This document shows, in pieces, positions 1-64,000 of a DNA stretch of 64,000 nt; position 1 is the stretch's first letter; every line of letters starts with the position of its first letter. The notes below the pieces were generated by a model that worked only from the letters and a program-made list of their open reading frames with translations, was not told the DNA's origin and searched no databases. This stretch comes from Marinilabiliaceae bacterium (lineage in GTDB: Bacteria > Bacteroidota > Bacteroidia > Bacteroidales > Marinilabiliaceae): contig JAFGBR010000018.1 of NCBI GenBank assembly GCA_016933045.1, positions 1-64,000 of the forward strand, written 5' to 3'. The position numbers and the translations under genes were made by a program.

Positions 1-51
1 ATCGATAAATTTGGATTAAATCCCGAAGATCTTGGATTTGCAATTGCTTGA
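1..51 (+). CDS. possible 3' end of a CDS truncated by the window edge
   Basis: The first 48 bases read in frame as 16 codons ending in a Pro-Glu-Asp-Leu-Gly-Phe stretch, followed by TGA at 49-51. The composition looks protein-like and the frame is open to the edge, and the next gene on the opposite strand stops immediately after it. The fragment is too short to assign to a family. It may simply be an open stretch. Confidence 0.35.
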   Translation: MDKFGLNPEDLGFAIA

Positions 52-54
52 TAA

Positions 55-288
55 TCAGGATTTAAATTTTACGTTAGTCAGAATTACTTTAACAGGCACC
101 TCACTATTATTTGATACAAAATGTTTTCTGTCGTAAAATGCCCCAAAAGTATTATAACCCCATTCCGAATACTCAGGCAATTCGGGAAATTCAGAATCAG
201 CTACAAAAATTGATTCTTCCAATTCATAATCACTGGTGCAGCTAGCTAATAGAAATAATATACTGATAAAAACTAATAAACCCTTCAT
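55..288 (-). CDS. small, possibly truncated lipoprotein
   Basis: A 77-residue protein when started at the internal Met (ATG at 286-288). This start puts a basic n-region, a hydrophobic core and the lipobox LLASC at the N-terminus; a longer frame to 336 would bury the signal peptide. After the lipidated Cys it carries an acidic linker and an N-T-F-G-A-F segment. This resembles the start of the mature domain in several Bacteroidota lipoproteins with an 'NTFGxxVNG' motif (DUF6252/DUF5025-like, from memory). Those proteins are considerably longer, so this copy may be cut short. It lies 11 bases downstream of the barrel gene and is probably co-transcribed with it. The function is unknown and the family link is tentative. 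Confidence 0.55.
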   Translation of the reverse strand: MKGLLVFISILFLLASCTSDYELEESIFVADSEFPELPEYSEWGYNTFGAFYDRKHFVSNNSEVPVKVILTNVKFKS

Positions 289-299
289 ACATATATGCT

Positions 300-1088
300 T
301 TAAAACGGTACTTGAATATTTAATTGAACACCACATCCTACATCTGGTTTAACCAATCCCGAAACTGATTTGTCGGTTACAAATAATGATGGTAAAGCAA
401 ATTCTACAATAAGTCCGGATTTATCTTCTCGACCAAAATTAAATCCAACCATCGGATAAAACACTGATACAAAATCGGCTGGCTCATCAAATTTATTAAT
501 TACACCATCCTCATATTCTTCCATTAAATTATTAAAAAAAACCACATCAGTTGTTGTATGTAATCTATAATTTAAATCAAACGCTGCCTTAAAAAAGAAT
601 CGATAGTACTTTTTATTAACCATTATGCGTTTTAATTCTAATGGTATTCCAATATAATACGATGCCTGATTAATCTCTTTAATCTTCAAAAATTCAGATG
701 ATGCTTCATTTTTATTATACAACAAAAAAAAGTATTCAGATGATTCATAATCAGATGATAATTTACCTAATGAACTACAACATTTTTTTATTCTCAATCC
801 AGTTAAAAATGCATGTTTATTATCATTTAATCGAAATTCAACCTTAGCACCTATATACCATTGATAATAAAAAGAACTAATATTATCTATTAATCTATCC
901 GATTGATAATACACCGAAGAGCTGTTTCGAAAAAAATCGTATGTCTGCATATTAGAATCATAAAATCCTATTCCTGTCTCTAATTCAAAAAAACTAGTTG
1001 GTTTGTTTTCTTCATTCTGACCGTTTGTTTCGGACTGAAATATCAATAATGAAATAATTATTATTAATAATGTATTTATCTTACACAT
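300..1088 (-). CDS. outer-membrane beta-barrel protein, unknown function
   Basis: A 262-residue protein with a signal peptide over about residues 1-23 (hydrophobic Ile/Leu run, cleavage near NGQ). Alternating hydrophobic and aromatic strands follow, and the C-terminus is Phe, typical of outer-membrane barrels. Strand-like segments such as YYIGIPLELKRI and FYPMVGFNFGRE fit the 'outer membrane protein beta-barrel' (OMP_b-brl/PorT-like) group widespread in Bacteroidota. No enzymatic motif is visible. It is upstream of the small lipoprotein, with the long AT-rich spacer 1089-1795 as its probable promoter region. The role is unknown. Confidence 0.7.
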   Translation of the reverse strand: MCKINTLLIIIISLLIFQSETNGQNEENKPTSFFELETGIGFYDSNMQTYDFFRNSSSVYYQSDRLIDNISSFYYQWYIGAKVEFRLNDNKHAFLTGLRIKKCCSSLGKLSSDYESSEYFFLLYNKNEASSEFLKIKEINQASYYIGIPLELKRIMVNKKYYRFFFKAAFDLNYRLHTTTDVVFFNNLMEEYEDGVINKFDEPADFVSVFYPMVGFNFGREDKSGLIVEFALPSLFVTDKSVSGLVKPDVGCGVQLNIQVPF

Positions 1089-1795
1089 GTTATTATTGAT
1101 TATTATTTTGTAACTTTCCCTTCACCTAAAAATTAAATCTAAAAATAATTATTTATTAATTTTTAAACGCATCACTTTAAAATATATTACAAGAAAAATA
1201 TTTGTTTAGAATTGGAATAATCACAATCGAAGCTAATCTATTATAAATTTATAAACCTGAGTATTATAGTATAACAATGTCTGTAACAAATAGAATCTTT
1301 AAGAACCATAATTTTTTATTTAATATATCATACAACTCTCATTTACCTTTATCACTTTTTCATTAAAATAAGTGTCAAAAATATTTTTATTATTGCGTGT
1401 AAAAATTTATATTTATTAATTATATTAATTAAAAACGAAATAATATAGTTGTTTTTTTGACTTTTCCGTTTGATATAAAAAATGAACATTCGGGGTGTTT
1501 TATTTGATAATAGAATAACAAGAGGAAAAAAATGTTATATTATTATATTAAATCATAATTGAACAAACTTTCTAATATTATTGTTTAATTCAATATGACA
1601 AGGGTTAAGACTAGATTATAATTTTATCCGATTTTTTTTGAGAATTATATGTAATGCAGATATATTTTATCTGCAAAATGATATTTTATAATCAAATAAA
1701 ATAAATGTATCCAAAGTTTTTATAAACTCAATCACAAAAATAGAAAGAAATAACATTATTATAATTTTAATTATTAACACTAAAACAATTTATAA
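1089..1795. other. 0.7-kb AT-rich divergent intergenic region
   Basis: No convincing ORF is present on either strand. It separates the minus-strand barrel gene from the plus-strand lipoprotein and should hold both promoters. A minus-strand TATTTTTG box (CAAAAATA at 1376-1383) fits the Bacteroidota -7 consensus, but such boxes arise by chance in DNA this AT-rich. The clearest structure is the inverted repeat at 1655-1675, listed separately. Confidence 0.5.
1655..1675. repeat. 8-bp perfect inverted repeat upstream of a lipoprotein gene
   Basis: TGCAGATA (1655-1662) and TATCTGCA (1668-1675) are perfect complements separated by five bases. They lie about 120 bases before the lipoprotein ATG. The arrangement fits an operator or a 5'-UTR hairpin. 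No U-run follows, so it is not an obvious terminator. Confidence 0.4.
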
Positions 1796-2833
1796 ATGAA
1801 AAAGTTAAAATTTGTAAGCTTACTGATAGCTGCCCTTTTTATGGGTTTTGGATTTAATTCCTGTGAAGAGGACAGTGTTCTGGCAACAGATGAAGACGAA
1901 GAGATAGAACTCACTATTTCGGAAGGTGGCTCATTAGCTGAAGTTACCATCTATGTAGGTGATCTTGAGCCTGGTGCAACATCAACTGATGTTACTGTTA
2001 ATTTTACATCTACAGACACAAAAATGAGACGTTTATATATGACACAAAACATTGCCGATGCCGGTTTTGAGAAATATGAACTAAGTATTGACGGGTTAGA
2101 TAAAAAAGGTGATGGATCTATTGACCTTAGCAGTGGTGAAGGGTATAACTTTACTTTCAAAATTCCTTTCCCTGTTTTGTCAGATATGACCGAAGGAACT
2201 ATTGTATATCAACTTTGGGCAACTTCAGGACGTGGAGACTACCGCGATGTTGAAAACAGCCTTGTTGCTGGTCCCGGAAAAGTAATTATTAATTATGGTG
2301 GTTCTAATCCTGCAAATTCTCTTGTAAAAGAATATACCGCTAAAATTCTGGCCGCTCCATTGGGAGATGGTTCTTCTGAAACTTTCATCTCATTAATAGA
2401 CGGTAAATTGTATAGAATTAATCAGGGTGAAGAATATGCTGCATACTGGGACTTCGGATATTACTATGGAGCTTCAGGCAATATTGCCGGTCATGGTTCT
2501 TCATTAGCTTCTACAAGCTCTTATGAAGCAACTTTCCAGGTAAATGTTGGTACGAGCATTGTTGATGTAGATGGAATAGCTGGAACAAGCGATTTAAATA
2601 ATTGTTATTTTGCTTTATCGGCAATGACCGTTGCTGATTTCGATGCTGTTGAAAACTCCAATGATCTTGATAATATTACAACCCCATCTGAGCAAAGCAT
2701 TAATAGTTTAGAAATTGGTGATATAATCGAATTTGTTGATAATTATGGAAATAAAGGCCTTATTAAGGTTGTTAATATTGTTGGAACTTATAATTCAGGA
2801 GATTACATTGAATTAGATATCAAAGTACAATAG
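1796..2833 (+). CDS. hypothetical lipoprotein
   Basis: A 345-residue protein with a lysine-rich n-region, a hydrophobic core and a lipobox ending in Cys23 (FNSC). An acidic Asp/Glu tether follows, typical of surface-exposed Bacteroidota lipoproteins. The rest is rich in Thr, Ser, Gly and Asn with predicted beta-strands and no cysteines, suggesting beta-sandwich domains. I do not recognise the family and see no catalytic motif. It appears monocistronic: a long AT-rich leader precedes it and a strong hairpin terminator follows. A cell-surface binding or structural role is possible but unproven. Confidence 0.7.
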   Translation: MKKLKFVSLLIAALFMGFGFNSCEEDSVLATDEDEEIELTISEGGSLAEVTIYVGDLEPGATSTDVTVNFTSTDTKMRRLYMTQNIADAGFEKYELSIDGLDKKGDGSIDLSSGEGYNFTFKIPFPVLSDMTEGTIVYQLWATSGRGDYRDVENSLVAGPGKVIINYGGSNPANSLVKEYTAKILAAPLGDGSSETFISLIDGKLYRINQGEEYAAYWDFGYYYGASGNIAGHGSSLASTSSYEATFQVNVGTSIVDVDGIAGTSDLNNCYFALSAMTVADFDAVENSNDLDNITTPSEQSINSLEIGDIIEFVDNYGNKGLIKVVNIVGTYNSGDYIELDIKVQ

Positions 2834-2845
2834 ATTTAATAAATA

Positions 2846-2886
2846 AAAATGGCTGTCCACAAAAAATCGGACAGTCATTTTTTTAT
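2846..2886 (+). terminator. rho-independent terminator of the lipoprotein gene
   Basis: AATGGCTGTCC (2847-2857) pairs with GGACAGTCATT (2869-2879) with one G-U wobble and an A-rich loop. A run of T follows, starting at 2878. It lies 13 bases after the lipoprotein stop. Confidence 0.85.
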
Positions 2887-3081
2887 TAAAATACTTTTCA
2901 TTCTATAATATTTCGAAAATAATATCAAACAAGTCACTATGAAACACTCATAATGATTTTTGACGGCTTCAATTTATCCGCATTTACCTACCTCGTGATA
3001 ATACTTATTAAATATTTACTTAAGTATCATATTATTTTCAAGTATAATATTTAAACATCCATCCTTTTACTTATATAAAAG

Positions 3082-3112
3082 TTGTTGAATTTTAATTGAA
3101 ACTTTATTTTTG
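3082..3112 (+). promoter_or_regulatory. Bacteroidota-type promoter of trpS
   Basis: TTG at 3082-3084, a 20-base spacer, then TATTTTTG at 3105-3112. This matches the TTG-N19/20-TAnnTTTG consensus read by the Bacteroidota primary sigma factor. It lies 51 bases before the trpS ATG, giving a leader of about 45 bases. Confidence 0.65.
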
Positions 3113-3163
3113 CAGTTCTTAAAACCAAAATATGAGGTTTAATAACCTCAAACATATAAAAAA

Positions 3164-4165
3164 ATGAGTAAAGAGATTGTTGTTAGCGGAATAAGACCTA
3201 CAGGTGATTTACATTTGGGAAATTACTTTGGAGCGATAAAAAACTTCATTGCAATGCAAGAAACACATAATTGTTTCTTCTTTATTGCTGATTATCATTC
3301 ATTAACCACCCACCCTACACCCGAAAACCTTCATGGAAATGTTCGAAGTGTGTTAGCTAATTACCTAGCTGCAGGTATCGACCCCGAAAAAGCAACTCTT
3401 TATCTGCAAAGCGATATTCCGGAAACAGCCGAGTTATATCTATTCTTAAATATGAACGCATACATGGGCGAATTGGCTCGTTGTACATCATTTAAAGAAA
3501 AAGCACGTAAACAACCCAATAATGTTAATGCAGGTTTGTTAACATATCCAACTCTTATGGCGGCAGATATAATTATACATAAAGCACAAAAAGTGCCAGT
3601 TGGCAAAGATCAAGAGCAACACTTAGAGATGACACGTCAGTTTGCAAACCGCTTTAACCGTATGTATAATGTCGATTATTTTCCCGAACCACAGGCTTTT
3701 AACTTTGGTGCTCAACTGGTAAAAATACCTGGACTCGATGGCAGTGGCAAAATGGGTAAATCGGAAGGTGAAGGTAATGCAATTTTCTTCTCTGATGATC
3801 CGAAAGTAATACGAAAAAAAGTTATGCGAGCATTGACTGATAGCGGACCAACTGAATTGAACCAAACAAAACCAATATATATTCAAAACTTATTTACACT
3901 AATGGAGGTTGTTTCGACTCCCGATGTAGTAAAAAAATTCGATAACGATTATAATAACTGCGTAATACGTTATGGCGATTTAAAAAAACAACTAGCCGAA
4001 GATATTGTATCTTTTACAGAACCAATGCGCGAAAAAATCAAATCTATTATCTCCAATGACAGCTACATTAAAAAAGTGGTTGAAATGGGACGAGAAAAGG
4101 CAAAAGAATCAGCATCAAAAACCATAAACGAGGTTCGTGAAATAATTGGTATTAAACGGTTTTAA
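3164..4165 (+). CDS. trpS: tryptophanyl-tRNA synthetase
   Basis: A class I aminoacyl-tRNA synthetase of 333 residues, normal for bacterial TrpRS, charging tRNA-Trp in the cytoplasm. The N-terminal Rossmann fold carries the HIGH-equivalent around His17 (TGDLHLGN). The second ATP signature is the KMGKS variant of KMSKS near residues 195-199, preceded by GLDGSG. The motif KVPVGKDQEQHLEMTR is characteristic of the TrpRS/TyrRS group. It has its own promoter and appears monocistronic. It converges on yidD with only about 30 bases between stops and no clear terminator there. Confidence 0.97.
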   Translation: MSKEIVVSGIRPTGDLHLGNYFGAIKNFIAMQETHNCFFFIADYHSLTTHPTPENLHGNVRSVLANYLAAGIDPEKATLYLQSDIPETAELYLFLNMNAYMGELARCTSFKEKARKQPNNVNAGLLTYPTLMAADIIIHKAQKVPVGKDQEQHLEMTRQFANRFNRMYNVDYFPEPQAFNFGAQLVKIPGLDGSGKMGKSEGEGNAIFFSDDPKVIRKKVMRALTDSGPTELNQTKPIYIQNLFTLMEVVSTPDVVKKFDNDYNNCVIRYGDLKKQLAEDIVSFTEPMREKIKSIISNDSYIKKVVEMGREKAKESASKTINEVREIIGIKRF

Positions 4166-4196
4166 CACATTCTAACCCATACAATATACATCACCT

Positions 4197-4451
4197 TCAG
4201 GGCACAGGATCATGTCCGTGTCCACCCCATGGGTTACAACGCAAAATACGCCATATTGAGAGGAACAACCCTTTAATTGGGCCATGTTTCTTTAGCGCTT
4301 CAATAGTGTATGTGGAACAAGTGGGTGTAAATCTACACGATTGTCCCAAAAATGGAGATATAGTATACTGATAAACTCGAACAGGTATAATTAACAGAAA
4401 AACAAATAATTGCCTTATTTTCCAATACCAAGGTTTTCTTTTACTATCCAT
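4197..4451 (-). CDS. yidD: membrane protein insertion efficiency factor YidD
   Basis: An 84-residue protein with an N-terminal hydrophobic/amphipathic segment and the YidD signature: the [11 protein letters not shown] cysteine block, a Lys-His-Gly turn, and the C-terminal [14 protein letters not shown]. YidD assists insertion of inner-membrane proteins together with YidC. Its start overlaps the end of rnpA by eight bases, the usual rnpA-yidD coupling. The rpmH and yidC genes often found alongside are not in this window. Confidence 0.95.
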
Positions 4452-4839
4452 TAGATTTTAAAACAGTTAGTTTATAGAATTGATTAATAACCTTTTCTAT
4501 GCCGGCCTCTATTTCTGCATACGATAGTATTTCGGTAGGTAAATATATTATTGCAAAAACTAGTTTTATCTCATTTTTATCTAAAATATGATATAATTTA
4601 TGTTTATTAAGCCGGTATGCCTCTTTTATTTTACGACGAATGAAATTTCGTTTATTGGCCCGTTTAAACCGCTTTTTCGAAACACTAACTAATACCTGAG
4701 CCGGAAACACTTGTTCAGACTCTATAAAACTATAAACTACCCTAAAAGGATACTTTACAAAAGAATTACCCTCCTCAAACAAATTGTCAATGAGATGAAA
4801 ATTACACAGTCGCTCTTCTTTTGTAAAAGTATATAACAT
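4444..4839 (-). CDS. rnpA: ribonuclease P protein component
   Basis: A 131-residue basic protein. The RNR motif [17 protein letters not shown] (around residues 57-75) is diagnostic of the RnpA protein that assists the RNase P RNA in maturing tRNA 5' ends. The fold begins near FTKEERLCN. It overlaps yidD by eight bases. Upstream is the hemD terminator hairpin, so rnpA-yidD is probably transcribed from the short gap beyond the hairpin or by read-through from hemD. Confidence 0.95.
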
Positions 4840-4847
4840 ACAGGCTT

Positions 4848-4885
4848 AAAAAAAACGACCTTCCATTTCAACGAAAGGAAGGTCG
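4848..4885 (-). terminator. terminator downstream of hemD
   Basis: CGACCTTCC (4856-4864) and GGAAGGTCG (4877-4885) form a 9-bp perfect stem with a 12-base loop. Read on the minus strand it is followed by eight T residues (A-run at 4848-4855). It sits between hemD and rnpA. Confidence 0.85.
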
Positions 4886-4904
4886 ATAAGTTTATTTATA
4901 CAAA

Positions 4905-5657
4905 CTACTTACTTTCTTTATTATGCTTTTTAATAAACTGCTCAAGTGCCATAGTCATTGAAGGAGCTTGTGGCATAGGGGCCTGAATATCCAATCTTAA
5001 ACCGGCATCTTTAACAGCTTTAGCTGTTGCGGGACCAAACGAAGCAATTTTTATATCATTTTGCTTAAAATCAGGGAAATTTTGCAACAACGAAGCAATT
5101 CCAGATGGGCTGAAAAACACCAACACATCATAATCAATTTCACTAATATCGCTCAAATCACTACTAACTGTACGATAAAGTATTCCAATAGTATAATCAA
5201 CCTTACTCTTATCTAACAAATCAGGTATTTCCTGCTTATGAATATCAGAAAGTGGAACAAAATATTTCTCCTCTTTATGTTTCTTTATCACCTCAATTAA
5301 GTCGGAAAATTTCCCTGTTGAAAAGAAAATCTTTCGTTTTCGATATACAATATATTTCTGAAGGTAATGTGCTGTTGCCTCTGATATACAAAAATACTTC
5401 ATATCATCAGGCACAGTAACTCTCATATCTTCAGCTATCCTGAAAAAATGATCTATTGCAGTCCTACTAGTAAAAATAACAGCTGTATGATCAAGAATGT
5501 TAATTTTTTGAGTCCTGAAATCTTTTGTTAGAATACCTTCAACTTTTATAAATGGTCTGAAATCTATCTTCAAATTATTCTTTTCAGCCAAATCGAAGTA
5601 GGGATCTTTGGCCGCAGTGGGTTTGGGTTGGGAGACCAGAATCTTTTTAATCTTCAA
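4905..5657 (-). CDS. hemD: uroporphyrinogen-III synthase
   Basis: A 250-residue HemD-family protein, which closes hydroxymethylbilane to uroporphyrinogen III in tetrapyrrole synthesis. It starts KKILVSQPKP and contains the dispersed HemD features: a TSRTAIDHFF segment (about residues 63-72), YDVLVFFSPSGIASL, and ASFGPATAKAVKDAGL near the C-terminus. The start codon is TTG (5655-5657); an in-frame stop lies four codons upstream and no ATG gives the N-terminal strand. The DUF4271 gene upstream is its usual partner in Bacteroidota. A strong terminator follows. Confidence 0.88.
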   Translation of the reverse strand: MKIKKILVSQPKPTAAKDPYFDLAEKNNLKIDFRPFIKVEGILTKDFRTQKINILDHTAVIFTSRTAIDHFFRIAEDMRVTVPDDMKYFCISEATAHYLQKYIVYRKRKIFFSTGKFSDLIEVIKKHKEEKYFVPLSDIHKQEIPDLLDKSKVDYTIGILYRTVSSDLSDISEIDYDVLVFFSPSGIASLLQNFPDFKQNDIKIASFGPATAKAVKDAGLRLDIQAPMPQAPSMTMALEQFIKKHNKESK

Positions 5658-5706
5658 TGTTCTTCTATTTTAATTCAACAAAACCTCTACCTAAATTTTT
5701 CATGTA

Positions 5707-6801
5707 TCACAACATAATCAACTTGTACAGTATGGCCAAGGGTAAAATTTCCAGTGCACAAAGATACAAAAACAAATACACAACAGAAAAATGTTCACTT
5801 AAAAATATTCGAACACCCCTAAATATTTGAATAAAATAACAGGTTACAAAAACTATTATTCCCCCTTGTATAACAGTAGTAGTGCCATTTTCTGATAAAA
5901 AGGGAAGAACTAATATAAATGGAAGTAAAATAAGTCCTAATACTTTATTTACCAGGTTAGCATGAAACAAAAACTCATCAGTTTGCTGTTTTATGTTGAA
6001 AATATACCCCAAAAAATAATATGCCCCCGTTTTTATTATCAAAAGTAAAACTGTAATGGCAATTGAAAATGCAAATATCCAAAAACCATATAAATCAAAT
6101 GGCGAATATCGAAAATGAATAATCAGTTCAAAAACAAAAACCCCAAATGTTAACTGAAATAAAAAGTTTAATCCCAACGATGGCAAACTGTTTTTTAAAT
6201 TTATAGATTTATAAAGAGTTGTTGCAACATGACTATAAATAATTGCCGAAAAGAGTTGTGAAATATATTTACCCGATGATAGCCTTATTAATCCCGCAAA
6301 ATAAATTATTATAATAATTACCGGAATAAGCCAAGAATAATAATCGTAAAAAACAGACTGCGATATTGGTTTTTCTATCATTTTTTTTTGCACAGCCACA
6401 GTAACAGGTTTCCGTTGGGGTATGAATAATGTATCTTTGGTTAACAATTCTCCTGTTAGAAATGCTTTATCATTTTGCGATTTATTTACCTGATTTTTCC
6501 CCTTTTCTTTACTTAAATATCTAATTAATGTATTATCAAAAAAATAGTGTGTTGAATCTGAATATATGGGTATGAGATTTAGGGCTACTGAATCATCATA
6601 CGACAATTTAACAATTGGATCTTTAGGTACTCGTGTAACCAAAACTTTTGGCAGTAAAGTATCTTTGAGTATTACTGGTTGATATAAAGGCTTTGGAACC
6701 TGTATAGTTTGATTAGGATTAAAATCAACTTTTAAAGGCGTTTTTAACAGTGTATTGCCAGTTTGTGTAGAATCACTTGTTATTTGTTGTGGCGTTGTCA
6801 A
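5707..6801 (-). CDS. DUF4271 membrane protein
   Basis: A 364-residue protein. The first ~150 residues are hydrophilic and Pro/Thr-rich with no signal peptide; the C-terminal ~210 residues contain about six or seven membrane segments (for example LIPVIIIIIYFAGLI). The DUF4271 family typically lies directly upstream of hemD in Bacteroidota, as here. The function is unknown. The annotated start is TTG (6799-6801), two codons after an in-frame TGA. No Met occurs before the membrane domain, so the true start could also be another non-ATG codon. Its promoter would lie in 6802-6867. Confidence 0.75.
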   Translation of the reverse strand: MTTPQQITSDSTQTGNTLLKTPLKVDFNPNQTIQVPKPLYQPVILKDTLLPKVLVTRVPKDPIVKLSYDDSVALNLIPIYSDSTHYFFDNTLIRYLSKEKGKNQVNKSQNDKAFLTGELLTKDTLFIPQRKPVTVAVQKKMIEKPISQSVFYDYYSWLIPVIIIIIYFAGLIRLSSGKYISQLFSAIIYSHVATTLYKSINLKNSLPSLGLNFLFQLTFGVFVFELIIHFRYSPFDLYGFWIFAFSIAITVLLLIIKTGAYYFLGYIFNIKQQTDEFLFHANLVNKVLGLILLPFILVLPFLSENGTTTVIQGGIIVFVTCYFIQIFRGVRIFLSEHFSVVYLFLYLCALEILPLAILYKLIML

Positions 6802-6867
6802 TTGTCAATAATTTGTGTATTCAAACAAAAATAATAAAAAGGTACATTTAGTATATTATGAATATAC

Positions 6868-7461
6868 TTATAATGAAGCATATTTTTTTTCATCATAGAT
6901 CCATTCCGGAGTATTTTTTATCAAATCTACAATACCCTCCAAATTATTCACAAACGTACAAACTGTTAAATGTTCAGGTCTCATAAACTGTTCATCAATC
7001 ATTTTTTTTAAAAGATCAATCAAAGGATTATAAAAACCATTCGTATTAACAACAATTACGGGTTTTGTAAAAAGTCCAAGTTTTTTAAGCGACAATACTT
7101 CTATTAATTCTTCAAGTGTGCCGGTACTTCCTGGCAATGCAATTACGGCATCAACATCTTTTATAAGTAAACTTTTGCGCTGGTGCATAGTATCAACCAA
7201 AACCATATCTTCAACATCTTTATGCTGCCATTCAACATCAACCATGAATTTTGGAATTACTCCTGTAATTCGACCTTTTAATGATAAAACACAATTAGCC
7301 AATTCACCCATTAAACCAACTTCACCACCCCCATATTTTATACCAATGTTGTTTCGAACCAATTCAGAAGCCAATACTTGAACTGTATCAATGTAATTAC
7401 GACTTACTTTTGTACTCGAAGCACAAAAAACCGAAACTGTTTTATATAGTAATTCTGCCAA
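6868..7461 (-). CDS. LOG family (cytokinin riboside monophosphate hydrolase-like) protein
   Basis: A 197-residue Rossmann-fold protein of the LOG/TIGR00730 family. Members hydrolyse nucleoside 5'-monophosphates to free base and ribose 5-phosphate. Visible signatures are SVFCASS at the N-terminus, KYGGGEVGLMGELA, and LPGSTGTLEELIEVL near residue 110. The last is the catalytic PGGxGTxxE box with the second Gly replaced by Ser. It starts with TTG (7459-7461), since the fold begins within ten residues. The physiological substrate in bacteria is uncertain. It is followed by DUF4271 and preceded by the DUF6048-like gene. Confidence 0.85.
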   Translation of the reverse strand: MAELLYKTVSVFCASSTKVSRNYIDTVQVLASELVRNNIGIKYGGGEVGLMGELANCVLSLKGRITGVIPKFMVDVEWQHKDVEDMVLVDTMHQRKSLLIKDVDAVIALPGSTGTLEELIEVLSLKKLGLFTKPVIVVNTNGFYNPLIDLLKKMIDEQFMRPEHLTVCTFVNNLEGIVDLIKNTPEWIYDEKKYASL

Positions 7462-7476
7462 TTGATTATTTATTTT

Positions 7477-8223
7477 TTATTTCGAAACAGGCAACTCATT
7501 TCTCTGTTTTTTTCCAAATGGAATCTGATATTCAATTGAATAATTAAAGCCAAATGCCATCCCACTTGATACTTTACCCATTCCGGGGACTGCATAAGGA
7601 ATAAGGATATCGTTTTTTTGGGACAATAACAATATTTTACTTCGAATACCCCATCCTAAATAAAAATTTCGAAACAATTCTGTCCTTAACCCAAAAACAA
7701 CCTCAAACCAATGCGATGTTACCGACGATACATTTGAACTTCCTGTATAATCATTCCAATAACCATTTCCAATTAAAAAATGATTACTGTAATGTTCCTG
7801 ATAAGCTAATCCATATCTAACACCAACCAATACATTATCATTATTACCCGGTTCATCAACCTTAAAAATATTAAAGTCGAGCCCTGCTTTTAAAAACGAT
7901 CCATTTGAACTGTAATCAAGTTCGGATAATAATTGTTCGGATTCACTCTTTATGCGACTTTTAGCCAACTCAATATTTTCATAACCTAACTCCGCCACTG
8001 CAAAAATCTTATCTTTTAACCCATAACGTCCCGAAAGAGTCAAACCGGTACGTTCGTTATTAAACCCTTTGATTATAAATGGTGATAAATCCAATCCTAA
8101 AGCAATACTATTTATGCGTCGAGGAGCCACTGTTAATTGCTCCTGGGCTTGTACATGATAAGTAATGCACAAACAAATAAAACTAATAAATATATACTTT
8201 AACGTTTTCAATATCTTCTCCAT
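7477..8223 (-). CDS. DUF6048-like outer-membrane barrel protein
   Basis: A 248-residue protein with a signal peptide ending near VQAQ (residues 24-27). Alternating amphipathic strands and glycine/aromatic-rich turns follow (ALGLDLSPFI, VLVGVRYGLAYQEHY, FYLGWGIRSKIL). It looks like an outer-membrane beta-barrel and resembles DUF6048, which in Bacteroidales follows a DUF6452 lipoprotein. The name is from memory and not searched. Its first 41 bases overlap the upstream gene in another frame, implying translational coupling. The function is unknown. Confidence 0.7.
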   Translation of the reverse strand: MEKILKTLKYIFISFICLCITYHVQAQEQLTVAPRRINSIALGLDLSPFIIKGFNNERTGLTLSGRYGLKDKIFAVAELGYENIELAKSRIKSESEQLLSELDYSSNGSFLKAGLDFNIFKVDEPGNNDNVLVGVRYGLAYQEHYSNHFLIGNGYWNDYTGSSNVSSVTSHWFEVVFGLRTELFRNFYLGWGIRSKILLLSQKNDILIPYAVPGMGKVSSGMAFGFNYSIEYQIPFGKKQRNELPVSK

Positions 8224-8659
8224 AATTTATTTTAGGATAGGCAATTGCGACTGAATCAATTATTAATGTCGTAAACAATACGGTATCGACTGAAAATTTA
8301 AAAATGTATCCACAATCGCCCGAAATATAATCGAGCTCTTTACTATGTACAAAACTTATTGTATCATAATAATCCCTGGCTCTAATAATGAACGATGTGG
8401 TATCGGGATCATTGGCAAACGATAATGGCAAAAAAACTTTATTAATACTTTTACTTTCGTAAACCGAATCAGTTTTTCCTAAACCATAAATCGAAACATC
8501 AGTAAGTACTGAGTCTTTATCATTTGATGCTGTTGATGTCCTGGCCGAATAAAACCCTAATTGAACAGCATGTTGATTAGATAAGCATAGATCGGAATTA
8601 CTACATGAGCTTAATCCAATTACTATAAAAAAGAAAAAAAATAGATCCCTTAAAAACAT
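8183..8659 (-). CDS. DUF6452-like lipoprotein
   Basis: A 158-residue protein with a very hydrophobic Phe-rich signal segment and the lipobox LSSC at about residues 16-19, followed by NSDLCLSNQ. The mature part is a short beta-rich domain with two further cysteines (Cys24, and one in SGDCGYIFKF). The pattern matches DUF6452 proteins that pair with DUF6048 barrels in Bacteroidales. Its 3' end overlaps the barrel gene by 41 bases. It probably acts with the barrel at the outer membrane; the function is unknown. Confidence 0.7.
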   Translation of the reverse strand: MFLRDLFFFFFIVIGLSSCSNSDLCLSNQHAVQLGFYSARTSTASNDKDSVLTDVSIYGLGKTDSVYESKSINKVFLPLSFANDPDTTSFIIRARDYYDTISFVHSKELDYISGDCGYIFKFSVDTVLFTTLIIDSVAIAYPKINYGEDIENVKVYIY

Positions 8660-8738
8660 CTTTGTTATTATCTTATTTGAGCACTAAATTACAATTCTTA
8701 ATGGAATGTAAATAAAGTACCATAAAAATATGCCAAAC

Positions 8739-9518
8739 TTATTCTTTAATCATAATCTCTTCGGCATGAAAACTATTCATCAAAGAATCACATTTTTTGG
8801 GATCTAAAGGCAAAAAATCTCCGTTAATCATATTAACTACTAATTCAATAGAATCAACATAATTTATATGCATCGGATTAATTAAATAATGACTGTGACA
8901 TCTAAAAAAACCTTTTGACTGTAACAGAATCTCATATTTTCGCAAAGGATATAATGAATGAAAAGGATCGTGATTTAGGAAACGAAACTCCGATCTTCCC
9001 AAACTGGCTTTTCCCCATACTATTTCGCGAAATGATATAATTCGAACTGTTTCGGATCCGGTTAATACAATTTGTTTATCATTATCATCCGATTCAACAT
9101 TTAAAATTAAAGTGTTAATTAACTGCTGATTAGGCAACGTTGAATCAATATGGTTTATTTCATGAACCATTTTATCAACTGCTAATACTATTTCATTGCT
9201 ATCAAAAGGTTTAAACACAAAATCGACCGAAGAAAAACGAAGTGCTTCAAGCATATACTCGTGATATGCTGTAATAAAAATAATTTTAAATGCCGATGAA
9301 TCAACCTGTTTTAGAACTTCAAAAGCTGTTCCATCGGTTAAATGAATATCCATCAGTATTATATCAGGTATTGTTTTTTTAATTAATTCAATCGACGATG
9401 ATACCGAAGCTGAGGGGCCAAGAATTGTCATGTCAGGAAAATGAATCGAAACAATTTCCATTAACACCTTTTGGAAAAAAATATTATCCTCTACAATAAG
9501 TATTTTCATTTTATTCAT
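8739..9518 (-). CDS. LytTR-family response regulator
   Basis: A 259-residue two-component response regulator. The receiver domain spans residues 4-125 with the acidic pair Glu10-Asp11, phospho-acceptor Asp57 (LMDIHL), Thr at the end of beta-4 (FITAYHEY) and Lys in FKPFD. The C-terminal LytTR DNA-binding domain occupies about residues 150-250, including FFRCHSHYLINPMHINYVDS. Its start overlaps the sensor kinase stop by eight bases, so the two are co-translated. Targets are unknown; LytTR regulators usually bind paired direct repeats in promoters. Confidence 0.92.
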   Translation of the reverse strand: MNKMKILIVEDNIFFQKVLMEIVSIHFPDMTILGPSASVSSSIELIKKTIPDIILMDIHLTDGTAFEVLKQVDSSAFKIIFITAYHEYMLEALRFSSVDFVFKPFDSNEIVLAVDKMVHEINHIDSTLPNQQLINTLILNVESDDNDKQIVLTGSETVRIISFREIVWGKASLGRSEFRFLNHDPFHSLYPLRKYEILLQSKGFFRCHSHYLINPMHINYVDSIELVVNMINGDFLPLDPKKCDSLMNSFHAEEIMIKE

Positions 9519-11469
9519 CTTTTCCCGGTTTTTGGTTTATTTCAATAATTGGCAGAACTATTTTCACTAATGTTCCACTTTGAGACAGGTTCAAAGCACT
9601 CTTATCATTAATTATTAATGATGTTTGTTTTTTAGTTCTTCTCTCTACAACATCCAAACGCTCTTTAATAATTCTTAATGCCAGTGACTGATGTTTTTTT
9701 GTGTTTAAAAATGTATGCATTGATTGATCAATACCAATTCCATTATCCTCAACCTCAATATATAATTGATTCTCATCTCGAGTAAACCTCACAAAAATAA
9801 AACCATCTCCTCCTATTGGTTGTAATCCATGTTCAATACTGTTTTCGATAAATGGCTGTGTTAACATTGGAGGTATAAGTATTTTTGTGGGATCGATATT
9901 GTTATCCACGCAAATATCAAAGTTAAATGGCGGTGTAAACCTGAGATTTTGTAAATCGGTATAATACTTTAAGGTTTCCAGTTCCTCTTTTAATGTTATA
10001 TATTCATTATTGCTATTTTGCAATACTTGTCGCAATAACTTTGAAAATTCTGATAGATATCTGGATGATCTTTCAAAATCGTGTTCCAGAATAAAAACCT
10101 GAATTGCGCTTAACGAGTTAAAAATAAAATGGGGATTCATTTGCGATCGCAACAACCTCTGCCTATGTATAAGAGTATTAAATTTTTCGCGCAGTTGATT
10201 TTGACGTACTATTAAAAATAATAGAAAAAGGAAAAAAAGTGATGCCAATACTATTACAATTATTAATCCCTTTTGCTGCTGAATTTTAGATGATTGTATT
10301 TCATTTTGCCGGTTGAGCTTTTGAATCTCAAGCTTTTGTTTCTCTGACTGATAAATGGCTTCAATATTAGATATATGAAAAGTGCTTCTTTCTTGTAACA
10401 ATGTATCTTTATGTAAAGATTGTTTCTTAAAAAACAATAGTGCCTTTAAATAATTATTCTCTTCTTCATATAGCTTACCTAATAGTTCGCAACTTACTAT
10501 TACCTGCTGACGAGCTCCTATCTTTTTAGCAATTTTTAATCCTTCATATAAATGAGTCATCGCATTTTTACTGTCATTTAAACGCAAATAAGTATCGCCC
10601 AATAAAATATGATTCTGTACAATATAAATCAAATCAATTTTTTCATTCGATATTTGAAAGGCTTTATGAAAATATGAAAGTGCTTTAAAATATTCTTCTT
10701 TTTCTAAATATACTTTTCCAATACTTTTATTACATATCAACTGTCCCAAATATGAATTAATACTAATGTTAATTTTTAACGATTTATTAAAGTTTTCTAT
10801 TGCCTTGTCATACTCTCCCATTAATAAAAAAACTTCACCTATATTGTTATAATTTATTGCCTGGCCAAGCAAATTATTTTGAAGAATACTCAAATTCAAA
10901 GCTTCATTAAAATATTCCATTGCTGTTAATTGATGCTTTAAATCAAGATTTACATTTCCTATTCCATTAAGTGATACACAAATATTAAAAGTATCATTAA
11001 CCTGCGAAGCATATTGTTCGGCCTTTAAATGCAAGTCCATCGCTAACGACAAATCACCTGTTCGACGAAATATTACTGCAATTTGATTGTAGCAAGATGC
11101 CTGTAAATTATAATCGTTTAGATCTATTGCAATATCAAGAGCCTTTTTTAAATAATCATATCCTTGCGAATAGATTGATCGTTCACGATATCGTTTGCCT
11201 ACTATAATATATAGATTAGATAAATCCCTTTTTAACGATCGATTAACTGCAATATCTTCGGCTTCTTTCAAATATTTATCAAATAAACTTTGAGGTTCTA
11301 AGTTATTTGCAATATTCTCATTCGACAGTGCAATTAATTTTTCTATTGCCAGGGAATCAGCAATATGATAGTTTGAATCAGTAAGTTTTAAAGTATTATA
11401 TCGATTACAGGATACTAAAAATACAAACACAAAAAAAATTAAACTGTATTTTTGGTATTGTAAAGTCAT
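9511..11469 (-). CDS. TPR-containing sensor histidine kinase (LytS/YehU type)
   Basis: A 652-residue sensor kinase. The N-terminus has a hydrophobic segment ending in a lipobox-like LVSC (about residues 18-21). Residues 40-370 form a run of tetratricopeptide repeats (several 'A..YFN.AL....' units). A transmembrane helix lies at about 399-421 (LIIVIVLASLFFLFLLFL). The kinase part belongs to the His_kinase family PF06580: phospho-acceptor His447 in QMNPHFIFNSL, and an HATPase with IPPMLTQPFIENSIEHGL and VEDNGIGID. The TPRs should lie outside the cytoplasm and sense a protein or peptide ligand. It pairs with the LytTR regulator through an 8-base overlap. Confidence 0.9.
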   Translation of the reverse strand: MTLQYQKYSLIFFVFVFLVSCNRYNTLKLTDSNYHIADSLAIEKLIALSNENIANNLEPQSLFDKYLKEAEDIAVNRSLKRDLSNLYIIVGKRYRERSIYSQGYDYLKKALDIAIDLNDYNLQASCYNQIAVIFRRTGDLSLAMDLHLKAEQYASQVNDTFNICVSLNGIGNVNLDLKHQLTAMEYFNEALNLSILQNNLLGQAINYNNIGEVFLLMGEYDKAIENFNKSLKINISINSYLGQLICNKSIGKVYLEKEEYFKALSYFHKAFQISNEKIDLIYIVQNHILLGDTYLRLNDSKNAMTHLYEGLKIAKKIGARQQVIVSCELLGKLYEEENNYLKALLFFKKQSLHKDTLLQERSTFHISNIEAIYQSEKQKLEIQKLNRQNEIQSSKIQQQKGLIIVIVLASLFFLFLLFLIVRQNQLREKFNTLIHRQRLLRSQMNPHFIFNSLSAIQVFILEHDFERSSRYLSEFSKLLRQVLQNSNNEYITLKEELETLKYYTDLQNLRFTPPFNFDICVDNNIDPTKILIPPMLTQPFIENSIEHGLQPIGGDGFIFVRFTRDENQLYIEVEDNGIGIDQSMHTFLNTKKHQSLALRIIKERLDVVERRTKKQTSLIINDKSALNLSQSGTLVKIVLPIIEINQKPGKDE

Positions 11470-11573
11470 TCCCTACTTTTTTGGTACAAATAAATATACC
11501 ATTTTCAAAAACAACCATTTTCCATATTACGGAAAAGTTATTAGTTTTTTGTAAACGTTTTATTGTTCATATA

Positions 11574-11597
11574 TAAAAAAAGCCTCTTACGAGGCTC
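11574..11597 (-). terminator. terminator of the ftsX-queA operon
   Basis: AGCCTC (11581-11586), a 4-base loop TTAC, and GAGGCT (11591-11596). On the minus strand it is followed by a T-run (A-run at 11575-11580). It lies right after the queA stop. Confidence 0.8.
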
Positions 11598-11600
11598 TAT

Positions 11601-12650
11601 TTATACTATTATCATAGCATCACCATACGTTCCAAACCGATATTTTTCTTTAACAGCTATTCTATAAGCTTCCATTATAAGATCGTAACCGCCAAATGCA
11701 GCAGCCATCATTAAAAGAGTTGAGTATGGCAAGTGAAAATTTGTAATCATTGAATTAGCAACACTGAAATCGTAAGGAGGAAAAATAAATTTATTAGTCC
11801 ACCCTTCAAATGGTTTAACATGACCAAATGTTGATACAGAACTTTCCAGTGTTCGCATGACGGTTGTGCCTACTGCACAAATTTTGCGTTTCTCATCTCT
11901 CGCCTTGTTAATAACATCAGCTGCATCCTGGGTGATAAATATCTGCTCCGAATCCATTTTATGCTTTGTCAAATCTTCAACATCTACAGTCCTGAAGTTT
12001 CCTAACCCAACATGAAGCGTAACCTCTGAAAAGTTAACTCCCTTTATCTCAAGTCGTTTCATTAATTCACGACTAAAGTGCATACCGGCAGTTGGCGCAG
12101 CAACAGCACCTTCATGTTTTGCAAAAATAGTTTGGTAACGATCTTTATCTTCAGGAACAACTTCGCGATTAATGAATTTTGGAAGAGGAGTTTCTCCAAG
12201 ACTATAAAGCGTTTTCTTAAATTCGTCATAAGGTCCGTCGTATAAAAAACGAAGAGTTCTGCCTCGCGAAGTAGTATTATCAATTACTTCGGCAACTAAT
12301 AAATCATCTTCGCCAAAATAAAGTTTATTGCCAATACGAATTTTACGTGCAGGATCGACCAAAACATCCCACAAACGCAACTCAGAGTTTAACTCACGAA
12401 GCAAAAAAACTTCAATTTCGGCCCCTGTTTTTTCCTTGTTACCATATAATCTGGCAGGAAAAACCTTTGTGTTATTAAACACCATTACATCCTGATCATC
12501 AAAAAAATCAATAATATCTTTAAAAACCTTTTCCTCAATTTTTTTTGTTTGACGATTCACAACCATTAACCTCGATTCATCACGGTTAACTTCAGGATGT
12601 AAAGCAATTAATTCTTCAGGCAGTTTATACTTAAACTTGGATAATTTCAT
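11601..12650 (-). CDS. queA: S-adenosylmethionine:tRNA ribosyltransferase-isomerase
   Basis: A 349-residue QueA of normal length. The enzyme transfers and isomerises the ribose of SAM onto 7-aminomethyl-7-deazaguanine in tRNA to form epoxyqueuosine. Signatures are [11 protein letters not shown] at the start, [24 protein letters not shown], the highly conserved [10 protein letters not shown] (about residues 185-194), [13 protein letters not shown] and [12 protein letters not shown] near the C-terminus. It is the last gene of an operon with truB, uppP, DUF3098 and ftsX. The hairpin terminator follows four bases after the stop. Confidence 0.97.
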
Positions 12651-12699
12651 ATATACTATAGTTTATTAATAAAACGAGCAACTTTATACGTAGTAATTT

Positions 12700-13410
12700 T
12701 CAGTTTGTTTCAACTGATTGCAAATTTCTCTCAAAATTTTCAAGATCCAAAGCATCTTTAATATTAAATTCTCCTATTTGTGTTCTTTTTAATGCAATTA
12801 AATGAGCTCCGGAATTGAGTCTCTTTCCAAAATCGTGTGCTAATGATCGAATATAAGTACCTTTTGAACACAAAACTTTTAGTGTTAATTCGGGCATATT
12901 AAATGAAATATTTTCCAACTTAGTAATAACAATTGTACGACTCTTAAGTTCAACATCTTTACCTTTACGAGCTAATTCATATGCTTTTTTCCCGTTTACT
13001 TTTAAAGCAGAAAAAATTGGAGGAACCTGATCTATTTTTCCTATAAACGATTGTATTGCCAGGTTAACTAACTCATCATTAATATGATCAGTTGGATATA
13101 TGTTGTCGACCTGCGATTCTAGATCGTAGGTTGGAGTTGTAGCTCCTAACTCAATGGTGGCAATATATTCCTTATCTAATCCGCTAAGCTGTTCAATTTT
13201 TTTAGTTGCCTTACCAGTACAAACAATCATTAATCCGGTTGCTAAAGGATCGAGAGTTCCGGCATGTCCAACTTTAATTTTTTTTATTCCGCAATAATTA
13301 CGCAATAATATTCGAACCTTGTTAACCAAATCGAACGAAGTCCACTGATAGGGCTTATTAAATAATAATATTTGTCCTTCTTTAAAGGCTTCAACTGAAT
13401 AATCAACCAT
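12700..13410 (-). CDS. truB: tRNA pseudouridine(55) synthase
   Basis: A 236-residue TruB, which isomerises U55 in the T-loop of tRNAs. The N-terminal KPYQWTSFDLVNKVR motif, the catalytic Asp in GHAGTLDPLATGLMIVCTG (about residues 48-66), the YELARKG element and the KGTYIRSLAHDFG motif are intact. It lacks the C-terminal PUA extension of E. coli TruB, giving a compact form. It begins two bases after the uppP stop, so the two are probably translationally coupled. Confidence 0.96.
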   Translation of the reverse strand: MVDYSVEAFKEGQILLFNKPYQWTSFDLVNKVRILLRNYCGIKKIKVGHAGTLDPLATGLMIVCTGKATKKIEQLSGLDKEYIATIELGATTPTYDLESQVDNIYPTDHINDELVNLAIQSFIGKIDQVPPIFSALKVNGKKAYELARKGKDVELKSRTIVITKLENISFNMPELTLKVLCSKGTYIRSLAHDFGKRLNSGAHLIALKRTQIGEFNIKDALDLENFERNLQSVETN

Positions 13411-13412
13411 AT

Positions 13413-14192
13413 TTAACTAAGCACCAATGTAAGAACTCCTATAATAAAACAATATATAGCAAAATAAATAAGCTTACTTTTCGAAACAATTGCAATCATT
13501 GCTTTACAAGCCAATAATCCAAAAATAAAAGCTGCAATAAAACCCACTACTAAAGGTAATATGGCAGTTTGTTCATTGGCCATTTCACCACTTATCAAAT
13601 CAAGAAATACTTTCCCGAGAATGGGTATAAGAACCATTAAAAAAGAAAAGCGGGCAGCTTCACTTTTTTTATTTTTCAATAATAATGCGGTTGAAATAGT
13701 TGCACCCGAACGGCTTATTCCGGGCATAACAGCTATCATTTGTGCTAATCCAATAACAAAAGCATCTTTATACGAAATGTCACGGTTATTTGATTTTGCA
13801 TAAAATGTAAATGCAAGCATAACAGCTGTTACTATTAACATAGAACCAACAATTATAAGCTGTCCATCGAAAAACTGTTCGATATAACTTTCAAAAAGCA
13901 AACCTACTATTACAACTGGTACAGATGAAAGAATTAATTTTGATATATATTGAGTTTCATTGTTCCATTTGATAGCAAACAATCCTCCAAATAATTGAAT
14001 AATATCTTTTCGAAAAACAACCAATGTACTGCAAACAGTTGCAAAATGCACTACAATTGTAAATGTGAGGTTTTCTTGTATATCAACACCAAGTAGTGCT
14101 TTCCCCAATTCAATATGCCCACTGCTGCTAACAGGCAAAAACTCTGTTAATCCCTGTAAAACTCCAAGGATTAATGCTTCTATCCAATTCAT
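13413..14192 (-). CDS. uppP: undecaprenyl-diphosphatase
   Basis: A 259-residue BacA/UppP integral membrane phosphatase that recycles undecaprenyl pyrophosphate to the monophosphate carrier for peptidoglycan and surface glycans. Both conserved boxes are present: LQGLTEFLPVSSSGHIELG near the N-terminus (catalytic Glu and Ser residues) and MPGISRSGATIS around residues 155-166. About seven or eight membrane segments are visible. It lies between DUF3098 and truB in the ftsX operon, the usual Bacteroidota order. Its lipid carrier is what the nearby flippase-linked glycan pathway would use. Confidence 0.96.
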   Translation of the reverse strand: MNWIEALILGVLQGLTEFLPVSSSGHIELGKALLGVDIQENLTFTIVVHFATVCSTLVVFRKDIIQLFGGLFAIKWNNETQYISKLILSSVPVVIVGLLFESYIEQFFDGQLIIVGSMLIVTAVMLAFTFYAKSNNRDISYKDAFVIGLAQMIAVMPGISRSGATISTALLLKNKKSEAARFSFLMVLIPILGKVFLDLISGEMANEQTAILPLVVGFIAAFIFGLLACKAMIAIVSKSKLIYFAIYCFIIGVLTLVLS

Positions 14193-14207
14193 TTATAAAT
14201 ATTATTT

Positions 14208-14465
14208 CTATTGATTTGAATCTTTAGGTTTTTTCATGATGGCATAAATCTCGAAAACAAACCCGAATAAAACCACCATAGGTGCTAAAGTAATTCGACG
14301 AAAACTAAACACTTCGTTTTCGTTAAATACGTTAGGATCGGTACTTTTACCACCAACCATCAACAAAAAACCAATAAGAATAATAGCAAAACCAATTGCT
14401 AAAAGAATATAGTTTTCTTTGCCAAGTGCAAATTCGCGTTTTTTATCTTCCTTATTCGTTGTCAT
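14208..14465 (-). CDS. DUF3098 family small membrane protein
   Basis: An 85-residue protein with two transmembrane helices (about residues 19-38 and 55-75) joined by a short extracytoplasmic loop containing GGKSTDPNVFNENEVFSFRR. This matches DUF3098, found almost only in Bacteroidota between ftsX and uppP. The constant association with FtsX suggests a role in division or envelope function, but none is established. It is separated by six bases from ftsX and fifteen from uppP. Confidence 0.88.
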   Translation of the reverse strand: MTTNKEDKKREFALGKENYILLAIGFAIILIGFLLMVGGKSTDPNVFNENEVFSFRRITLAPMVVLFGFVFEIYAIMKKPKDSNQ

Positions 14466-14471
14466 AGTTAT

Positions 14472-15353
14472 TTAAAGATATAAATTATTGGTTTTAATAA
14501 ATAAGTATTTATTTACTGCAAAAAAAGTTGAAACAAAAGATATAGTCATTCCTGCTAAAATAACTATAGTAAACAACAATCCTATCAAATCGATAAATTC
14601 AAATCCAATAAATGAACTTAACTCTTTACTTGAAAAATATATCAAGGCCGAAAGCATAAATATTGCAACTACTGAACCTACAAAGCCATAAAACAAACTT
14701 TTAAGCAAAAATGGTTTACGAATATACCCATGGGTTGCTCCAACCAATTGCATGGTTCGAATCAAAAATCGCTTTGAATACACCGACAATCGTATTGTGT
14801 TGTTAATTAATGCTATAGCTATTGTCAACATCATCAAACTAAAAAAAGCCAAAACAATTGATATTTTTCGAATATTTTGATGGATGAGTGCCAACAGATT
14901 TTTCTGATAATAAACCTCTTTAACTTCGGGGATATTCAACATATCGGCCTCTATTTTTGAGATATATTCAGGTGTAGCATAATTTGCAAATAATTTTACC
15001 TCTAATGATGCCAATAAAGGATTATATCCTAAAAAATCAACAAAATCTTCGCCTAACTCTTTTTTCATGATATCAGCGGCCGCATTTTTACTGATAAAAT
15101 TGACCGATTTTACATATTCTGATGCGGCAAGATATTTTTCAAGTTTTTTTACTTCAGCATCACGAACATTATCCTTAATTAATATCGTAAATCCCAGATT
15201 TTCTTTTACATAAGTCGAAAGTCGATTAGCATTTAATAATATTAATCCAATATTTCCCAACAAAAATAAGACTAATGCTATACTTATTGTTGTGGTAACA
15301 TATGAACTGCGAAGCTGCCTCTTTGTATGTACTGTTTCGGAACGCTTGGACAT
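14472..15353 (-). CDS. ftsX: cell division protein FtsX
   Basis: A 293-residue permease-like subunit of the FtsEX complex that activates peptidoglycan hydrolysis at the septum. It has a cytoplasmic N-terminus, a first helix at about residues 21-43, an extracytoplasmic domain (about 45-165) and three C-terminal helices including SIVLAFFSLMMLTIAIALINNTIRLSVYSKRF. The IRTMQLVGATHGYIRKPFLL motif is characteristic of FtsX. The ftsE ATPase is not adjacent, as is common in Bacteroidota. It is the first gene of the ftsX-DUF3098-uppP-truB-queA operon. Confidence 0.93.
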   Translation of the reverse strand: MSKRSETVHTKRQLRSSYVTTTISIALVLFLLGNIGLILLNANRLSTYVKENLGFTILIKDNVRDAEVKKLEKYLAASEYVKSVNFISKNAAADIMKKELGEDFVDFLGYNPLLASLEVKLFANYATPEYISKIEADMLNIPEVKEVYYQKNLLALIHQNIRKISIVLAFFSLMMLTIAIALINNTIRLSVYSKRFLIRTMQLVGATHGYIRKPFLLKSLFYGFVGSVVAIFMLSALIYFSSKELSSFIGFEFIDLIGLLFTIVILAGMTISFVSTFFAVNKYLFIKTNNLYL

Positions 15354-15383
15354 TATTATCCGATATTATTGAATTTATTTTTG

Positions 15384-15391
15384 CAAATGTA
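15384..15391 (-). promoter_or_regulatory. -7 box of the ftsX operon promoter
   Basis: CAAATGTA on the plus strand reads TACATTTG on the minus strand, a full match to the Bacteroidota TAnnTTTG -7 element. It lies 31 bases upstream of the ftsX ATG. No clear TTG -33 element is at the ideal distance. Confidence 0.45.
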
Positions 15392-15496
15392 TAAAAATAT
15401 CGCGTTATGAATGTCTTATTTTAATTAAGATATTGATTAATTATATTGTTTGCTATATTTCTTCGACTAAAACAAAAATAGACTCATACGTTAAGG

Positions 15497-16906
15497 TTAA
15501 ATATTTTTTTGAGATGAGTGAAGTTTATTTAATTTTTGTACAATTTGTTCTCCATTTAATGATTCGGCTCCCTTTTCCATTATTTTTTTTAACAACGATT
15601 GATAAAATATTGTTATACCGGGGTATTTATATTCATCAAACCTACAATTGTGCCAAAGCAAACTAAAAAAACCACCAAATTTTTGCACTTCACTAATTAT
15701 CTTCTCCGATTTAACTGCAATTGCTTCATAACTTTGCTTTTGGTAATCGAGAACTGTGGCTTCCATAAGGGTTAAGGGAAGCTCCCAAATATCAATCATT
15801 TTATCTTTATTAAAATCGTATGGTTTAAACGGGTAACAATAACCATTTCTAAAACCTTCATGTTCGGGAAAAGCCAATGAGGTATCGTAAACAAATCCAG
15901 CATCTAACTGATTTTTTAAAGTATTAGGCATCTTAAATCTTAGAAAGTGCTGCCTTATACCTAAAGGATAAATATTTGTTATAGCTTTAAATAAATGATA
16001 CTCTTCTTTTAAATATTCGGCATTATTATACGAATCGAAAGACCCATGAACACCTACTTCAAACCCTTCATCAATAAGTTTTTTAATTAGTTTTTCTATT
16101 TTTAAATCGTAAAGTTTATACCTCGAATCGCGTTTTTTATCGCGTTTGTGTAAAAAATAGTAAGCCGATTTAATATTTAGTTTACTTTCAATTTTGGTTA
16201 GAAACCCAAAATTCCACCAAGGATCATTTTTTGATAGAAAAAACATATAAAAAATACCCTTTAAAACCTGTACAAGTGTTTTAATCCAACTATAATATAA
16301 AGGAGCTAATCCTATTAGCTGTTTTATTTTGTAGGCCGTTTCCCTAAAATGATAATACTCGGTTCGATCAACATCGTGACTTAAAAAAAAACCAAAGGAA
16401 CTAAAAAGACGAAGTCGTTTGATAGGTATATTATGAATTTTACCAAAATGTTCAAACCCAGAAATAATTATATCGAAATAGTAATTTACTAACGGAATGT
16501 GGGCACAATTAAATTTTCGTTGCAAAGAATCATCATAACGAAACCGACTAAAATGATCGAGTTGGTTATTATTATCAATTTCCTGTAACCCACACAGAAC
16601 ATAAAAAGCAGCTTTTAGGAAATCGTGATGAAAAAGCAAATTACTGTTTTCATCGATCGAAAAAAGCTCCGAACAATCCTTTATCGGAAAGAGAACAGGT
16701 ATTTTTTGGTTCAAATACAAAATAGAATCAAACGAAATATCCTTTTCACCCGAAAGAACAAAAATAATTGAGTTATTTATATCATTTATCCCCGATTCTA
16801 TGTCAGTACAAAACTTAATAACAATGTTATCGGGAATAATAATATGCTGCTTTAAATGAAAAAAAACATATTCAATCTGGTTTGAGTTCAAATTTTCAAT
16901 TTCCAT
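15497..16906 (-). CDS. polysaccharide deacetylase family protein (DUF7033-type N-terminus)
   Basis: A 469-residue protein with an N-terminal domain (about residues 1-135, DUF7033-like from memory) followed by a NodB-type TIM-barrel carbohydrate esterase. Metal-site features are FLSHDVDRTEYYHF (about residues 174-187, replacing the usual TFDDG), GVHGSF (about 283-288) and SLLWHNCRFDEYK near the C-terminus. These enzymes N- or O-deacetylate surface glycans or cell-wall sugars. No signal peptide is visible, so it may act in the cytoplasm on a glycan precursor or nucleotide sugar. It lies 31 bases downstream of the YfhO gene, next to the glycan cluster. Confidence 0.8.
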   Translation of the reverse strand: MEIENLNSNQIEYVFFHLKQHIIIPDNIVIKFCTDIESGINDINNSIIFVLSGEKDISFDSILYLNQKIPVLFPIKDCSELFSIDENSNLLFHHDFLKAAFYVLCGLQEIDNNNQLDHFSRFRYDDSLQRKFNCAHIPLVNYYFDIIISGFEHFGKIHNIPIKRLRLFSSFGFFLSHDVDRTEYYHFRETAYKIKQLIGLAPLYYSWIKTLVQVLKGIFYMFFLSKNDPWWNFGFLTKIESKLNIKSAYYFLHKRDKKRDSRYKLYDLKIEKLIKKLIDEGFEVGVHGSFDSYNNAEYLKEEYHLFKAITNIYPLGIRQHFLRFKMPNTLKNQLDAGFVYDTSLAFPEHEGFRNGYCYPFKPYDFNKDKMIDIWELPLTLMEATVLDYQKQSYEAIAVKSEKIISEVQKFGGFFSLLWHNCRFDEYKYPGITIFYQSLLKKIMEKGAESLNGEQIVQKLNKLHSSQKNI

Positions 16907-16937
16907 ATTATTATAAGAATAATAAAAATCTGAACTT

Positions 16938-19442
16938 CTACTTATTTTCTGTCAATAACTCCTTATTTTTCTTTCCTTGTTTCCTCTTAATTAATTCAAC
17001 AACTACAACCCCGGCTATTGCAAGCAACAATAATATCGAAGAAACATAAGATATTGTATTTCCTATTTTATACGAAATAGGATCGAACTCAAATGTTATT
17101 TCGTGATTACCCGAAGGTACCATCATTGCTCTCAAAATATAGTTTACTCTAAAATGATCTGCCTGTTCACCATCAATTTTCACTGTCCAGCCTTTTGGAT
17201 AATATATTTCGGAAAAAACAGCCAACTGGTCGGTAAGCGAATTTGTTTTATATATCAATTTATTAGGGGCATACGATTGTAGTTTTATTGTTGCAGACGA
17301 ATCGGCAATAATTGATGAAGGTAACATTTTCTCAAAACGTTTATCAACAATAGCAGTTCGTTCAACATCAACTTTTCCAACCTGAGCAATTTCGGCATTT
17401 GCATCGGGTACAATAATATACGAATTTACAAACCATGCATTTCCTAAAGCATGAATATTTGTAAGTGGTGGATTACCCGGATTATAAATTATATATTTAG
17501 TATTTAGCATGTTAATAGAGTTCAACCCGATAAACACTGAATCGATTCCGGCTTGTGTTTTTACTGTTCTAAGCCGCGAACTAAGTTGTTGTATTTCGGG
17601 CGATAAATGATGTTCAATCATATCCTGATAGCGGTTAATCTTTGCTCCAGAATAACCTCCTATTGACTTATGAAAGTATGAAGTAGATGCATCATTCCAT
17701 GGGTTTACTGCTATATTTAATACACGGTAATCAATACTTTTATCCTTAAGTATCTCTTTATCGGCCAATGATGGAGTAAAGGGTACTTCAGCCTTTCTAT
17801 TAGCAACAAAATTATCGTTATTAAGGTAACGTTTATTAACAGGCCATAAATCAATCAAAACCAAAAGAATTCCTATAACAATGGCATATGAAATTTTAAG
17901 TTTATTTTTTAATACTCCCCAAATAACACCCGCTGTTAACAAAACAAAAATCAAAGACCGGAATGAATCGGCTCTGGCAACCGAAATCCGATCGTTACGC
18001 AACGCATCTAGCAACTGTTGAGGCCATCCCGATGAAGCAAGCTGGGTATCTACTTCACCTGTAAAACTGCCAATAATTGTAGGTATCATCGCAAGTATTA
18101 AAGCAATACCACCAGTTATTATTGAAGCATATTTCAACCCTTTAATGTGTTGCTTAATTTCCAGCTTTTTATCCTGAAACATCTCTTTTAATGCCAGAAT
18201 ACCCAATAACCACATGGCAAAACTCTGTATAAAAACGATGTTTTTTACATCTCTGAATTTATTGTACAGAGGAAAATAGTCAATTGCAAAATTACTTATA
18301 GATGGAAGATATTTTCCCAACGAGAGTAAAAAACTGATAATTACAACTCCCACAAGCCACCATTTAACATTTCCTTTAACAACAAACAATCCTAATACAA
18401 AAAGAAATATGGTTATTGCCCCAAAATAAAAGGGTCCCGATACAATTGGCTGGCTTCCCCAATATAAGGGAACATTTTTAACAAATTTTTTTGCTTCAGC
18501 TTTTCCCTGAAATTTTTCAATTAAACCATATAACTCAGAGTTTTCACCAAGCGGTTCACTCATACCTCCTCCTTTTAAACGAGGAATAAATGCTGTAAGA
18601 GATTCTGAAAAATCATAACTATAACCAAGAATGTAATCTTTTGACAAACCTGTTTTACCCTGATTATCACTAACTGTTAACTCATTTTGTCCACGGGTTG
18701 AATATTGCGAATACTCTTTGGTTGCTATCATGTAATTGGCATTGGTACCAACACCAATTAACATTGGCAACAACAAGTATAATACACTAATAATTATATT
18801 TTTCCCATTTTTTTGCTTTATGGCGAAAAACAATTCAACTATACCAAATATAAGTATGCAAATAAATATATAATAGTTAATTTGAGGATGTTCAGATGCA
18901 ATTTCTAACGATAAAAAGAGAGCAGTGATAACAGCTCCCATCAATTTATTTTTATGGAAGGTATAATAAATTGCTCCTATTAATGGTGTCATATATGCTA
19001 ATGCCCACAGTTTAGCCATGTGGCCGGCTCCAACCAAAATAAAAAAATGACTACCAAAAGAATATAAAAGAGCACCAACCAAACTTAACCAGGGATTAAC
19101 TCCAAATAGTAAAAGGCAAAAAAATGAACCAAGAATCAAAATTATTAAAAAAGATGCCGGATAAGCAAAAATCATTTTCTCTAATCTCCTTATATCTTTA
19201 GCAACATTTCCACTTAATTTTGCCCAAAAAGTAATGTTAGGCATACCTCCAAACATAGAATTGCTCCAATGAGTAACTTCACCGGTATTACTATAATACT
19301 TTGATGATTCTTCAAGTGCCCCACGTGATGCTAACCTATCATGTTCATATAATTTCTTGTTTTCGAGCAAAGGACTAAAGTAAACATAACTAATAATAAT
19401 TGCAGCTGCAATCGCTATAATATAAGGGAGTTTCTTCTTCAT
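16938..19442 (-). CDS. YfhO family membrane protein (GT-C-like)
   Basis: An 834-residue protein with about 13 membrane helices and a large extracytoplasmic C-terminal domain ending in a last helix and a Lys-rich tail. The N-terminal loop after TM1 contains EHDRLASRGALEE and a MFGGMPNITFW segment, typical of the YfhO/DUF6541-like GT-C glycosyltransferase group. In Firmicutes YfhO-type proteins glycosylate lipoteichoic acid; in Bacteroidota the substrate is unknown. It is divergent from the wzx gene over 58 bases and upstream of the deacetylase. A role in decorating surface glycans using a polyprenyl-linked sugar is inferred. Confidence 0.85.
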   Translation of the reverse strand: MKKKLPYIIAIAAAIIISYVYFSPLLENKKLYEHDRLASRGALEESSKYYSNTGEVTHWSNSMFGGMPNITFWAKLSGNVAKDIRRLEKMIFAYPASFLIILILGSFFCLLLFGVNPWLSLVGALLYSFGSHFFILVGAGHMAKLWALAYMTPLIGAIYYTFHKNKLMGAVITALFLSLEIASEHPQINYYIFICILIFGIVELFFAIKQKNGKNIIISVLYLLLPMLIGVGTNANYMIATKEYSQYSTRGQNELTVSDNQGKTGLSKDYILGYSYDFSESLTAFIPRLKGGGMSEPLGENSELYGLIEKFQGKAEAKKFVKNVPLYWGSQPIVSGPFYFGAITIFLFVLGLFVVKGNVKWWLVGVVIISFLLSLGKYLPSISNFAIDYFPLYNKFRDVKNIVFIQSFAMWLLGILALKEMFQDKKLEIKQHIKGLKYASIITGGIALILAMIPTIIGSFTGEVDTQLASSGWPQQLLDALRNDRISVARADSFRSLIFVLLTAGVIWGVLKNKLKISYAIVIGILLVLIDLWPVNKRYLNNDNFVANRKAEVPFTPSLADKEILKDKSIDYRVLNIAVNPWNDASTSYFHKSIGGYSGAKINRYQDMIEHHLSPEIQQLSSRLRTVKTQAGIDSVFIGLNSINMLNTKYIIYNPGNPPLTNIHALGNAWFVNSYIIVPDANAEIAQVGKVDVERTAIVDKRFEKMLPSSIIADSSATIKLQSYAPNKLIYKTNSLTDQLAVFSEIYYPKGWTVKIDGEQADHFRVNYILRAMMVPSGNHEITFEFDPISYKIGNTISYVSSILLLLAIAGVVVVELIKRKQGKKNKELLTENK

Positions 19443-19500
19443 CGTATTGATTTTTCATTAATTTCGCATGCTAAAAGTATAAATTAAATTTGAAAATTTT

Positions 19501-20997
19501 GTGGGTATAGTTGCAAAACAAACAATCAAAGGAGCGGTATGGTCCTATTTAGGAGTTATTATTGGATTTATTACAACAACCTATCTTTATACTCAATACT
19601 TAACCCCCGAAGTAGTTGGACTATTTGGATTACTTGGTGCAATTACTACAATAACAAGTACACTTTCGTCAATTGGTTTTAATACTGTTACAAACCGATT
19701 TTTTCCTTATTTCAGAGATAAAAAATCAGGTCATAATGGATATCTGTTTGTTGTTATTATACCACAAATGATTGGTTTTGGAATTTTTATTCTATTTTAC
19801 TTTTTCTACAAAAATAGCATGGTAGAAAACAATATTGATAAATCAGCCTTATTTGCCGAATATGTATATTTAATTGTTCCAATTACCTTTTTTGTTCTTC
19901 TTTTTAATCTTTTTGATATTTATAACCGAGTATTATATAACACTGTTTTTGGTACATTTTTACAAGAGTTTGCCCAAAGATGCTTTATTTTGATCACTAT
20001 TCTATTATTTGTTTTTAAATTTATCTCATTTGAACTATTAATAATAGGCTTTGCAATTGCGATGTCATTAAAAGCTCCAATAATATTTTTGTATTTATTA
20101 TTTAAAGGTGAAATAAATTTCCGCCCTAAATTTGCTTTTTTAACCCGGAAAATGAAAAAGGAAATGTTAAGTGTAGCTCTTTTCTCAATTATTGGAGGCG
20201 TAGGTTCTATGATTGTTTTTAATATTGATAAAGTAGTTATTAATGATTTACTCGATTTAAGCAAAGTAGGAATTTATACAATTGCATGTTATTTTGGTAC
20301 TCTTGTTGTAATTCCTTCTAAACCTTTGTTAAAAATATCAGGAACATTAATTGCCGATGCTTGGGCTAAAAATGATTTAACCACAATACGCGATATTTAC
20401 AATAAGAGCTGCATCAATCAATTTATCATCGGTTGTTTTCTTTTTTTAGGTATATGGTCAAATATCGATAATATTTTAACTATACTAGGCCCTGATTATG
20501 TAGAAGCCAAATGGGTTATCTTTTTTATAGGATTAGGATACTTATTTGATATGCTTACCGGAACTAATGGTTTAATAATACAGTTCTCGAAATATTACAG
20601 GGTTTCCCTTGTATTTACTATAATTCTCGTAGTTATTGTTCTTACATTATTATACCTGTTTATACCGATTTGGGGAATTTATGGTGCTGCCATTTCTATT
20701 GCAGTTGCTTTATTTTTAAATAATTTTTTACGATACATTTTTTTATTTGTAAAATTTGGATTTCAACCATTTAACTATAAATTTTTAATTATTATAGCAT
20801 TTAATTTGGCATTGTTTTATTTAGTTCAACTAATACCTCAACAGATATTATTTATCGATATATTAATAAGGGGAATAATAATTACAATATTTTCAATTGC
20901 ATTTATTTTATTTACATCAATATCTAGTGACATGCAAACAGTTGGAAAAAACATATTTAAAACCATAAAATCACAAACAGGATATTTTATAAAATAA
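19501..20997 (+). CDS. Wzx-like polysaccharide flippase
   Basis: A 498-residue multi-pass protein with about 14 helices of the MATE/MOP-superfamily polysaccharide_synt type. It would flip undecaprenyl-linked oligosaccharides across the inner membrane. The N-terminus KQTIKGAVWSYLGVIIGFITT is typical. The start is GTG (19501); no ATG occurs before the first helix. A TAAATTTG element at 19485-19492 lies only eight bases upstream, so if used as the -7 box the mRNA would be nearly leaderless. It heads a plus-strand group with a GT2, a methyltransferase and a large membrane protein. No Wzy polymerase is obvious nearby. Confidence 0.88.
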   Translation: MGIVAKQTIKGAVWSYLGVIIGFITTTYLYTQYLTPEVVGLFGLLGAITTITSTLSSIGFNTVTNRFFPYFRDKKSGHNGYLFVVIIPQMIGFGIFILFYFFYKNSMVENNIDKSALFAEYVYLIVPITFFVLLFNLFDIYNRVLYNTVFGTFLQEFAQRCFILITILLFVFKFISFELLIIGFAIAMSLKAPIIFLYLLFKGEINFRPKFAFLTRKMKKEMLSVALFSIIGGVGSMIVFNIDKVVINDLLDLSKVGIYTIACYFGTLVVIPSKPLLKISGTLIADAWAKNDLTTIRDIYNKSCINQFIIGCFLFLGIWSNIDNILTILGPDYVEAKWVIFFIGLGYLFDMLTGTNGLIIQFSKYYRVSLVFTIILVVIVLTLLYLFIPIWGIYGAAISIAVALFLNNFLRYIFLFVKFGFQPFNYKFLIIIAFNLALFYLVQLIPQQILFIDILIRGIIITIFSIAFILFTSISSDMQTVGKNIFKTIKSQTGYFIK

Positions 20998-21016
20998 TAA
21001 TTATTTTAATAAAGCT

Positions 21017-21946
21017 ATGCATATTTCCATCATTATACCATGTTACAATGAAGAGCTTGTGATATTAGAAACATATAAAAAGCTAACCGATGAAATAAAA
21101 AAATTAAATGAAAAATATGAATTAATATTTATCAACGATGGAAGTAATGACTCAACCTTATCAATATTAAAAGAAATAGCTACAAAAGATAATCTAGTAA
21201 AAATTATAAATCTATCACGCAATTTCGGTCATCAAAACGCTGTAACGGCAGGAATAAATAATTGCAATGGGGATATTGCCGTGATAATTGATGCAGATTT
21301 ACAAGATCCACCAAGTGCAATCCCATTAATGATTGAAAAAATGCAATCCGAATCGGCCAACGTAGTTTATGGTGTTAGAAAAGATAGAGAAGGCGAGACG
21401 TGGATAAAATTATTAACTGCTAAAATATTTTATCGATTACTTAATAAACTATCTGATGTAAGTTTTCCTTTAGATACAGGTGATTTTAGAATTATTGACA
21501 GAAGTGTTATTAATCAGTTTAATTCATTAAAAGAAAAAAATAAATATATAAGAGGTTTAATAAGTTGGATGGGTTATAAACAAATACCGTTTTATTATTC
21601 CCGACAAGCAAGGTTTGCCGGAGAAACAAAATACCCATTTAAAAAAATGCTCAAATTAGCACTAACAAGTATTTTCTACTTTTCTAAGAAACCACTAGAC
21701 ATTGCAATATCATTGGGTATTATTAGTGTTTCGATAGGTTTAATATATGTTTTATGGGTTTTTATTTCAATTATTTTTTCATTAGGACATGTTGTTACCG
21801 GCTGGACATCAACAATAGTAATTATTGTTTTCTTTGGTGGAATACAACTACTTACAACTGGCATTTTGGGCAAATACATTGGCAATTTATTTGATGAAGC
21901 AAAAAACAGACCCGAATATATTATTGAAAATAAAATCAATTTTTAA
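21017..21946 (+). CDS. GT2 polyprenyl-phosphate glycosyltransferase (DPM1/GtrB-like)
   Basis: A 309-residue GT-A fold enzyme of glycosyltransferase family 2 with two C-terminal membrane helices (about residues 230-255 and 265-290). Motifs: HISIIIPCYNEE, INDGSNDST, LSRNFGHQNAVTAGI, the DXD-type VIIDADLQDPP, and DTGDFRIIDR. This layout matches DPM1/GtrB/ArnC enzymes that load a hexose onto undecaprenyl phosphate. Its product could feed the membrane-embedded GT-C-like proteins encoded nearby. It is 19 bases downstream of the flippase and 15 upstream of the methyltransferase. Confidence 0.9.
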   Translation: MHISIIIPCYNEELVILETYKKLTDEIKKLNEKYELIFINDGSNDSTLSILKEIATKDNLVKIINLSRNFGHQNAVTAGINNCNGDIAVIIDADLQDPPSAIPLMIEKMQSESANVVYGVRKDREGETWIKLLTAKIFYRLLNKLSDVSFPLDTGDFRIIDRSVINQFNSLKEKNKYIRGLISWMGYKQIPFYYSRQARFAGETKYPFKKMLKLALTSIFYFSKKPLDIAISLGIISVSIGLIYVLWVFISIIFSLGHVVTGWTSTIVIIVFFGGIQLLTTGILGKYIGNLFDEAKNRPEYIIENKINF

Positions 21947-21961
21947 TAAAAAACTTCATTA

Positions 21962-22717
21962 ATGAACCAAAATATAGAAAAAACAGAATTTGACTTTTTA
22001 GTTAATAGTTATAATGAAGAAATTACAAAAGATTTGGGTCGATTTTCAAAATTTAAAGATACAGCTCATATATATAAAACTAAAACACTAAAAAAACTAA
22101 CACAAAAAAATCCTATTCATGGCATTTTAGATTTTGGTTGTGGTATTGGATTAAATATTCCTTATTTAAAATCTCAATTCCCTCATTGTCAGCTTTATGG
22201 TTGTGATGTTTCAAGTGAATCAATTGATGTAGCAAAAAAAACTTTTAACAATTGTATATTTTCTACAATAAAACATCCTAATGAGCTTGAATTTTACAAG
22301 GGTAAAATTGATGCAGTTTTTATAAGTACTGTATTACATCATATACCAACAAACGAACACCAACAATGGCTATACAGCTTATATAACATACTTAACCTCA
22401 ATGGGATATTAGTTGTTTTTGAACATAATATGAGAAATCCATGGACAAATAGAGTTGTGAAAAAAAGTAAAATAGATATTGATGCAACAATGCTTTCACC
22501 AAAATACTGCAAAAAACTTGTATCCAATTTAAATATAAAAACAATCGAACATAATAAGGAAACATTTTTTATCAACACAACTTATCTTCAATATACCTAT
22601 TTTTTTCCTTGGAGAAACAAAATAACTGAAACAATTGAAAGATTATTTGCCTGGCTTCCTTTAGGTGCTCAGTATTGCGTTTATACTAAAAAACATAATA
22701 CCAATGAGAACAATTAA
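21962..22717 (+). CDS. class I SAM-dependent methyltransferase
   Basis: A 251-residue class I methyltransferase. SAM-binding motif I is ILDFGCGIGLNIPYL (about residues 55-69), followed by LYGCDVSSESIDVA (motif II) and an AVFISTVLHHIP segment (motif IV). The acceptor is unknown. The position between a GT2 and a large membrane protein suggests it methylates a sugar in the surface glycan or a lipid intermediate. The next gene starts within its last 14 bases, pointing to translational coupling. Confidence 0.85.
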   Translation: MNQNIEKTEFDFLVNSYNEEITKDLGRFSKFKDTAHIYKTKTLKKLTQKNPIHGILDFGCGIGLNIPYLKSQFPHCQLYGCDVSSESIDVAKKTFNNCIFSTIKHPNELEFYKGKIDAVFISTVLHHIPTNEHQQWLYSLYNILNLNGILVVFEHNMRNPWTNRVVKKSKIDIDATMLSPKYCKKLVSNLNIKTIEHNKETFFINTTYLQYTYFFPWRNKITETIERLFAWLPLGAQYCVYTKKHNTNENN

Positions 22718-24377
22718 TAAAGACGTTTATTTTTTAATGGGATTATTTTTTTTAGTACTCTATTACACCCCTTTTTTTGTATTTTATAAAAATTCATTTA
22801 TTCTTATTCACGATAATTTAGATTGTTTATTTAATCTGCAAATAATTCCGAATTATATTTCAAAATCAGGCCGAATTGAACAATTCATGAATGGAATATC
22901 TTCTGATATGTTTCCATTATCACTTAATTTTACTTCACTATTATTAACAAAACTTGACCCATTTATTGGGTATTTAATTAATGACTTTTTTGTTCGTGTT
23001 ATCGGTTTTATAGGAATGTTTTTATTACTTGATATTTATATCATAAAAAAACATTTAAATAATCGCAATATTTACATCTCATCAATAGCTTTAATATATT
23101 CATTAATAGGTAGTTATAATATATATGGATTAACAATAATGGGTCAGCCTTTATTATTATTAATGTTTATTGATATTTACAAGGGCAATATTAAATGGTG
23201 GAAATTTCTTATAATTTTTTTATTCGCATTTTGGAGTTCATTAATATATATTGGCGTTTTTATCTGTATTATATTATCAGGAGTTTGGCTTCATTACTTC
23301 ATTAAAAATAAAAAACAATTAAATACTCCATTTCTATTATCCATTTTAACATTAATTGTTGGATATATTATATCAGAACATCACCTGATAATGTCAAATA
23401 TATTGGCATCAGATATAATCAATCACAGGGTTGAATGGAGTATTAAACCCTTATCAATAAGTCAAAACATTCAAAAAATATTTTGGGAATTTAGTATTTT
23501 CACGCAACGTCATTCGGGACGTTTCTGTACAATTTTAATTGTTTTTACTACACTATTATCTATAATATTTTCAAAAAAAATTGATAAACTCACTTCATAC
23601 CTGCTAATTATAATATCAAACATTATATTTTTTGTTTTTATTTTCCATTATATCAAGGTTCTATTCGGTAGCCATATTATTCTTTTAAAAATATTTCAAT
23701 GGGATAGGTTTTACTTTTTTCTTCCAACATTATGGATAATCTTATTTGCCAATTCTATACAACAAATATCTCTTTCAAAAGCCTTTAGAAATAATGCATT
23801 GTGCTTTTTTTTATTATTTACTATGATTATTAATGTTTCTTTATTCAATAAAGAATTAAGAACTAATATTTATCATTTTTTTAGTGAAAACATAAAATAC
23901 CCAACATATAAGCAATATTTTGATATTAAACTTTTCAATAACATTAAAAAAGAAATTAATAAAGATCAAGATAAATATAAAGTAGTTAGCTTAGGTTTAC
24001 ATCCATCAATTGCTTTTTTTAACGGGTTTTATTGTATTGATGGTTATACTTTCTCATACCCATTAGCTCATAAACATAAGTTTAGAAAAATAATTGAAAA
24101 AGAATTAAATAAAGATAAAACGTTAAAAGATTATTTTGACAACTGGGGAAGTAGATGTTACTTATTTTCATCTGAGTTAAAGCAAAATTATCTTTTTGGG
24201 AAAGATAATAATAAAGAAATAACTAATTTATCAATTGACATTAACCAGTTCAAAAAAATGGGAGGGCATTATATTATCTCTTCTGTTAAAGTGAATAATA
24301 TCAATGAATTAGGGTTAGTATTAGACAAAACTTTTGAAGGTGAATTTTGGAAGATATATTTATACAGGGCATTATAA
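22704..24377 (+). CDS. large multi-pass membrane protein, probable GT-C-like
   Basis: A 557-residue protein started at the ATG at 22704, which overlaps the methyltransferase by 14 bases; a longer frame from 22665 would overlap by 53. It has about 12 hydrophobic helices and a soluble C-terminal domain of about 150 residues. After TM1 comes HDNLDCLFN, an acidic motif in the first extracytoplasmic loop like the catalytic Asp of GT-C glycosyltransferases. It resembles DUF6044/YkoS-type proteins (from memory, not verified). Together with the GT2 enzyme it could be a lipid-phosphate-sugar-dependent transferase. It converges on pseI with 21 bases between. Confidence 0.65.
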   Translation: MRTINKDVYFLMGLFFLVLYYTPFFVFYKNSFILIHDNLDCLFNLQIIPNYISKSGRIEQFMNGISSDMFPLSLNFTSLLLTKLDPFIGYLINDFFVRVIGFIGMFLLLDIYIIKKHLNNRNIYISSIALIYSLIGSYNIYGLTIMGQPLLLLMFIDIYKGNIKWWKFLIIFLFAFWSSLIYIGVFICIILSGVWLHYFIKNKKQLNTPFLLSILTLIVGYIISEHHLIMSNILASDIINHRVEWSIKPLSISQNIQKIFWEFSIFTQRHSGRFCTILIVFTTLLSIIFSKKIDKLTSYLLIIISNIIFFVFIFHYIKVLFGSHIILLKIFQWDRFYFFLPTLWIILFANSIQQISLSKAFRNNALCFFLLFTMIINVSLFNKELRTNIYHFFSENIKYPTYKQYFDIKLFNNIKKEINKDQDKYKVVSLGLHPSIAFFNGFYCIDGYTFSYPLAHKHKFRKIIEKELNKDKTLKDYFDNWGSRCYLFSSELKQNYLFGKDNNKEITNLSIDINQFKKMGGHYIISSVKVNNINELGLVLDKTFEGEFWKIYLYRAL

Positions 24378-24398
24378 AAAACATTATTAAGTAAATTA

Positions 24399-25415
24399 TT
24401 ATTCAATGTCAGATAATTCAAGAGGCTTTCCTTTACTAAGATTTGATTTTGCATGTTTTCCAATAATTTGATTCAAATAACCTGGATGTAATCCAATACC
24501 TGGTCTAATTGATCGAATATTTTCTTCGCTAAATAGTTCTCCGGCTTTTATATCTTTAACAACAAAAAGTGAACGCCTCCGATTCTGGTCAGTTTCTGAA
24601 ACATTATAGTTCACTTGTCCTAATGCTGCTTCGGCTTGACGTACATTTATAACCATTTCAGCAAATTCGTTTGGTTCCATTGAAAAGGCCGAATCTGGAC
24701 CTCCCAACTTTCTGTTCAGGATGAAATGTTTTTCAACAACAGTTGCTCCTAATGACACTGCCACAGTTGGAACAATATTTCCCATAGTATGATCGGAAAC
24801 CCCAACTTCAACACCAAACTGTTTTTTCATATCAGGTATTGTAAGCAGGTTAGCCTGCTCAATGGTTGCGGGGTATTGAGAAGTACATTTTAATAAGGTA
24901 ATTTGATTGTTTCCAACTTGCTTACACACATCTAATGCCATTTGAATATCACTTTTTTGAGCAACCCCGGTTGAAATAATCATTGGTTTCCCTTTCGATG
25001 CTGCATACTCAATTAATGGAATATCGGTAATCTCGAACGATGCTATTTTATAAATTGGATTATCAATTGTTTCTAAAAAATCAACCCCCTCCTTATCGAA
25101 AGGCGAAGAGAAAAATACTAACCCCAGTTTTTCAGCAATCTCTTTAAGTTTTGGTTGCCATTTGTAAGGCATTGCAGCTTCTTCGTATAATTTCCAAGGT
25201 GTATACCCTTTCCATAAACCTTCAGTTTTAGGTGCAAAAATACCTGTATCCAAATCAATAGTCAAACTTTCGGGTTTATAGGTTTGAACTTTTACAGCAT
25301 CCGCACCGCTGTTTGCCATTGCTTCTATGGTTTTAACTGCAATATCAAAATTATTATTATGATTAGCTGAGAGTTCAGCTATTATGAATACAGGCTGATT
25401 AGTATTGTTCATCAT
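24399..25415 (-). CDS. pseI: pseudaminic acid synthase
   Basis: A 338-residue NeuB-family synthase that condenses 2,4-diacetamido-2,4,6-trideoxy-L-altrose with phosphoenolpyruvate to give pseudaminic acid. The N-terminal TIM barrel starts PVFIIAELSANHNN and includes GADAVKVQTYKPESLT, FSSPFDKEGVDFL and VGVSDHTMGNIVP. The C-terminal SAF/antifreeze-like domain (about residues 280-338) has RRSLFVVKDIKAGE and SIRPGIGLHPG. The SANHNN and YTPWKLYEEA features favour PseI over sialic acid NeuB. The start abuts the ATP-grasp stop; ATG at 25410-25412 is an equally good start. It is the last gene of the pse operon. Confidence 0.93.
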   Translation of the reverse strand: MMNNTNQPVFIIAELSANHNNNFDIAVKTIEAMANSGADAVKVQTYKPESLTIDLDTGIFAPKTEGLWKGYTPWKLYEEAAMPYKWQPKLKEIAEKLGLVFFSSPFDKEGVDFLETIDNPIYKIASFEITDIPLIEYAASKGKPMIISTGVAQKSDIQMALDVCKQVGNNQITLLKCTSQYPATIEQANLLTIPDMKKQFGVEVGVSDHTMGNIVPTVAVSLGATVVEKHFILNRKLGGPDSAFSMEPNEFAEMVINVRQAEAALGQVNYNVSETDQNRRRSLFVVKDIKAGELFSEENIRSIRPGIGLHPGYLNQIIGKHAKSNLSKGKPLELSDIE

Positions 25416-26665
25416 TAATTAAAAATAGTATTATTTTTATTGTAGCAGTTGTATTCAACTAGATTAATATCATTTACTAAAATATTATTAAATACTTCTT
25501 CTGTTGTTTTTAAAGCTTCTTCTCTACTATTACCAACAGCAATTATAACTCCAAATCTTCCAACTGAACTATTTAAATCAGGAACACTAAAGGGAAGTTC
25601 ATGATGAAAACGACAGAGCTTATAATTTGGACTCTCTAATTCATAATCTGTTATACTATTTACCTTATTAACAGAATGGTGAATATTCATTCTTGTAATA
25701 AATTTTACTGATACTGCATTGTGTTTAGGTTCTGTTATCATTTGTTCAAAACTCTTTTTTTCTCCCAAACAATTCCAAATGGTTGTTTTAACAATATCAA
25801 CACCACTTAAATACATAGCAACCTCTCTTAAATAACCTCCCGGAACACGAATTGCAATTTCCAAAATTATTGGCTCTCCATCTTTTAAAATTAATTCACA
25901 AGTTGCTACTCCATTTTCAAGTTCAATTGATTTTATAGCAGTTTCACATATTGTCATAATTTTTTCTTCAATATCTTTTGAAATAACAGAAGGGCCAATA
26001 TGCCTAACTGCAATTCCAAAATTCTCATCTTTTAAAGTAATTCTATCAGACAATGCTAAAAAATGAACTATATTATTTATTACCATCATTGTTACATGAA
26101 CTTCAGGCCCAATAACAAGGCAATCAATAAGAGCTAATTTTGATACAGAAAAATTTAAAGAATTGTTTAACGCATCTTCTAGTTTATCAATATCATCTAT
26201 TATATAGGTTCCTCTTTGGCCAGAACTATCAACCGGTTTAATAATCCATGGGCCTTCTGTTTTTTGTAAAAATTCAAAAGCATCATTGTATTTATTAGTA
26301 ACAATAAAAGGAGATACAGGAACATTGTTTTTAAGAAATGCTTTTCTCATTTCGTACTTATTAGTTGCTTTAATGGCAGTTTCTAAGCTAAAACCATTTA
26401 AATTTAATGCATCTGATACCGCTGCAACAGTTGGCACTGCTGTTTCTGAACAAACAGTCATTACTCCATCAATTTTTTCATTTTTTGCAATTAAGATATT
26501 CCCTTCAATATCTGTAGTGCTACACTTATAGGCTTTATGAGCATATTTTACACCAGGTGCTGAAAGGTTCATATCAGAAGTGATAACTAAATAACCCATC
26601 TCTTTAGCTATCTTAATTGCCTCAACCTGTTCAATACCGGCACCTACTATTAATATTTTCTTCAT
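25415..26665 (-). CDS. ATP-grasp ligase inside the pse operon
   Basis: A 416-residue protein with the three ATP-grasp subdomains. The N-terminal Rossmann-like PurK/CPSase domain starts KILIVGAGIEQVEAIKIAKEMGY. The ATP-binding lid contains WIIKPVDSSGQRGTYII (about residues 133-149). The metal site is CELILKDGEPIILEIAIRVPGG (about 257-278). Such enzymes join a carboxylate, via an acyl phosphate, to an amine or thiol. It is not one of the six standard Pse enzymes, yet it sits between pseG and pseI with spacings of 12 and -1 bases. It may attach an amino or hydroxy acid to an amine of the nonulosonate; this is inference. Confidence 0.85.
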   Translation of the reverse strand: MKKILIVGAGIEQVEAIKIAKEMGYLVITSDMNLSAPGVKYAHKAYKCSTTDIEGNILIAKNEKIDGVMTVCSETAVPTVAAVSDALNLNGFSLETAIKATNKYEMRKAFLKNNVPVSPFIVTNKYNDAFEFLQKTEGPWIIKPVDSSGQRGTYIIDDIDKLEDALNNSLNFSVSKLALIDCLVIGPEVHVTMMVINNIVHFLALSDRITLKDENFGIAVRHIGPSVISKDIEEKIMTICETAIKSIELENGVATCELILKDGEPIILEIAIRVPGGYLREVAMYLSGVDIVKTTIWNCLGEKKSFEQMITEPKHNAVSVKFITRMNIHHSVNKVNSITDYELESPNYKLCRFHHELPFSVPDLNSSVGRFGVIIAVGNSREEALKTTEEVFNNILVNDINLVEYNCYNKNNTIFN

Positions 26666-26677
26666 AATTCAAATGAA

Positions 26678-27718
26678 TTATTTTATAATTATTTCATCAA
26701 TTAAACTATCAATTATTCTATCAATCCCTTCTGGGTTAATTATCTCATTAAATTGAGATAATTTCAAGTTATTTAATCGTTTCGTATCAAATAATTCTTT
26801 TAACTCCGTCATAATTTTTATTTGATGCGGAATTATACTAATATCTCCAATTTTATATATATAATTCAATTTATGTAAATAATTCGTATATTCTATTTCT
26901 CTTGTGCTTGAGGAAAAAACAATTAGCGGAATTCTAAACAATGCCATTTCCCACATTGCCATTCCGGCTGATGTTATTGCAACATCAACCTGATTATACA
27001 AATAATCAAGATTAGGGACATCAACATGTAACTCTGTTATCTGTTGAGTTGAAGTATCAATACGTTGTTTAATATCGTGAATATCGGTATTTAACGATCC
27101 ACAAACAACAATTATTTTTTTTACATACTCTCCTAATTTTTGAATTATATCTAAAAAAAACAAAGTTAAATGATGGTTATCTGCATTTCCAAAAATCAAC
27201 AATATAGTTATGGGTAATTGAAATGACTTTTTTTTAGAAACTACATTTCGAAATTCATCCCTAAAAATCATAAAACCAGGTCCTAAAAGTTTTTTTGTAT
27301 CAACAGAAGTTTGATAAATGTGCTTTTGTGAAATAATATTCGGGTTTATTAGCAGATTTGTTGTAATTGGATATTTATCTGTAATTGTAAAACAAGCTGT
27401 TTTTACAAAGTGCTTTCTTAACTCATCAATTAAATGACCCGAATAAAAATTATAATCATCGGTATCAAATAAAATCAATGATTTTTGAGGAATGTGTTTA
27501 ATATATTCTTCTGGATTAAGTTGTTGCCCATTATCAAGAATAATAATTTCAAAACCTTCATTTATAACTTTATTTTGTATTTTAAATGGTGAGTCTGAAA
27601 AAATAAATTTAACGTTTATTCCTCTATCTCTTATTTTTCTAGCTAAAGATAAAGATCTGTATATATGACCTCCTCCAATTTTCTCATTGGCTTCTGCTTT
27701 AATAAAAATAATGCTCAT
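26678..27718 (-). CDS. pseG: UDP-2,4-diacetamido-2,4,6-trideoxy-L-altropyranose hydrolase
   Basis: A 346-residue GT-B-like hydrolase that removes UDP from the altrose intermediate in the pseudaminic acid pathway. Its N-terminus contains IGGGHIYRSLSLARKI, the G-G-G-H-x-x-R loop with the PseG catalytic histidine. Near the C-terminus VDVAITSAGMAMWEMALFRIP forms the UDP-binding half, as in MurG-like folds. It overlaps pseH by four bases (ATGA type). Confidence 0.9.
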   Translation of the reverse strand: MSIIFIKAEANEKIGGGHIYRSLSLARKIRDRGINVKFIFSDSPFKIQNKVINEGFEIIILDNGQQLNPEEYIKHIPQKSLILFDTDDYNFYSGHLIDELRKHFVKTACFTITDKYPITTNLLINPNIISQKHIYQTSVDTKKLLGPGFMIFRDEFRNVVSKKKSFQLPITILLIFGNADNHHLTLFFLDIIQKLGEYVKKIIVVCGSLNTDIHDIKQRIDTSTQQITELHVDVPNLDYLYNQVDVAITSAGMAMWEMALFRIPLIVFSSSTREIEYTNYLHKLNYIYKIGDISIIPHQIKIMTELKELFDTKRLNNLKLSQFNEIINPEGIDRIIDSLIDEIIIK

Positions 27719-28215
27719 TCTAAATAATAATCATATTCATAATACAGCTCATTCATTCCAAAACGCTTACGTATTTCTGTCAATTCAGACTTAATAAATC
27801 CATTCTTTTCAACAACCTTTATCGAACCAATATTTTGTGAATTGATCCATGCTTTTACACTTGAACAATCCATGTTCCTCAATTTTTCTTTATGTGAAAT
27901 GTTAATAGCCTCCTTTACCAAAAAAGTAGCATGACCATTTCCCTCAAAAGCTTCTTTTACGGAATAACCTATTGCTATATAATTTGTATAAAAGTCGATA
28001 TGAAGAGAACCAACACACTCTTTATTAACATATAAAAGGTAAATATTACGTTTTGAGTCTTCTATTCTTTCAAAAAACCATTTTTTAAAAGAATCATATT
28101 GAGGAGGCTCTTTATATCCAGTCCAATACAAGTTTTTATGTTCACTTCGTATTGCATAATAATCATCATAATTATCAAACGCAGCTTTAATTAAAATATA
28201 ATTATGATTGTTCAT
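27715..28215 (-). CDS. pseH: UDP-4-amino-4,6-dideoxy-N-acetyl-altrosamine N-acetyltransferase
   Basis: A 166-residue GNAT-fold protein that would acetylate the 4-amino group using acetyl-CoA. It shows DDYYAIRSEHKNLYWTGY near the N-terminus, a GYSVKEAFEGNGHATFLVKEA segment carrying the acetyl-CoA loop, and a NIGSIKVVEKNGFI motif typical of GNAT C-termini. The PseH call rests on its position between pseF and pseG as much as on sequence. A different acyl donor is possible given the ATP-grasp neighbour. Confidence 0.85.
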   Translation of the reverse strand: MNNHNYILIKAAFDNYDDYYAIRSEHKNLYWTGYKEPPQYDSFKKWFFERIEDSKRNIYLLYVNKECVGSLHIDFYTNYIAIGYSVKEAFEGNGHATFLVKEAINISHKEKLRNMDCSSVKAWINSQNIGSIKVVEKNGFIKSELTEIRKRFGMNELYYEYDYYLE

Positions 28216-28218
28216 AAT

Positions 28219-28920
28219 CTAAATATCATCTCTATTATATTGGCTCAATGAACTAAAATACAACTTAAATTTTAATTCAGCTAATCTCCAATCTACTTCA
28301 TTATCAATATCTTGCACTTCTAGTTCGGATATTTCAAAACCATATTTATTTTGTCCTCTTAATCCCGATTCATATCTCATCCAATAAAACTGACCTGAAT
28401 CATGAAATGCTGGCTCCAAATCCTGAGAACGAGTTTTTTGATGTTCGGGATAAAACATTTCAACTATACCATTTTTCATTTTTAAAGCTCTTTGAATTGG
28501 ATAAGAAAAACGAACTATCGGTCGAACAGAATCGACATTGTTTTCGAGCAAAAGTGAATACCCTTTTTTTAAAGTTACTATTGTAATTAAACAGGCAGTT
28601 GGCAGAATGCAACATATATTATCGAACACTAATCCACAACTTTTATACTGTTGCTTTACATCATCTATCACATCTGCAAGTGTAGCATAATCATCTGAAG
28701 CTTTTTCCCCTCTATAAAAAGGCACTTTTGCACCATATTGTATTGCAACTTCTGCAATCTCTTCATCATCGGTCGATACCATTACCTCATCAAAAAAATT
28801 ACTCTCTAACGCAACTTCAATGGAATAAGCAATAATGGGTTTACCCAAAAAGTCTTTAATATTTTTACGAGGAATACGTTTGCTTCCTCCGCGAGCCGGA
28901 ATAACACAAAGATTACGCAT
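28219..28920 (-). CDS. pseF: pseudaminic acid cytidylyltransferase
   Basis: A 233-residue CMP-nonulosonate synthetase that activates pseudaminic acid with CTP. The N-terminal P-loop-like motif NLCVIPARGGSKRIPRKN and the EVMVSTDDEEIAEVA segment are intact. I chose the ATG at 28918-28920, so the protein starts MRNLCVIPARGG as usual in this family; a start at 28929 adds three residues. The start overlaps the pseC stop, implying coupling. The CMP-Pse product is the donor for a transferase, possibly the DUF115/GT42-like protein upstream in the same operon. Confidence 0.93.
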   Translation of the reverse strand: MRNLCVIPARGGSKRIPRKNIKDFLGKPIIAYSIEVALESNFFDEVMVSTDDEEIAEVAIQYGAKVPFYRGEKASDDYATLADVIDDVKQQYKSCGLVFDNICCILPTACLITIVTLKKGYSLLLENNVDSVRPIVRFSYPIQRALKMKNGIVEMFYPEHQKTRSQDLEPAFHDSGQFYWMRYESGLRGQNKYGFEISELEVQDIDNEVDWRLAELKFKLYFSSLSQYNRDDI

Positions 28921-30064
28921 AAAACTCATTTATTGTTTTGATAACAAATACCTGCTCGTCATCGGTTAACGTTGGATACATTGGCAAACTAATACAACAG
29001 CTGTAATATTTCTCAGCAACAGGCAAATCACCAATATTCCAACCAAATTGTTTATAATAAGGCATAGTATGAACCGGAATGTAATGTATTTGTGCAAAAA
29101 TATTATTATCTCTAAGAAATTCATGAAGTCCTTTTCTATTCTCTACTTCAATAACATACAAATGGTATGCATGACCTTCAACAAACCCCGACTGACCGAT
29201 TATATATGACTTATCTTTAAAGGCTTCTTTATAGATATTAGCAATTTCCCTCCTGCGATTTAAGCCCTCATCTGCTTTTTTAAGCTGACTATTTCCCAAT
29301 GCTGCCTGAATATCGGTAAGACGATAATTATAACCTAACTCTTGCATTTCATAATACCAACCGCCATGATTATCATGTAACAGACCCGGATCTTTTGTAA
29401 TTCCATGAGTCCTAAGTAACTGAATCTTTTTATATAAAACTTCGTTATTGGTAGTAATCATACCACCCTCACCACAAGCAATGTGTTTTACCGGATGAAA
29501 AGAGAATACCGTTATATCGGAATATAATCCATTCCCACATAATTGCTTTTGCCCATTCGAATCAATAAAAAATCCACCGGGTGCATGACATGCATCTTCA
29601 ATAATCCAAAGTCCATACCTATCAGCCAACTTTCGTAATTCTTCCATATTAACCGGATAACCGGCAAAATCGACTGGTATAATTCCCTTGTAGGTTCCAT
29701 AAGGAGATTGGGCTAACAATTCCTCAACTTTTTTAATATCCAAACAATAGTTATGAGGATCAATATCAGCAAATACCACTTCTCCTCCACAATAACGTAT
29801 GCAGTTAGCCGAAGCGGCAAATGTAATAGGAGTAGTAATAACTTTATCATTTGGCTTAACATTTAATGCTAAAGCTGCCAAATGAAGAGCCGCAGTTCCG
29901 TTAGAAACAGCCACGGCATACCTTACCCCAACATAATTGGCAAATGCTTTTTCAAATTCACTAATGGCTGGTCCCTGTGTAAGAAAATCACTTTTTAAAA
30001 CAGCAACAACAGCATCAATATCGTCTTGTGTTATATTTTGTCGACCGTAGGGAATAGGGTTCAT
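28913..30064 (-). CDS. pseC: UDP-4-amino-4,6-dideoxy-N-acetyl-beta-L-altrosamine transaminase
   Basis: A 383-residue PLP-dependent DegT/DnrJ/EryC1 aminotransferase. It starts PIPYGRQNITQDDIDAV, typical of PseC. It has AVSNGTAALHLAALAL for the PLP phosphate and the Schiff-base lysine in VFSFHPVKHIACGEGGM (about residues 183-199). It converts the 4-keto product of PseB to the 4-amino sugar with glutamate as donor. It starts directly before the pseB stop with no spacer, and its end overlaps pseF. Confidence 0.95.
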   Translation of the reverse strand: MNPIPYGRQNITQDDIDAVVAVLKSDFLTQGPAISEFEKAFANYVGVRYAVAVSNGTAALHLAALALNVKPNDKVITTPITFAASANCIRYCGGEVVFADIDPHNYCLDIKKVEELLAQSPYGTYKGIIPVDFAGYPVNMEELRKLADRYGLWIIEDACHAPGGFFIDSNGQKQLCGNGLYSDITVFSFHPVKHIACGEGGMITTNNEVLYKKIQLLRTHGITKDPGLLHDNHGGWYYEMQELGYNYRLTDIQAALGNSQLKKADEGLNRRREIANIYKEAFKDKSYIIGQSGFVEGHAYHLYVIEVENRKGLHEFLRDNNIFAQIHYIPVHTMPYYKQFGWNIGDLPVAEKYYSCCISLPMYPTLTDDEQVFVIKTINEFYA

Positions 30065-31072
30065 TTAAAGTTTAAATTTTGGATCAACAAATTGTTTTAT
30101 TTTTTCACGCATCGACTCAACAGTCTCCCAGTCATTATTGGCTCCTGAATTGTATCTAAACCCTTTTTCAACTTCCCAGGCATTAAAGTGCTTAATATAT
30201 TTCTCTTTTTTGGCATCGGTTGCCAAAATAGCATAATATTTATCAAACTCAATGGTATTAAATGAATCACTTTCGGTAATCATCTCTTCATGCAGTTTTT
30301 CTCCGGGTCTTATTCCAATATCTTCCAATATTGCATTAGGGGCAATAGCTTTAGCTACTGTTTCTATTTTATATGAAGGTATTTTAGGCACAAATATTTC
30401 GCCCCCCAAAGCATTCTCAATTGCCCAAAGTACCATCTCTACCCCTTCTTCGAGCGATATATTAAAACGGGTCATTTCTTTGTGAGTAATGGGCAATGTC
30501 TCTCCTTTTTTTGCTTTTTCAATAAAAAAAGGAATAACGGAACCTCTTGACCCCATTACATTTCCATACCGTACTACAGAAAACCTCAAATCGCGCGATC
30601 CTTTTACATTATTGGCTGCAATGAATAATTTATCGGACACTAATTTAGTGGCACCATATAAATTTATTGGGGCAGCTGCCTTATCGGTTGATAACGCAAC
30701 AACAATTTTTACATTTGTATCAAATGCTGCATTAATAATATTTTCGGCTCCTAATACATTTGTTTTAACAGCCTCCATTGGATTATATTCGGCAGTTGGT
30801 ACTTGTTTTAAGGCGGCTGCATGAATAATTACATCAATACCTTCGCAAGCACGTTTAAAACGTTCTCCATCACGTACATCGCCAATAAAAAAACGTACCT
30901 GAGGAAATTTGGTTTTTGGATAATACTGAGCCATCTCAAATTGTTTAAGCTCATCGCGCGAGTATATTACTAGTCGTTTTACGTTTGGGTAACGTTCAAG
31001 AATCATTTTGGTAAACATTTTACCAAATGATCCGGTTCCTCCGGTTATTAGTACTGATTTATTCTCTAACAT
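30065..31072 (-). CDS. pseB: UDP-N-acetylglucosamine 4,6-dehydratase (inverting)
   Basis: A 335-residue short-chain dehydrogenase/reductase. This first Pse enzyme dehydrates and C5-epimerises UDP-GlcNAc. The NAD(P) loop is ITGGTGSFGKM (about residues 9-19). The active-site triad region is ALSTDKAAAPINLYGATKLVSDKL, with D-K before the Y-x-x-x-K, as in PseB/FlaA1 soluble dehydratases. RPGEKLHEEMI near the C-terminus is also typical. Its start overlaps the upstream DUF115-like gene by 14 bases, tying that gene to the pathway. Confidence 0.95.
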   Translation of the reverse strand: MLENKSVLITGGTGSFGKMFTKMILERYPNVKRLVIYSRDELKQFEMAQYYPKTKFPQVRFFIGDVRDGERFKRACEGIDVIIHAAALKQVPTAEYNPMEAVKTNVLGAENIINAAFDTNVKIVVALSTDKAAAPINLYGATKLVSDKLFIAANNVKGSRDLRFSVVRYGNVMGSRGSVIPFFIEKAKKGETLPITHKEMTRFNISLEEGVEMVLWAIENALGGEIFVPKIPSYKIETVAKAIAPNAILEDIGIRPGEKLHEEMITESDSFNTIEFDKYYAILATDAKKEKYIKHFNAWEVEKGFRYNSGANNDWETVESMREKIKQFVDPKFKL

Positions 31073-31952
31073 TTGAATCTATTTTTTTTCGCTCAAAAGC
31101 ATCAATAAATGAATTATCTGTAGCGTTATATATTTTAATATTTCTTGAAATAGCATATTCATTAATCTCAAAATAACCTTTGAAAGTTAAATAAAATTTA
31201 TGAAGTATCTCGTGTAACTTTCGGGGGCGTACTCCCAAATGACTCATAGGCTTAGCTTTTACATGGTCGTAATCATAAAAGTGTTTCTGACAAATAAGTG
31301 CCTCATTGTTTTCATTCACACTAATTTCTTTTAACCACGAATGATCAACGCCAAGTAAAAATATGTTTTTGTAACCAATGTTTATCAACAACATTAGCGA
31401 CGGTATTACTACATTATGAGGACGTGGCATTCCTAAGTTGTTTCGGAAAAAAATTCGATTAATAATCTTTAATCCTTCAACTGGTGTGGGATTAAAATAG
31501 ATAATATTAATATACTTATTATCCGATATTATTTTTTGCCAAAACAAGTATTTTCTCGATGCAAATGGTATAAATAAATAAAGTGGCCAGTTAACTTTTT
31601 CTTTTAATTCATTAAAAAGCTTTAATCGGGCTTTAATATAATTTTCAGTCACATTATCTTCCCACAATTCGGGAGCATTAACAATATGATATTTAGGTTT
31701 TGTATCGGTAAAAAGCTTTGATGAAGTAGAAAAATTTACAGTTAAAAAATCATATCCCGAATAATCAAACTCATTATAATCGAATGTATTTACCGAAGGT
31801 CCGTTTGCTAGTATAATTACCTTATTGTTTATCGGTTTAATATTGTTAATACTTTTTTTAAACTTCGATAAAATGATAACTTTCAGTATTGTACCTACTG
31901 ATAAAACTAAATTTTTAAAAAATTCATTTATTTGAACTAAGGTATCTATCAT
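31059..31952 (-). CDS. DUF115/GT42-like protein, candidate pseudaminic acid transferase
   Basis: A 297-residue protein. Near the N-terminus it has KVIILANGPSVNTFD (Gly51-Pro-Ser), the loop shared by GT42 sialyltransferases (CstI/II) and DUF115/Maf-type proteins. In the middle RPHNVVIPSLMLLINIGYKNIFLLGVDHSW (two adjoining segments, about 177-206) has the helix plus G-V-D-H motif of that group. The C-terminal IKIYNATDNSFIDAFE also resembles GT42 C-termini. Its stop lies inside pseB, so it is translated with the CMP-Pse pathway. Transfer of Pse from CMP-Pse to a surface glycan is inferred; another sugar transferase role is possible. Confidence 0.65.
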   Translation of the reverse strand: MIDTLVQINEFFKNLVLSVGTILKVIILSKFKKSINNIKPINNKVIILANGPSVNTFDYNEFDYSGYDFLTVNFSTSSKLFTDTKPKYHIVNAPELWEDNVTENYIKARLKLFNELKEKVNWPLYLFIPFASRKYLFWQKIISDNKYINIIYFNPTPVEGLKIINRIFFRNNLGMPRPHNVVIPSLMLLINIGYKNIFLLGVDHSWLKEISVNENNEALICQKHFYDYDHVKAKPMSHLGVRPRKLHEILHKFYLTFKGYFEINEYAISRNIKIYNATDNSFIDAFERKKIDSNVRE

Positions 31953-31963
31953 TATAAAAATTA

Positions 31964-32869
31964 TTACTTCTTAATGCTTTTTAAAAAACTACTGGTTACC
32001 CAATACCTGAATTTAATTAGCATTAATGCTTTCGAAAAATGCATTAAAATAAAGTAAAAAAAACTTAAAACTAATGTGGCTCCCCATTTCATTAATTCTA
32101 ATAATAACCGAATAATGTATTTTAACGATCTATCTTTTGTTCTTATTTTTTCGCTTAACCCAACTCCCAGTGCCTGTTTTTTTACGAAATCAATCGTTGT
32201 TCTTTCTTCAGGAATGATGTGGTGAACCTCTATGCTGGGGAAATAACCAATACTATTTTTTTTATTTCTTATTCGATTAAATAAATCCTTTTCCTCACCA
32301 CCTAACATATTCTTCCCAATTCGACCTAAATCAGTATTAAAAGTACCAACCTGTTCAAATATTTTACGCCTAAAAAACATATTAGCTCCTACAGGAAATT
32401 TACCGGATGGAAAGCCTTTTGTTTTATTTCCTAAATCGATGACTGAGACTAATGGTAACAAAAATTTACTCATCCAATGAGGTTTTTTTGTTTCCCAAAG
32501 CGGTAGTATTTTCCCTCCACCTGAGCTATATTTTGATGGAAGAAATTGATCGGATAAATATTTTACATAGTCTTTTGAGGCTATTGCATCATCATCCAAA
32601 AAGGCAAGTACATCTCCTTTTGCCTCACTAATGCCCCTGTTACGGGCATGTGAAAGCCCTTGTCTGGACTCAATGCAATATGTTATATTTAAATCCGGAT
32701 GTTCTTTTTCGAATTCATTAAAAATTATTTCTGTTGAATCTGTAGAGTTATTATTAACGAAAATAATCTCAAACAAACCTGCTCCTACCGATTGGATTGC
32801 CAAAGAATCAAGACATCGTTTAATAAACTGCTCTCTATTATATGTACAGATAATAATACTAATCATCAA
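31964..32869 (-). CDS. family 2 glycosyltransferase
   Basis: A 301-residue GT-A enzyme. ISIIICTYNREQFIKRCLDSL at the N-terminus spans the nucleotide-sugar strand. LAFLDDDAIASKDYV holds the D-x-D metal site. GGEEKDLFNRI is the ED-type catalytic motif around residue 195. A C-terminal hydrophobic segment (about residues 262-285) may anchor it to the membrane. Donor and acceptor cannot be deduced. It lies 11 bases upstream of the DUF115-like gene and is part of the same minus-strand operon. Confidence 0.9.
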   Translation of the reverse strand: MMISIIICTYNREQFIKRCLDSLAIQSVGAGLFEIIFVNNNSTDSTEIIFNEFEKEHPDLNITYCIESRQGLSHARNRGISEAKGDVLAFLDDDAIASKDYVKYLSDQFLPSKYSSGGGKILPLWETKKPHWMSKFLLPLVSVIDLGNKTKGFPSGKFPVGANMFFRRKIFEQVGTFNTDLGRIGKNMLGGEEKDLFNRIRNKKNSIGYFPSIEVHHIIPEERTTIDFVKKQALGVGLSEKIRTKDRSLKYIIRLLLELMKWGATLVLSFFYFILMHFSKALMLIKFRYWVTSSFLKSIKK

Positions 32870-32890
32870 TTATGTTTTAATACCTACTAT

Positions 32891-33709
32891 TTACCGCCTT
32901 GCCTTAACTAATAATCCATTCCCAATTTTATGATCTCCTTTGGTATCGATATAATTTAGTATAGCTGCAACCGGGTAAGTAATAATATAATAAACAGGAA
33001 GTAAAATAAATAATACCTTACTAAAATTAAGCGCAATAATTGGCCATTTCATCGATAGTTTCCAGGCTAACTTACCCGGCAAACCATAAGTAAACTTAAC
33101 ATCAACATTTCTAAAACCGGCTGTAGCTAGTTTTTCTCTTATCTCTTCTATATTATACCCATCACGTACATGTTCATCAACAAACGAAGCCGATGCTTCA
33201 TGATGTTCATGTTCTTCATCGTGTTCCCCTGCATCCGATGGTGTAGTAATAATTAATAAACCATCATTGGAAAGACAGTTGTAAAAGTTTTTAAGCACAG
33301 AACGATCATCTTCTATATGCTCCATAACATCGACAGATAGTATTAAATCGAACCGTTTATCTGTAATAAAATTGGTTAAATCGGCAAAGTCAAATTTAAC
33401 CCGGTTTCCCAGTCCTTGTTTCTTAAAAAACTGGTTACAATCATTAATCTGCTCTGTTTTTACATCAACACTAAATATATTTGCTTCAGGAATTAGCTTT
33501 GCCATTCGATAAGAATATTGTCCGTAACCCGAACCGGCATCTAAAATATCTTTTGGACTATTAGGTGACGCTGCAAGTATTCTTAATTCCTTGTTCACAT
33601 ACCATGCTCGTAAAAATAACAAATCAAGAAGCTTATAAAATGTTATCCTTAAAATTGGCAGTGAATTAAAAAATTTACCAAGTGTTCGTTTTATTGGGTC
33701 GTATTGCAT
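32891..33709 (-). CDS. class I SAM-dependent methyltransferase
   Basis: A 272-residue methyltransferase. Motif I is ILDAGSGYGQYSYRMA (about residues 55-70), then IFSVDVKTEQI, and FDLILSVDVMEHIEDD as motif IV/V. A His/Glu-rich loop (EHDEEHEHHEA, about residues 167-177) could bind metal or interact with a partner. The C-terminus has a hydrophobic stretch (ALNFSKVLFILLPVYYIITYP) suggesting membrane association. It follows the next gene upstream by a single base. It probably methylates a glycan or lipid-linked intermediate; substrate unknown. Confidence 0.85.
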   Translation of the reverse strand: MQYDPIKRTLGKFFNSLPILRITFYKLLDLLFLRAWYVNKELRILAASPNSPKDILDAGSGYGQYSYRMAKLIPEANIFSVDVKTEQINDCNQFFKKQGLGNRVKFDFADLTNFITDKRFDLILSVDVMEHIEDDRSVLKNFYNCLSNDGLLIITTPSDAGEHDEEHEHHEASASFVDEHVRDGYNIEEIREKLATAGFRNVDVKFTYGLPGKLAWKLSMKWPIIALNFSKVLFILLPVYYIITYPVAAILNYIDTKGDHKIGNGLLVKARR

Positions 33710-33710
33710 A

Positions 33711-34703
33711 TTAATCCTTTTTTAATATTATAAATCGATAAATACCTTTTATTAGGCCTATGCCATAGCTAAATACCTGTATATTAAGGGTTAATATCGA
33801 TAGTAATGATATTTTAATACTTTTATATAATTGAAAAGACTGAACAAATGCCAAAGTACAAATTCCGGCAAAACCTATCCCAACAAAAAACCATAAATAA
33901 ACTGCTTCTTTAGGAATAATTGGAATTACTAATAACAAAAAAGCCAGTCCAACAATTAAAAAAGCAGGCAATAGATGAATCATCTTAAGCATTTTTTTAT
34001 GAAGAGTACCAATTTTAATACGAGCCATGCCAATTGTAGTAATTTGCCTGTTAAACTTTTTAATGCTTACCCTACGTTTATGATAAACATACGCTTCGGG
34101 TATTAACCCCATTTTAAAACCGGCTTCATCTATCCGAGCCGAAAAATCGGTGTCTTCGCCATAATAACGAAGACGCATACCCCCAATTTTATCATAAACT
34201 GCTCTCGAAATGCCCATATTAAAACTACGGGGATAAAACTTTTCAATACTATTTTTACTTCCCCTTATTCCTCCTGTTCCAATAAACGATGTCATGGAAT
34301 AATTTATGGCTTTTAATAATGGTGAGAAAGAAGGATGAAACGTATCGGGCCCACCAAAAGCATCATACCCGTATTTATTAATGCCATTATCAATTTCGTT
34401 AAGCCATTGGGGAGTTACCATGCAGTCCGAATCGATAAACAACATATAATCGCTCGAATTATTTGCCATTGCATTATTACGCGCATTAGCCGGCCCTTCG
34501 TTTTTTTGACATATATACCGGATTATTAATCCTGATTTTGAATTGTATGTATCAATATATTCCGTAAAACCATCTTCCGAACCATCGTCGATAAACAAAA
34601 ACTCGAAGTTACTACGATCATATTCGAGTTTTTCGGCCGATTCGAGCAACTCCTTAACCTCATCGAGTCTATTATATACTGGTACAATAATAGTAAACCG
34701 CAT
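33711..34703 (-). CDS. family 2 glycosyltransferase with membrane segments
   Basis: A 330-residue GT2 enzyme when started at the ATG at 34701-34703 (MRFTIIVPVYN). Starts at 34706 or 34730 only add residues before the first strand. It has LFIDDGSEDGF, a MLFIDSDCMV DXD-type site, and a RYYGEDTDFSARI motif. Two or three C-terminal hydrophobic helices (about residues 235-315) indicate an inner-membrane enzyme. It is the first gene of the long minus-strand glycan operon that runs to pseI. Confidence 0.88.
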   Translation of the reverse strand: MRFTIIVPVYNRLDEVKELLESAEKLEYDRSNFEFLFIDDGSEDGFTEYIDTYNSKSGLIIRYICQKNEGPANARNNAMANNSSDYMLFIDSDCMVTPQWLNEIDNGINKYGYDAFGGPDTFHPSFSPLLKAINYSMTSFIGTGGIRGSKNSIEKFYPRSFNMGISRAVYDKIGGMRLRYYGEDTDFSARIDEAGFKMGLIPEAYVYHKRRVSIKKFNRQITTIGMARIKIGTLHKKMLKMIHLLPAFLIVGLAFLLLVIPIIPKEAVYLWFFVGIGFAGICTLAFVQSFQLYKSIKISLLSILTLNIQVFSYGIGLIKGIYRFIILKKD

Positions 34704-34794
34704 CATTAAAATTTTGCCCTGAAAATACAAAAAAGAGTTTTGAATATAGAATTATACTCCTAGTTTATAACACGATTTAAATTAGTACTGTAAT

Positions 34795-35172
34795 CTATTG
34801 TTTAATCCTGATTTCTGTTGCAAACGGCATTAGTGCCAAACCGGCAAGTTTAAAGTGCTGACGGCCAAATGGAATGCCAATAATAGTAATAGAAAATACA
34901 ATACCCCATATAACATGAGAAATAGCTATCAATAAGCCACCACATAATATCCATATCACATTCATTAAAACTGACAGGCATCCATTTGCATGTTTTGTCT
35001 GAACTGCTTCTCTGCCAAAAGGCCATAGAGCAAGCAGTCCCAGTTTAAATGTTTGAATGCCAAACGGAATACCAATAATAGTAACAATTAAAGCCAAACT
35101 TCCAATAAAATATTCAATGGCCACAAATATTCCTCCAAAAACAAGCCAGATTATGTTTCCAATAAAGCGCAT
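34795..35172 (-). CDS. YccF domain-containing membrane protein
   Basis: A 125-residue protein with two copies of the YccF (DUF307) unit. Each has a membrane helix followed by an I-T-I-I-G-I-P-F-G turn (IVTIIGIPFGIQTFKLG at about residues 31-47 and SITIIGIPFGRQHFKLA at about 94-110). The internal duplication is clear. YccF proteins are conserved inner-membrane proteins of unknown function. It is divergent from the barrel gene that follows and is not part of the glycan operon. Confidence 0.9.
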   Translation of the reverse strand: MRFIGNIIWLVFGGIFVAIEYFIGSLALIVTIIGIPFGIQTFKLGLLALWPFGREAVQTKHANGCLSVLMNVIWILCGGLLIAISHVIWGIVFSITIIGIPFGRQHFKLAGLALMPFATEIRIKQ

Positions 35173-35246
35173 TCGATAATTTGATTTTGATTAGAATACC
35201 GAAAGATATTAATTTGCTTTTATTTTATTCATTTTTTATTATCATA

Positions 35247-35936
35247 ATGTTTAAAAGGTCATTTATAATATCTGCATTTGTACTTATATCATTTATTGCA
35301 TCCTCAAAAGTAAAAAACGATATGATTTTAGCTGGCGTAGCTTTAGGTATTGTGAAACCATCTGATATTGCAAATAGTGATGCCATTGGATTTAATGATG
35401 TTGCCAATGCAGGTTTTAATATTCAAACCAGTGCCAGATGGTTTTATTCTGCACGATTAAGCTTAGGATGTTTTGCTGAATACTCTTTTTTGCCACAGAA
35501 TAATGAATTTTGGAATACCCGTAATTATGGAACAGTTAATAATTATTACCGAATGATTCAATTAGGTATGCAGGGTCATTATTATTTTTCGCACAAAGAG
35601 TTTATGCCCTATACAGGAATTGGTTTTGGGGCAAATTTTTTAATGAACCAACTCGATTATCTATCGAACTATGAAAATACCGATGCCGACGCTACTGTAA
35701 AATACACCACTAACGATTGGAAACCCAGCTTTTCGCCGGAAATTGGTTTTTTATGGCGAATCGCAAAAAAAAGCTATTTCCATTTTAATATTAAATACAC
35801 TATCATTCCGTATTTAAAACCAACAACAATTGAGGTTAAAGATAATATTGGTTATACCATTAATTACATTACTCAAAACCCTCATGGTCATCAAAACAAT
35901 ATTAACATTTCAATTGGCTTTTTGTTTCAATTGTAA
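35247..35936 (+). CDS. outer-membrane beta-barrel protein
   Basis: A 229-residue protein started at the ATG at 35247, which gives a normal signal peptide (KRSFIISAFVLISFIASSKV). The frame is open upstream to 35181, but a longer start would bury this signal. Alternating strands with aromatic girdles follow (FSPEIGFLWRIAKKSYFHFNIKYTI, in two strands), and the C-terminus is GFLFQL. It resembles OprF/OmpW-like small barrels of Bacteroidota. The function is unknown. Confidence 0.7.
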   Translation: MFKRSFIISAFVLISFIASSKVKNDMILAGVALGIVKPSDIANSDAIGFNDVANAGFNIQTSARWFYSARLSLGCFAEYSFLPQNNEFWNTRNYGTVNNYYRMIQLGMQGHYYFSHKEFMPYTGIGFGANFLMNQLDYLSNYENTDADATVKYTTNDWKPSFSPEIGFLWRIAKKSYFHFNIKYTIIPYLKPTTIEVKDNIGYTINYITQNPHGHQNNINISIGFLFQL

Positions 35937-36423
35937 AAGGCAAATGTTAAAAAACATTAAAAAATAAAATATATTCAATTATTTTGACGAACGATAATTT
36001 TTTGTAGATGAATGGTTGTTTCGATAATTCCCTTATTACTCGTGAATTAGAACACTTTTAATTTGTTTTTTGCATATAAAATACATCATTATTATTGATT
36101 TTTCGCGCATTTTAGGATTTTTGTTATTCCATTAATAATTACATATTTGTAATTGAAGAAATCAATTCCCTCAATTTAATTTTTTTGACGAATTTTTTTT
36201 TTAATGTTATGGCCGACAACCACTGGAAAAGAGACTAATTTTTTAAAAAAATAATCTTCCACTTTTTTTTAAATCAGAACCTTTTTCAAATCACGCCGTA
36301 ACAATGAGAAAATTACACGAACGGTTAATTTTTTTTGACGAATGATCTTCCTTATTGATAAAAGAAAATGATTCGACAAACGAGAGAGAAAAATTGATTT
36401 CAAACGGTTTAATGAGGGTGAAA
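35937..36423. promoter_or_regulatory. 0.49-kb spacer with three TTTTGACGAA repeats
   Basis: This AT-rich stretch precedes the T9SS repeat-protein gene. The decamer TTTTGACGAA occurs three times on the plus strand, at 35982-35991, 36183-36192 and 36333-36342. The last copy is about 80 bases from the chosen ATG. A related CACGAACGGTTAA sits at 36317-36329. The copies may be regulator-binding sites or promoter elements. No ORF is seen. Confidence 0.5.
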
Positions 36424-37626
36424 ATGAAAAAAGGATTACAAATCAGACGGAATGTTTTAGCAACTATCGCTGCTATTACTCTTTCAATAATAGGTATTCA
36501 AGCGCAAAATCGTCAGGAAGTACTTTCTGACAATGTGCTTAAAAGTACCGAAACTGCTATTTTTACTAAAGATTCGACATTAACATACAAATACAATATG
36601 ACTTCATTAAAATATGAAGCATTATGGAAAAAGAATTATTTGTATGATGAGAATCATTTGCTTCAATCAATTGAGTATTCTATTTACGACGCAGGAAGCA
36701 AAAAATATATCGCAAAATGGAAAGAACAATATTCTTACAACGAATTAGATAAACTTACTGAATGTCTGTTTTCCGAAATATCTTCTGGCAATTGGGTGAA
36801 CTCGCAATTATTTACATACCAGTACAATGGCACTAAACTATTGAGTTGTTTAATTGAAAAATGGAATACTACAACTAAAAAATGGGATAACTGGCGATTA
36901 GACACCTATCAGTTTGATATTAATAACAGACAGAAAGAGTACCAAACTGAATATTGGGATGCTTCATCCAACAACTGGATTAAATCTGTTAAAACTACTC
37001 CGGCATACAATGGACTAGGGCTTATTCAGGAAGCGTTAGTTGAATCGTGGAGTAATGGTCAATGGCAAAATTTAAATTTTGAGAATTATAATTTTAACAC
37101 CCAGAACCTCAAAACTATTAAATTAATTAAATCGTGGAACGGTTCGGAATGGATAGATAATGATCGATTCACATTTGCTTATAACTCATCAAATGTCGTT
37201 TCTTCTGCAACAAAATATGTATATAATAAAGATGCTGCAAAATGGAGTTACGAAAAAAATACATTATACGACTACGACAGTGATTTAAACTTAAAACAAG
37301 AGGTTCGAAAAGATTTTAATAATCAAACTCAAACCTGGAATATTAGTACAAAAGAGGTTTCGTATTGGAAAAAAATGGCAATTTCTACCGAAATAAACTC
37401 ATCAAACGATAATACTCTTACTCTTTCGCCAAACCCGGCTAAAGATATTATTAATCTGAAAGGTATTAATTCTGATACTCCAATTGAAATTTATGATATG
37501 GCTGGGAAACTGGTTAAAACAATTAACAACTATGTAGTTGGTAAATCAATTAATGTTTCGTTATTACAAAGAGGAATCTATGTTTTAAAAGCAAATAATA
37601 AAGTAGTTCAATTTATTAAACAATAG
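36424..37626 (+). CDS. T9SS-secreted protein with tandem ~30-residue repeats
   Basis: A 400-residue protein started at the ATG at 36424, giving a signal peptide (VLATIAAITLSIIGIQAQ). A start at 36355 would add 23 hydrophilic residues before it. Residues ~50-320 consist of about eight repeats of 29-31 residues, each opening with Y-x-[YF]-[ND] and carrying one or two Trp (for example YQYNGTKLLSCLIEKWN and YNFNTQNLKTIKLIKSWN). They are reminiscent of YD/RHS-like beta-strands. The C-terminal ~70 residues form a T9SS type A sorting domain (LSPNPAKDIINL, IEIYDMAGKLVKT, LQRGIYVLKA). It should be exported and anchored to, or released from, the surface. Function unknown. Confidence 0.8.
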   Translation: MKKGLQIRRNVLATIAAITLSIIGIQAQNRQEVLSDNVLKSTETAIFTKDSTLTYKYNMTSLKYEALWKKNYLYDENHLLQSIEYSIYDAGSKKYIAKWKEQYSYNELDKLTECLFSEISSGNWVNSQLFTYQYNGTKLLSCLIEKWNTTTKKWDNWRLDTYQFDINNRQKEYQTEYWDASSNNWIKSVKTTPAYNGLGLIQEALVESWSNGQWQNLNFENYNFNTQNLKTIKLIKSWNGSEWIDNDRFTFAYNSSNVVSSATKYVYNKDAAKWSYEKNTLYDYDSDLNLKQEVRKDFNNQTQTWNISTKEVSYWKKMAISTEINSSNDNTLTLSPNPAKDIINLKGINSDTPIEIYDMAGKLVKTINNYVVGKSINVSLLQRGIYVLKANNKVVQFIKQ

Positions 37627-37673
37627 CTCATTCTCAATATATTTCTCCTTATTTTTTATCTCGAAAGCTGAAT

Positions 37674-37712
37674 AAAATTGGGTAACTAATAATATTAGTT
37701 ACCCAATTTTTA
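37674..37712. terminator. bidirectional terminator between the repeat protein and tyrS
   Basis: A perfect 17-bp stem (37674-37690 with 37694-37710) encloses a three-base loop. The arms end in AAAA/TTTT, so it can terminate in both directions. It serves the two convergent genes. Confidence 0.8.
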
Positions 37713-37795
37713 TGAGATTATATTTTTAATTAATTGACCTCGTAAATCATCTTCAAAAAATAATCAATAACTTATTATCGTAGGGTTATTATTAT

Positions 37796-39088
37796 TTATC
37801 CAACAATAAGAAGATAATAATTCTTTTTACCTTTTTGAATAAGAATATATTTGTTATTAAGCAGCATATCGGTTGAAATAATCTCATCGAACTGACTTAA
37901 TTTATTTTTATTAATACTAACACCTCCACTTTGAATCATCTTTCGGGCTTCACCTTTACTTGGGAATACTTCGGATTTTTCGGCCAGCAAATCTATAGCC
38001 TTAATACCTTCTTTTAATTCGGAAAATGATATGTTAAAAGTTGGAACTCCCTCAAAAACAGAAAGAAGCGTTTGCTCGTCCATTTTTTGTAATGTTTCTG
38101 TTGTTCCTTTTCCAAATAAAATTTGCGATGCTTCAATTGCAATTTCAAGAGCTTCCTCGCCATGAACCATAATAGTTATTGTTTCAGCTAACTTTTTTTG
38201 TATAGCTCTTAAATGTGGGGCTTCTCTTTGTTCTGTAACCAATATTTCAATTTCCGATTTTGAAAGCATTGTAAATATTTTAACATATTTTTCGGCATCT
38301 TCATCAGACGTATTTAACCAAAACTGATAAAAATGATAAGGTGAAGTCTTTTCAGGATCTAACCATATATTCCCTTTTTCTGTTTTACCAAATTTACCTC
38401 CATCGGCTTTTGTAATAAGCGGACATGTAAGTGCAAAAGCCTGCCCTCCATCCTTACGCCTTATTAACTCAGTGCCTGTTACAATATTTCCCCACTGATC
38501 CGATCCTCCCATTTGCAACCTGCAATTCTTGTTTTTATAAAGATGATAGAAATCATATCCTTGAACCAATTGGTATGTAAACTCGGTAAATGACATACCT
38601 TGTTTGGCATCTTCTCCCAAACGTTTTTTTACACTGTCTTTCGACATCATATAATTAACCGTAATATGCTTTCCTACATCGCGAATAAAACTTAAAAAGG
38701 TGAATTCTTTCATCCAATCGTAATTATTAACCAATTCAGCCTTATTTGGTTCATCTGATTCAAAATCGAGAAACTTAGATAGTTGCCTTTTTAAACAGTC
38801 CTGGTTATGTTGCAAAATATCTTCGTCCAAAAGATTCCTCTCCTGCGACTTACCCGATGGATCGCCAATCATACCTGTGGCACCACCAATAAGTGCAATT
38901 GGCTTATGTCCGGCAGCCTGAAAATGTTTAAGCATCATTACACTAACCAAATGCCCTATATGAAGTGAATCGGCAGTTGGATCAATACCAACATAAGCCG
39001 ATGTTAATTCTTTCGAAAGCTGCTCTTTTGTTCCTGGCATAATATCATGTATCATGCCACGCCATTGTAATTCTTTTACAAAATCCAT
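37796..39088 (-). CDS. tyrS: tyrosyl-tRNA synthetase
   Basis: A 430-residue class I synthetase. The HIGH-type motif is in [18 protein letters not shown] (about residues 34-51), then [17 protein letters not shown]. The [12 protein letters not shown] segment (about 222-233) is the KMSKS equivalent. A C-terminal S4 RNA-binding domain (about 360-430) contains [18 protein letters not shown]. Length and domains are normal. It has a possible TATATTTG promoter box at 39127-39134. It may also receive transcription from the GH3-dNK-cvpA group upstream. Confidence 0.97.
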
Positions 39089-39178
39089 TATTATTAACCT
39101 TAATATCTTATTCTTTTAAAAGGTTTCAAATATAATAAAATAGAGATAGAGAATAAATCGGTGTTTTTCAATTAAATA

Positions 39179-39700
39179 TTATATTTCAACCCCATTATTA
39201 TTTGGTAGTATTGAGCTTATCTCCTTTTCAAATTTCAGATATGGAAAAATAGTTGGTGCAAACTTAGTAATTGGAATATATAATTTTGATGATTCCTGTT
39301 GTTGAGAAGACATTATAGAATTACTCCACCTGAAATAATCAATAACAGAAAAAAGAATACTAACAATAAACGCATACTTAAACATACTAAAAACGGCTCC
39401 TAAAATACGGTTCAAAGTATTTAAAGCAGCCAACTTAACCATTTCATTTATTAGCTTAGCAAGCAAATGTATTCCTAATACAATTCCAATGAATGTTATA
39501 AGAAAAGCAACAGCACCCAAATATTTCCAATCCCACCACTGCCTTATAAACGTTTCTGCCCATGAGCTTAATAAAATGGCTCCTAAAACGCCTAATATTA
39601 ATGCAATCAAGGATGCCAGCTCCAATATTAATCCATTTTTAAAACCTTTAATTATGGCTATTATTAATATTATACCAACAACAATATCGAAATAATTCAT
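39179..39700 (-). CDS. CvpA family membrane protein
   Basis: A 173-residue protein with four membrane helices. It starts YFDIVVGIILIIAIIKGFKNGLILEL, the typical CvpA opening, and has a WKYLGAVAFLITFIGIVLGIHLL segment. In E. coli CvpA is needed for colicin V production and bile tolerance; its wider role is unclear. It follows the deoxynucleoside kinase gene by six bases and is probably in one operon with it. Confidence 0.88.
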   Translation of the reverse strand: MNYFDIVVGIILIIAIIKGFKNGLILELASLIALILGVLGAILLSSWAETFIRQWWDWKYLGAVAFLITFIGIVLGIHLLAKLINEMVKLAALNTLNRILGAVFSMFKYAFIVSILFSVIDYFRWSNSIMSSQQQESSKLYIPITKFAPTIFPYLKFEKEISSILPNNNGVEI

Positions 39701-39706
39701 AATTGC

Positions 39707-40321
39707 TTAAAATAATCCGTTTATTTGTGCATCAACTTTATCAATAATAATACTCAAATCCGATTTATTTTTCATAAAATCAAGGTTATCAGCATCAATA
39801 ATCAACAATTTACCCTTATCGTACGAATCAATCCAATCGTTGTATCTGTCATTCAAATTTTTCAGGTAATCGAGCCTTATGTTATTCTCATACTCACGCC
39901 CCCTAAATTGTATTTGCCTTACCAGTGTTGGCACAGAAGCCTTAAGGTAAATCAAAAGATCAGGTGCCTTAACCAATTGGCTCATCAATTCGAATAGCGA
40001 TACGTAATTATCAAAATCTCTACGATTCATAAGTCCCATATCGAAAAGGTTGGGAGCAAAAATATAAGCATCTTCATAAATGGTCCTATCCTGAATTACT
40101 GTCATACCCGATTGATGTATTTTTAGTACCGATGAGAAGCGACTATTTAAAAAATAAACCTGAAGGTTAAATGCCCATCTTTTCATGTCTTCGTAAAAAT
40201 CGACCAGATAAGGATTTTCATCAACATCTTCGAAATGAGGATCCCACCCATAATGGAATGAGAGCATTTGGGTTAATGTTGTTTTCCCTGCACCAATATT
40301 TCCGGCAATGGCAATATGCAT
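39707..40321 (-). CDS. deoxynucleoside kinase
   Basis: A 204-residue dNK-family kinase that phosphorylates deoxyribonucleosides for salvage. The P-loop is IAGNIGAGKTTLTQML (residues 4-19). VIQDRTIYEDAYIFA (about 75-89) is the DRS-type substrate motif, and RGREYENNI forms the LID arginine region. An Asp-rich C-terminus follows. Specificity (dA/dG or dC) cannot be told from the sequence. It lies between a GH3 family gene and cvpA in a tight operon. Confidence 0.92.
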   Translation of the reverse strand: MHIAIAGNIGAGKTTLTQMLSFHYGWDPHFEDVDENPYLVDFYEDMKRWAFNLQVYFLNSRFSSVLKIHQSGMTVIQDRTIYEDAYIFAPNLFDMGLMNRRDFDNYVSLFELMSQLVKAPDLLIYLKASVPTLVRQIQFRGREYENNIRLDYLKNLNDRYNDWIDSYDKGKLLIIDADNLDFMKNKSDLSIIIDKVDAQINGLF

Positions 40322-40339
40322 ATTGATATATTTAAACTG

Positions 40340-41854
40340 TTAACTATTCATATTTAGCAATTCATCAATAAACTCCCTGTTATTTGACAATTTAGGAACT
40401 TTATTTTGACCTCCAAGTTTCTTTTTCTGTTTCATCCAATCGAAAAATAAATTTTCGCGTGCAATAACCAAATGTGGTAACTCCAAAGTCAAATCTTTAT
40501 ACCGTTTAGCTTCGTAATCGCTGTTTAAATCTTTCAATGCCTGATCCAACTCATTAACAAACTTAACTGTGTCAACAGGTTTTTTCTCAAACTCAATTAT
40601 CCATTGATGAGCACCTTTACTTTCGGCACTCATATATAAAGGAGCAGCTGTAAACTCTTTAATTTGTGAATTGGTTTTTTCGCAAGCTATCTTCAATGCT
40701 TGAACAGCATTTTCAACTACTACCTCTTCTCCAAAAGCATTAATAAAATGCTTAGTTCGACCTGATATAATAATACGAAAAGGATTCTTTGAAACAAAAC
40801 GAATAGTATCACCAATCATGTAACGCCACAACCCTCCATTTGTTGTAATAACAAGTGCATAATCAATATTAAGTTCGATCTGGTCGAGGGTTAAAAGTAT
40901 AGGGTGTGATTTACCAACCTGATTCAAAGGCATAAATTCATAAAAAATACCATAATCAAGCATCAACAACATTCCTTTTGTTGATGGATCATCCTGTATT
41001 GCAAAAAAACCTTCGGAGGCATTATAAGTCTCCATATAATGCATATCATTACGAGGTATTAACGATTCGTATTGTTCACGATAAGGTTCAAACTTAATAC
41101 CACCATGAATGAATAATTCGAGATTTGGCCATATCTCAAGCAAATCTTTTTTTCCGGTTTTATTTAAAATATGTTTAATTAAAACCATAAACCACGATGG
41201 CACACCAGCAAGAGAAGTTACATCCTGAGGAATTGTTGCTTCAGTTATTTTTTCGAGTTTGGCTTCCCATTCGTCCATTAACGCAATATTTTGACTGGGA
41301 GTTCTCATAAAATGCGTCCAAAAAGGCATATTTTCAATTAATATTGCCGACAAATCACCATAATAACTATCGTTACTAAAATTGTTTATTTGATGACTCC
41401 CTCCAAGAGTTAAACATTTACCCGAAAAAAGATTATTGGTCGGATAATTGTTATTATAGATAGCCAAAACGTCTTTCCCCCCCCTAAAATGACAATCTTC
41501 AAGAGATTCTTTAGTAACCGGAATAAACTTACTTTTAGCCGATGTGGTTCCCGACGATTTTGCAAACCATTTTATTTCACCGGGCCAAAGTAAATTTTTT
41601 TCTCCTTGACGTAATCGCCTAATAAAGGGAGAAACACCTTCGTAGTCGCACACAGGAATACGCTCCTGAAAGGTTTCAATAGAAAATATCGATTGATAAT
41701 CAAACATTCGTCCAACCTCGGTGTCAGCAGCTTTTTTTAATAAAGAGAACAAAATTCCTTTCTGAACTTCAATAGGATTACTTTTAAAAAAATCAATTTG
41801 AGATATTCGTCGAAAATTTATTAACGATATAAAAGAGTTTAAAATGTTTGGCAT
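40340..41854 (-). CDS. GH3 family (acyl-adenylate/firefly luciferase superfamily) protein
   Basis: A 504-residue protein of the GH3 family, named after auxin-conjugating plant enzymes that form acyl-adenylates and transfer the acyl to amino acids. Visible motifs are FAKSSGTTSAKSKFIPVT (ATP-binding, about residues 106-123), METYNASEGFFA (about 275-286), and LVITTNGGLWRYMIGDTI (about 331-348). The C-terminal KKLGGQNKVPKL matches the usual end of bacterial members. Bacterial substrates are unknown. The gene is common in Bacteroidota and here begins the GH3-dNK-cvpA operon. Confidence 0.9.
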   Translation of the reverse strand: MPNILNSFISLINFRRISQIDFFKSNPIEVQKGILFSLLKKAADTEVGRMFDYQSIFSIETFQERIPVCDYEGVSPFIRRLRQGEKNLLWPGEIKWFAKSSGTTSAKSKFIPVTKESLEDCHFRGGKDVLAIYNNNYPTNNLFSGKCLTLGGSHQINNFSNDSYYGDLSAILIENMPFWTHFMRTPSQNIALMDEWEAKLEKITEATIPQDVTSLAGVPSWFMVLIKHILNKTGKKDLLEIWPNLELFIHGGIKFEPYREQYESLIPRNDMHYMETYNASEGFFAIQDDPSTKGMLLMLDYGIFYEFMPLNQVGKSHPILLTLDQIELNIDYALVITTNGGLWRYMIGDTIRFVSKNPFRIIISGRTKHFINAFGEEVVVENAVQALKIACEKTNSQIKEFTAAPLYMSAESKGAHQWIIEFEKKPVDTVKFVNELDQALKDLNSDYEAKRYKDLTLELPHLVIARENLFFDWMKQKKKLGGQNKVPKLSNNREFIDELLNMNS

Positions 41855-41942
41855 ATTGATAAGTCTGTTTGTGTTTAAAGATAAATAAAAAATGATATTT
41901 TGGTCAAAATTTTAAACTTTGCCTACACCAAATATTTTTTTA

Positions 41943-42398
41943 ATGATAGTTTTAGATGCAGGTTATTGAGGGTTATTTTTTGCTTGTTTTTTAGCTGCTA
42001 CAATCATTCCTTTTAGTTCTGAGGCCATTTTATCGTCTGTAATCATTGCAGGGTATAATCCTGTTGCTGCATTAACAATTGCCACTTTAGGCAACTGGCT
42101 GGGAGGAATTTCGGGGTATTACATTGGCTACCTCGGAAAAATGGAATGGATTAATAAATACCTCCGAATTTCACCTGAAAAAATATTAAAAACAAAAAAA
42201 TTTGTAAAAGGTAAAGAGTTATGGGTTTCTTCGCTTTGCTGGCTTCCGTTCATTGGCGATGTAATTGCCGTTGTATTAGGGTTATTAAGAACTAACTTTA
42301 TAAAAACATCAATTGGAATGTTAATTGGAAAAGGTTTACGTTACATGGTTTGGGCAATAATTACTTTCGAAATAAAGGCAATTATATTTTCTTCCTGA
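41943..42398 (+). pseudogene. YqaA-family membrane protein gene interrupted by an in-frame TGA
   Basis: Reading in one frame from the ATG at 41943, codons 1-8 are followed by TGA at 41967-41969. The frame then continues open to 42398: GLFFACFLAATIIPFSSEAIL, then NWLGGISGYYIGYLGK, then FVKGKELWVSSLCWLPFIGDV. These are hallmark segments of YqaA/DedA-like (SNARE-associated, VTT) proteins, about 150 residues long. Ordinary family members have Leu where the TGA stands (G-Y-L-G-L-F). A TTA to TGA change would explain it. The first ATG after the stop (42141) would lose the conserved first half. Nonsense mutation, readthrough or sequence error are all possible. It converges on the MFS gene with a 17-base overlap. 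Confidence 0.8.
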
Positions 42399-43638
42399 TT
42401 TTATGACCGCGAAACGCAAAAAAGAGAATAAACAAATAAGATGGAACCAAAATCCAGTATGCATGTTGATAATCAATTAGCTTTATTTGGTTATCTATAC
42501 TTACAAAATCAACCACTAAACCAAAAATAAAAGGTAAAACAGCACCTCCAACAATACCCATTACCAACAACGAAGCCCCTTTTTTAGTACGATCACCCAA
42601 TCCATCTATAGCTAACGGCCAAATAGCAGGCCACATGAGTGAATTAGCAAATCCCAACCCTAAAAAACTATAAATAGCCAAATACCCCGGAAGCAAACAT
42701 AAAAATGTAGTAAAAAACAACCCTAAAAACGAAAATATTATTAATGCTCGTGTTTGCGACAACCATTTAGGAATCATAACAACACCAAACAAATAACCGG
42801 CTACTAACCCAATAGGAAAATATTTTGCAAACGAGGTATAATCATCCATATCAGGAAAAGCCATCCGAGCAAAGTCAATAACAGATGCCATTGGAAGTGT
42901 TTCAGCACCAACATATAAAAACAACGCAATAACACCTAAAATTAAATGTGGATAATTCCATATTGAACTATTACTTGTATTTTTTGCAACTGATCGATTA
43001 ACATTCTCCCTTTCGAGCCTTGAAATATCGGGCAGTGGTGCAAAATAAATAAAAATACCCAACAAGCACAAAACACCCGTTACCAAATAAAAAGGAGTTA
43101 CAATATCGGATAGATGAACATTATTCATATCAAGAAAAAACCCCAAAAAAATTGGACCAAGCCACCAGGCTAACTTGTTCATTATTCCCATTAACGAAAT
43201 ACGCATTGCTGCACTTTCTTTTGGGCCAATAATGGTAATGTAAGGGTTAATTGCAGTTTGAAGTAGAGTATTCCCAATACCTCCAATAAACAATGCTGCC
43301 AAAAACAGTGTAAAACTCTCTTGCTGTGCCGATGGTATAAATAGGTACATACCTAACGCCATAATAAAAAATGCCTGTATCATTGCATTTTTATAACCAA
43401 CTTTTTTAGTAATAATACCCGAAGGAACTCCAAAAATCACAAAAGCCGAAAATATTGCAGCAGTAACAAGGTACGATTCGGCAATTGATAAGCTAAAAGC
43501 ATCTTGTAAAAAAGGAATAAGCACTCCACTAATACCAACACCAAACCCTGTTACAAAAAACATTATGCCTAAAAAAAACATAGGAAGTACCATGCCTTTT
43601 AGGTTTATTGTACTTCCGGTATTATTATATTTATTCAC
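42382..43638 (-). CDS. sugar MFS transporter (FHS/FucP family)
   Basis: A 418-residue major facilitator with twelve helices. The pattern GISGVLIPFLQDAFSLS after TM1 and TAINPYITIIGPKESAAMRISLMGIMNKL (two adjoining segments, about 131-160) marks the fucose/glucose-galactose:proton symporter (FHS) family. Substrate is probably a hexose or deoxyhexose. No sugar kinase or isomerase is adjacent. Its 3' end overlaps the interrupted YqaA gene by 17 bases. Confidence 0.85.
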   Translation of the reverse strand: MNKYNNTGSTINLKGMVLPMFFLGIMFFVTGFGVGISGVLIPFLQDAFSLSIAESYLVTAAIFSAFVIFGVPSGIITKKVGYKNAMIQAFFIMALGMYLFIPSAQQESFTLFLAALFIGGIGNTLLQTAINPYITIIGPKESAAMRISLMGIMNKLAWWLGPIFLGFFLDMNNVHLSDIVTPFYLVTGVLCLLGIFIYFAPLPDISRLERENVNRSVAKNTSNSSIWNYPHLILGVIALFLYVGAETLPMASVIDFARMAFPDMDDYTSFAKYFPIGLVAGYLFGVVMIPKWLSQTRALIIFSFLGLFFTTFLCLLPGYLAIYSFLGLGFANSLMWPAIWPLAIDGLGDRTKKGASLLVMGIVGGAVLPFIFGLVVDFVSIDNQIKLIDYQHAYWILVPSYLFILFFAFRGHKIRKKI

Positions 43639-43781
43639 GAGTAATTTTTTTATGCATCTAATTTATATAAAAAAAGACATTCTAGACTAAATAAATAACT
43701 GCCAAAAAGGTTTATATAAAAAAATGCAGGATTTTAAAAAAAATGACAACTAAAATGTAATAACCCTAAAACTTAAATTAA

Positions 43782-44183
43782 ATGAACTTTAAAAAAATTA
43801 TTTTAGGACTTGCTCTTGCATCATTTCTACTAACCAATTGTTATTCACAGCCTGGTCGGGAACGCATTGATCCCGCTGAAAGAGCTAAAAGACAAACCGA
43901 AGAACTAACAAAGGAATTATCGTTAAATACAGATCAATCAAAAAAAGTTGGAGAAATTTTACTTGAAAGTGCCAATAAAATGAAAAAAGTATTCGAATCA
44001 AATACTGAAGACAGAGATGCCCGAAGAGAAGCAATGTTAAAAATTAGAACTGAAGAAAAAGAAAAACTCAACAAAGTTTTAACAAAAGAGCAACAGACAA
44101 AATATATCGAATACCTAAAAAAACGAGAGGAAGAACGCAAAAACAGAAGAAGACCTGATGGAGATCGACCTCAAAGACAATAA
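43782..44183 (+). CDS. Spy/CpxP-like or DUF4890-like small periplasmic protein
   Basis: A 133-residue protein with a signal segment ending in LLTNC (possible lipobox, Cys20). A highly charged, Arg/Lys/Glu-rich helical region follows, with AKRQTEELTKELSLNTDQSKKVGEIL and LNKVLTKEQQTKYIEYLKKREEER as separate helices. The 'LsLtdeQ..kv' pattern is typical of Spy/CpxP-like LTXXQ chaperones and DUF4890 proteins. The C-terminus is a basic RRRPDGDRPQRQ tail. It probably acts in the periplasm as a helical chaperone or sensor. A terminator follows; it is monocistronic. Confidence 0.72.
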   Translation: MNFKKIILGLALASFLLTNCYSQPGRERIDPAERAKRQTEELTKELSLNTDQSKKVGEILLESANKMKKVFESNTEDRDARREAMLKIRTEEKEKLNKVLTKEQQTKYIEYLKKREEERKNRRRPDGDRPQRQ

Positions 44184-44221
44184 AAAATTGTTTCTTTTTT
44201 TATAATAAATTGGTTAGTTAA

Positions 44222-44254
44222 AGCCGAGTTGCAAATATACAACTCGGTTTTTTA
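44222..44254 (+). terminator. terminator of the Spy/CpxP-like gene
   Basis: CCGAGTTG (44224-44231) pairs with CAACTCGG (44240-44247) around an eight-base loop, followed by a run of T. Confidence 0.85.
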
Positions 44255-44329
44255 TTAGATGATAATTAAGATATGCGATAATTTTTAATATTTTTATCAA
44301 CTCGTTGACTGATTAAATATATTATATCT

Positions 44330-47300
44330 ATGAAACTAACTTCTATTAAATCAAACTTTTCAAAATTATTATCCTCAAAAACCTTAAAATTAATTGTTTT
44401 TGCAAAACTTATCAAACTTGTTATCGCAGCAACATTTTTATTGTGGTTTAACAATTCATGTACTTCAAAAAAAGAGACAAAACAAGAGATTATTTACAAT
44501 GCAAAAATTTCGGCTTTTACTTCGGGAATTGTTTCCAGCCAATCTGTTATTCGCGTTGAATTCTCATCACCTGTTGCCAGTGCCGAACCCGGTATGCCTG
44601 CCGATAAAGGTATTTTAAAAACATCGCCCGGTATTGATGGTGATTTAATATGGGACGACAAACAGACCTTAATATTTCAACCGGCAGAAAGATTAAAGTC
44701 GGGAAAAGAATATATTGTTAAAATCGATTTACCATCGCTTTTTAACGATGAAAAAGAAAACTTTGAGTTTAACTTTCAAGTTATTCAACAGTTATTTCGA
44801 TATGAAGCCGGTACTATAAGACCCGAAAATATGGAAGATCTGAGTCAGAATTCATATTCGGGAACTTTATTTTTTGCCGATTACGAAGAGTTAGAAAAAA
44901 TTGAAAAAATAATTACCGTTACACAAAAAGGCGAAAAACTGCCATTAGAATGGGACCATTCAAACGAAACACATTCACACAGTTTTAAAGCCAAAGGTGT
45001 TATTCGAGGAGAGTCGGCCAATCAAATAATTGTTTCATGGGATGGCGATGTTATAGATGTAGATATGAAAGGCTCTGAAACTGTTAATATTCCTTCAATA
45101 AAAGATTTCAGCATTTTAGATGTAAAAACAATAAAATATCCCTCCAGTCAGGTGATTATCACCTTTTCCGATCCACTATTAAAAAACCAGTTACTTAACG
45201 GACTAATAACAATAAACAAGCAATCAAACCTTAAATATCAAATTGATGCCAATAATATAATTGTATATCCTCCAAGCGGATTACTTGGCACAATGGAACT
45301 AAAGATATTCCCGGGTATTAAAAATATTCTGGGTTTTGAATACGAAAATCAGGCATCATATAATATTCATTTCGAAATTCATAAACCCGAAATTAAATTT
45401 ATTGGCAAAGGTACTATACTCCCCAATTCTCAAGGCCTCATATTACCTTTTAAAGCTGTTAGTTTACGAGCTGTTGAGGTAAGTATAATTAAAATATTTG
45501 AAAATAACATTGCTAGTTTTCTTCAAGTTAATCATCTCGATGGTAACGAACAACTCCGTAGGGCCGGTATGCTAATAAAGAAAAAAACAATTCTTCTCGA
45601 TACCGATAAAACACTTGACCTAAGTAACTGGAATACCTTTTCAATTGATCTGGCCTCAATAATAAATCCCGATCCCGGAGCTATATATCGTGTTGAATTA
45701 AACATGCATCCTAACTACTCGATATACCCTTGCCAAAATGGTAATATAAATACAAATGAACCAATTGAAGACAATGGAATAACTGAAGATGATATTGCTT
45801 ACTGGGATCAACCCTATGTTAATAATAGCAGTAGCTGGGATAATCAGGAAAACTATTATTATTCTGGCTGGAATTCGGTCGATAACCCTTGTTATGTAGA
45901 ATATTATAAAAACAAAAAAATAAGCCGTAATATTCTTTCATCTGACATAGGAATTATTGTTAAAGGCGGAAATGATAAAAAATATACTGTCGCAACCAGC
46001 GAATTATCAACATCTAATATTATGAGTGATGTTGATATTGAAATATTAAGTTATCAAAACCAGATTATTGGAAAAGGAAAAACCGGCAGCGACGGTTTAA
46101 CATCTATCGATGTTAAACAAAAACCATATTTACTAATTGCAAAAAAAGGAAGTCAGAGAGGATATTTACGGTTAAATGATGGTTCTGCTTTGTCAGTAAG
46201 CCGTTTTGACGTTTCAGGACAAACGATAAAAGAAGGTTTAAAGGGTTATATTTATGGCGACAGAGGCGTTTGGCGACCAGGGGATACCCTCTTCATATCA
46301 TTCATGCTTGAGGATAAATTACAATCACTACCTCAAAACCATCCTATTATTTTTGAGTTAATTAACCCTTATGGCCAAATTCACTCACGTCAAATGGCCA
46401 GTTTAAATAATTCAGGTTTATATTCATTTCGTACTGTTACAAGTGAATCATCGCCAACCGGCAATTGGGGTGCTGTAATTCAGGTTGGGGGTGCTATGTT
46501 CGAAAAATCATTACGCATTGAAACTATCAAACCTAACCGTTTAAAAATTGAATTTGATTTTAATCAGCCTGTTATTAAAAAAGGCGATGAAGTCACTGCC
46601 AAATTAAAATCGAAATGGTTACACGGAGCCATTGCAAAAAATTTAGCAGCTGACATAAGGGTTACCCTTAACCAGGATAAAACATCATTTAAAAATTACC
46701 CCGATTATATATTTGACGATCCAAGCATTCATTTCGACCCCGAAGAGATGTTCCTTTTCGATGGTAAATTAAACGAAGAGGGCATTGCCGATGTAACTGT
46801 AAGACTGGAAACATCAAATAATGCCCCGGGAATGCTTAAAGCCAGTTTTTTAACACGTGTATACGAAGAGAGTGGCGATTTTAGCGTAGACCGTTTCACA
46901 ATTCCTTATGCCTCATACGAAACATTTGTTGGAATAAAAACACCCAAAGGTGACAAACGAGGAATGCTATTAACAGATACAACACATACAGTTAGTGTTG
47001 TTACCGTTAATGGAGATGGAAAACCAGTTACATCAACCGATTTAATATACCGTATTTACAAAGTGAACTGGCGTTGGTGGTGGGAATCATCAGATGATGA
47101 CTTAGCGCGATACATGGGAAGTACCAATAGAAACCTTGTTTCATCTGGTAAAATAAACTGTTTAAACGGCAAAGGATCATTCAAATTCAATATAAAATAT
47201 CCCTCATGGGGTCGATACCTGATATGGGTATCAGACGAAAATGGAGGTCACTCTGTTGGAAAAACTGTTTACGTCGATTGGCCGGGATGGGCATTAAAAC

Positions 47301-49951
47301 CAACCGATAACCCACAAGAGGCATCTATGTTAACATTTTCGGCTGATAAAGAAAAATATAGTGTTGGCGAGGAAGTAAAACTAACCTTCCCTTCGCCGGG
47401 TAGTGGTCGTGCACTTATAAGTCTCGAAACAGGTACTAAAGTTATAAAAGCATGGTGGGTTGAAACACAAAAAGGAGTCACAAATACAACATTTACAGCC
47501 ACTGAAGATATGACTCCAAATATTTATGCCAATATTACACTTATTCAACCTCATCAGCATAGCGATAATGATTTGCCAATACGTTTGTATGGTATTGCCC
47601 CAATTATGATTGAAAATCCACAAACTATACTATCTCCTGTATTAATTATGCCTGAAGAAATGCAGCCCGAGGAAGAAACAACAATACAGGTAAAGGAAGC
47701 CGGAAAAAATAAAATGACATACACTATTGCTGTTGTTGATGAAGGATTACTCGATTTAACCCGATTCAAAACACCCAATCCATGGCATTCATTTTATGCT
47801 AAAGAAGCACTGGGAATAAAAACCTGGGATTTGTACAATTATGTTATGGGTGCTTATGGCGGTAAAATGGAACGTGCTTTTAGCCTCGGTGGCGATGACG
47901 AAATGTCTTCAAAACAAGGAGGTCAGAAAGTAAACAGGTTTAAGCCAATGGTAAAATTCTTTGGTCCGTTCATACTTGAAGGTGGAAAAACTGCTACCCA
48001 TAAATTTAAAGTGCCACTATACATAGGATCTGTTCGAACAATGGTTGTTGCTTGTAACAATGGAGCTTATGGATCGGCCGAAGCAACTACTCCTGTTCGC
48101 AAACCAGTTATGACACTGGCTACATTACCAAGAGTATTAGGACCCGGAGAAAAAGTTAAATTACCGGTAACCGTATTTGCAATGACTAAAGATGTAAAAA
48201 CAGTTAATGTAAGTATTGAAGTTGAAGGCCCAATAAAAATTGAAGGGTTAAACAAAACAAAAGTAAATTTCGATTCTCCCGGCGACCAAATTGTAACTTT
48301 CGATTTAAGTGTAAATGAAGCCATTGGAAAAGGGAAAATAAAAATAATTGCCAAAGCCGGAAAAAACATCGCCCGCGATGAAATTGAAGTTGCAATTCGA
48401 AATCCAAACCCCCCGGTATCATCAACCGTTGAAAGTGTTATTAAGGCAAATGAAACAGCAAATATCGATTATGTTTTACCCGGAATTGTAGGTACCAACA
48501 ACGCAGTTGTTGAAATATCAAGCATACCTCCAATCGATTTCGGACGACGACTTGAATACCTAATAAAATACCCACACGGTTGTATAGAACAAACAACATC
48601 AGCTGTATTTCCTCAACTATTTTTAGCCGATGTTGTTGAACTGAGAGCCGAAACTCGTGAGAAAACCGATCATAATATTCGCAAAGCCATATACAAACTA
48701 AAACAATTTGTATTACCCGATGGGGGCTTCTCATACTGGCCCAATCAATCCGAACCAAATGAATGGGGAACCAGTTATGGAGGTCATTTCCTGCTCGAAG
48801 CAGAAAAGAAAGGATACACACCTCCTATTGGCTGGAAAAAGAAATGGATTAAATATCAAAAACAAGCATCACGACGATGGACAAATGGAAATTCAACTAA
48901 TTATCATAGTTCTCACAAAATGTTGGATCAGGCATATCGCTTGTACACATTAGCTTTAGCCGGTGAACCCGATATGAGTGCAATGAATCGCTTACGAAAT
49001 GAGCCTAAACTAACTGTTTATGCAAAATGGCGTTTAGCGGCAGCTTATACGCTAGCAGGACAAAGCAATGTAGCAATGAAAATAATTGAAAATCTGCCAA
49101 ATAACGAGGAGATACCTGATAATTATTACGATTATACATTTGGCTCAGATGCCAGAAATACAGCAATGATTATTGAAACACTATCATTACTTGGCAAATA
49201 CGAAATGGCTATGCCTTTGATATCTGATCTATCAAAAATGATGTCATCAGAAAAATGGATGAGTACCCAAACAACTGCATACTCTCTTTTAGCTATAAGC
49301 AAATTTTTAAATGCCAATTCAAGCAAAGAAAAGGGAATGCAATTTAGCTGGTCACACAATGGAAAAGAAATTGGATCATATAATACCATTCTGTCAATAT
49401 ATCAGGATAGCATCATATTAACCAATAAAAAAGATGGAACAGTTTCAATTACTAACAAATCGAATAAAATCATATACGCAAGAGTAGCCATGCGAGGAAC
49501 TCCTGCTGTTGGAGAAGAAACAACTACCTCATCGAACCTGAAATTAACAGTTGAATATCTTGATATGAACGGTCATCCGGTTAATGATATATCAAAATTG
49601 GAACAAGGAACAGATTTTATGGCATCAATAATTATAACTCATACCGGTATTTTATCCGACTACAAAAACCTGGTTCTTTCGCAAATATTCCCATCAGGCT
49701 GGGAGATAAGAAACACACGTCTCGAAAATATTCAATCGGCATACGAAACTAATCAAGCCGATTATCGCGATATTAGAGACGACCGTGTTTACTCCTATTT
49801 CGACCTGAAAAAAAGTAAAAGTATCAAGTTGGTTGTTTTATTAAATGCAGCTTATAAAGGAACCTATTATTTACCGGCTGTTTCGTGCGAAGCTCAGTAC
49901 GACAATTCGATAAACGCAAGTGTGCCGGGCAAATGGGTAACTGTTGAATAA
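44330..49951 (+). CDS. bacterial alpha-2-macroglobulin family lipoprotein
   Basis: An 1873-residue protein with a hydrophobic N-terminal helix (about residues 22-41) ending in FNNSC, a lipobox. It then carries MG-type beta domains, the MG2 feature GYIYGDRGVWRPGDTLFISF (about 637-656), an A2M segment RTMVVACNNGAYGSAE, and the thioester motif HGCIEQTTS with Cys1418 and Gln1421. A C-terminal alpha-helical toroid follows (LPDGGFSYWPNQSEPNEWGT). Such proteins trap and covalently bind attacking proteases at the cell surface or in the periplasm. The usual partner pbpC is absent; the next gene is a GH30 enzyme. The intact CxEQ motif suggests an active thioester. Confidence 0.93.
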   Translation: MKLTSIKSNFSKLLSSKTLKLIVFAKLIKLVIAATFLLWFNNSCTSKKETKQEIIYNAKISAFTSGIVSSQSVIRVEFSSPVASAEPGMPADKGILKTSPGIDGDLIWDDKQTLIFQPAERLKSGKEYIVKIDLPSLFNDEKENFEFNFQVIQQLFRYEAGTIRPENMEDLSQNSYSGTLFFADYEELEKIEKIITVTQKGEKLPLEWDHSNETHSHSFKAKGVIRGESANQIIVSWDGDVIDVDMKGSETVNIPSIKDFSILDVKTIKYPSSQVIITFSDPLLKNQLLNGLITINKQSNLKYQIDANNIIVYPPSGLLGTMELKIFPGIKNILGFEYENQASYNIHFEIHKPEIKFIGKGTILPNSQGLILPFKAVSLRAVEVSIIKIFENNIASFLQVNHLDGNEQLRRAGMLIKKKTILLDTDKTLDLSNWNTFSIDLASIINPDPGAIYRVELNMHPNYSIYPCQNGNINTNEPIEDNGITEDDIAYWDQPYVNNSSSWDNQENYYYSGWNSVDNPCYVEYYKNKKISRNILSSDIGIIVKGGNDKKYTVATSELSTSNIMSDVDIEILSYQNQIIGKGKTGSDGLTSIDVKQKPYLLIAKKGSQRGYLRLNDGSALSVSRFDVSGQTIKEGLKGYIYGDRGVWRPGDTLFISFMLEDKLQSLPQNHPIIFELINPYGQIHSRQMASLNNSGLYSFRTVTSESSPTGNWGAVIQVGGAMFEKSLRIETIKPNRLKIEFDFNQPVIKKGDEVTAKLKSKWLHGAIAKNLAADIRVTLNQDKTSFKNYPDYIFDDPSIHFDPEEMFLFDGKLNEEGIADVTVRLETSNNAPGMLKASFLTRVYEESGDFSVDRFTIPYASYETFVGIKTPKGDKRGMLLTDTTHTVSVVTVNGDGKPVTSTDLIYRIYKVNWRWWWESSDDDLARYMGSTNRNLVSSGKINCLNGKGSFKFNIKYPSWGRYLIWVSDENGGHSVGKTVYVDWPGWALKPTDNPQEASMLTFSADKEKYSVGEEVKLTFPSPGSGRALISLETGTKVIKAWWVETQKGVTNTTFTATEDMTPNIYANITLIQPHQHSDNDLPIRLYGIAPIMIENPQTILSPVLIMPEEMQPEEETTIQVKEAGKNKMTYTIAVVDEGLLDLTRFKTPNPWHSFYAKEALGIKTWDLYNYVMGAYGGKMERAFSLGGDDEMSSKQGGQKVNRFKPMVKFFGPFILEGGKTATHKFKVPLYIGSVRTMVVACNNGAYGSAEATTPVRKPVMTLATLPRVLGPGEKVKLPVTVFAMTKDVKTVNVSIEVEGPIKIEGLNKTKVNFDSPGDQIVTFDLSVNEAIGKGKIKIIAKAGKNIARDEIEVAIRNPNPPVSSTVESVIKANETANIDYVLPGIVGTNNAVVEISSIPPIDFGRRLEYLIKYPHGCIEQTTSAVFPQLFLADVVELRAETREKTDHNIRKAIYKLKQFVLPDGGFSYWPNQSEPNEWGTSYGGHFLLEAEKKGYTPPIGWKKKWIKYQKQASRRWTNGNSTNYHSSHKMLDQAYRLYTLALAGEPDMSAMNRLRNEPKLTVYAKWRLAAAYTLAGQSNVAMKIIENLPNNEEIPDNYYDYTFGSDARNTAMIIETLSLLGKYEMAMPLISDLSKMMSSEKWMSTQTTAYSLLAISKFLNANSSKEKGMQFSWSHNGKEIGSYNTILSIYQDSIILTNKKDGTVSITNKSNKIIYARVAMRGTPAVGEETTTSSNLKLTVEYLDMNGHPVNDISKLEQGTDFMASIIITHTGILSDYKNLVLSQIFPSGWEIRNTRLENIQSAYETNQADYRDIRDDRVYSYFDLKKSKSIKLVVLLNAAYKGTYYLPAVSCEAQYDNSINASVPGKWVTVE

Positions 49952-49964
49952 ATAAAAATTAAAT

Positions 49965-52526
49965 ATGAATTTTCGTTCTATTTTTCTTTTTTCAATTGTA
50001 CTGTTTTATACTCTTTCTACAATTATTTGCCAGTCGCAAATTGTAGAACCGGAAACAGATACTGACTATTATCTGATTCATTCCAGTGGAAATGTTATCG
50101 AAGAAAGCTTCGATAGCCGTGCAATAATTGGAGAGTTATCGGGAACAAATAACCAATATGTTCAATTTGTTCCCGATGGTTTTGGTTATTATTGGATAAA
50201 AATAGCTGATCAACAAAAATATATGGCTCTTAACGGTAGCTGGAATACCTATTTTATTACCGATTCCACAACCGATGACTCAAAATACAGTTTCGAAAAA
50301 GTATCCTCATCTTTTATCCGTTTAAAATGTAAAGCCAACGGTAAATACCTGGGAACCGACAATACAACAAACGGATCTTATGTATATTCCGATAAAAGCG
50401 GTTCCGACAGTAAACATTATTGGTATATTTCTGAACAATATACCGAGGCTCCGGTCGATACCATGATATACCTTATTAATCCGGCTGCAAAATACAATAA
50501 TGCGTTTGAAGGATGGGGTGTTTCATTATGTTGGTGGGCCAATATGTGTGGCAAATGGAACGATGAAAAAATAAACGAAATAACCAACTGGCTTGCTAGT
50601 GCCGATAACCTCAATTACAACATATTTCGTTACAATATTGGAGGTGGCGATGATCCATTAAACCGCAACTGCACTCCTCATCACATGGCAAATGGCAAAG
50701 GGTTGCGTGCTGAAATGGAAGGTTTTAAAGACTCAATTAATGCTGATTATAACTGGACACGCGACTCCGCACAGCGAAAAATAATGTTAAAAATTAAAGA
50801 GAAACGACCTGATGCAATTTTTGAAGCATTCAGTAATTCGGCTCCTTATTATATGACTTATAGCGGATGCTGTGCCGGTAATATATCGGCAACCGAGGAT
50901 AATTTAAAACCTGAGTTTTACGATGAGTTTGCTCACTATTTGGTTGATGTGTGCAAATTTTACAAAGATTCATTTGGCATAGAGTTTAAAACTCTCGAAC
51001 CATTTAATGAACCGGTTACAAATTACTGGGCTGCAAACGGAGGACAGGAAGGATGTTATTTCAGCACACAATCTCAAATAAATTTTTTAAAACAATTATC
51101 TCCGGTTTTAAAAGCTTCAGGATTAAATACCATTATAGCAGCTTCAGATGAAACCAGTGCTGAACAATCAGTTACCGATTTTAAAGCATATATAACAGAC
51201 AGCATAGCTATTGACATTATTGGACAATGGAATACCCATACTTACTCGGCAACCAACCAAGCAAGAGCTAACCTAAGGGCACTTTCTACCGCCTATAACA
51301 AACCACTATGGATGAGTGAAGTAGGTGCCGGTGGTACAGGTATTAGCGGGAACTTAAATGTGGCTCAGAAATTAATGAACGACATTAGATATTTGCGCCC
51401 CGAAGCTTGGATTGACTGGCAGTATGTTGAAGAAAATAATGATCAATGGTGCCTGTTACAAGGCGATTTTAATGCACAAACCTATCAAAGAGTTAAAAAC
51501 TACTATATCCGGTATCAGTTTAGTCACTATATTAAAGCAGGTTCGCATTTCCTATCTGTCCCTAACGATCAAATGCTGGCAGCTTTAAGTGCAACAGGCG
51601 ATTCACTTATTATTGTGGTTTTAAATAATTCATCAATGCAAGTTTGTCATCAAATTGATTTATCCTTATTCAGTAAAATTGGTAATAATATTGATGCAAC
51701 AATAACATCTGAAACAACAAACAATGCAACATTTTCAGATTACAATTATTCAAATTCTCAATTATCAATAAACTTACCCGGATATAGTATCGCTACATTG
51801 GTTTTATCGGGAGTAGAAGAAAATAACATTAATAACGAATTAAAAACTGATATCCCCTATTTAATACTATCACGAACAGCTAATTTAGTAATGCAGACAA
51901 CCAATGGCTCTGTTTTTCTTAATAATTTTCAATATGGCGATTCGACCCAGTTATGGAAATTAACGTCATCTGGAAATGAATATGTGATAAAAAATCTGGC
52001 AGGCGATTATTTAACCGATGACGATTCATATTTTGCTGTTGGCTCATCGTTGATAAATCCATCAAATCAAGCATTTTCTATTACTAATATAGGCGACAAT
52101 AATTATAAAATTATATCAGAAATTAGTGGCAACGCACTTGATTTAGAAGGAAGTAATAATATTGCCGGTACAAAAATTGGTCTTTATGCTTATGGAAACA
52201 GTCCGGCAGCAAGTCATCGCCAATGGATGTTTATGCTACCCCCGTTTATCATAGGTCAAAACGTTACGGATGGTATCAACGAATTATCAAAATCAGATGA
52301 CGTAAGTGGTGTTCGCATTATCGGCACAAATGGGGCAATCATTGTTTTACAAGCACCTGAATCTTCCAGTAGGATTACTATTTATAATCTTGAAGGTGTT
52401 CAATTGTTAAGCAAATGTGCAAAAGGGGTTTTTACAACTATTCCAATAAGTTCTGGCATCTTCCTTGTTAGATCAATTAATGAAGAAACAGGTAAGATAA
52501 TAACAAGTAAGATATTGATAAAGTGA
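49965..52526 (+). CDS. secreted GH30 glycoside hydrolase with two beta-trefoil domains and T9SS tail
   Basis: An 853-residue protein with a signal peptide ending near CQSQ (about residues 1-25). Residues ~30-160 form a beta-trefoil-like domain. The GH30 catalytic domain (about 165-620) has GWGVSLCWWANMCGKW, NIGGGDDP, acid/base Glu349 (LEPFNEPVTNYW) and nucleophile Glu452 (WMSEVGAGGTG), most like endo-beta-1,6-galactanases. A ricin-type trefoil follows at about 630-760, then a T9SS sorting domain (ITIYNLEGVQLLSK, SGIFLVRS). It should be secreted across the outer membrane to cleave beta-1,6-galactan or a related glucan. It follows the macroglobulin gene by 13 bases. There is no SusC/D pair nearby. 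Confidence 0.88.
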   Translation: MNFRSIFLFSIVLFYTLSTIICQSQIVEPETDTDYYLIHSSGNVIEESFDSRAIIGELSGTNNQYVQFVPDGFGYYWIKIADQQKYMALNGSWNTYFITDSTTDDSKYSFEKVSSSFIRLKCKANGKYLGTDNTTNGSYVYSDKSGSDSKHYWYISEQYTEAPVDTMIYLINPAAKYNNAFEGWGVSLCWWANMCGKWNDEKINEITNWLASADNLNYNIFRYNIGGGDDPLNRNCTPHHMANGKGLRAEMEGFKDSINADYNWTRDSAQRKIMLKIKEKRPDAIFEAFSNSAPYYMTYSGCCAGNISATEDNLKPEFYDEFAHYLVDVCKFYKDSFGIEFKTLEPFNEPVTNYWAANGGQEGCYFSTQSQINFLKQLSPVLKASGLNTIIAASDETSAEQSVTDFKAYITDSIAIDIIGQWNTHTYSATNQARANLRALSTAYNKPLWMSEVGAGGTGISGNLNVAQKLMNDIRYLRPEAWIDWQYVEENNDQWCLLQGDFNAQTYQRVKNYYIRYQFSHYIKAGSHFLSVPNDQMLAALSATGDSLIIVVLNNSSMQVCHQIDLSLFSKIGNNIDATITSETTNNATFSDYNYSNSQLSINLPGYSIATLVLSGVEENNINNELKTDIPYLILSRTANLVMQTTNGSVFLNNFQYGDSTQLWKLTSSGNEYVIKNLAGDYLTDDDSYFAVGSSLINPSNQAFSITNIGDNNYKIISEISGNALDLEGSNNIAGTKIGLYAYGNSPAASHRQWMFMLPPFIIGQNVTDGINELSKSDDVSGVRIIGTNGAIIVLQAPESSSRITIYNLEGVQLLSKCAKGVFTTIPISSGIFLVRSINEETGKIITSKILIK

Positions 52527-52697
52527 GTTTAAATTTCCTTCCAACAAAACTTATTTATTATTATATTAATGCTAAAAAACAAACAAAGCTTATCTGTATC
52601 AAGTAATTTAATATATCAAAATTATTACTTTATTGATTAATCGGATTCTATTAAATATTTTTCATATTTTAATTAATGTCATTTAGTTAACGTATTC

Positions 52698-52750
52698 TTA
52701 CACCGTTCACCCTTATCTTCCATAAAGGGTTCGGTGTGAATAGTTTAAAT
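52698..52750. terminator. hairpin between GH30 and HAD genes, probable terminator
   Basis: ACACCG (52700-52705) and CCCTT (52710-52714) pair with AAGGG (52725-52729) and CGGTGT (52732-52737), leaving an asymmetric internal bulge and a ten-base loop. A weak T-rich tail follows. It lies between the convergent GH30 and HAD genes; the rest of 52527-52825 shows no gene. Confidence 0.5.
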
Positions 52751-52825
52751 TTTTAGGGATGGAGAGGTAAGCGAAAGAGTTGCAAACTTCATTTTCATCT
52801 TAACAAAACGTCATTAATTAAAACA

Positions 52826-53472
52826 TTACCATTGAATACACTCAATTGGCGCATCGTCAAGAGTATTCGATATCCAATCGGCCTGCATTAACTTATCTTT
52901 TTCAAAAGATGTTGTTAATCCTAAACACATGCATCCTGCAGCTTTTGCTGCTTCAACACCACTAATAGCATCTTCAACAACCAGACATTCATCGGGTTTC
53001 AATCCAAGTTTTTTTGCAGCTAAAATAAAAATGTCGGGAAATGGTTTTTTGCGGTCAACCTCCAATCCGTTCACTGTTGCATCGAAAGTTTCTAATGATA
53101 ACCCAATATTACGCAGAGGTTCACATTCATTTTTATTTCATCGGCGCTGGTTGCTACTGCCAGCTTTAATTGTTTGTCTTTTGCCAGCTCAATAAATTTG
53201 AATACCCCGGGTAACGCCTTGAGATGGCCATCAACTATCTCTTCGTAAATGGAGTAGGTTTGTTTTTTAACTGATTCAATATCAATCTTAAAATTATATT
53301 TTTCAGCAACTCCTCCTAAATATGCATTTTCACCCTTGCCAACAAAAGGAGTAAAATCTTCGGGCTTCACCTTTAGCCCGTTTCTTTCGAACATTATTAC
53401 AGCTGCCTGGCAAATATAGGCTTCAGAGTCAACCAACACACCGTCCATGTCGAACAGGATTCCTTTTAACAT
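52826..53472 (-). pseudogene. HAD-family phosphatase (beta-phosphoglucomutase-like), frameshifted
   Basis: Two minus-strand frames make up one HAD protein. The 5' part (53092-53472) has the nucleophile motif LFDMDGVLVDSEAYI and continues through LKLAVATSADEIKMNVNL, then runs into a wrong-frame stop. The 3' part continues as RNIGLSLETFDATVNGLEV, KKPFPDIFILAAKKLGLKP and CLVVEDAISGVEAAKAAG (motifs III and IV). The frame switch is at 53115-53118, where AGAG on the plus strand (CTCT on the minus) looks like a duplicated dinucleotide; with one copy the frame is whole and about 215 residues long. It would act on a sugar phosphate. Real mutation or sequence error cannot be separated here. It lies three bases after a GT4 gene. 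Confidence 0.85.
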
Positions 53473-53475
53473 AGG

Positions 53476-54750
53476 TTAATTTTTCAACTTTCCTTCAAGT
53501 GCCTTCTGGTAAATTTCAATGTATTGTTTAGCCACTTTTGTTTCGGAATACGATTCAATAACATTTTCACGGGCATACATTCCCATCTCTTCGGCATCAT
53601 TAATAAATAATGTTTCATATATACCGGTTGAAAGACTAAGTGCATTACGTACTTCACTCAAATAACCCGATTTTTCGTGCTGAATCATTTCGGGAACACC
53701 ACCAATACGAAACCCAATAACAGGTGTGGCACATGCCATTGATTCCATTACCGTATTAGGCAAATTATCCTGCAACGATGGTAAAACATAAGCATCACAA
53801 GCATTATATATTTTTACCAGTGTCATCGGATTATTAACATACTTTAAAAAATGTGTTTTAAAAGGAAAAGGTAAATGATCTCCTTTCTTTAACTTACCAA
53901 AAACCACCAATTCAAGCTTATCATGTAGTACCGGAAAATTCTCATGTAATATCTCCAAAGCTTCAGCCAAATAACGAATTCCTTTTCGGGGATCATTCAA
54001 ATGCGCTGCTCCAAAAAGTAATAGTTTTTTATTCTTTGGTAAATCAAGAGAATCACGACAAAAATCTTTATCCATTGGCCGATAAAAATCTGTATCGATT
54101 GGATTGGGAATAATTGTACATGGGCGATTTCTAATTAACGAACTCTCAATGGCAAGCGATTTTAACCATTTGCTACAAGTTACCCATTGAATATTTGCAT
54201 TTTTGTAAAGAATCTTTTTCTTTTTATAAATCCTTGATGATAAATCTTTGGCATGAGGTTTCTTTAAAAAACGACAATAACCACATGATTCCAAAAACTC
54301 ATGACAACTACCATTATAATGACATCCGCCAGTAAAAGCCCACATATCATGTAAAGTCCAAACAATTGGTTTTCCTAAACCTATTAGTTTTTGTAATCCT
54401 TTTAATGATATAAAACCATCATTAATCCAATGAAGATGAATGATATCGGCCTCTTGAACCAATGGATGTGACGAAATATCCATTCCCGATTTCCCGGGAG
54501 AAAATGAAAACCGCTCAATAGCATTCTTTTCATACGGCAGAAAAAACAATCTGTCTTTTAAATATCTTATATAAGCAAATTGTTGCGATACATAACTCTT
54601 ATTTACAACTTCGACTAAAACACTATCCATTCCATCAGAAACCAATAGTTTAGCATCTACATTGTTATTATGCAAAGCAGCCGTTAAACGGTAAGCAGCT
54701 ACCGAAGCCCCACCAACCGAATCACTTTTATTTATTAAAACTACTTTCAT
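53476..54750 (-). CDS. family 4 glycosyltransferase
   Basis: A 424-residue GT-B enzyme. The N-terminal domain starts VVLINKSDSVGGASVAAYRLT. It has ADIIHLHWINDGFISL and a cysteine-rich TGGCHYNGSCHEFLESCGYC segment (C-x5-C-x6-C-x2-C, about residues 146-165) found in WcaC-like GT4 enzymes. The C-terminal domain has LLFGAAHLNDPRKGIRYL and the E-x7-E type motif VMESMACATPVIGFRIGGVPEMI. It transfers a sugar in surface polysaccharide synthesis; donor unknown. It is followed after three bases by the broken HAD gene, so both were probably co-transcribed. Confidence 0.9.
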   Translation of the reverse strand: MKVVLINKSDSVGGASVAAYRLTAALHNNNVDAKLLVSDGMDSVLVEVVNKSYVSQQFAYIRYLKDRLFFLPYEKNAIERFSFSPGKSGMDISSHPLVQEADIIHLHWINDGFISLKGLQKLIGLGKPIVWTLHDMWAFTGGCHYNGSCHEFLESCGYCRFLKKPHAKDLSSRIYKKKKILYKNANIQWVTCSKWLKSLAIESSLIRNRPCTIIPNPIDTDFYRPMDKDFCRDSLDLPKNKKLLLFGAAHLNDPRKGIRYLAEALEILHENFPVLHDKLELVVFGKLKKGDHLPFPFKTHFLKYVNNPMTLVKIYNACDAYVLPSLQDNLPNTVMESMACATPVIGFRIGGVPEMIQHEKSGYLSEVRNALSLSTGIYETLFINDAEEMGMYARENVIESYSETKVAKQYIEIYQKALEGKLKN

Positions 54751-54965
54751 CTACCAAATATTGAAACATCAAAAAATATAATTTGTATCATAATATTCTG
54801 GATGATTGTGAATTGGAAATACTAGAATTAAGATGGTTTAAATTTAGTTATTCAAAAGTATCTCATTTCATTAGAATTCCAAAAATAATACGTTATAATA
54901 TACCTCTTTTCTGCATTGCTTTTTGTTAATATTTATTAATATATGGTTTTATTCGTATTTATATG
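54751..54965. other. AT-rich spacer upstream of the thiamin operon
   Basis: No ORF or RNA is evident. It separates the divergent GT4 gene and the thiamin leader and should contain the GT4 promoter and the upstream half of the thiamin promoter. Confidence 0.4.
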
Positions 54966-54973
54966 TATATTTG
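54966..54973 (+). promoter_or_regulatory. -7 box of the thiamin operon promoter
   Basis: TATATTTG matches the Bacteroidota TAnnTTTG element exactly and lies about 20 bases before the TPP aptamer, so the transcript would start just upstream of the riboswitch. A clear TTG -33 element is not seen at the ideal distance. Confidence 0.6.
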
Positions 54974-54984
54974 CTTTGCAAACT

Positions 54985-55070
54985 TTAATGACAGGGGTGC
55001 CAATTATAAGAGGCTGAGATCATACCCTTTAACCTGAACCGGATAATACCGGCGTAGGAAGTCGATGATT
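54985..55070 (+). ncRNA. TPP riboswitch (THI element)
   Basis: The conserved THI-box core is present: GGGGTGCC (54994-55001), GGCTGAGA (55012-55019), ACCCTTTAACCTGAACCGG from 55024, then GGATAATACCGGCGTAGGAAG. It binds thiamin pyrophosphate and lowers expression of the thi operon. About 70 bases separate it from the thiS start. I see no strong terminator hairpin there, so control of translation or an unusual expression platform is likely. Confidence 0.95.
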
Positions 55071-55142
55071 TTATTTTTTCTATTTACTCCCGCATTTAAG
55101 TTTGAAAATTGGTTTTTAACACTCTTTTTAAACTAAATAATT

Positions 55143-55340
55143 GTGCATATAGTTGTAAATAATCAAACCCAAAAAGTTTCCAGCTCAAACTTAAGCCAAC
55201 TGCTAACCGAACTAAATTTACCTGTTCAGGGGATTGCTATTGCTGTTAACAATAAAATTGTAAGCAGAGATTGTTGGGATTCAACATTTATAAGAGAACA
55301 CGATCATATTACAATAATCAAAGCTACACGCGGAGGATAA
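55143..55340 (+). CDS. thiS: sulfur carrier protein ThiS
   Basis: A 65-residue beta-grasp protein ending in the required Gly-Gly (KATRGG), which is adenylated by ThiF and converted to a thiocarboxylate that gives sulfur to the thiazole ring. It contains VQGIAIAVNNKIVSRDCWDS and DHITIIKATRGG. The start is GTG at 55143; no ATG is available. It is the first gene of the operon behind the TPP riboswitch. Confidence 0.93.
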   Translation: MHIVVNNQTQKVSSSNLSQLLTELNLPVQGIAIAVNNKIVSRDCWDSTFIREHDHITIIKATRGG

Positions 55341-55387
55341 TCTAAATAAAATACTAAAACTCAATCAACAATTTTAAAAGCATATAA

Positions 55388-57160
<1,773 letters not shown>

Positions 57161-57175
57161 AAATGTATTTAGTAT

Positions 57176-57793
57176 ATGAACTCATTAATCATTGCAATTA
57201 CATTACCCAACATTATAATAAATGAACATCAAATAATAGAATCATTATTAGAAAATGGCATCGATTATGTTCACGTTCGTAAACCAGGATGGATAAATGA
57301 TGACATTGAAAAATGGATAGAAAAAATATCGCCACAATGCCATAACAAATTAACCGTTCATTACCACCATCATCTAGCCAAAAAATATAACATTGGAGGT
57401 GTACACCAAAGCCGGGGCTTTGAATTAAACGATAATTATGAGCATTTTAGAAAAAGTTTAAGCTGTCATTCAATACGCGAAATGATGGAAAATTGCCACG
57501 ACTATGACTATATGTTCATAAGCCCTGTTTTCGACAGCATTTCGAAAACAGGGTATAAATCAGGTATAAACTACGATGAATTACTAAGGGTATTAAAACA
57601 TCCGGGTTGCCAAACCGACAAAGCAATTGCTTTAGGTGGAATAAGCATTAATACCATTAACCAGGCTAAATACCTTGGTTTTAAAAACATTGCTCTTTTA
57701 GGAGGATTATGGGAAATAAACTCGAAACAGGATATTAACTGTACCAAAACATTAAATAATCTGAAAAAAATAGTTAATTTTTGGAAACAATAA
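57176..57793 (+). CDS. ThiE/TenI-like protein, first copy
   Basis: A 205-residue TIM-barrel protein of the ThiE/TenI family. It keeps YVHVRKPGW, GVHQSRGF, CHSIREM, FISPVFDSISKTGY, and ALGGISINTI. These differ from the canonical ThiE motifs seen in the second copy at 58633 ([27 protein letters not shown]). It may therefore be a TenI-type thiazole tautomerase, which aromatises the ThiG product, or a second thiamin phosphate synthase. It lies 15 bases after thiC and overlaps the thiD start. Confidence 0.82.
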   Translation: MNSLIIAITLPNIIINEHQIIESLLENGIDYVHVRKPGWINDDIEKWIEKISPQCHNKLTVHYHHHLAKKYNIGGVHQSRGFELNDNYEHFRKSLSCHSIREMMENCHDYDYMFISPVFDSISKTGYKSGINYDELLRVLKHPGCQTDKAIALGGISINTINQAKYLGFKNIALLGGLWEINSKQDINCTKTLNNLKKIVNFWKQ

Positions 57794-58545
57794 ACAACAT
57801 CGTTATATCCATCGGGGGGTGGGATCCTTGTGGTGGTGCAGGTCTAGCAGCCGACATTAAAACATTTGAAATGCTCGGAATTACCGGCATGGGTGTTTGT
57901 AGTGCCATAACTGTTCAAACCGAAAATGAGTTTATTTCGGTTAACTGGATTGACAACCAATTAATACTTGACCAGTTAAATACACTTTTAAATAAATATA
58001 AGCCTAAGGCAATTAAAATAGGCATTATAAAAAATCTTGAATTACTACTAAATATTTTAAAAAAAACATCACACATTCCAGTAATATGGGATCCGGTTCT
58101 TAAAGCATCTGCCGGTTATGAATTTCACAATAAAATTGATAAAAAACTACTGATTTCAATTTTAAAACAATTATACCTTATTACACCTAATTGCTACGAA
58201 GCATCAGTATTGTTTAAAAATGAAAAATCTGTTAAAGAGTTACATAAAAAAATAATTACAAATAATATATCAAACATACTTTTAAAAGGTGGGCATGCAA
58301 ATAACCATGCAGATGACACTCTTATTACAAAAAAAGGAATAGAAATATTTAAAGGAGAGCGATTTAATAATATTGGCAAACATGGATCGGGATGTGTATT
58401 GTCATCGGCAATTGCATCAAAAGTAGCATCAGGATTAAGCATAACCGATAGCTGCCAACAAGCTAAAAAATATGTAGAAGAGTTTATACAATCAACAAAT
58501 GAATTACTTGGTTTTCATTATCGAAAATCAATCATTTCAAACTAA
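57781..58545 (+). CDS. thiD: hydroxymethylpyrimidine/phosphomethylpyrimidine kinase
   Basis: A 254-residue ribokinase-fold enzyme that phosphorylates HMP and HMP-P to HMP-PP. It has the N-terminal ISIGGWDPCGGAGLAADIKTF (two adjoining strands), VIWDPVLKASAGYEF, LITPNCYEA, and the C-terminal GKHGSGCVLSSAIAS anion hole with catalytic Asp replaced only by the usual G-x-G-x-G pattern. The start is TTG at 57781, inside the last 13 bases of the previous gene; no ATG precedes the first strand. The overlap suggests coupled translation. Confidence 0.9.
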   Translation: METINNIVISIGGWDPCGGAGLAADIKTFEMLGITGMGVCSAITVQTENEFISVNWIDNQLILDQLNTLLNKYKPKAIKIGIIKNLELLLNILKKTSHIPVIWDPVLKASAGYEFHNKIDKKLLISILKQLYLITPNCYEASVLFKNEKSVKELHKKIITNNISNILLKGGHANNHADDTLITKKGIEIFKGERFNNIGKHGSGCVLSSAIASKVASGLSITDSCQQAKKYVEEFIQSTNELLGFHYRKSIISN

Positions 58546-58632
58546 AATTAATAACCCTTTTGAACAAAAAACCACTTATTAACAAAATATCTCAAACAGA
58601 TAATTCAACTAACCGATATAATAACTAAACTA

Positions 58633-59313
58633 ATGAAAACCATAAAAAAACTACACTACATAACAAGTGGAAGAAATGCTCCATCTATTATCGATGAGGT
58701 AACCCAGTTTTTAACAGGAGGGGGGCGCTGGGTACAGTTACGTATGAAAGATACTCCAATAAATGAAATTATTGAAACAGCTAAAAAACTAAAAACCGAA
58801 TGCAAAAAATTCAATGCCACATTAATAATTGATGATCACCCCGAAGTTTGCATTGCCTCAGATGCCAATGGTGTACATTTAGGCAAAAACGATATGCCAG
58901 TTTTACAAGCCCGTAAATTATTAGGCCCAAACATGCTTATTGGAGCTACTGCAAATACCATAAATGATATTAAAAAACTTTCGGATTTAAAAGTCGATTA
59001 CATAGGTTTAGGGCCGTATAGGTTTACTACCACAAAAAAAGATTTAAGTCCAATTATTGGACTCGAAGGATATAGATTAATAATAAAACAGATGCGTAAA
59101 GAAGAAATCAAAATACCAGTGGTAGCAATTGGTGGTATTGGCTTAGGCGATATTCCTGAAATACTCAATACCGGAGTTCACGGTTTTGCAATAGCAACAG
59201 GTATAAAGCAATCGGGTACTGCATCTGAAACTACTAAAGCTATGCTTGCATTAATAAATTATCATCAACAAACATTAGATACAGAAAACCTCACTCAAAT
59301 AAACATTCAATGA
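58633..59313 (+). CDS. thiE: thiamin-phosphate synthase ThiE
   Basis: A 226-residue TIM-barrel enzyme joining HMP-PP and the thiazole phosphate carboxylate. Canonical motifs are present: [35 protein letters not shown] (two strands), [33 protein letters not shown], and [12 protein letters not shown]. It overlaps thiG by four bases. This is the clear ThiE of the two ThiE/TenI-type genes in the operon. Confidence 0.95.
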
Positions 59314-60080
59314 AACCATTAAAAATTGGCGATAAAACATTTAAATCGCGCTTGTTTACAGGAACCGGCAAGTTCAGCTCAAATCAGGAAATGAAAGAAG
59401 CAATCTCTGCAAGTGAAAGTCAACTGGTAACTGTTGCATTAAAACGTGTAGATTTTGATATCCCACATGATGACCTTCTCGATCACTTAGATATTACCGG
59501 AGTTAATTTACTACCTAATACAAGCGGCGTTCGCAATGCCAAAGAAGCTGTTTTTGCAGCTCAACTGGCTCGTGAGGCACTAGAAACAAACTGGATAAAA
59601 CTCGAAATACATCCCGATGTACGATATCTAATGCCCGACCCTATTGAATCATTAAAAGCAACCGAAGAACTAGTTAAATTAGGGTTTATTGTATTACCAT
59701 ACATACATGCCGATCCGGTTTTAGCGAAACGATTGGAAGAAGTTGGAGCAGCAGCTGTAATGCCACTAGCCTCACCTATTGGTTCAAATTTAGGTCTTCA
59801 AACACGTGAATTCTTGCGTATTATAATTGAACAATCAAACATTCCTGTAGTCGTTGATGCCGGCATTGGAAGCCCATCACATGCAGCAGATGCAATGGAG
59901 ATGGGTGCTGATGCCGTGTTAGTAAACACAGCTATTGCCGCAGCAAAAAACCCATTAGATATGGCTGTTGCTTTTAAAATGGCTGTTGAAGCAGGCCGAA
60001 TGGCTTTTGAATCGGGATTGGCAGCAAAATCTACAAAAGCAATAGCTACTAGTCCTTTAACAGCATTTTTAAACGAATAA
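59310..60080 (+). CDS. thiG: thiazole synthase ThiG
   Basis: A 256-residue TIM-barrel enzyme that forms the thiazole ring from deoxyxylulose phosphate, dehydroglycine and ThiS thiocarboxylate. It has [12 protein letters not shown], the Schiff-base lysine region [11 protein letters not shown] (about residues 46-56), [55 protein letters not shown], and [11 protein letters not shown]. Length is normal. It lies between thiE and thiH. Confidence 0.97.
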
Positions 60081-60098
60081 TACTTTATTTTAAAAGAG

Positions 60099-61217
60099 AT
60101 GACATTTTACGATATTATTAAAAATCTGGACTGGGAACAGGAAACAAGATCAATATTTTCAAAAACAGCTGCCGATGTTCAAAAAGCATTAACAAAAAGT
60201 GGAAATATTGATGGTGAAGATTTTAAAGCATTGGTTTCGCCTTCAGCTCAATTGTTTTTAGAAAATATGGCTAGAGCAAGCTATAAAATTACCCGACAGC
60301 GTTTTGGAAATGTCATTCACATGTACATACCAATATATCTATCAAATTTTTGCGAAAATAAATGTGTTTATTGTGGATTCAACGCCACAAATAAAATTCC
60401 ACGTAATGTATTGGATGACAAATCAATAATAGAAGAAATTAAAGTAATAAATCAATATCCATTTAAACATATTTTACTTGTTACAGGTGAAGCTCCTGCA
60501 AAAGCAGGAGTCGATTATTTTATCAATGCCATTAGGTTAATGAAAAAAAATTTCAGTCAAATATCACTTGAAGTGCAGCCATTAAACACCAATGAATATA
60601 AGCAACTTGTAAGTGAAGGATTACATGGCGTATATATCTACCAGGAAACATATAACGAAAAGGCGTATCCAAAATATCACCTTGGCGGCAAAAAAAGCAA
60701 CTATCATTATCGGTTAGAAACACCTGAAAGACTTGGAATGGCAGGCGTTCATAAAATAGGATTGGGTAATTTAATTGGCTTAGAAGACTGGAGAACAGAG
60801 GCTTATTACACATTTCTGCATCTTTCGTATATGCGCAAAACATTTTGGCGATCGAAATATTCCATCTCTTTTCCCAGGCTACGACCATTTGCAGGAGAAG
60901 GATTTCAGCCTAATGTTGAAACAACCGAAAAAGATTTGACTCAACTAATTTGTGCATATCGTATTGCCGACCCCGATGTAGAACTAAGTTTATCAACACG
61001 CGAAAGAGCATTTTATCGCAATAAGGCAATGGCATTAGGCATTACATCAATGAGTGCCGGTTCTAAAACTGGACCAGGAGGGTATGGAGGGAATAATGAA
61101 TTAGAACAATTTGCAGTAAACGACGATCGTGATCCATTTATGGTTGCTGATTCGATTCGAAAAAATGGCTTTGAGCCGGTTTGGAAAGATTGGTCACTTT
61201 ATATGCAAATGGCTTAA
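60099..61217 (+). CDS. thiH: 2-iminoacetate synthase ThiH
   Basis: A 372-residue radical SAM enzyme that cleaves tyrosine to dehydroglycine (2-iminoacetate) and p-cresol, supplying ThiG; its use instead of the glycine oxidase ThiO fits anaerobic metabolism. The cluster motif C-x3-C-x2-C is at Cys85, Cys89 and Cys92 (CENKCVYCGF). It has HILLVTGEAPAKAG, EVQPLNTNEYKQL, YQETYNEKAYPKYH and ISFPRLRPFAGEG. It is 18 bases after thiG. Confidence 0.97.
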   Translation: MTFYDIIKNLDWEQETRSIFSKTAADVQKALTKSGNIDGEDFKALVSPSAQLFLENMARASYKITRQRFGNVIHMYIPIYLSNFCENKCVYCGFNATNKIPRNVLDDKSIIEEIKVINQYPFKHILLVTGEAPAKAGVDYFINAIRLMKKNFSQISLEVQPLNTNEYKQLVSEGLHGVYIYQETYNEKAYPKYHLGGKKSNYHYRLETPERLGMAGVHKIGLGNLIGLEDWRTEAYYTFLHLSYMRKTFWRSKYSISFPRLRPFAGEGFQPNVETTEKDLTQLICAYRIADPDVELSLSTRERAFYRNKAMALGITSMSAGSKTGPGGYGGNNELEQFAVNDDRDPFMVADSIRKNGFEPVWKDWSLYMQMA

Positions 61218-61308
61218 AGTCAAATATTGACATATTTCAAACAAACAAAATATAGCAATAAAATATATAACAGGTAATTACATTATTTTATCTAAACTAA
61301 AAATAAAA

Positions 61309-61995
61309 GTGAACAGGTATTCAAGACATTTATTAGTTGAAGGTTTTAATACCGAGCATCAGGAAAAACTAAAAAATGCAAAAGTGTTAGTTGTTGGTGC
61401 CGGGGGTCTTGGATCATCTGTTTTATACTATTTATCGGCTGCCGGAATTGGGACTATTGGAATTATTGATTTTGATATTATTTCGGAAAGCAATCTTAAT
61501 CGTCAAATTTTATATTCCCCAAATCAATTAGGGAAATCAAAAGCTGAAGAAGCATGCCTTAAAATTAAAGAATTTGCACCCCAATGTAATTTAAAAATCT
61601 TTAATGAACAATTGAGTTATGATAATGCAGATAGCATAATAGGTCAATTCGATATTATTGCAGATGGAACTGATAATATTGCAACCCGTTATATTATTGA
61701 CAGAGTTTGCGAAAAATTGCAAAAACCATACATTTACGCATCAGCAGAGCAATTGGGTGGCCAATTATCGGTTTTTCACTTAAATGGAAAAGGAAGCTAC
61801 AGATCATTATTTCCCGATGAATCAGAATTACCTGCCAATCCACCCGGAATTATAGGAGCTGCTGCTGGAATTATAGGAAGCTACGAAGCTTTAGAGATAA
61901 TAAAAATTATTACCGGAATTGGAACTAACTTATCTGGTAAGCTGATGATAATAGATGCACTACATCATCAGCATCAGCTTTACCATATTAGTTAA
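61309..61995 (+). CDS. thiF: ThiS adenylyltransferase-like protein (ThiF/MoeB/HesA family)
   Basis: A 228-residue E1-like adenylyltransferase expected to activate ThiS. The N-terminal RYSRHLLVEGF, the nucleotide loop VLVVGAGGLGSSVLYYLSAAG (two parts), IIDFDIISESNLNRQILY, and ADGTDNIATRYIID are all present. The start is GTG at 61309. Unlike E. coli ThiF and MoeB, it lacks the zinc cysteines: SYRSLFPDES stands where CxxC is expected, and NPPGIIGAAAGIIG has no Cys. It is the last gene of the operon, 92 bases after thiH. Confidence 0.92.
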   Translation: MNRYSRHLLVEGFNTEHQEKLKNAKVLVVGAGGLGSSVLYYLSAAGIGTIGIIDFDIISESNLNRQILYSPNQLGKSKAEEACLKIKEFAPQCNLKIFNEQLSYDNADSIIGQFDIIADGTDNIATRYIIDRVCEKLQKPYIYASAEQLGGQLSVFHLNGKGSYRSLFPDESELPANPPGIIGAAAGIIGSYEALEIIKIITGIGTNLSGKLMIIDALHHQHQLYHIS

Positions 61996-62006
61996 AATAA
62001 TATTGT

Positions 62007-63812
62007 CTAAGCCTCTTGTTTCGAGACTCTTTTACGCTCGTGTTCCTGAAGCAATACTTTTCTAAGTCGTAACGATTTTGGTGTTACTTCAACATATTCA
62101 TCACCTTGAATATATTCCAATGCTTCTTCCAAACTAAAAATAATTGGAGGTGCTATACGAACTTTATCATCCGACCCTGACGCACGCATGTTAGTCAGTT
62201 TTTTCGACTTAGTAACATTTACAGTCAAATCACCTTCGCGGTTATTTTCTCCAATTACCTGACCCATGTAAACCTCATCTTGGGGATGAATGAAAAATTT
62301 ACCTCTATCCTGAAGTTTATCTATTGCATAGGCAAAGGCAGTACCTGTTTCCATGGCAATCAAAGAACCGTTTAAGCGTTTTTCAATATTTCCTTTCCAT
62401 GGCTGGAATTCAATAAAACGATGAGCCATAACAGCTTCTCCAGCTGTAGCAGTAAGCATATTACTTCGTAAACCAATGATTCCTCTGGATGGTATATGAA
62501 ACTCTAAATGAACACGTTCTCCTTTTCGTTCCATTGTTAACATTTCACCTTTTCGCTGGGTTACCATTTCAATAGCTTTACCCGAAAATTCGTCGGGCAA
62601 ATCAATGGTTAATTCCTCTATTGGCTCATGTTTTTCACCAGCAATTTCTTTAATTATTACACGTGGCTGACCAACCTGCAATTCATAACCTTCACGCCTC
62701 ATGGTTTCGATCAATACCGACAAATGAAGTACACCACGCCCAAACACATTCCATGCGTCGGCCGAAGATGTCTCTTCAACACGTAATGCAAGGTTTTTCT
62801 CTAACTCTTTATCTAAACGATCTTTTATATGACGCGATGTAACGAACTTTCCTTCTTTACCAAAAAATGGTGAGTTATTAATGGTAAATAACATACTCAT
62901 TGTAGGCTCATCAATAGCTATAGGATCCAGTGCCTCGGGATTTTCATAATCAGCTACGGTATCGCCAATCTCAAATCCTTCCAATCCAACAATGGCACAT
63001 ATTTCACCACACTCAACCTTTTCAACAGGAGTTTTTGATAATCCTTCAAAAGCAAACAACTCTTTAATACGGGTTCGAATTACCCGTCCATCACGTTTCA
63101 CTAACGATACTGGCTGACCGGTTTTTATCTCTCCCCTATGAACACGACCAACTGCAATTCGACCTACATAAGCCGAATAATCTAAACTGGTAATCAACAA
63201 TTGAGGGGTTCCTTTAATGTCATCGGGAGCTGGAATATGCTCAATAATTGCATCTAAAACTGCAATTATATTATCTGTCTTTACTTTCCAGTCGGTCGAC
63301 ATCCAACCCTCTTTTGCAGATCCATAAATAGTTGGAAAATCAAGCTGTTGCTCTGTTGCATCTAAAGAAAACATTAAATCAAAAACCGATTCATAAACCT
63401 CTTCGGGACGACAGTTTGGCTTATCAACTTTATTAATAACAACAATTGGCTTTAATCCTAAACCTATTGCTTTTTGAAGTACAAAACGGGTTTGAGGCAT
63501 TGGACCTTCAAAAGCATCAACCAAAAGGAGTACACCATCGGCCATATTTAATACACGTTCAACTTCGCCTCCAAAATCGGAGTGACCAGGGGTATCTATA
63601 ATATTAATCTTAACATCCTTATAGATTACAGCTGCATTTTTAGCCAGGATTGTGATTCCTCGCTCACGTTCGAGGTCGTTACTATCCATAATCAATTCAC
63701 CAACTTTTTGATGATCTTTAAACAGCTTACCTGCCATTAACATCTTGTCGACCAATGTTGTTTTACCATGGTCAACGTGGGCAATAATTGCAATATTCCT
63801 AATTTTTTGCAT
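62007..63812 (-). CDS. typA: translational GTPase TypA/BipA
   Basis: A 601-residue ribosome-binding GTPase. G1 is IIAHVDHGKTTLVDKML (residues 8-24), the switch region is ERERGITILAKN, G3 is IIDTPGHSDFGG, and G4 is VVINKVDKPNCRP. EF-G-like domains II, III and V and the BipA-specific C-terminal domain follow (LRLRKVLLQEHERKR at the end). It takes part in ribosome assembly and stress or low-temperature adaptation. It converges on thiF with 11 bases between stops. Confidence 0.98.
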   Translation of the reverse strand: MQKIRNIAIIAHVDHGKTTLVDKMLMAGKLFKDHQKVGELIMDSNDLERERGITILAKNAAVIYKDVKINIIDTPGHSDFGGEVERVLNMADGVLLLVDAFEGPMPQTRFVLQKAIGLGLKPIVVINKVDKPNCRPEEVYESVFDLMFSLDATEQQLDFPTIYGSAKEGWMSTDWKVKTDNIIAVLDAIIEHIPAPDDIKGTPQLLITSLDYSAYVGRIAVGRVHRGEIKTGQPVSLVKRDGRVIRTRIKELFAFEGLSKTPVEKVECGEICAIVGLEGFEIGDTVADYENPEALDPIAIDEPTMSMLFTINNSPFFGKEGKFVTSRHIKDRLDKELEKNLALRVEETSSADAWNVFGRGVLHLSVLIETMRREGYELQVGQPRVIIKEIAGEKHEPIEELTIDLPDEFSGKAIEMVTQRKGEMLTMERKGERVHLEFHIPSRGIIGLRSNMLTATAGEAVMAHRFIEFQPWKGNIEKRLNGSLIAMETGTAFAYAIDKLQDRGKFFIHPQDEVYMGQVIGENNREGDLTVNVTKSKKLTNMRASGSDDKVRIAPPIIFSLEEALEYIQGDEYVEVTPKSLRLRKVLLQEHERKRVSKQEA

Positions 63813-63833
63813 ACTCTCTTTTCAAATAGGCGG

Positions 63834-63841
63834 CAAAGGTA
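63834..63841 (-). promoter_or_regulatory. -7 box of the typA promoter
   Basis: CAAAGGTA on the plus strand reads TACCTTTG on the minus strand, matching the Bacteroidota TAnnTTTG element. It lies 22 bases upstream of the typA ATG. No good -33 TTG is seen at the ideal distance. The rest of 63842-64000 shows no gene. Confidence 0.5.
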
Positions 63842-64000
63842 GGTTTATTTTTTGGTATAAGATGTTGTTGCTGAAAAAAATAACATTATTTAGCAATTGC
63901 TATGCAACAATAATTAGTTAGATTTTTATTAAAGAGATTAAATCAATTTGAAATAAGCTCCCAATTATAAACTTATAAAAGAAGTAGTTCGGTTTATCGA

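Follow-up and report, generated by a model that had tools for sequence, protein, structure and literature searches.

Why does an operon for pseudaminic acid (Pse) contain a gene for an ATP-grasp ligase? The window, the whole stretch of 64,000 nucleotides from a Marinilabiliaceae bacterium that was analyzed, holds such a gene among those of the CMP-Pse pathway (Table 1). The gene is real, conserved, and functionally suggestive, and the pattern was already hinted at in flagellin glycosylation. The analysis suggests, with a confidence somewhat above even, that the ligase would form an amide bond between a carboxylate and the PseC-generated amine, the future N-7 of Pse. It would thus do the job of PseH with another acyl group.

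Table 1 Features of the pseudaminic acid operon found in the window, listed by position.
Feature	Position	Strand	Evidence
PseI, pseudaminic acid synthase	24399..25415	-	TIGR03586 467.8 bits, cut-off 340.25
ATP-grasp carboxylate-amine ligase, 416 aa, ATG start; proposed to act as N-acyl ligase in Pse synthesis	25415..26665	-	ORF, PF02655
PseG-like UDP-sugar hydrolase, divergent, without GNAT fusion	26678..27718	-	TIGR03590 137.6 bits, cut-off 153.55
GNAT N-acetyltransferase at the pseH position, marginally PseH-like	27715..28215	-	PF13302 42.2 bits; TIGR03585 16.6 bits, cut-off 93.1
PseF, CMP-Pse synthetase	28219..28929	-	TIGR03584 276.2 bits, cut-off 205.7
PseC, aminotransferase giving a free 4-amine	28913..30064	-	TIGR03588 488.8 bits, cut-off 423.5
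PseB, 4,6-dehydratase	30065..31072	-	TIGR03589 506.5 bits, cut-off 407.75
Weakly MptE-like protein, candidate Pse transferase, upstream of pseB	31059..31952	-	PF01973 20 bits, cut-off 34.6 not reached

The genes are transcribed in the order weakly MptE-like gene-pseB-pseC-pseF-GNAT-pseG-ATP-grasp-pseI. The ORFs bear out the ATP-grasp gene and the gene order of the preliminary description, with a GNAT standing at the pseH position. The spacings of 12 and -1 given there were also recovered. A gap of 12 bp (26666-26677) separates the pseG stop from the ATG of the ATP-grasp gene, and the stop of the latter overlaps the start of pseI by 1 bp at 25415. The MptE-like gene is probably a member of the same operon; homologues of it directly adjoin PseB in three other pse loci (L082, L087, and L114). 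The earlier claim that all six CMP-Pse enzymes are present stood for PseB, PseC, PseF, and PseI, which all pass their NCBIfam equivalog cut-offs, but not for PseG, which falls below its cut-off, or for PseH, which was unrecognizable. In the phylum sample, 20 of the 57 other PseG-bearing genomes likewise showed no PseG match over the equivalog cut-off.

The ATP-grasp protein passed the cut-offs of two Pfam families, PF02655 (45.4 bits, cut-off 23.2) and PF02222 (39.6 bits, cut-off 27). An intact ATP-grasp site had been claimed, and in an alignment of 14 family members the residues K103, K143, E269, and R273 are indeed invariant, while E257 is replaced by Asp or Gln in five of the 14. We take K103 and K143 to be the ATP-binding lysines and E269 and E257 to be acidic metal ligands. 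When a profile of the 14 members was compared with the PDB, 4DIM from Anaerococcus prevotii came first (355 bits), followed by the L-amino-acid ligases BL00235 (3VOT), BacD (3VMM), and RizA (4WD3). The AlphaFold model, which is of middling quality (mean pLDDT 65.2, and below 50 at residues 304-416), found the same enzymes as its top folds, again with 4DIM ahead of the L-amino-acid ligases. Identity in the fold alignment is 24% for 4DIM, the best match by both sequence and fold, and 15-20% for the three L-amino-acid ligases, which share the profile and the fold. The window protein does not fit the curated BacD family (NF053745, 37.9 bits, cut-off 850). We know of no pse context for BL00235, RizA, or BacD. 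Judged by its sequence, the protein is an intact ATP-grasp carboxylate-amine ligase, and amide formation is predicted.

The closest relative was found in G010, a genome from another genus of the same family, and is 55% identical to the window protein. Its locus (L019) repeats the whole order pseB-pseC-pseF-GNAT-pseG-ATP-grasp-pseI exactly. The operon order is not due to chance, because these seven genes recur in the same order in another genus. Matches at E<=1e-20 were found in 13 of 100 genomes including the window's own, or 12 of the 99 others, and G010 was the one close orthologue. With at most four candidates scored per genome and the window genome included, three of 393 genomes matched at E<=1e-40 in the order sample and two of 395 at E<=1e-35 in the phylum sample. 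No further close orthologue beyond G010 was found in these two samples, and no relative of the ATP-grasp protein was found in the viral contigs that were scanned. Strong matches to the ligase family are rare and scattered.

The GNAT at the pseH position was then compared with PseH. The window GNAT gave no match to the NCBIfam PseH model at E<=0.001. With the limit relaxed, its score stayed below the cut-off of TIGR03585 (Table 1) and the G010 counterpart reached 21.1 bits, on a cut-off so strict that only two of the 66 genomes or records searched passed it. By these scores, the GNAT of the window and of G010 would not be a recognizable PseH. A simple replacement of PseH by the ligase in the window itself was ruled out, since both orthologous operons keep a GNAT. 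A PseH-like GNAT also adjoins an ATP-grasp gene at L003 and in contig C9 of the window genome. Three loci were matched in a contig-level genome search, and L003 alone was informative on context; the L004 match reads as a PurD-like gene by sequence and is uninformative on Pse.

The occurrence of the ligase family beside pse genes was surveyed in the window's phylum. PseG (TIGR03590) matched 58 of 395 genomes at E<=1e-15, the window genome included. One stretch of at most about 20 kb, less where a contig ended, was taken from each of the other 57 PseG genomes; the second PseG matches in G268, G244, and G410 lay outside the stretches surveyed. A strong match to the ATP-grasp family stood beside PseG at two of the 57 loci (L118 and L119). 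Distant ATP-grasp proteins were found at L098 and L101, both assigned to ATPgrasp_Ter/ATP-grasp_3 in Pfam and that of L101 PRK12767-like, and L065 gave one match of 22 bits. An ATP-grasp gene as the rule in the pse loci of the phylum was thus ruled out. Within this phylum, the association of the ligase with PseG is a minority trait. The expected association with pse genes holds in that the operon is conserved in a second genus and the ligase recurs in nonulosonate clusters, but it does not extend to most PseG loci of the phylum. L118 has NeuB-type and PseG-like genes without PseB or PseC in the stretch, so it counts as a nonulosonate locus but is not established as one for Pse. L121, which was found in G418 via the ligase, holds PseB, PseC, PseF, a short NeuB, a weak PseG, a reductase, a methyltransferase, and a glucuronate isomerase together with the ligase.

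Among plasmid records, 35 were matched, and two of the eight neighborhoods opened are nonulosonate clusters. In Aureibacter tunicatorum (L125) the order is pseB-pseC-pseF-ATP-grasp-PseG-like-hexapeptide acyltransferase-pseI. Solidesulfovibrio carbinolicus (L126) has genes for NeuB, pseF, PseG-like, methyltransferase, FabG, transketolase, methyltransferase, ATP-grasp, pseB, and pseC. In the plasmid loci, a DegT aminotransferase lies within 2 kb of the ligase at L122, L123, and L124, and not at L127, L128, and L129. The Enterococcus hirae locus (L122) brings together a dehydratase, the DegT aminotransferase, an oxidoreductase, a sugar transferase, and the ATP-grasp gene, with no GNAT in the stretch and an "acyltransferase family protein" further along. 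A search was also made in 349 genomes from the phylum to which G837 belongs; G837 is the Rhodospirillaceae genome of L004, and the phylum is probably Pseudomonadota. The ligase family appeared in seven of the 349 genomes at E<=1e-60, with five candidates scored per genome and a query alignment (A3) biased in that six of its eight rows are nonulosonate-associated. Five of the seven loci (L138-L142) hold pse or NeuB genes, L144 holds a DegT aminotransferase, and L143 holds neither. Over 36 rows of the family, the ligase lies within 2 kb of a DegT aminotransferase in 13, and 12 have none in the stretch.

Phylogenetic analysis was performed with two sets of sequences. The first tree had 36 rows, seven of them labeled as nonulosonate, and needed three changes of this label, two of which were forced. 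For the second tree, six long or distant rows were dropped (two from L128, two from L129, one from L005, and L032_8588), which left 37 rows with 12 labeled as nonulosonate. On this tree the label changes four times, and at least two changes are forced by well-supported branches. The window and G010 proteins pair with support of 100/100, the sfm-type rows L121, L126, L138, L139, and L140 form a supported group (99/95), and the Aureibacter protein groups with a 4DIM-like protein of P. distasonis (100/98). The forced changes would be either two gains or one gain plus one loss, and repeated recruitment into nonulosonate clusters is likely from these trees. A single origin in nonulosonate clusters without loss is unsupported by either tree, and a gain followed by losses is compatible with them.

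The presence of a GNAT, scored within the stretches by a GNAT profile built for this analysis, was compared between loci with and without the ligase. A GNAT is present in 38 of the 55 sampled pse loci without the ligase and absent in 17, some of which lie on short contigs. No GNAT was found in the stretches of L118, L119, L121, L125, and L126 (0/5 vs 38/55, Fisher p=0.005, with loci that are related rather than independent). The stretches of L138-L142 have none either, which makes 0 of 10 ligase-bearing nonulosonate clusters outside the window clade, although at L138, L141, and L142 the stretch ends within the pse cluster on one side and would miss a GNAT lying beyond. When the window and G010 are added, the comparison becomes 2/7 against 38/55 (p=0.086). 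A search with TIGR03585 at E<=1e-6 gave no match in three genomes (those of L118, L119, and L121) or for L122, L124, L125, and L126, of which the plasmid records alone were searched. The contrast favors the ligase standing in for PseH. It is suggestive only, because the loci are related, some contigs are short, three clusters are cut, L098 and L101 were scored as "without" the ligase, and the hexapeptide acyltransferase of L125 could itself be an acetyltransferase in the place of PseH.

We infer the acceptor, the position, the acyl group, and the role of the GNAT as follows. The cytoplasmic ATP-grasp ligase would take an amino acid or hydroxy acid from ordinary metabolism and activate its carboxylate as an acyl-phosphate. 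By the chemistry of the family, the acyl group would then pass to a free amine on a precursor of Pse and form an amide. As acceptor, the 4-amine of UDP-4-amino-4,6-dideoxy-AltNAc from PseC would be the likeliest, giving a modified N-7 of Pse, and PseG, PseI, and PseF could then carry the altered sugar to CMP-Pse. N-acylation would be the most likely chemistry and the PseC-made amine the likeliest target, because the family adjoins amine-making aminotransferases and most ligase-bearing nonulosonate loci showed no GNAT. PseH (TIGR03585) shares the proposed acceptor position; however, PseH is a GNAT using acetyl-CoA, and the window enzyme is an ATP-grasp ligase. In loci without a GNAT, the ligase could stand in for PseH. 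Against the replacement reading, the window and G010 retain a GNAT, and in these two operons the neighboring non-PseH GNAT could place an acetyl group on the alpha-amine of the newly attached aminoacyl unit. Since this GNAT is unlike PseH in both, aminoacylation followed by N-acetylation would be the simplest joint model. Known sugars include 4-amino-4,6-dideoxyglucose bearing N-acetyl-alanyl or N-acetylglycyl amides (PMC3210612). Additional genes are found at L121, L126, and L138-L142, and the product of these loci may differ.

A more specific and more speculative form of this model is put forward tentatively. The ligase and the non-PseH GNAT would form a two-enzyme module, in which the 4-amine of the PseC product is first aminoacylated by the ligase and the attached amino acid is then acetylated by the GNAT, so that the CMP-Pse formed bears a 7-N-(N-acetylaminoacyl) group. 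An adjacent pair of this kind would likewise serve bacillosamine-type sugars at L003 and contig C9, and ATP-grasp ligation would stand next to the acetyl-CoA transferases as a second, general way of making N-acyl amino sugars. The open-access literature searched gave nothing on pseudaminic acid with carbamoyl phosphate synthase or on ATP-grasp with bacillosamine.

Other functions were weighed against N-acylation of the PseC-made amine. The GNAT may be a divergent PseH acting on N-7, and the ligase may act on N-5 after deacetylation, or on the free hexose or Pse after PseG. This division of work fits the retention of the GNAT in both orthologous operons, the position of the ATP-grasp gene between pseG and pseI, the PIG-L type deacetylases that accompany ATP-grasp genes at L118 and L101, and the known N-5 variants (PMC6388019). 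However, the Pfam scan of the operon proteins gave no deacetylase match, and the nearest weakly deacetylase-like ORF scanned in the window (15497-16906; PF22537 18.4 bits, cut-off 27 not reached) lies about 7.5 kb from pseI. At L119 and L121 no GNAT was found in the stretches, and no deacetylase among the subset of ORFs scanned with Pfam, in which L119:6653-7597 matched nothing. A divergent PseH with a ligase acting elsewhere is considered unlikely.

The ligase may instead join an amine to a sugar carboxylate, either C-1 of Pse or a uronic acid in the same glycan. A C-1 amide of Pse is not known to us, which counts against this proposal, and the family often adjoins genes for amine-making aminotransferases. 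The TupA-like domain of Cj1438 does amidate glucuronic acid at its C-6 carboxylate (PMC11800379), but it is a different type of ATP-grasp, and the proposal appears improbable. The L-amino-acid ligases are the nearest characterized enzymes and would point to an enzyme that makes dipeptides or other small peptides, which a second enzyme would then attach to the glycan. No recognizable peptide-transfer enzyme was found in the Pfam/NCBIfam scan of the eight operon proteins, however, and a peptide ligase is given a similarly small probability. The least probable is a housekeeping or unrelated PurD-like ATP-grasp located here by chance, a reading that would agree with the rarity and scatter of the family and with the name of 4DIM, phosphoribosylglycinamide synthetase. 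This name is doubtful and probably wrong, because 4DIM matches an ATP-grasp protein of a Parabacteroides distasonis polysaccharide locus at 478 bits; the gene of that protein adjoins a DegT aminotransferase. The window protein scored 51.2 bits with the PurD model TIGR00877 against a cut-off of 288, on which a PurD identity was rejected, and the operon order is conserved in G010. Membership in a housekeeping ATP-grasp family, named in the preliminary description as a refutation, is thus not borne out.

To our knowledge, several non-acetyl N-acyl groups of nonulosonic acids have no assigned enzyme, and the ligase bears on this gap. Nonulosonic acids of bacteria bear many N-acyl groups at C-5 and C-7 (PMC6388019), and the gene for the glyceroyl group on the Pse of Tannerella forsythia "remains elusive" in the words of a 2018 paper (PMC6120980). 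If the family acylates a PseC-type amine, such modifications could be predicted from sequence and exploited in chemoenzymatic synthesis, and a biochemical role open to testing would follow for sfmE of Shewanella and CDR20291_0245 of C. difficile. Loci for flagellin glycans or nonulosonates with ATP-grasp genes have already been published (PMC3765264, PMC5207246, PMC4000134). The open-access literature searched yielded no assay in which a ligase of this kind was tried on a precursor of nonulosonates.

These published ligases resemble the window ligase in their descriptions. CA_C2189 of Clostridium acetobutylicum is listed as an "ATP-grasp amino acyl ligase" near spsE (PMC4000134, Table 2), and is likewise an ATP-grasp in a nonulosonate neighborhood, but with a different gene set. 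The C. difficile mutant of CDR20291_0245, which belongs to type B flagellin glycosylation, is reported to lack the peptidylamido-sugar (PMC5207246). Like the window ligase, this ATP-grasp lies near a putative sugar aminotransferase (the FdtB-like 0247), but the account of that system describes no Pse pathway. The ATP-grasp gene sfmE (SO_3265) belongs to the flagellin-modification operon sfmABCDE of Shewanella oneidensis, and its deletion is reported to shift the flagellin mass slightly less than other sfm deletions, with cells that still swim (PMC3765264). The flagellin glycan described there contains mono-N-acetyl Pse and a nitrogen-free unit of 236/250/264 Da, and this unit would be compatible with amide linkage to the free amine of Shewanella Pse. 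SfmE is a 412-aa ATP-grasp accompanied by a NeuB-type synthase in an organism with PseB, PseC, and a Pse-type glycan, all of which resembles the window; unlike the window, the same paper reports no clear orthologues of PseH, PseG, PseI, and PseF. The sfm operon has TPP-enzyme, reductase, and methyltransferase genes, whereas this set and the short NeuB are absent within the window operon. Methyltransferase genes are found in the window outside the operon, at 21962-22717 and 32891-33709. The sfm-type gene set is present in full at L126 and L138, and L139 gave no methyltransferase match.

The protein encoded immediately upstream of pseB in the window is weakly MptE-like, and its homologues directly adjoin PseB in three other pse loci (L082, L087, and L114). 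On these sequence grounds, the protein is a candidate Pse transferase. A DUF6044 gene adjoins pseI on the opposite strand.

Clusters resembling the Shewanella sfmABCDE flagellin-modification operon were recognised at L126 (Solidesulfovibrio carbinolicus), L138, L139, and L140, beyond the two Shewanella species reported. The assignment was made by gene class alone. The gene set comprises a short NeuB, a TPP enzyme or transketolase, FabG, methyltransferases, an ATP-grasp, a "glycoside hydrolase" ORF, PseB, and PseC, with not every gene present at each locus. The ATP-grasps of these four loci cluster together in the tree (support 100/98).

A second, distant ATP-grasp gene of the window protein's family lies on another contig (C9) of the source genome, and distant ATP-grasp genes of a different kind were found in two further pse clusters of the phylum sample (L098 and L101). 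The L101 protein is PRK12767-like, and a PseG-GNAT fusion adjoins its gene. The sharing of a nonulosonate cluster by a PIG-L type de-N-acetylase and an ATP-grasp in L101 and L118 suggests deacylation followed by re-acylation. Amidohydro_2 proteins are encoded close to the ATP-grasp in the nonulosonate loci L118, L141, and L142, and L141 and L142 additionally encode a radical SAM/SPASM protein.

PDB 4DIM, the best structural match of the window protein, is named phosphoribosylglycinamide synthetase. This is probably a misnomer, since a Parabacteroides polysaccharide-locus ATP-grasp matches it at 478 bits.

Coordinates of the genes discussed (L-numbers, fetched loci)
Locus	Position	Feature
Window	31059-31952	Weakly MptE-like protein
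Window	22665-24377	DUF6044 protein (446 bits)
L027 (C9)	428-1627	Second, distant family ATP-grasp
L027 (C9)	1635-2159	PseH-like GNAT (77.4 bits), directly after ATP-grasp
L101	7969-8904	Distant ATP-grasp
L098	12617-13564	Distant ATP-grasp
L101	5640-6350	PIG-L de-N-acetylase (Pfam)
L118	10745-11467	PIG-L de-N-acetylase (Pfam)
L141	5195-5986	Amidohydro_2 (PF04909), close to ATP-grasp
L142	8879-9682	Amidohydro_2 (PF04909), close to ATP-grasp
L118	8840-9676	Amidohydro_2 (PF04909), close to ATP-grasp
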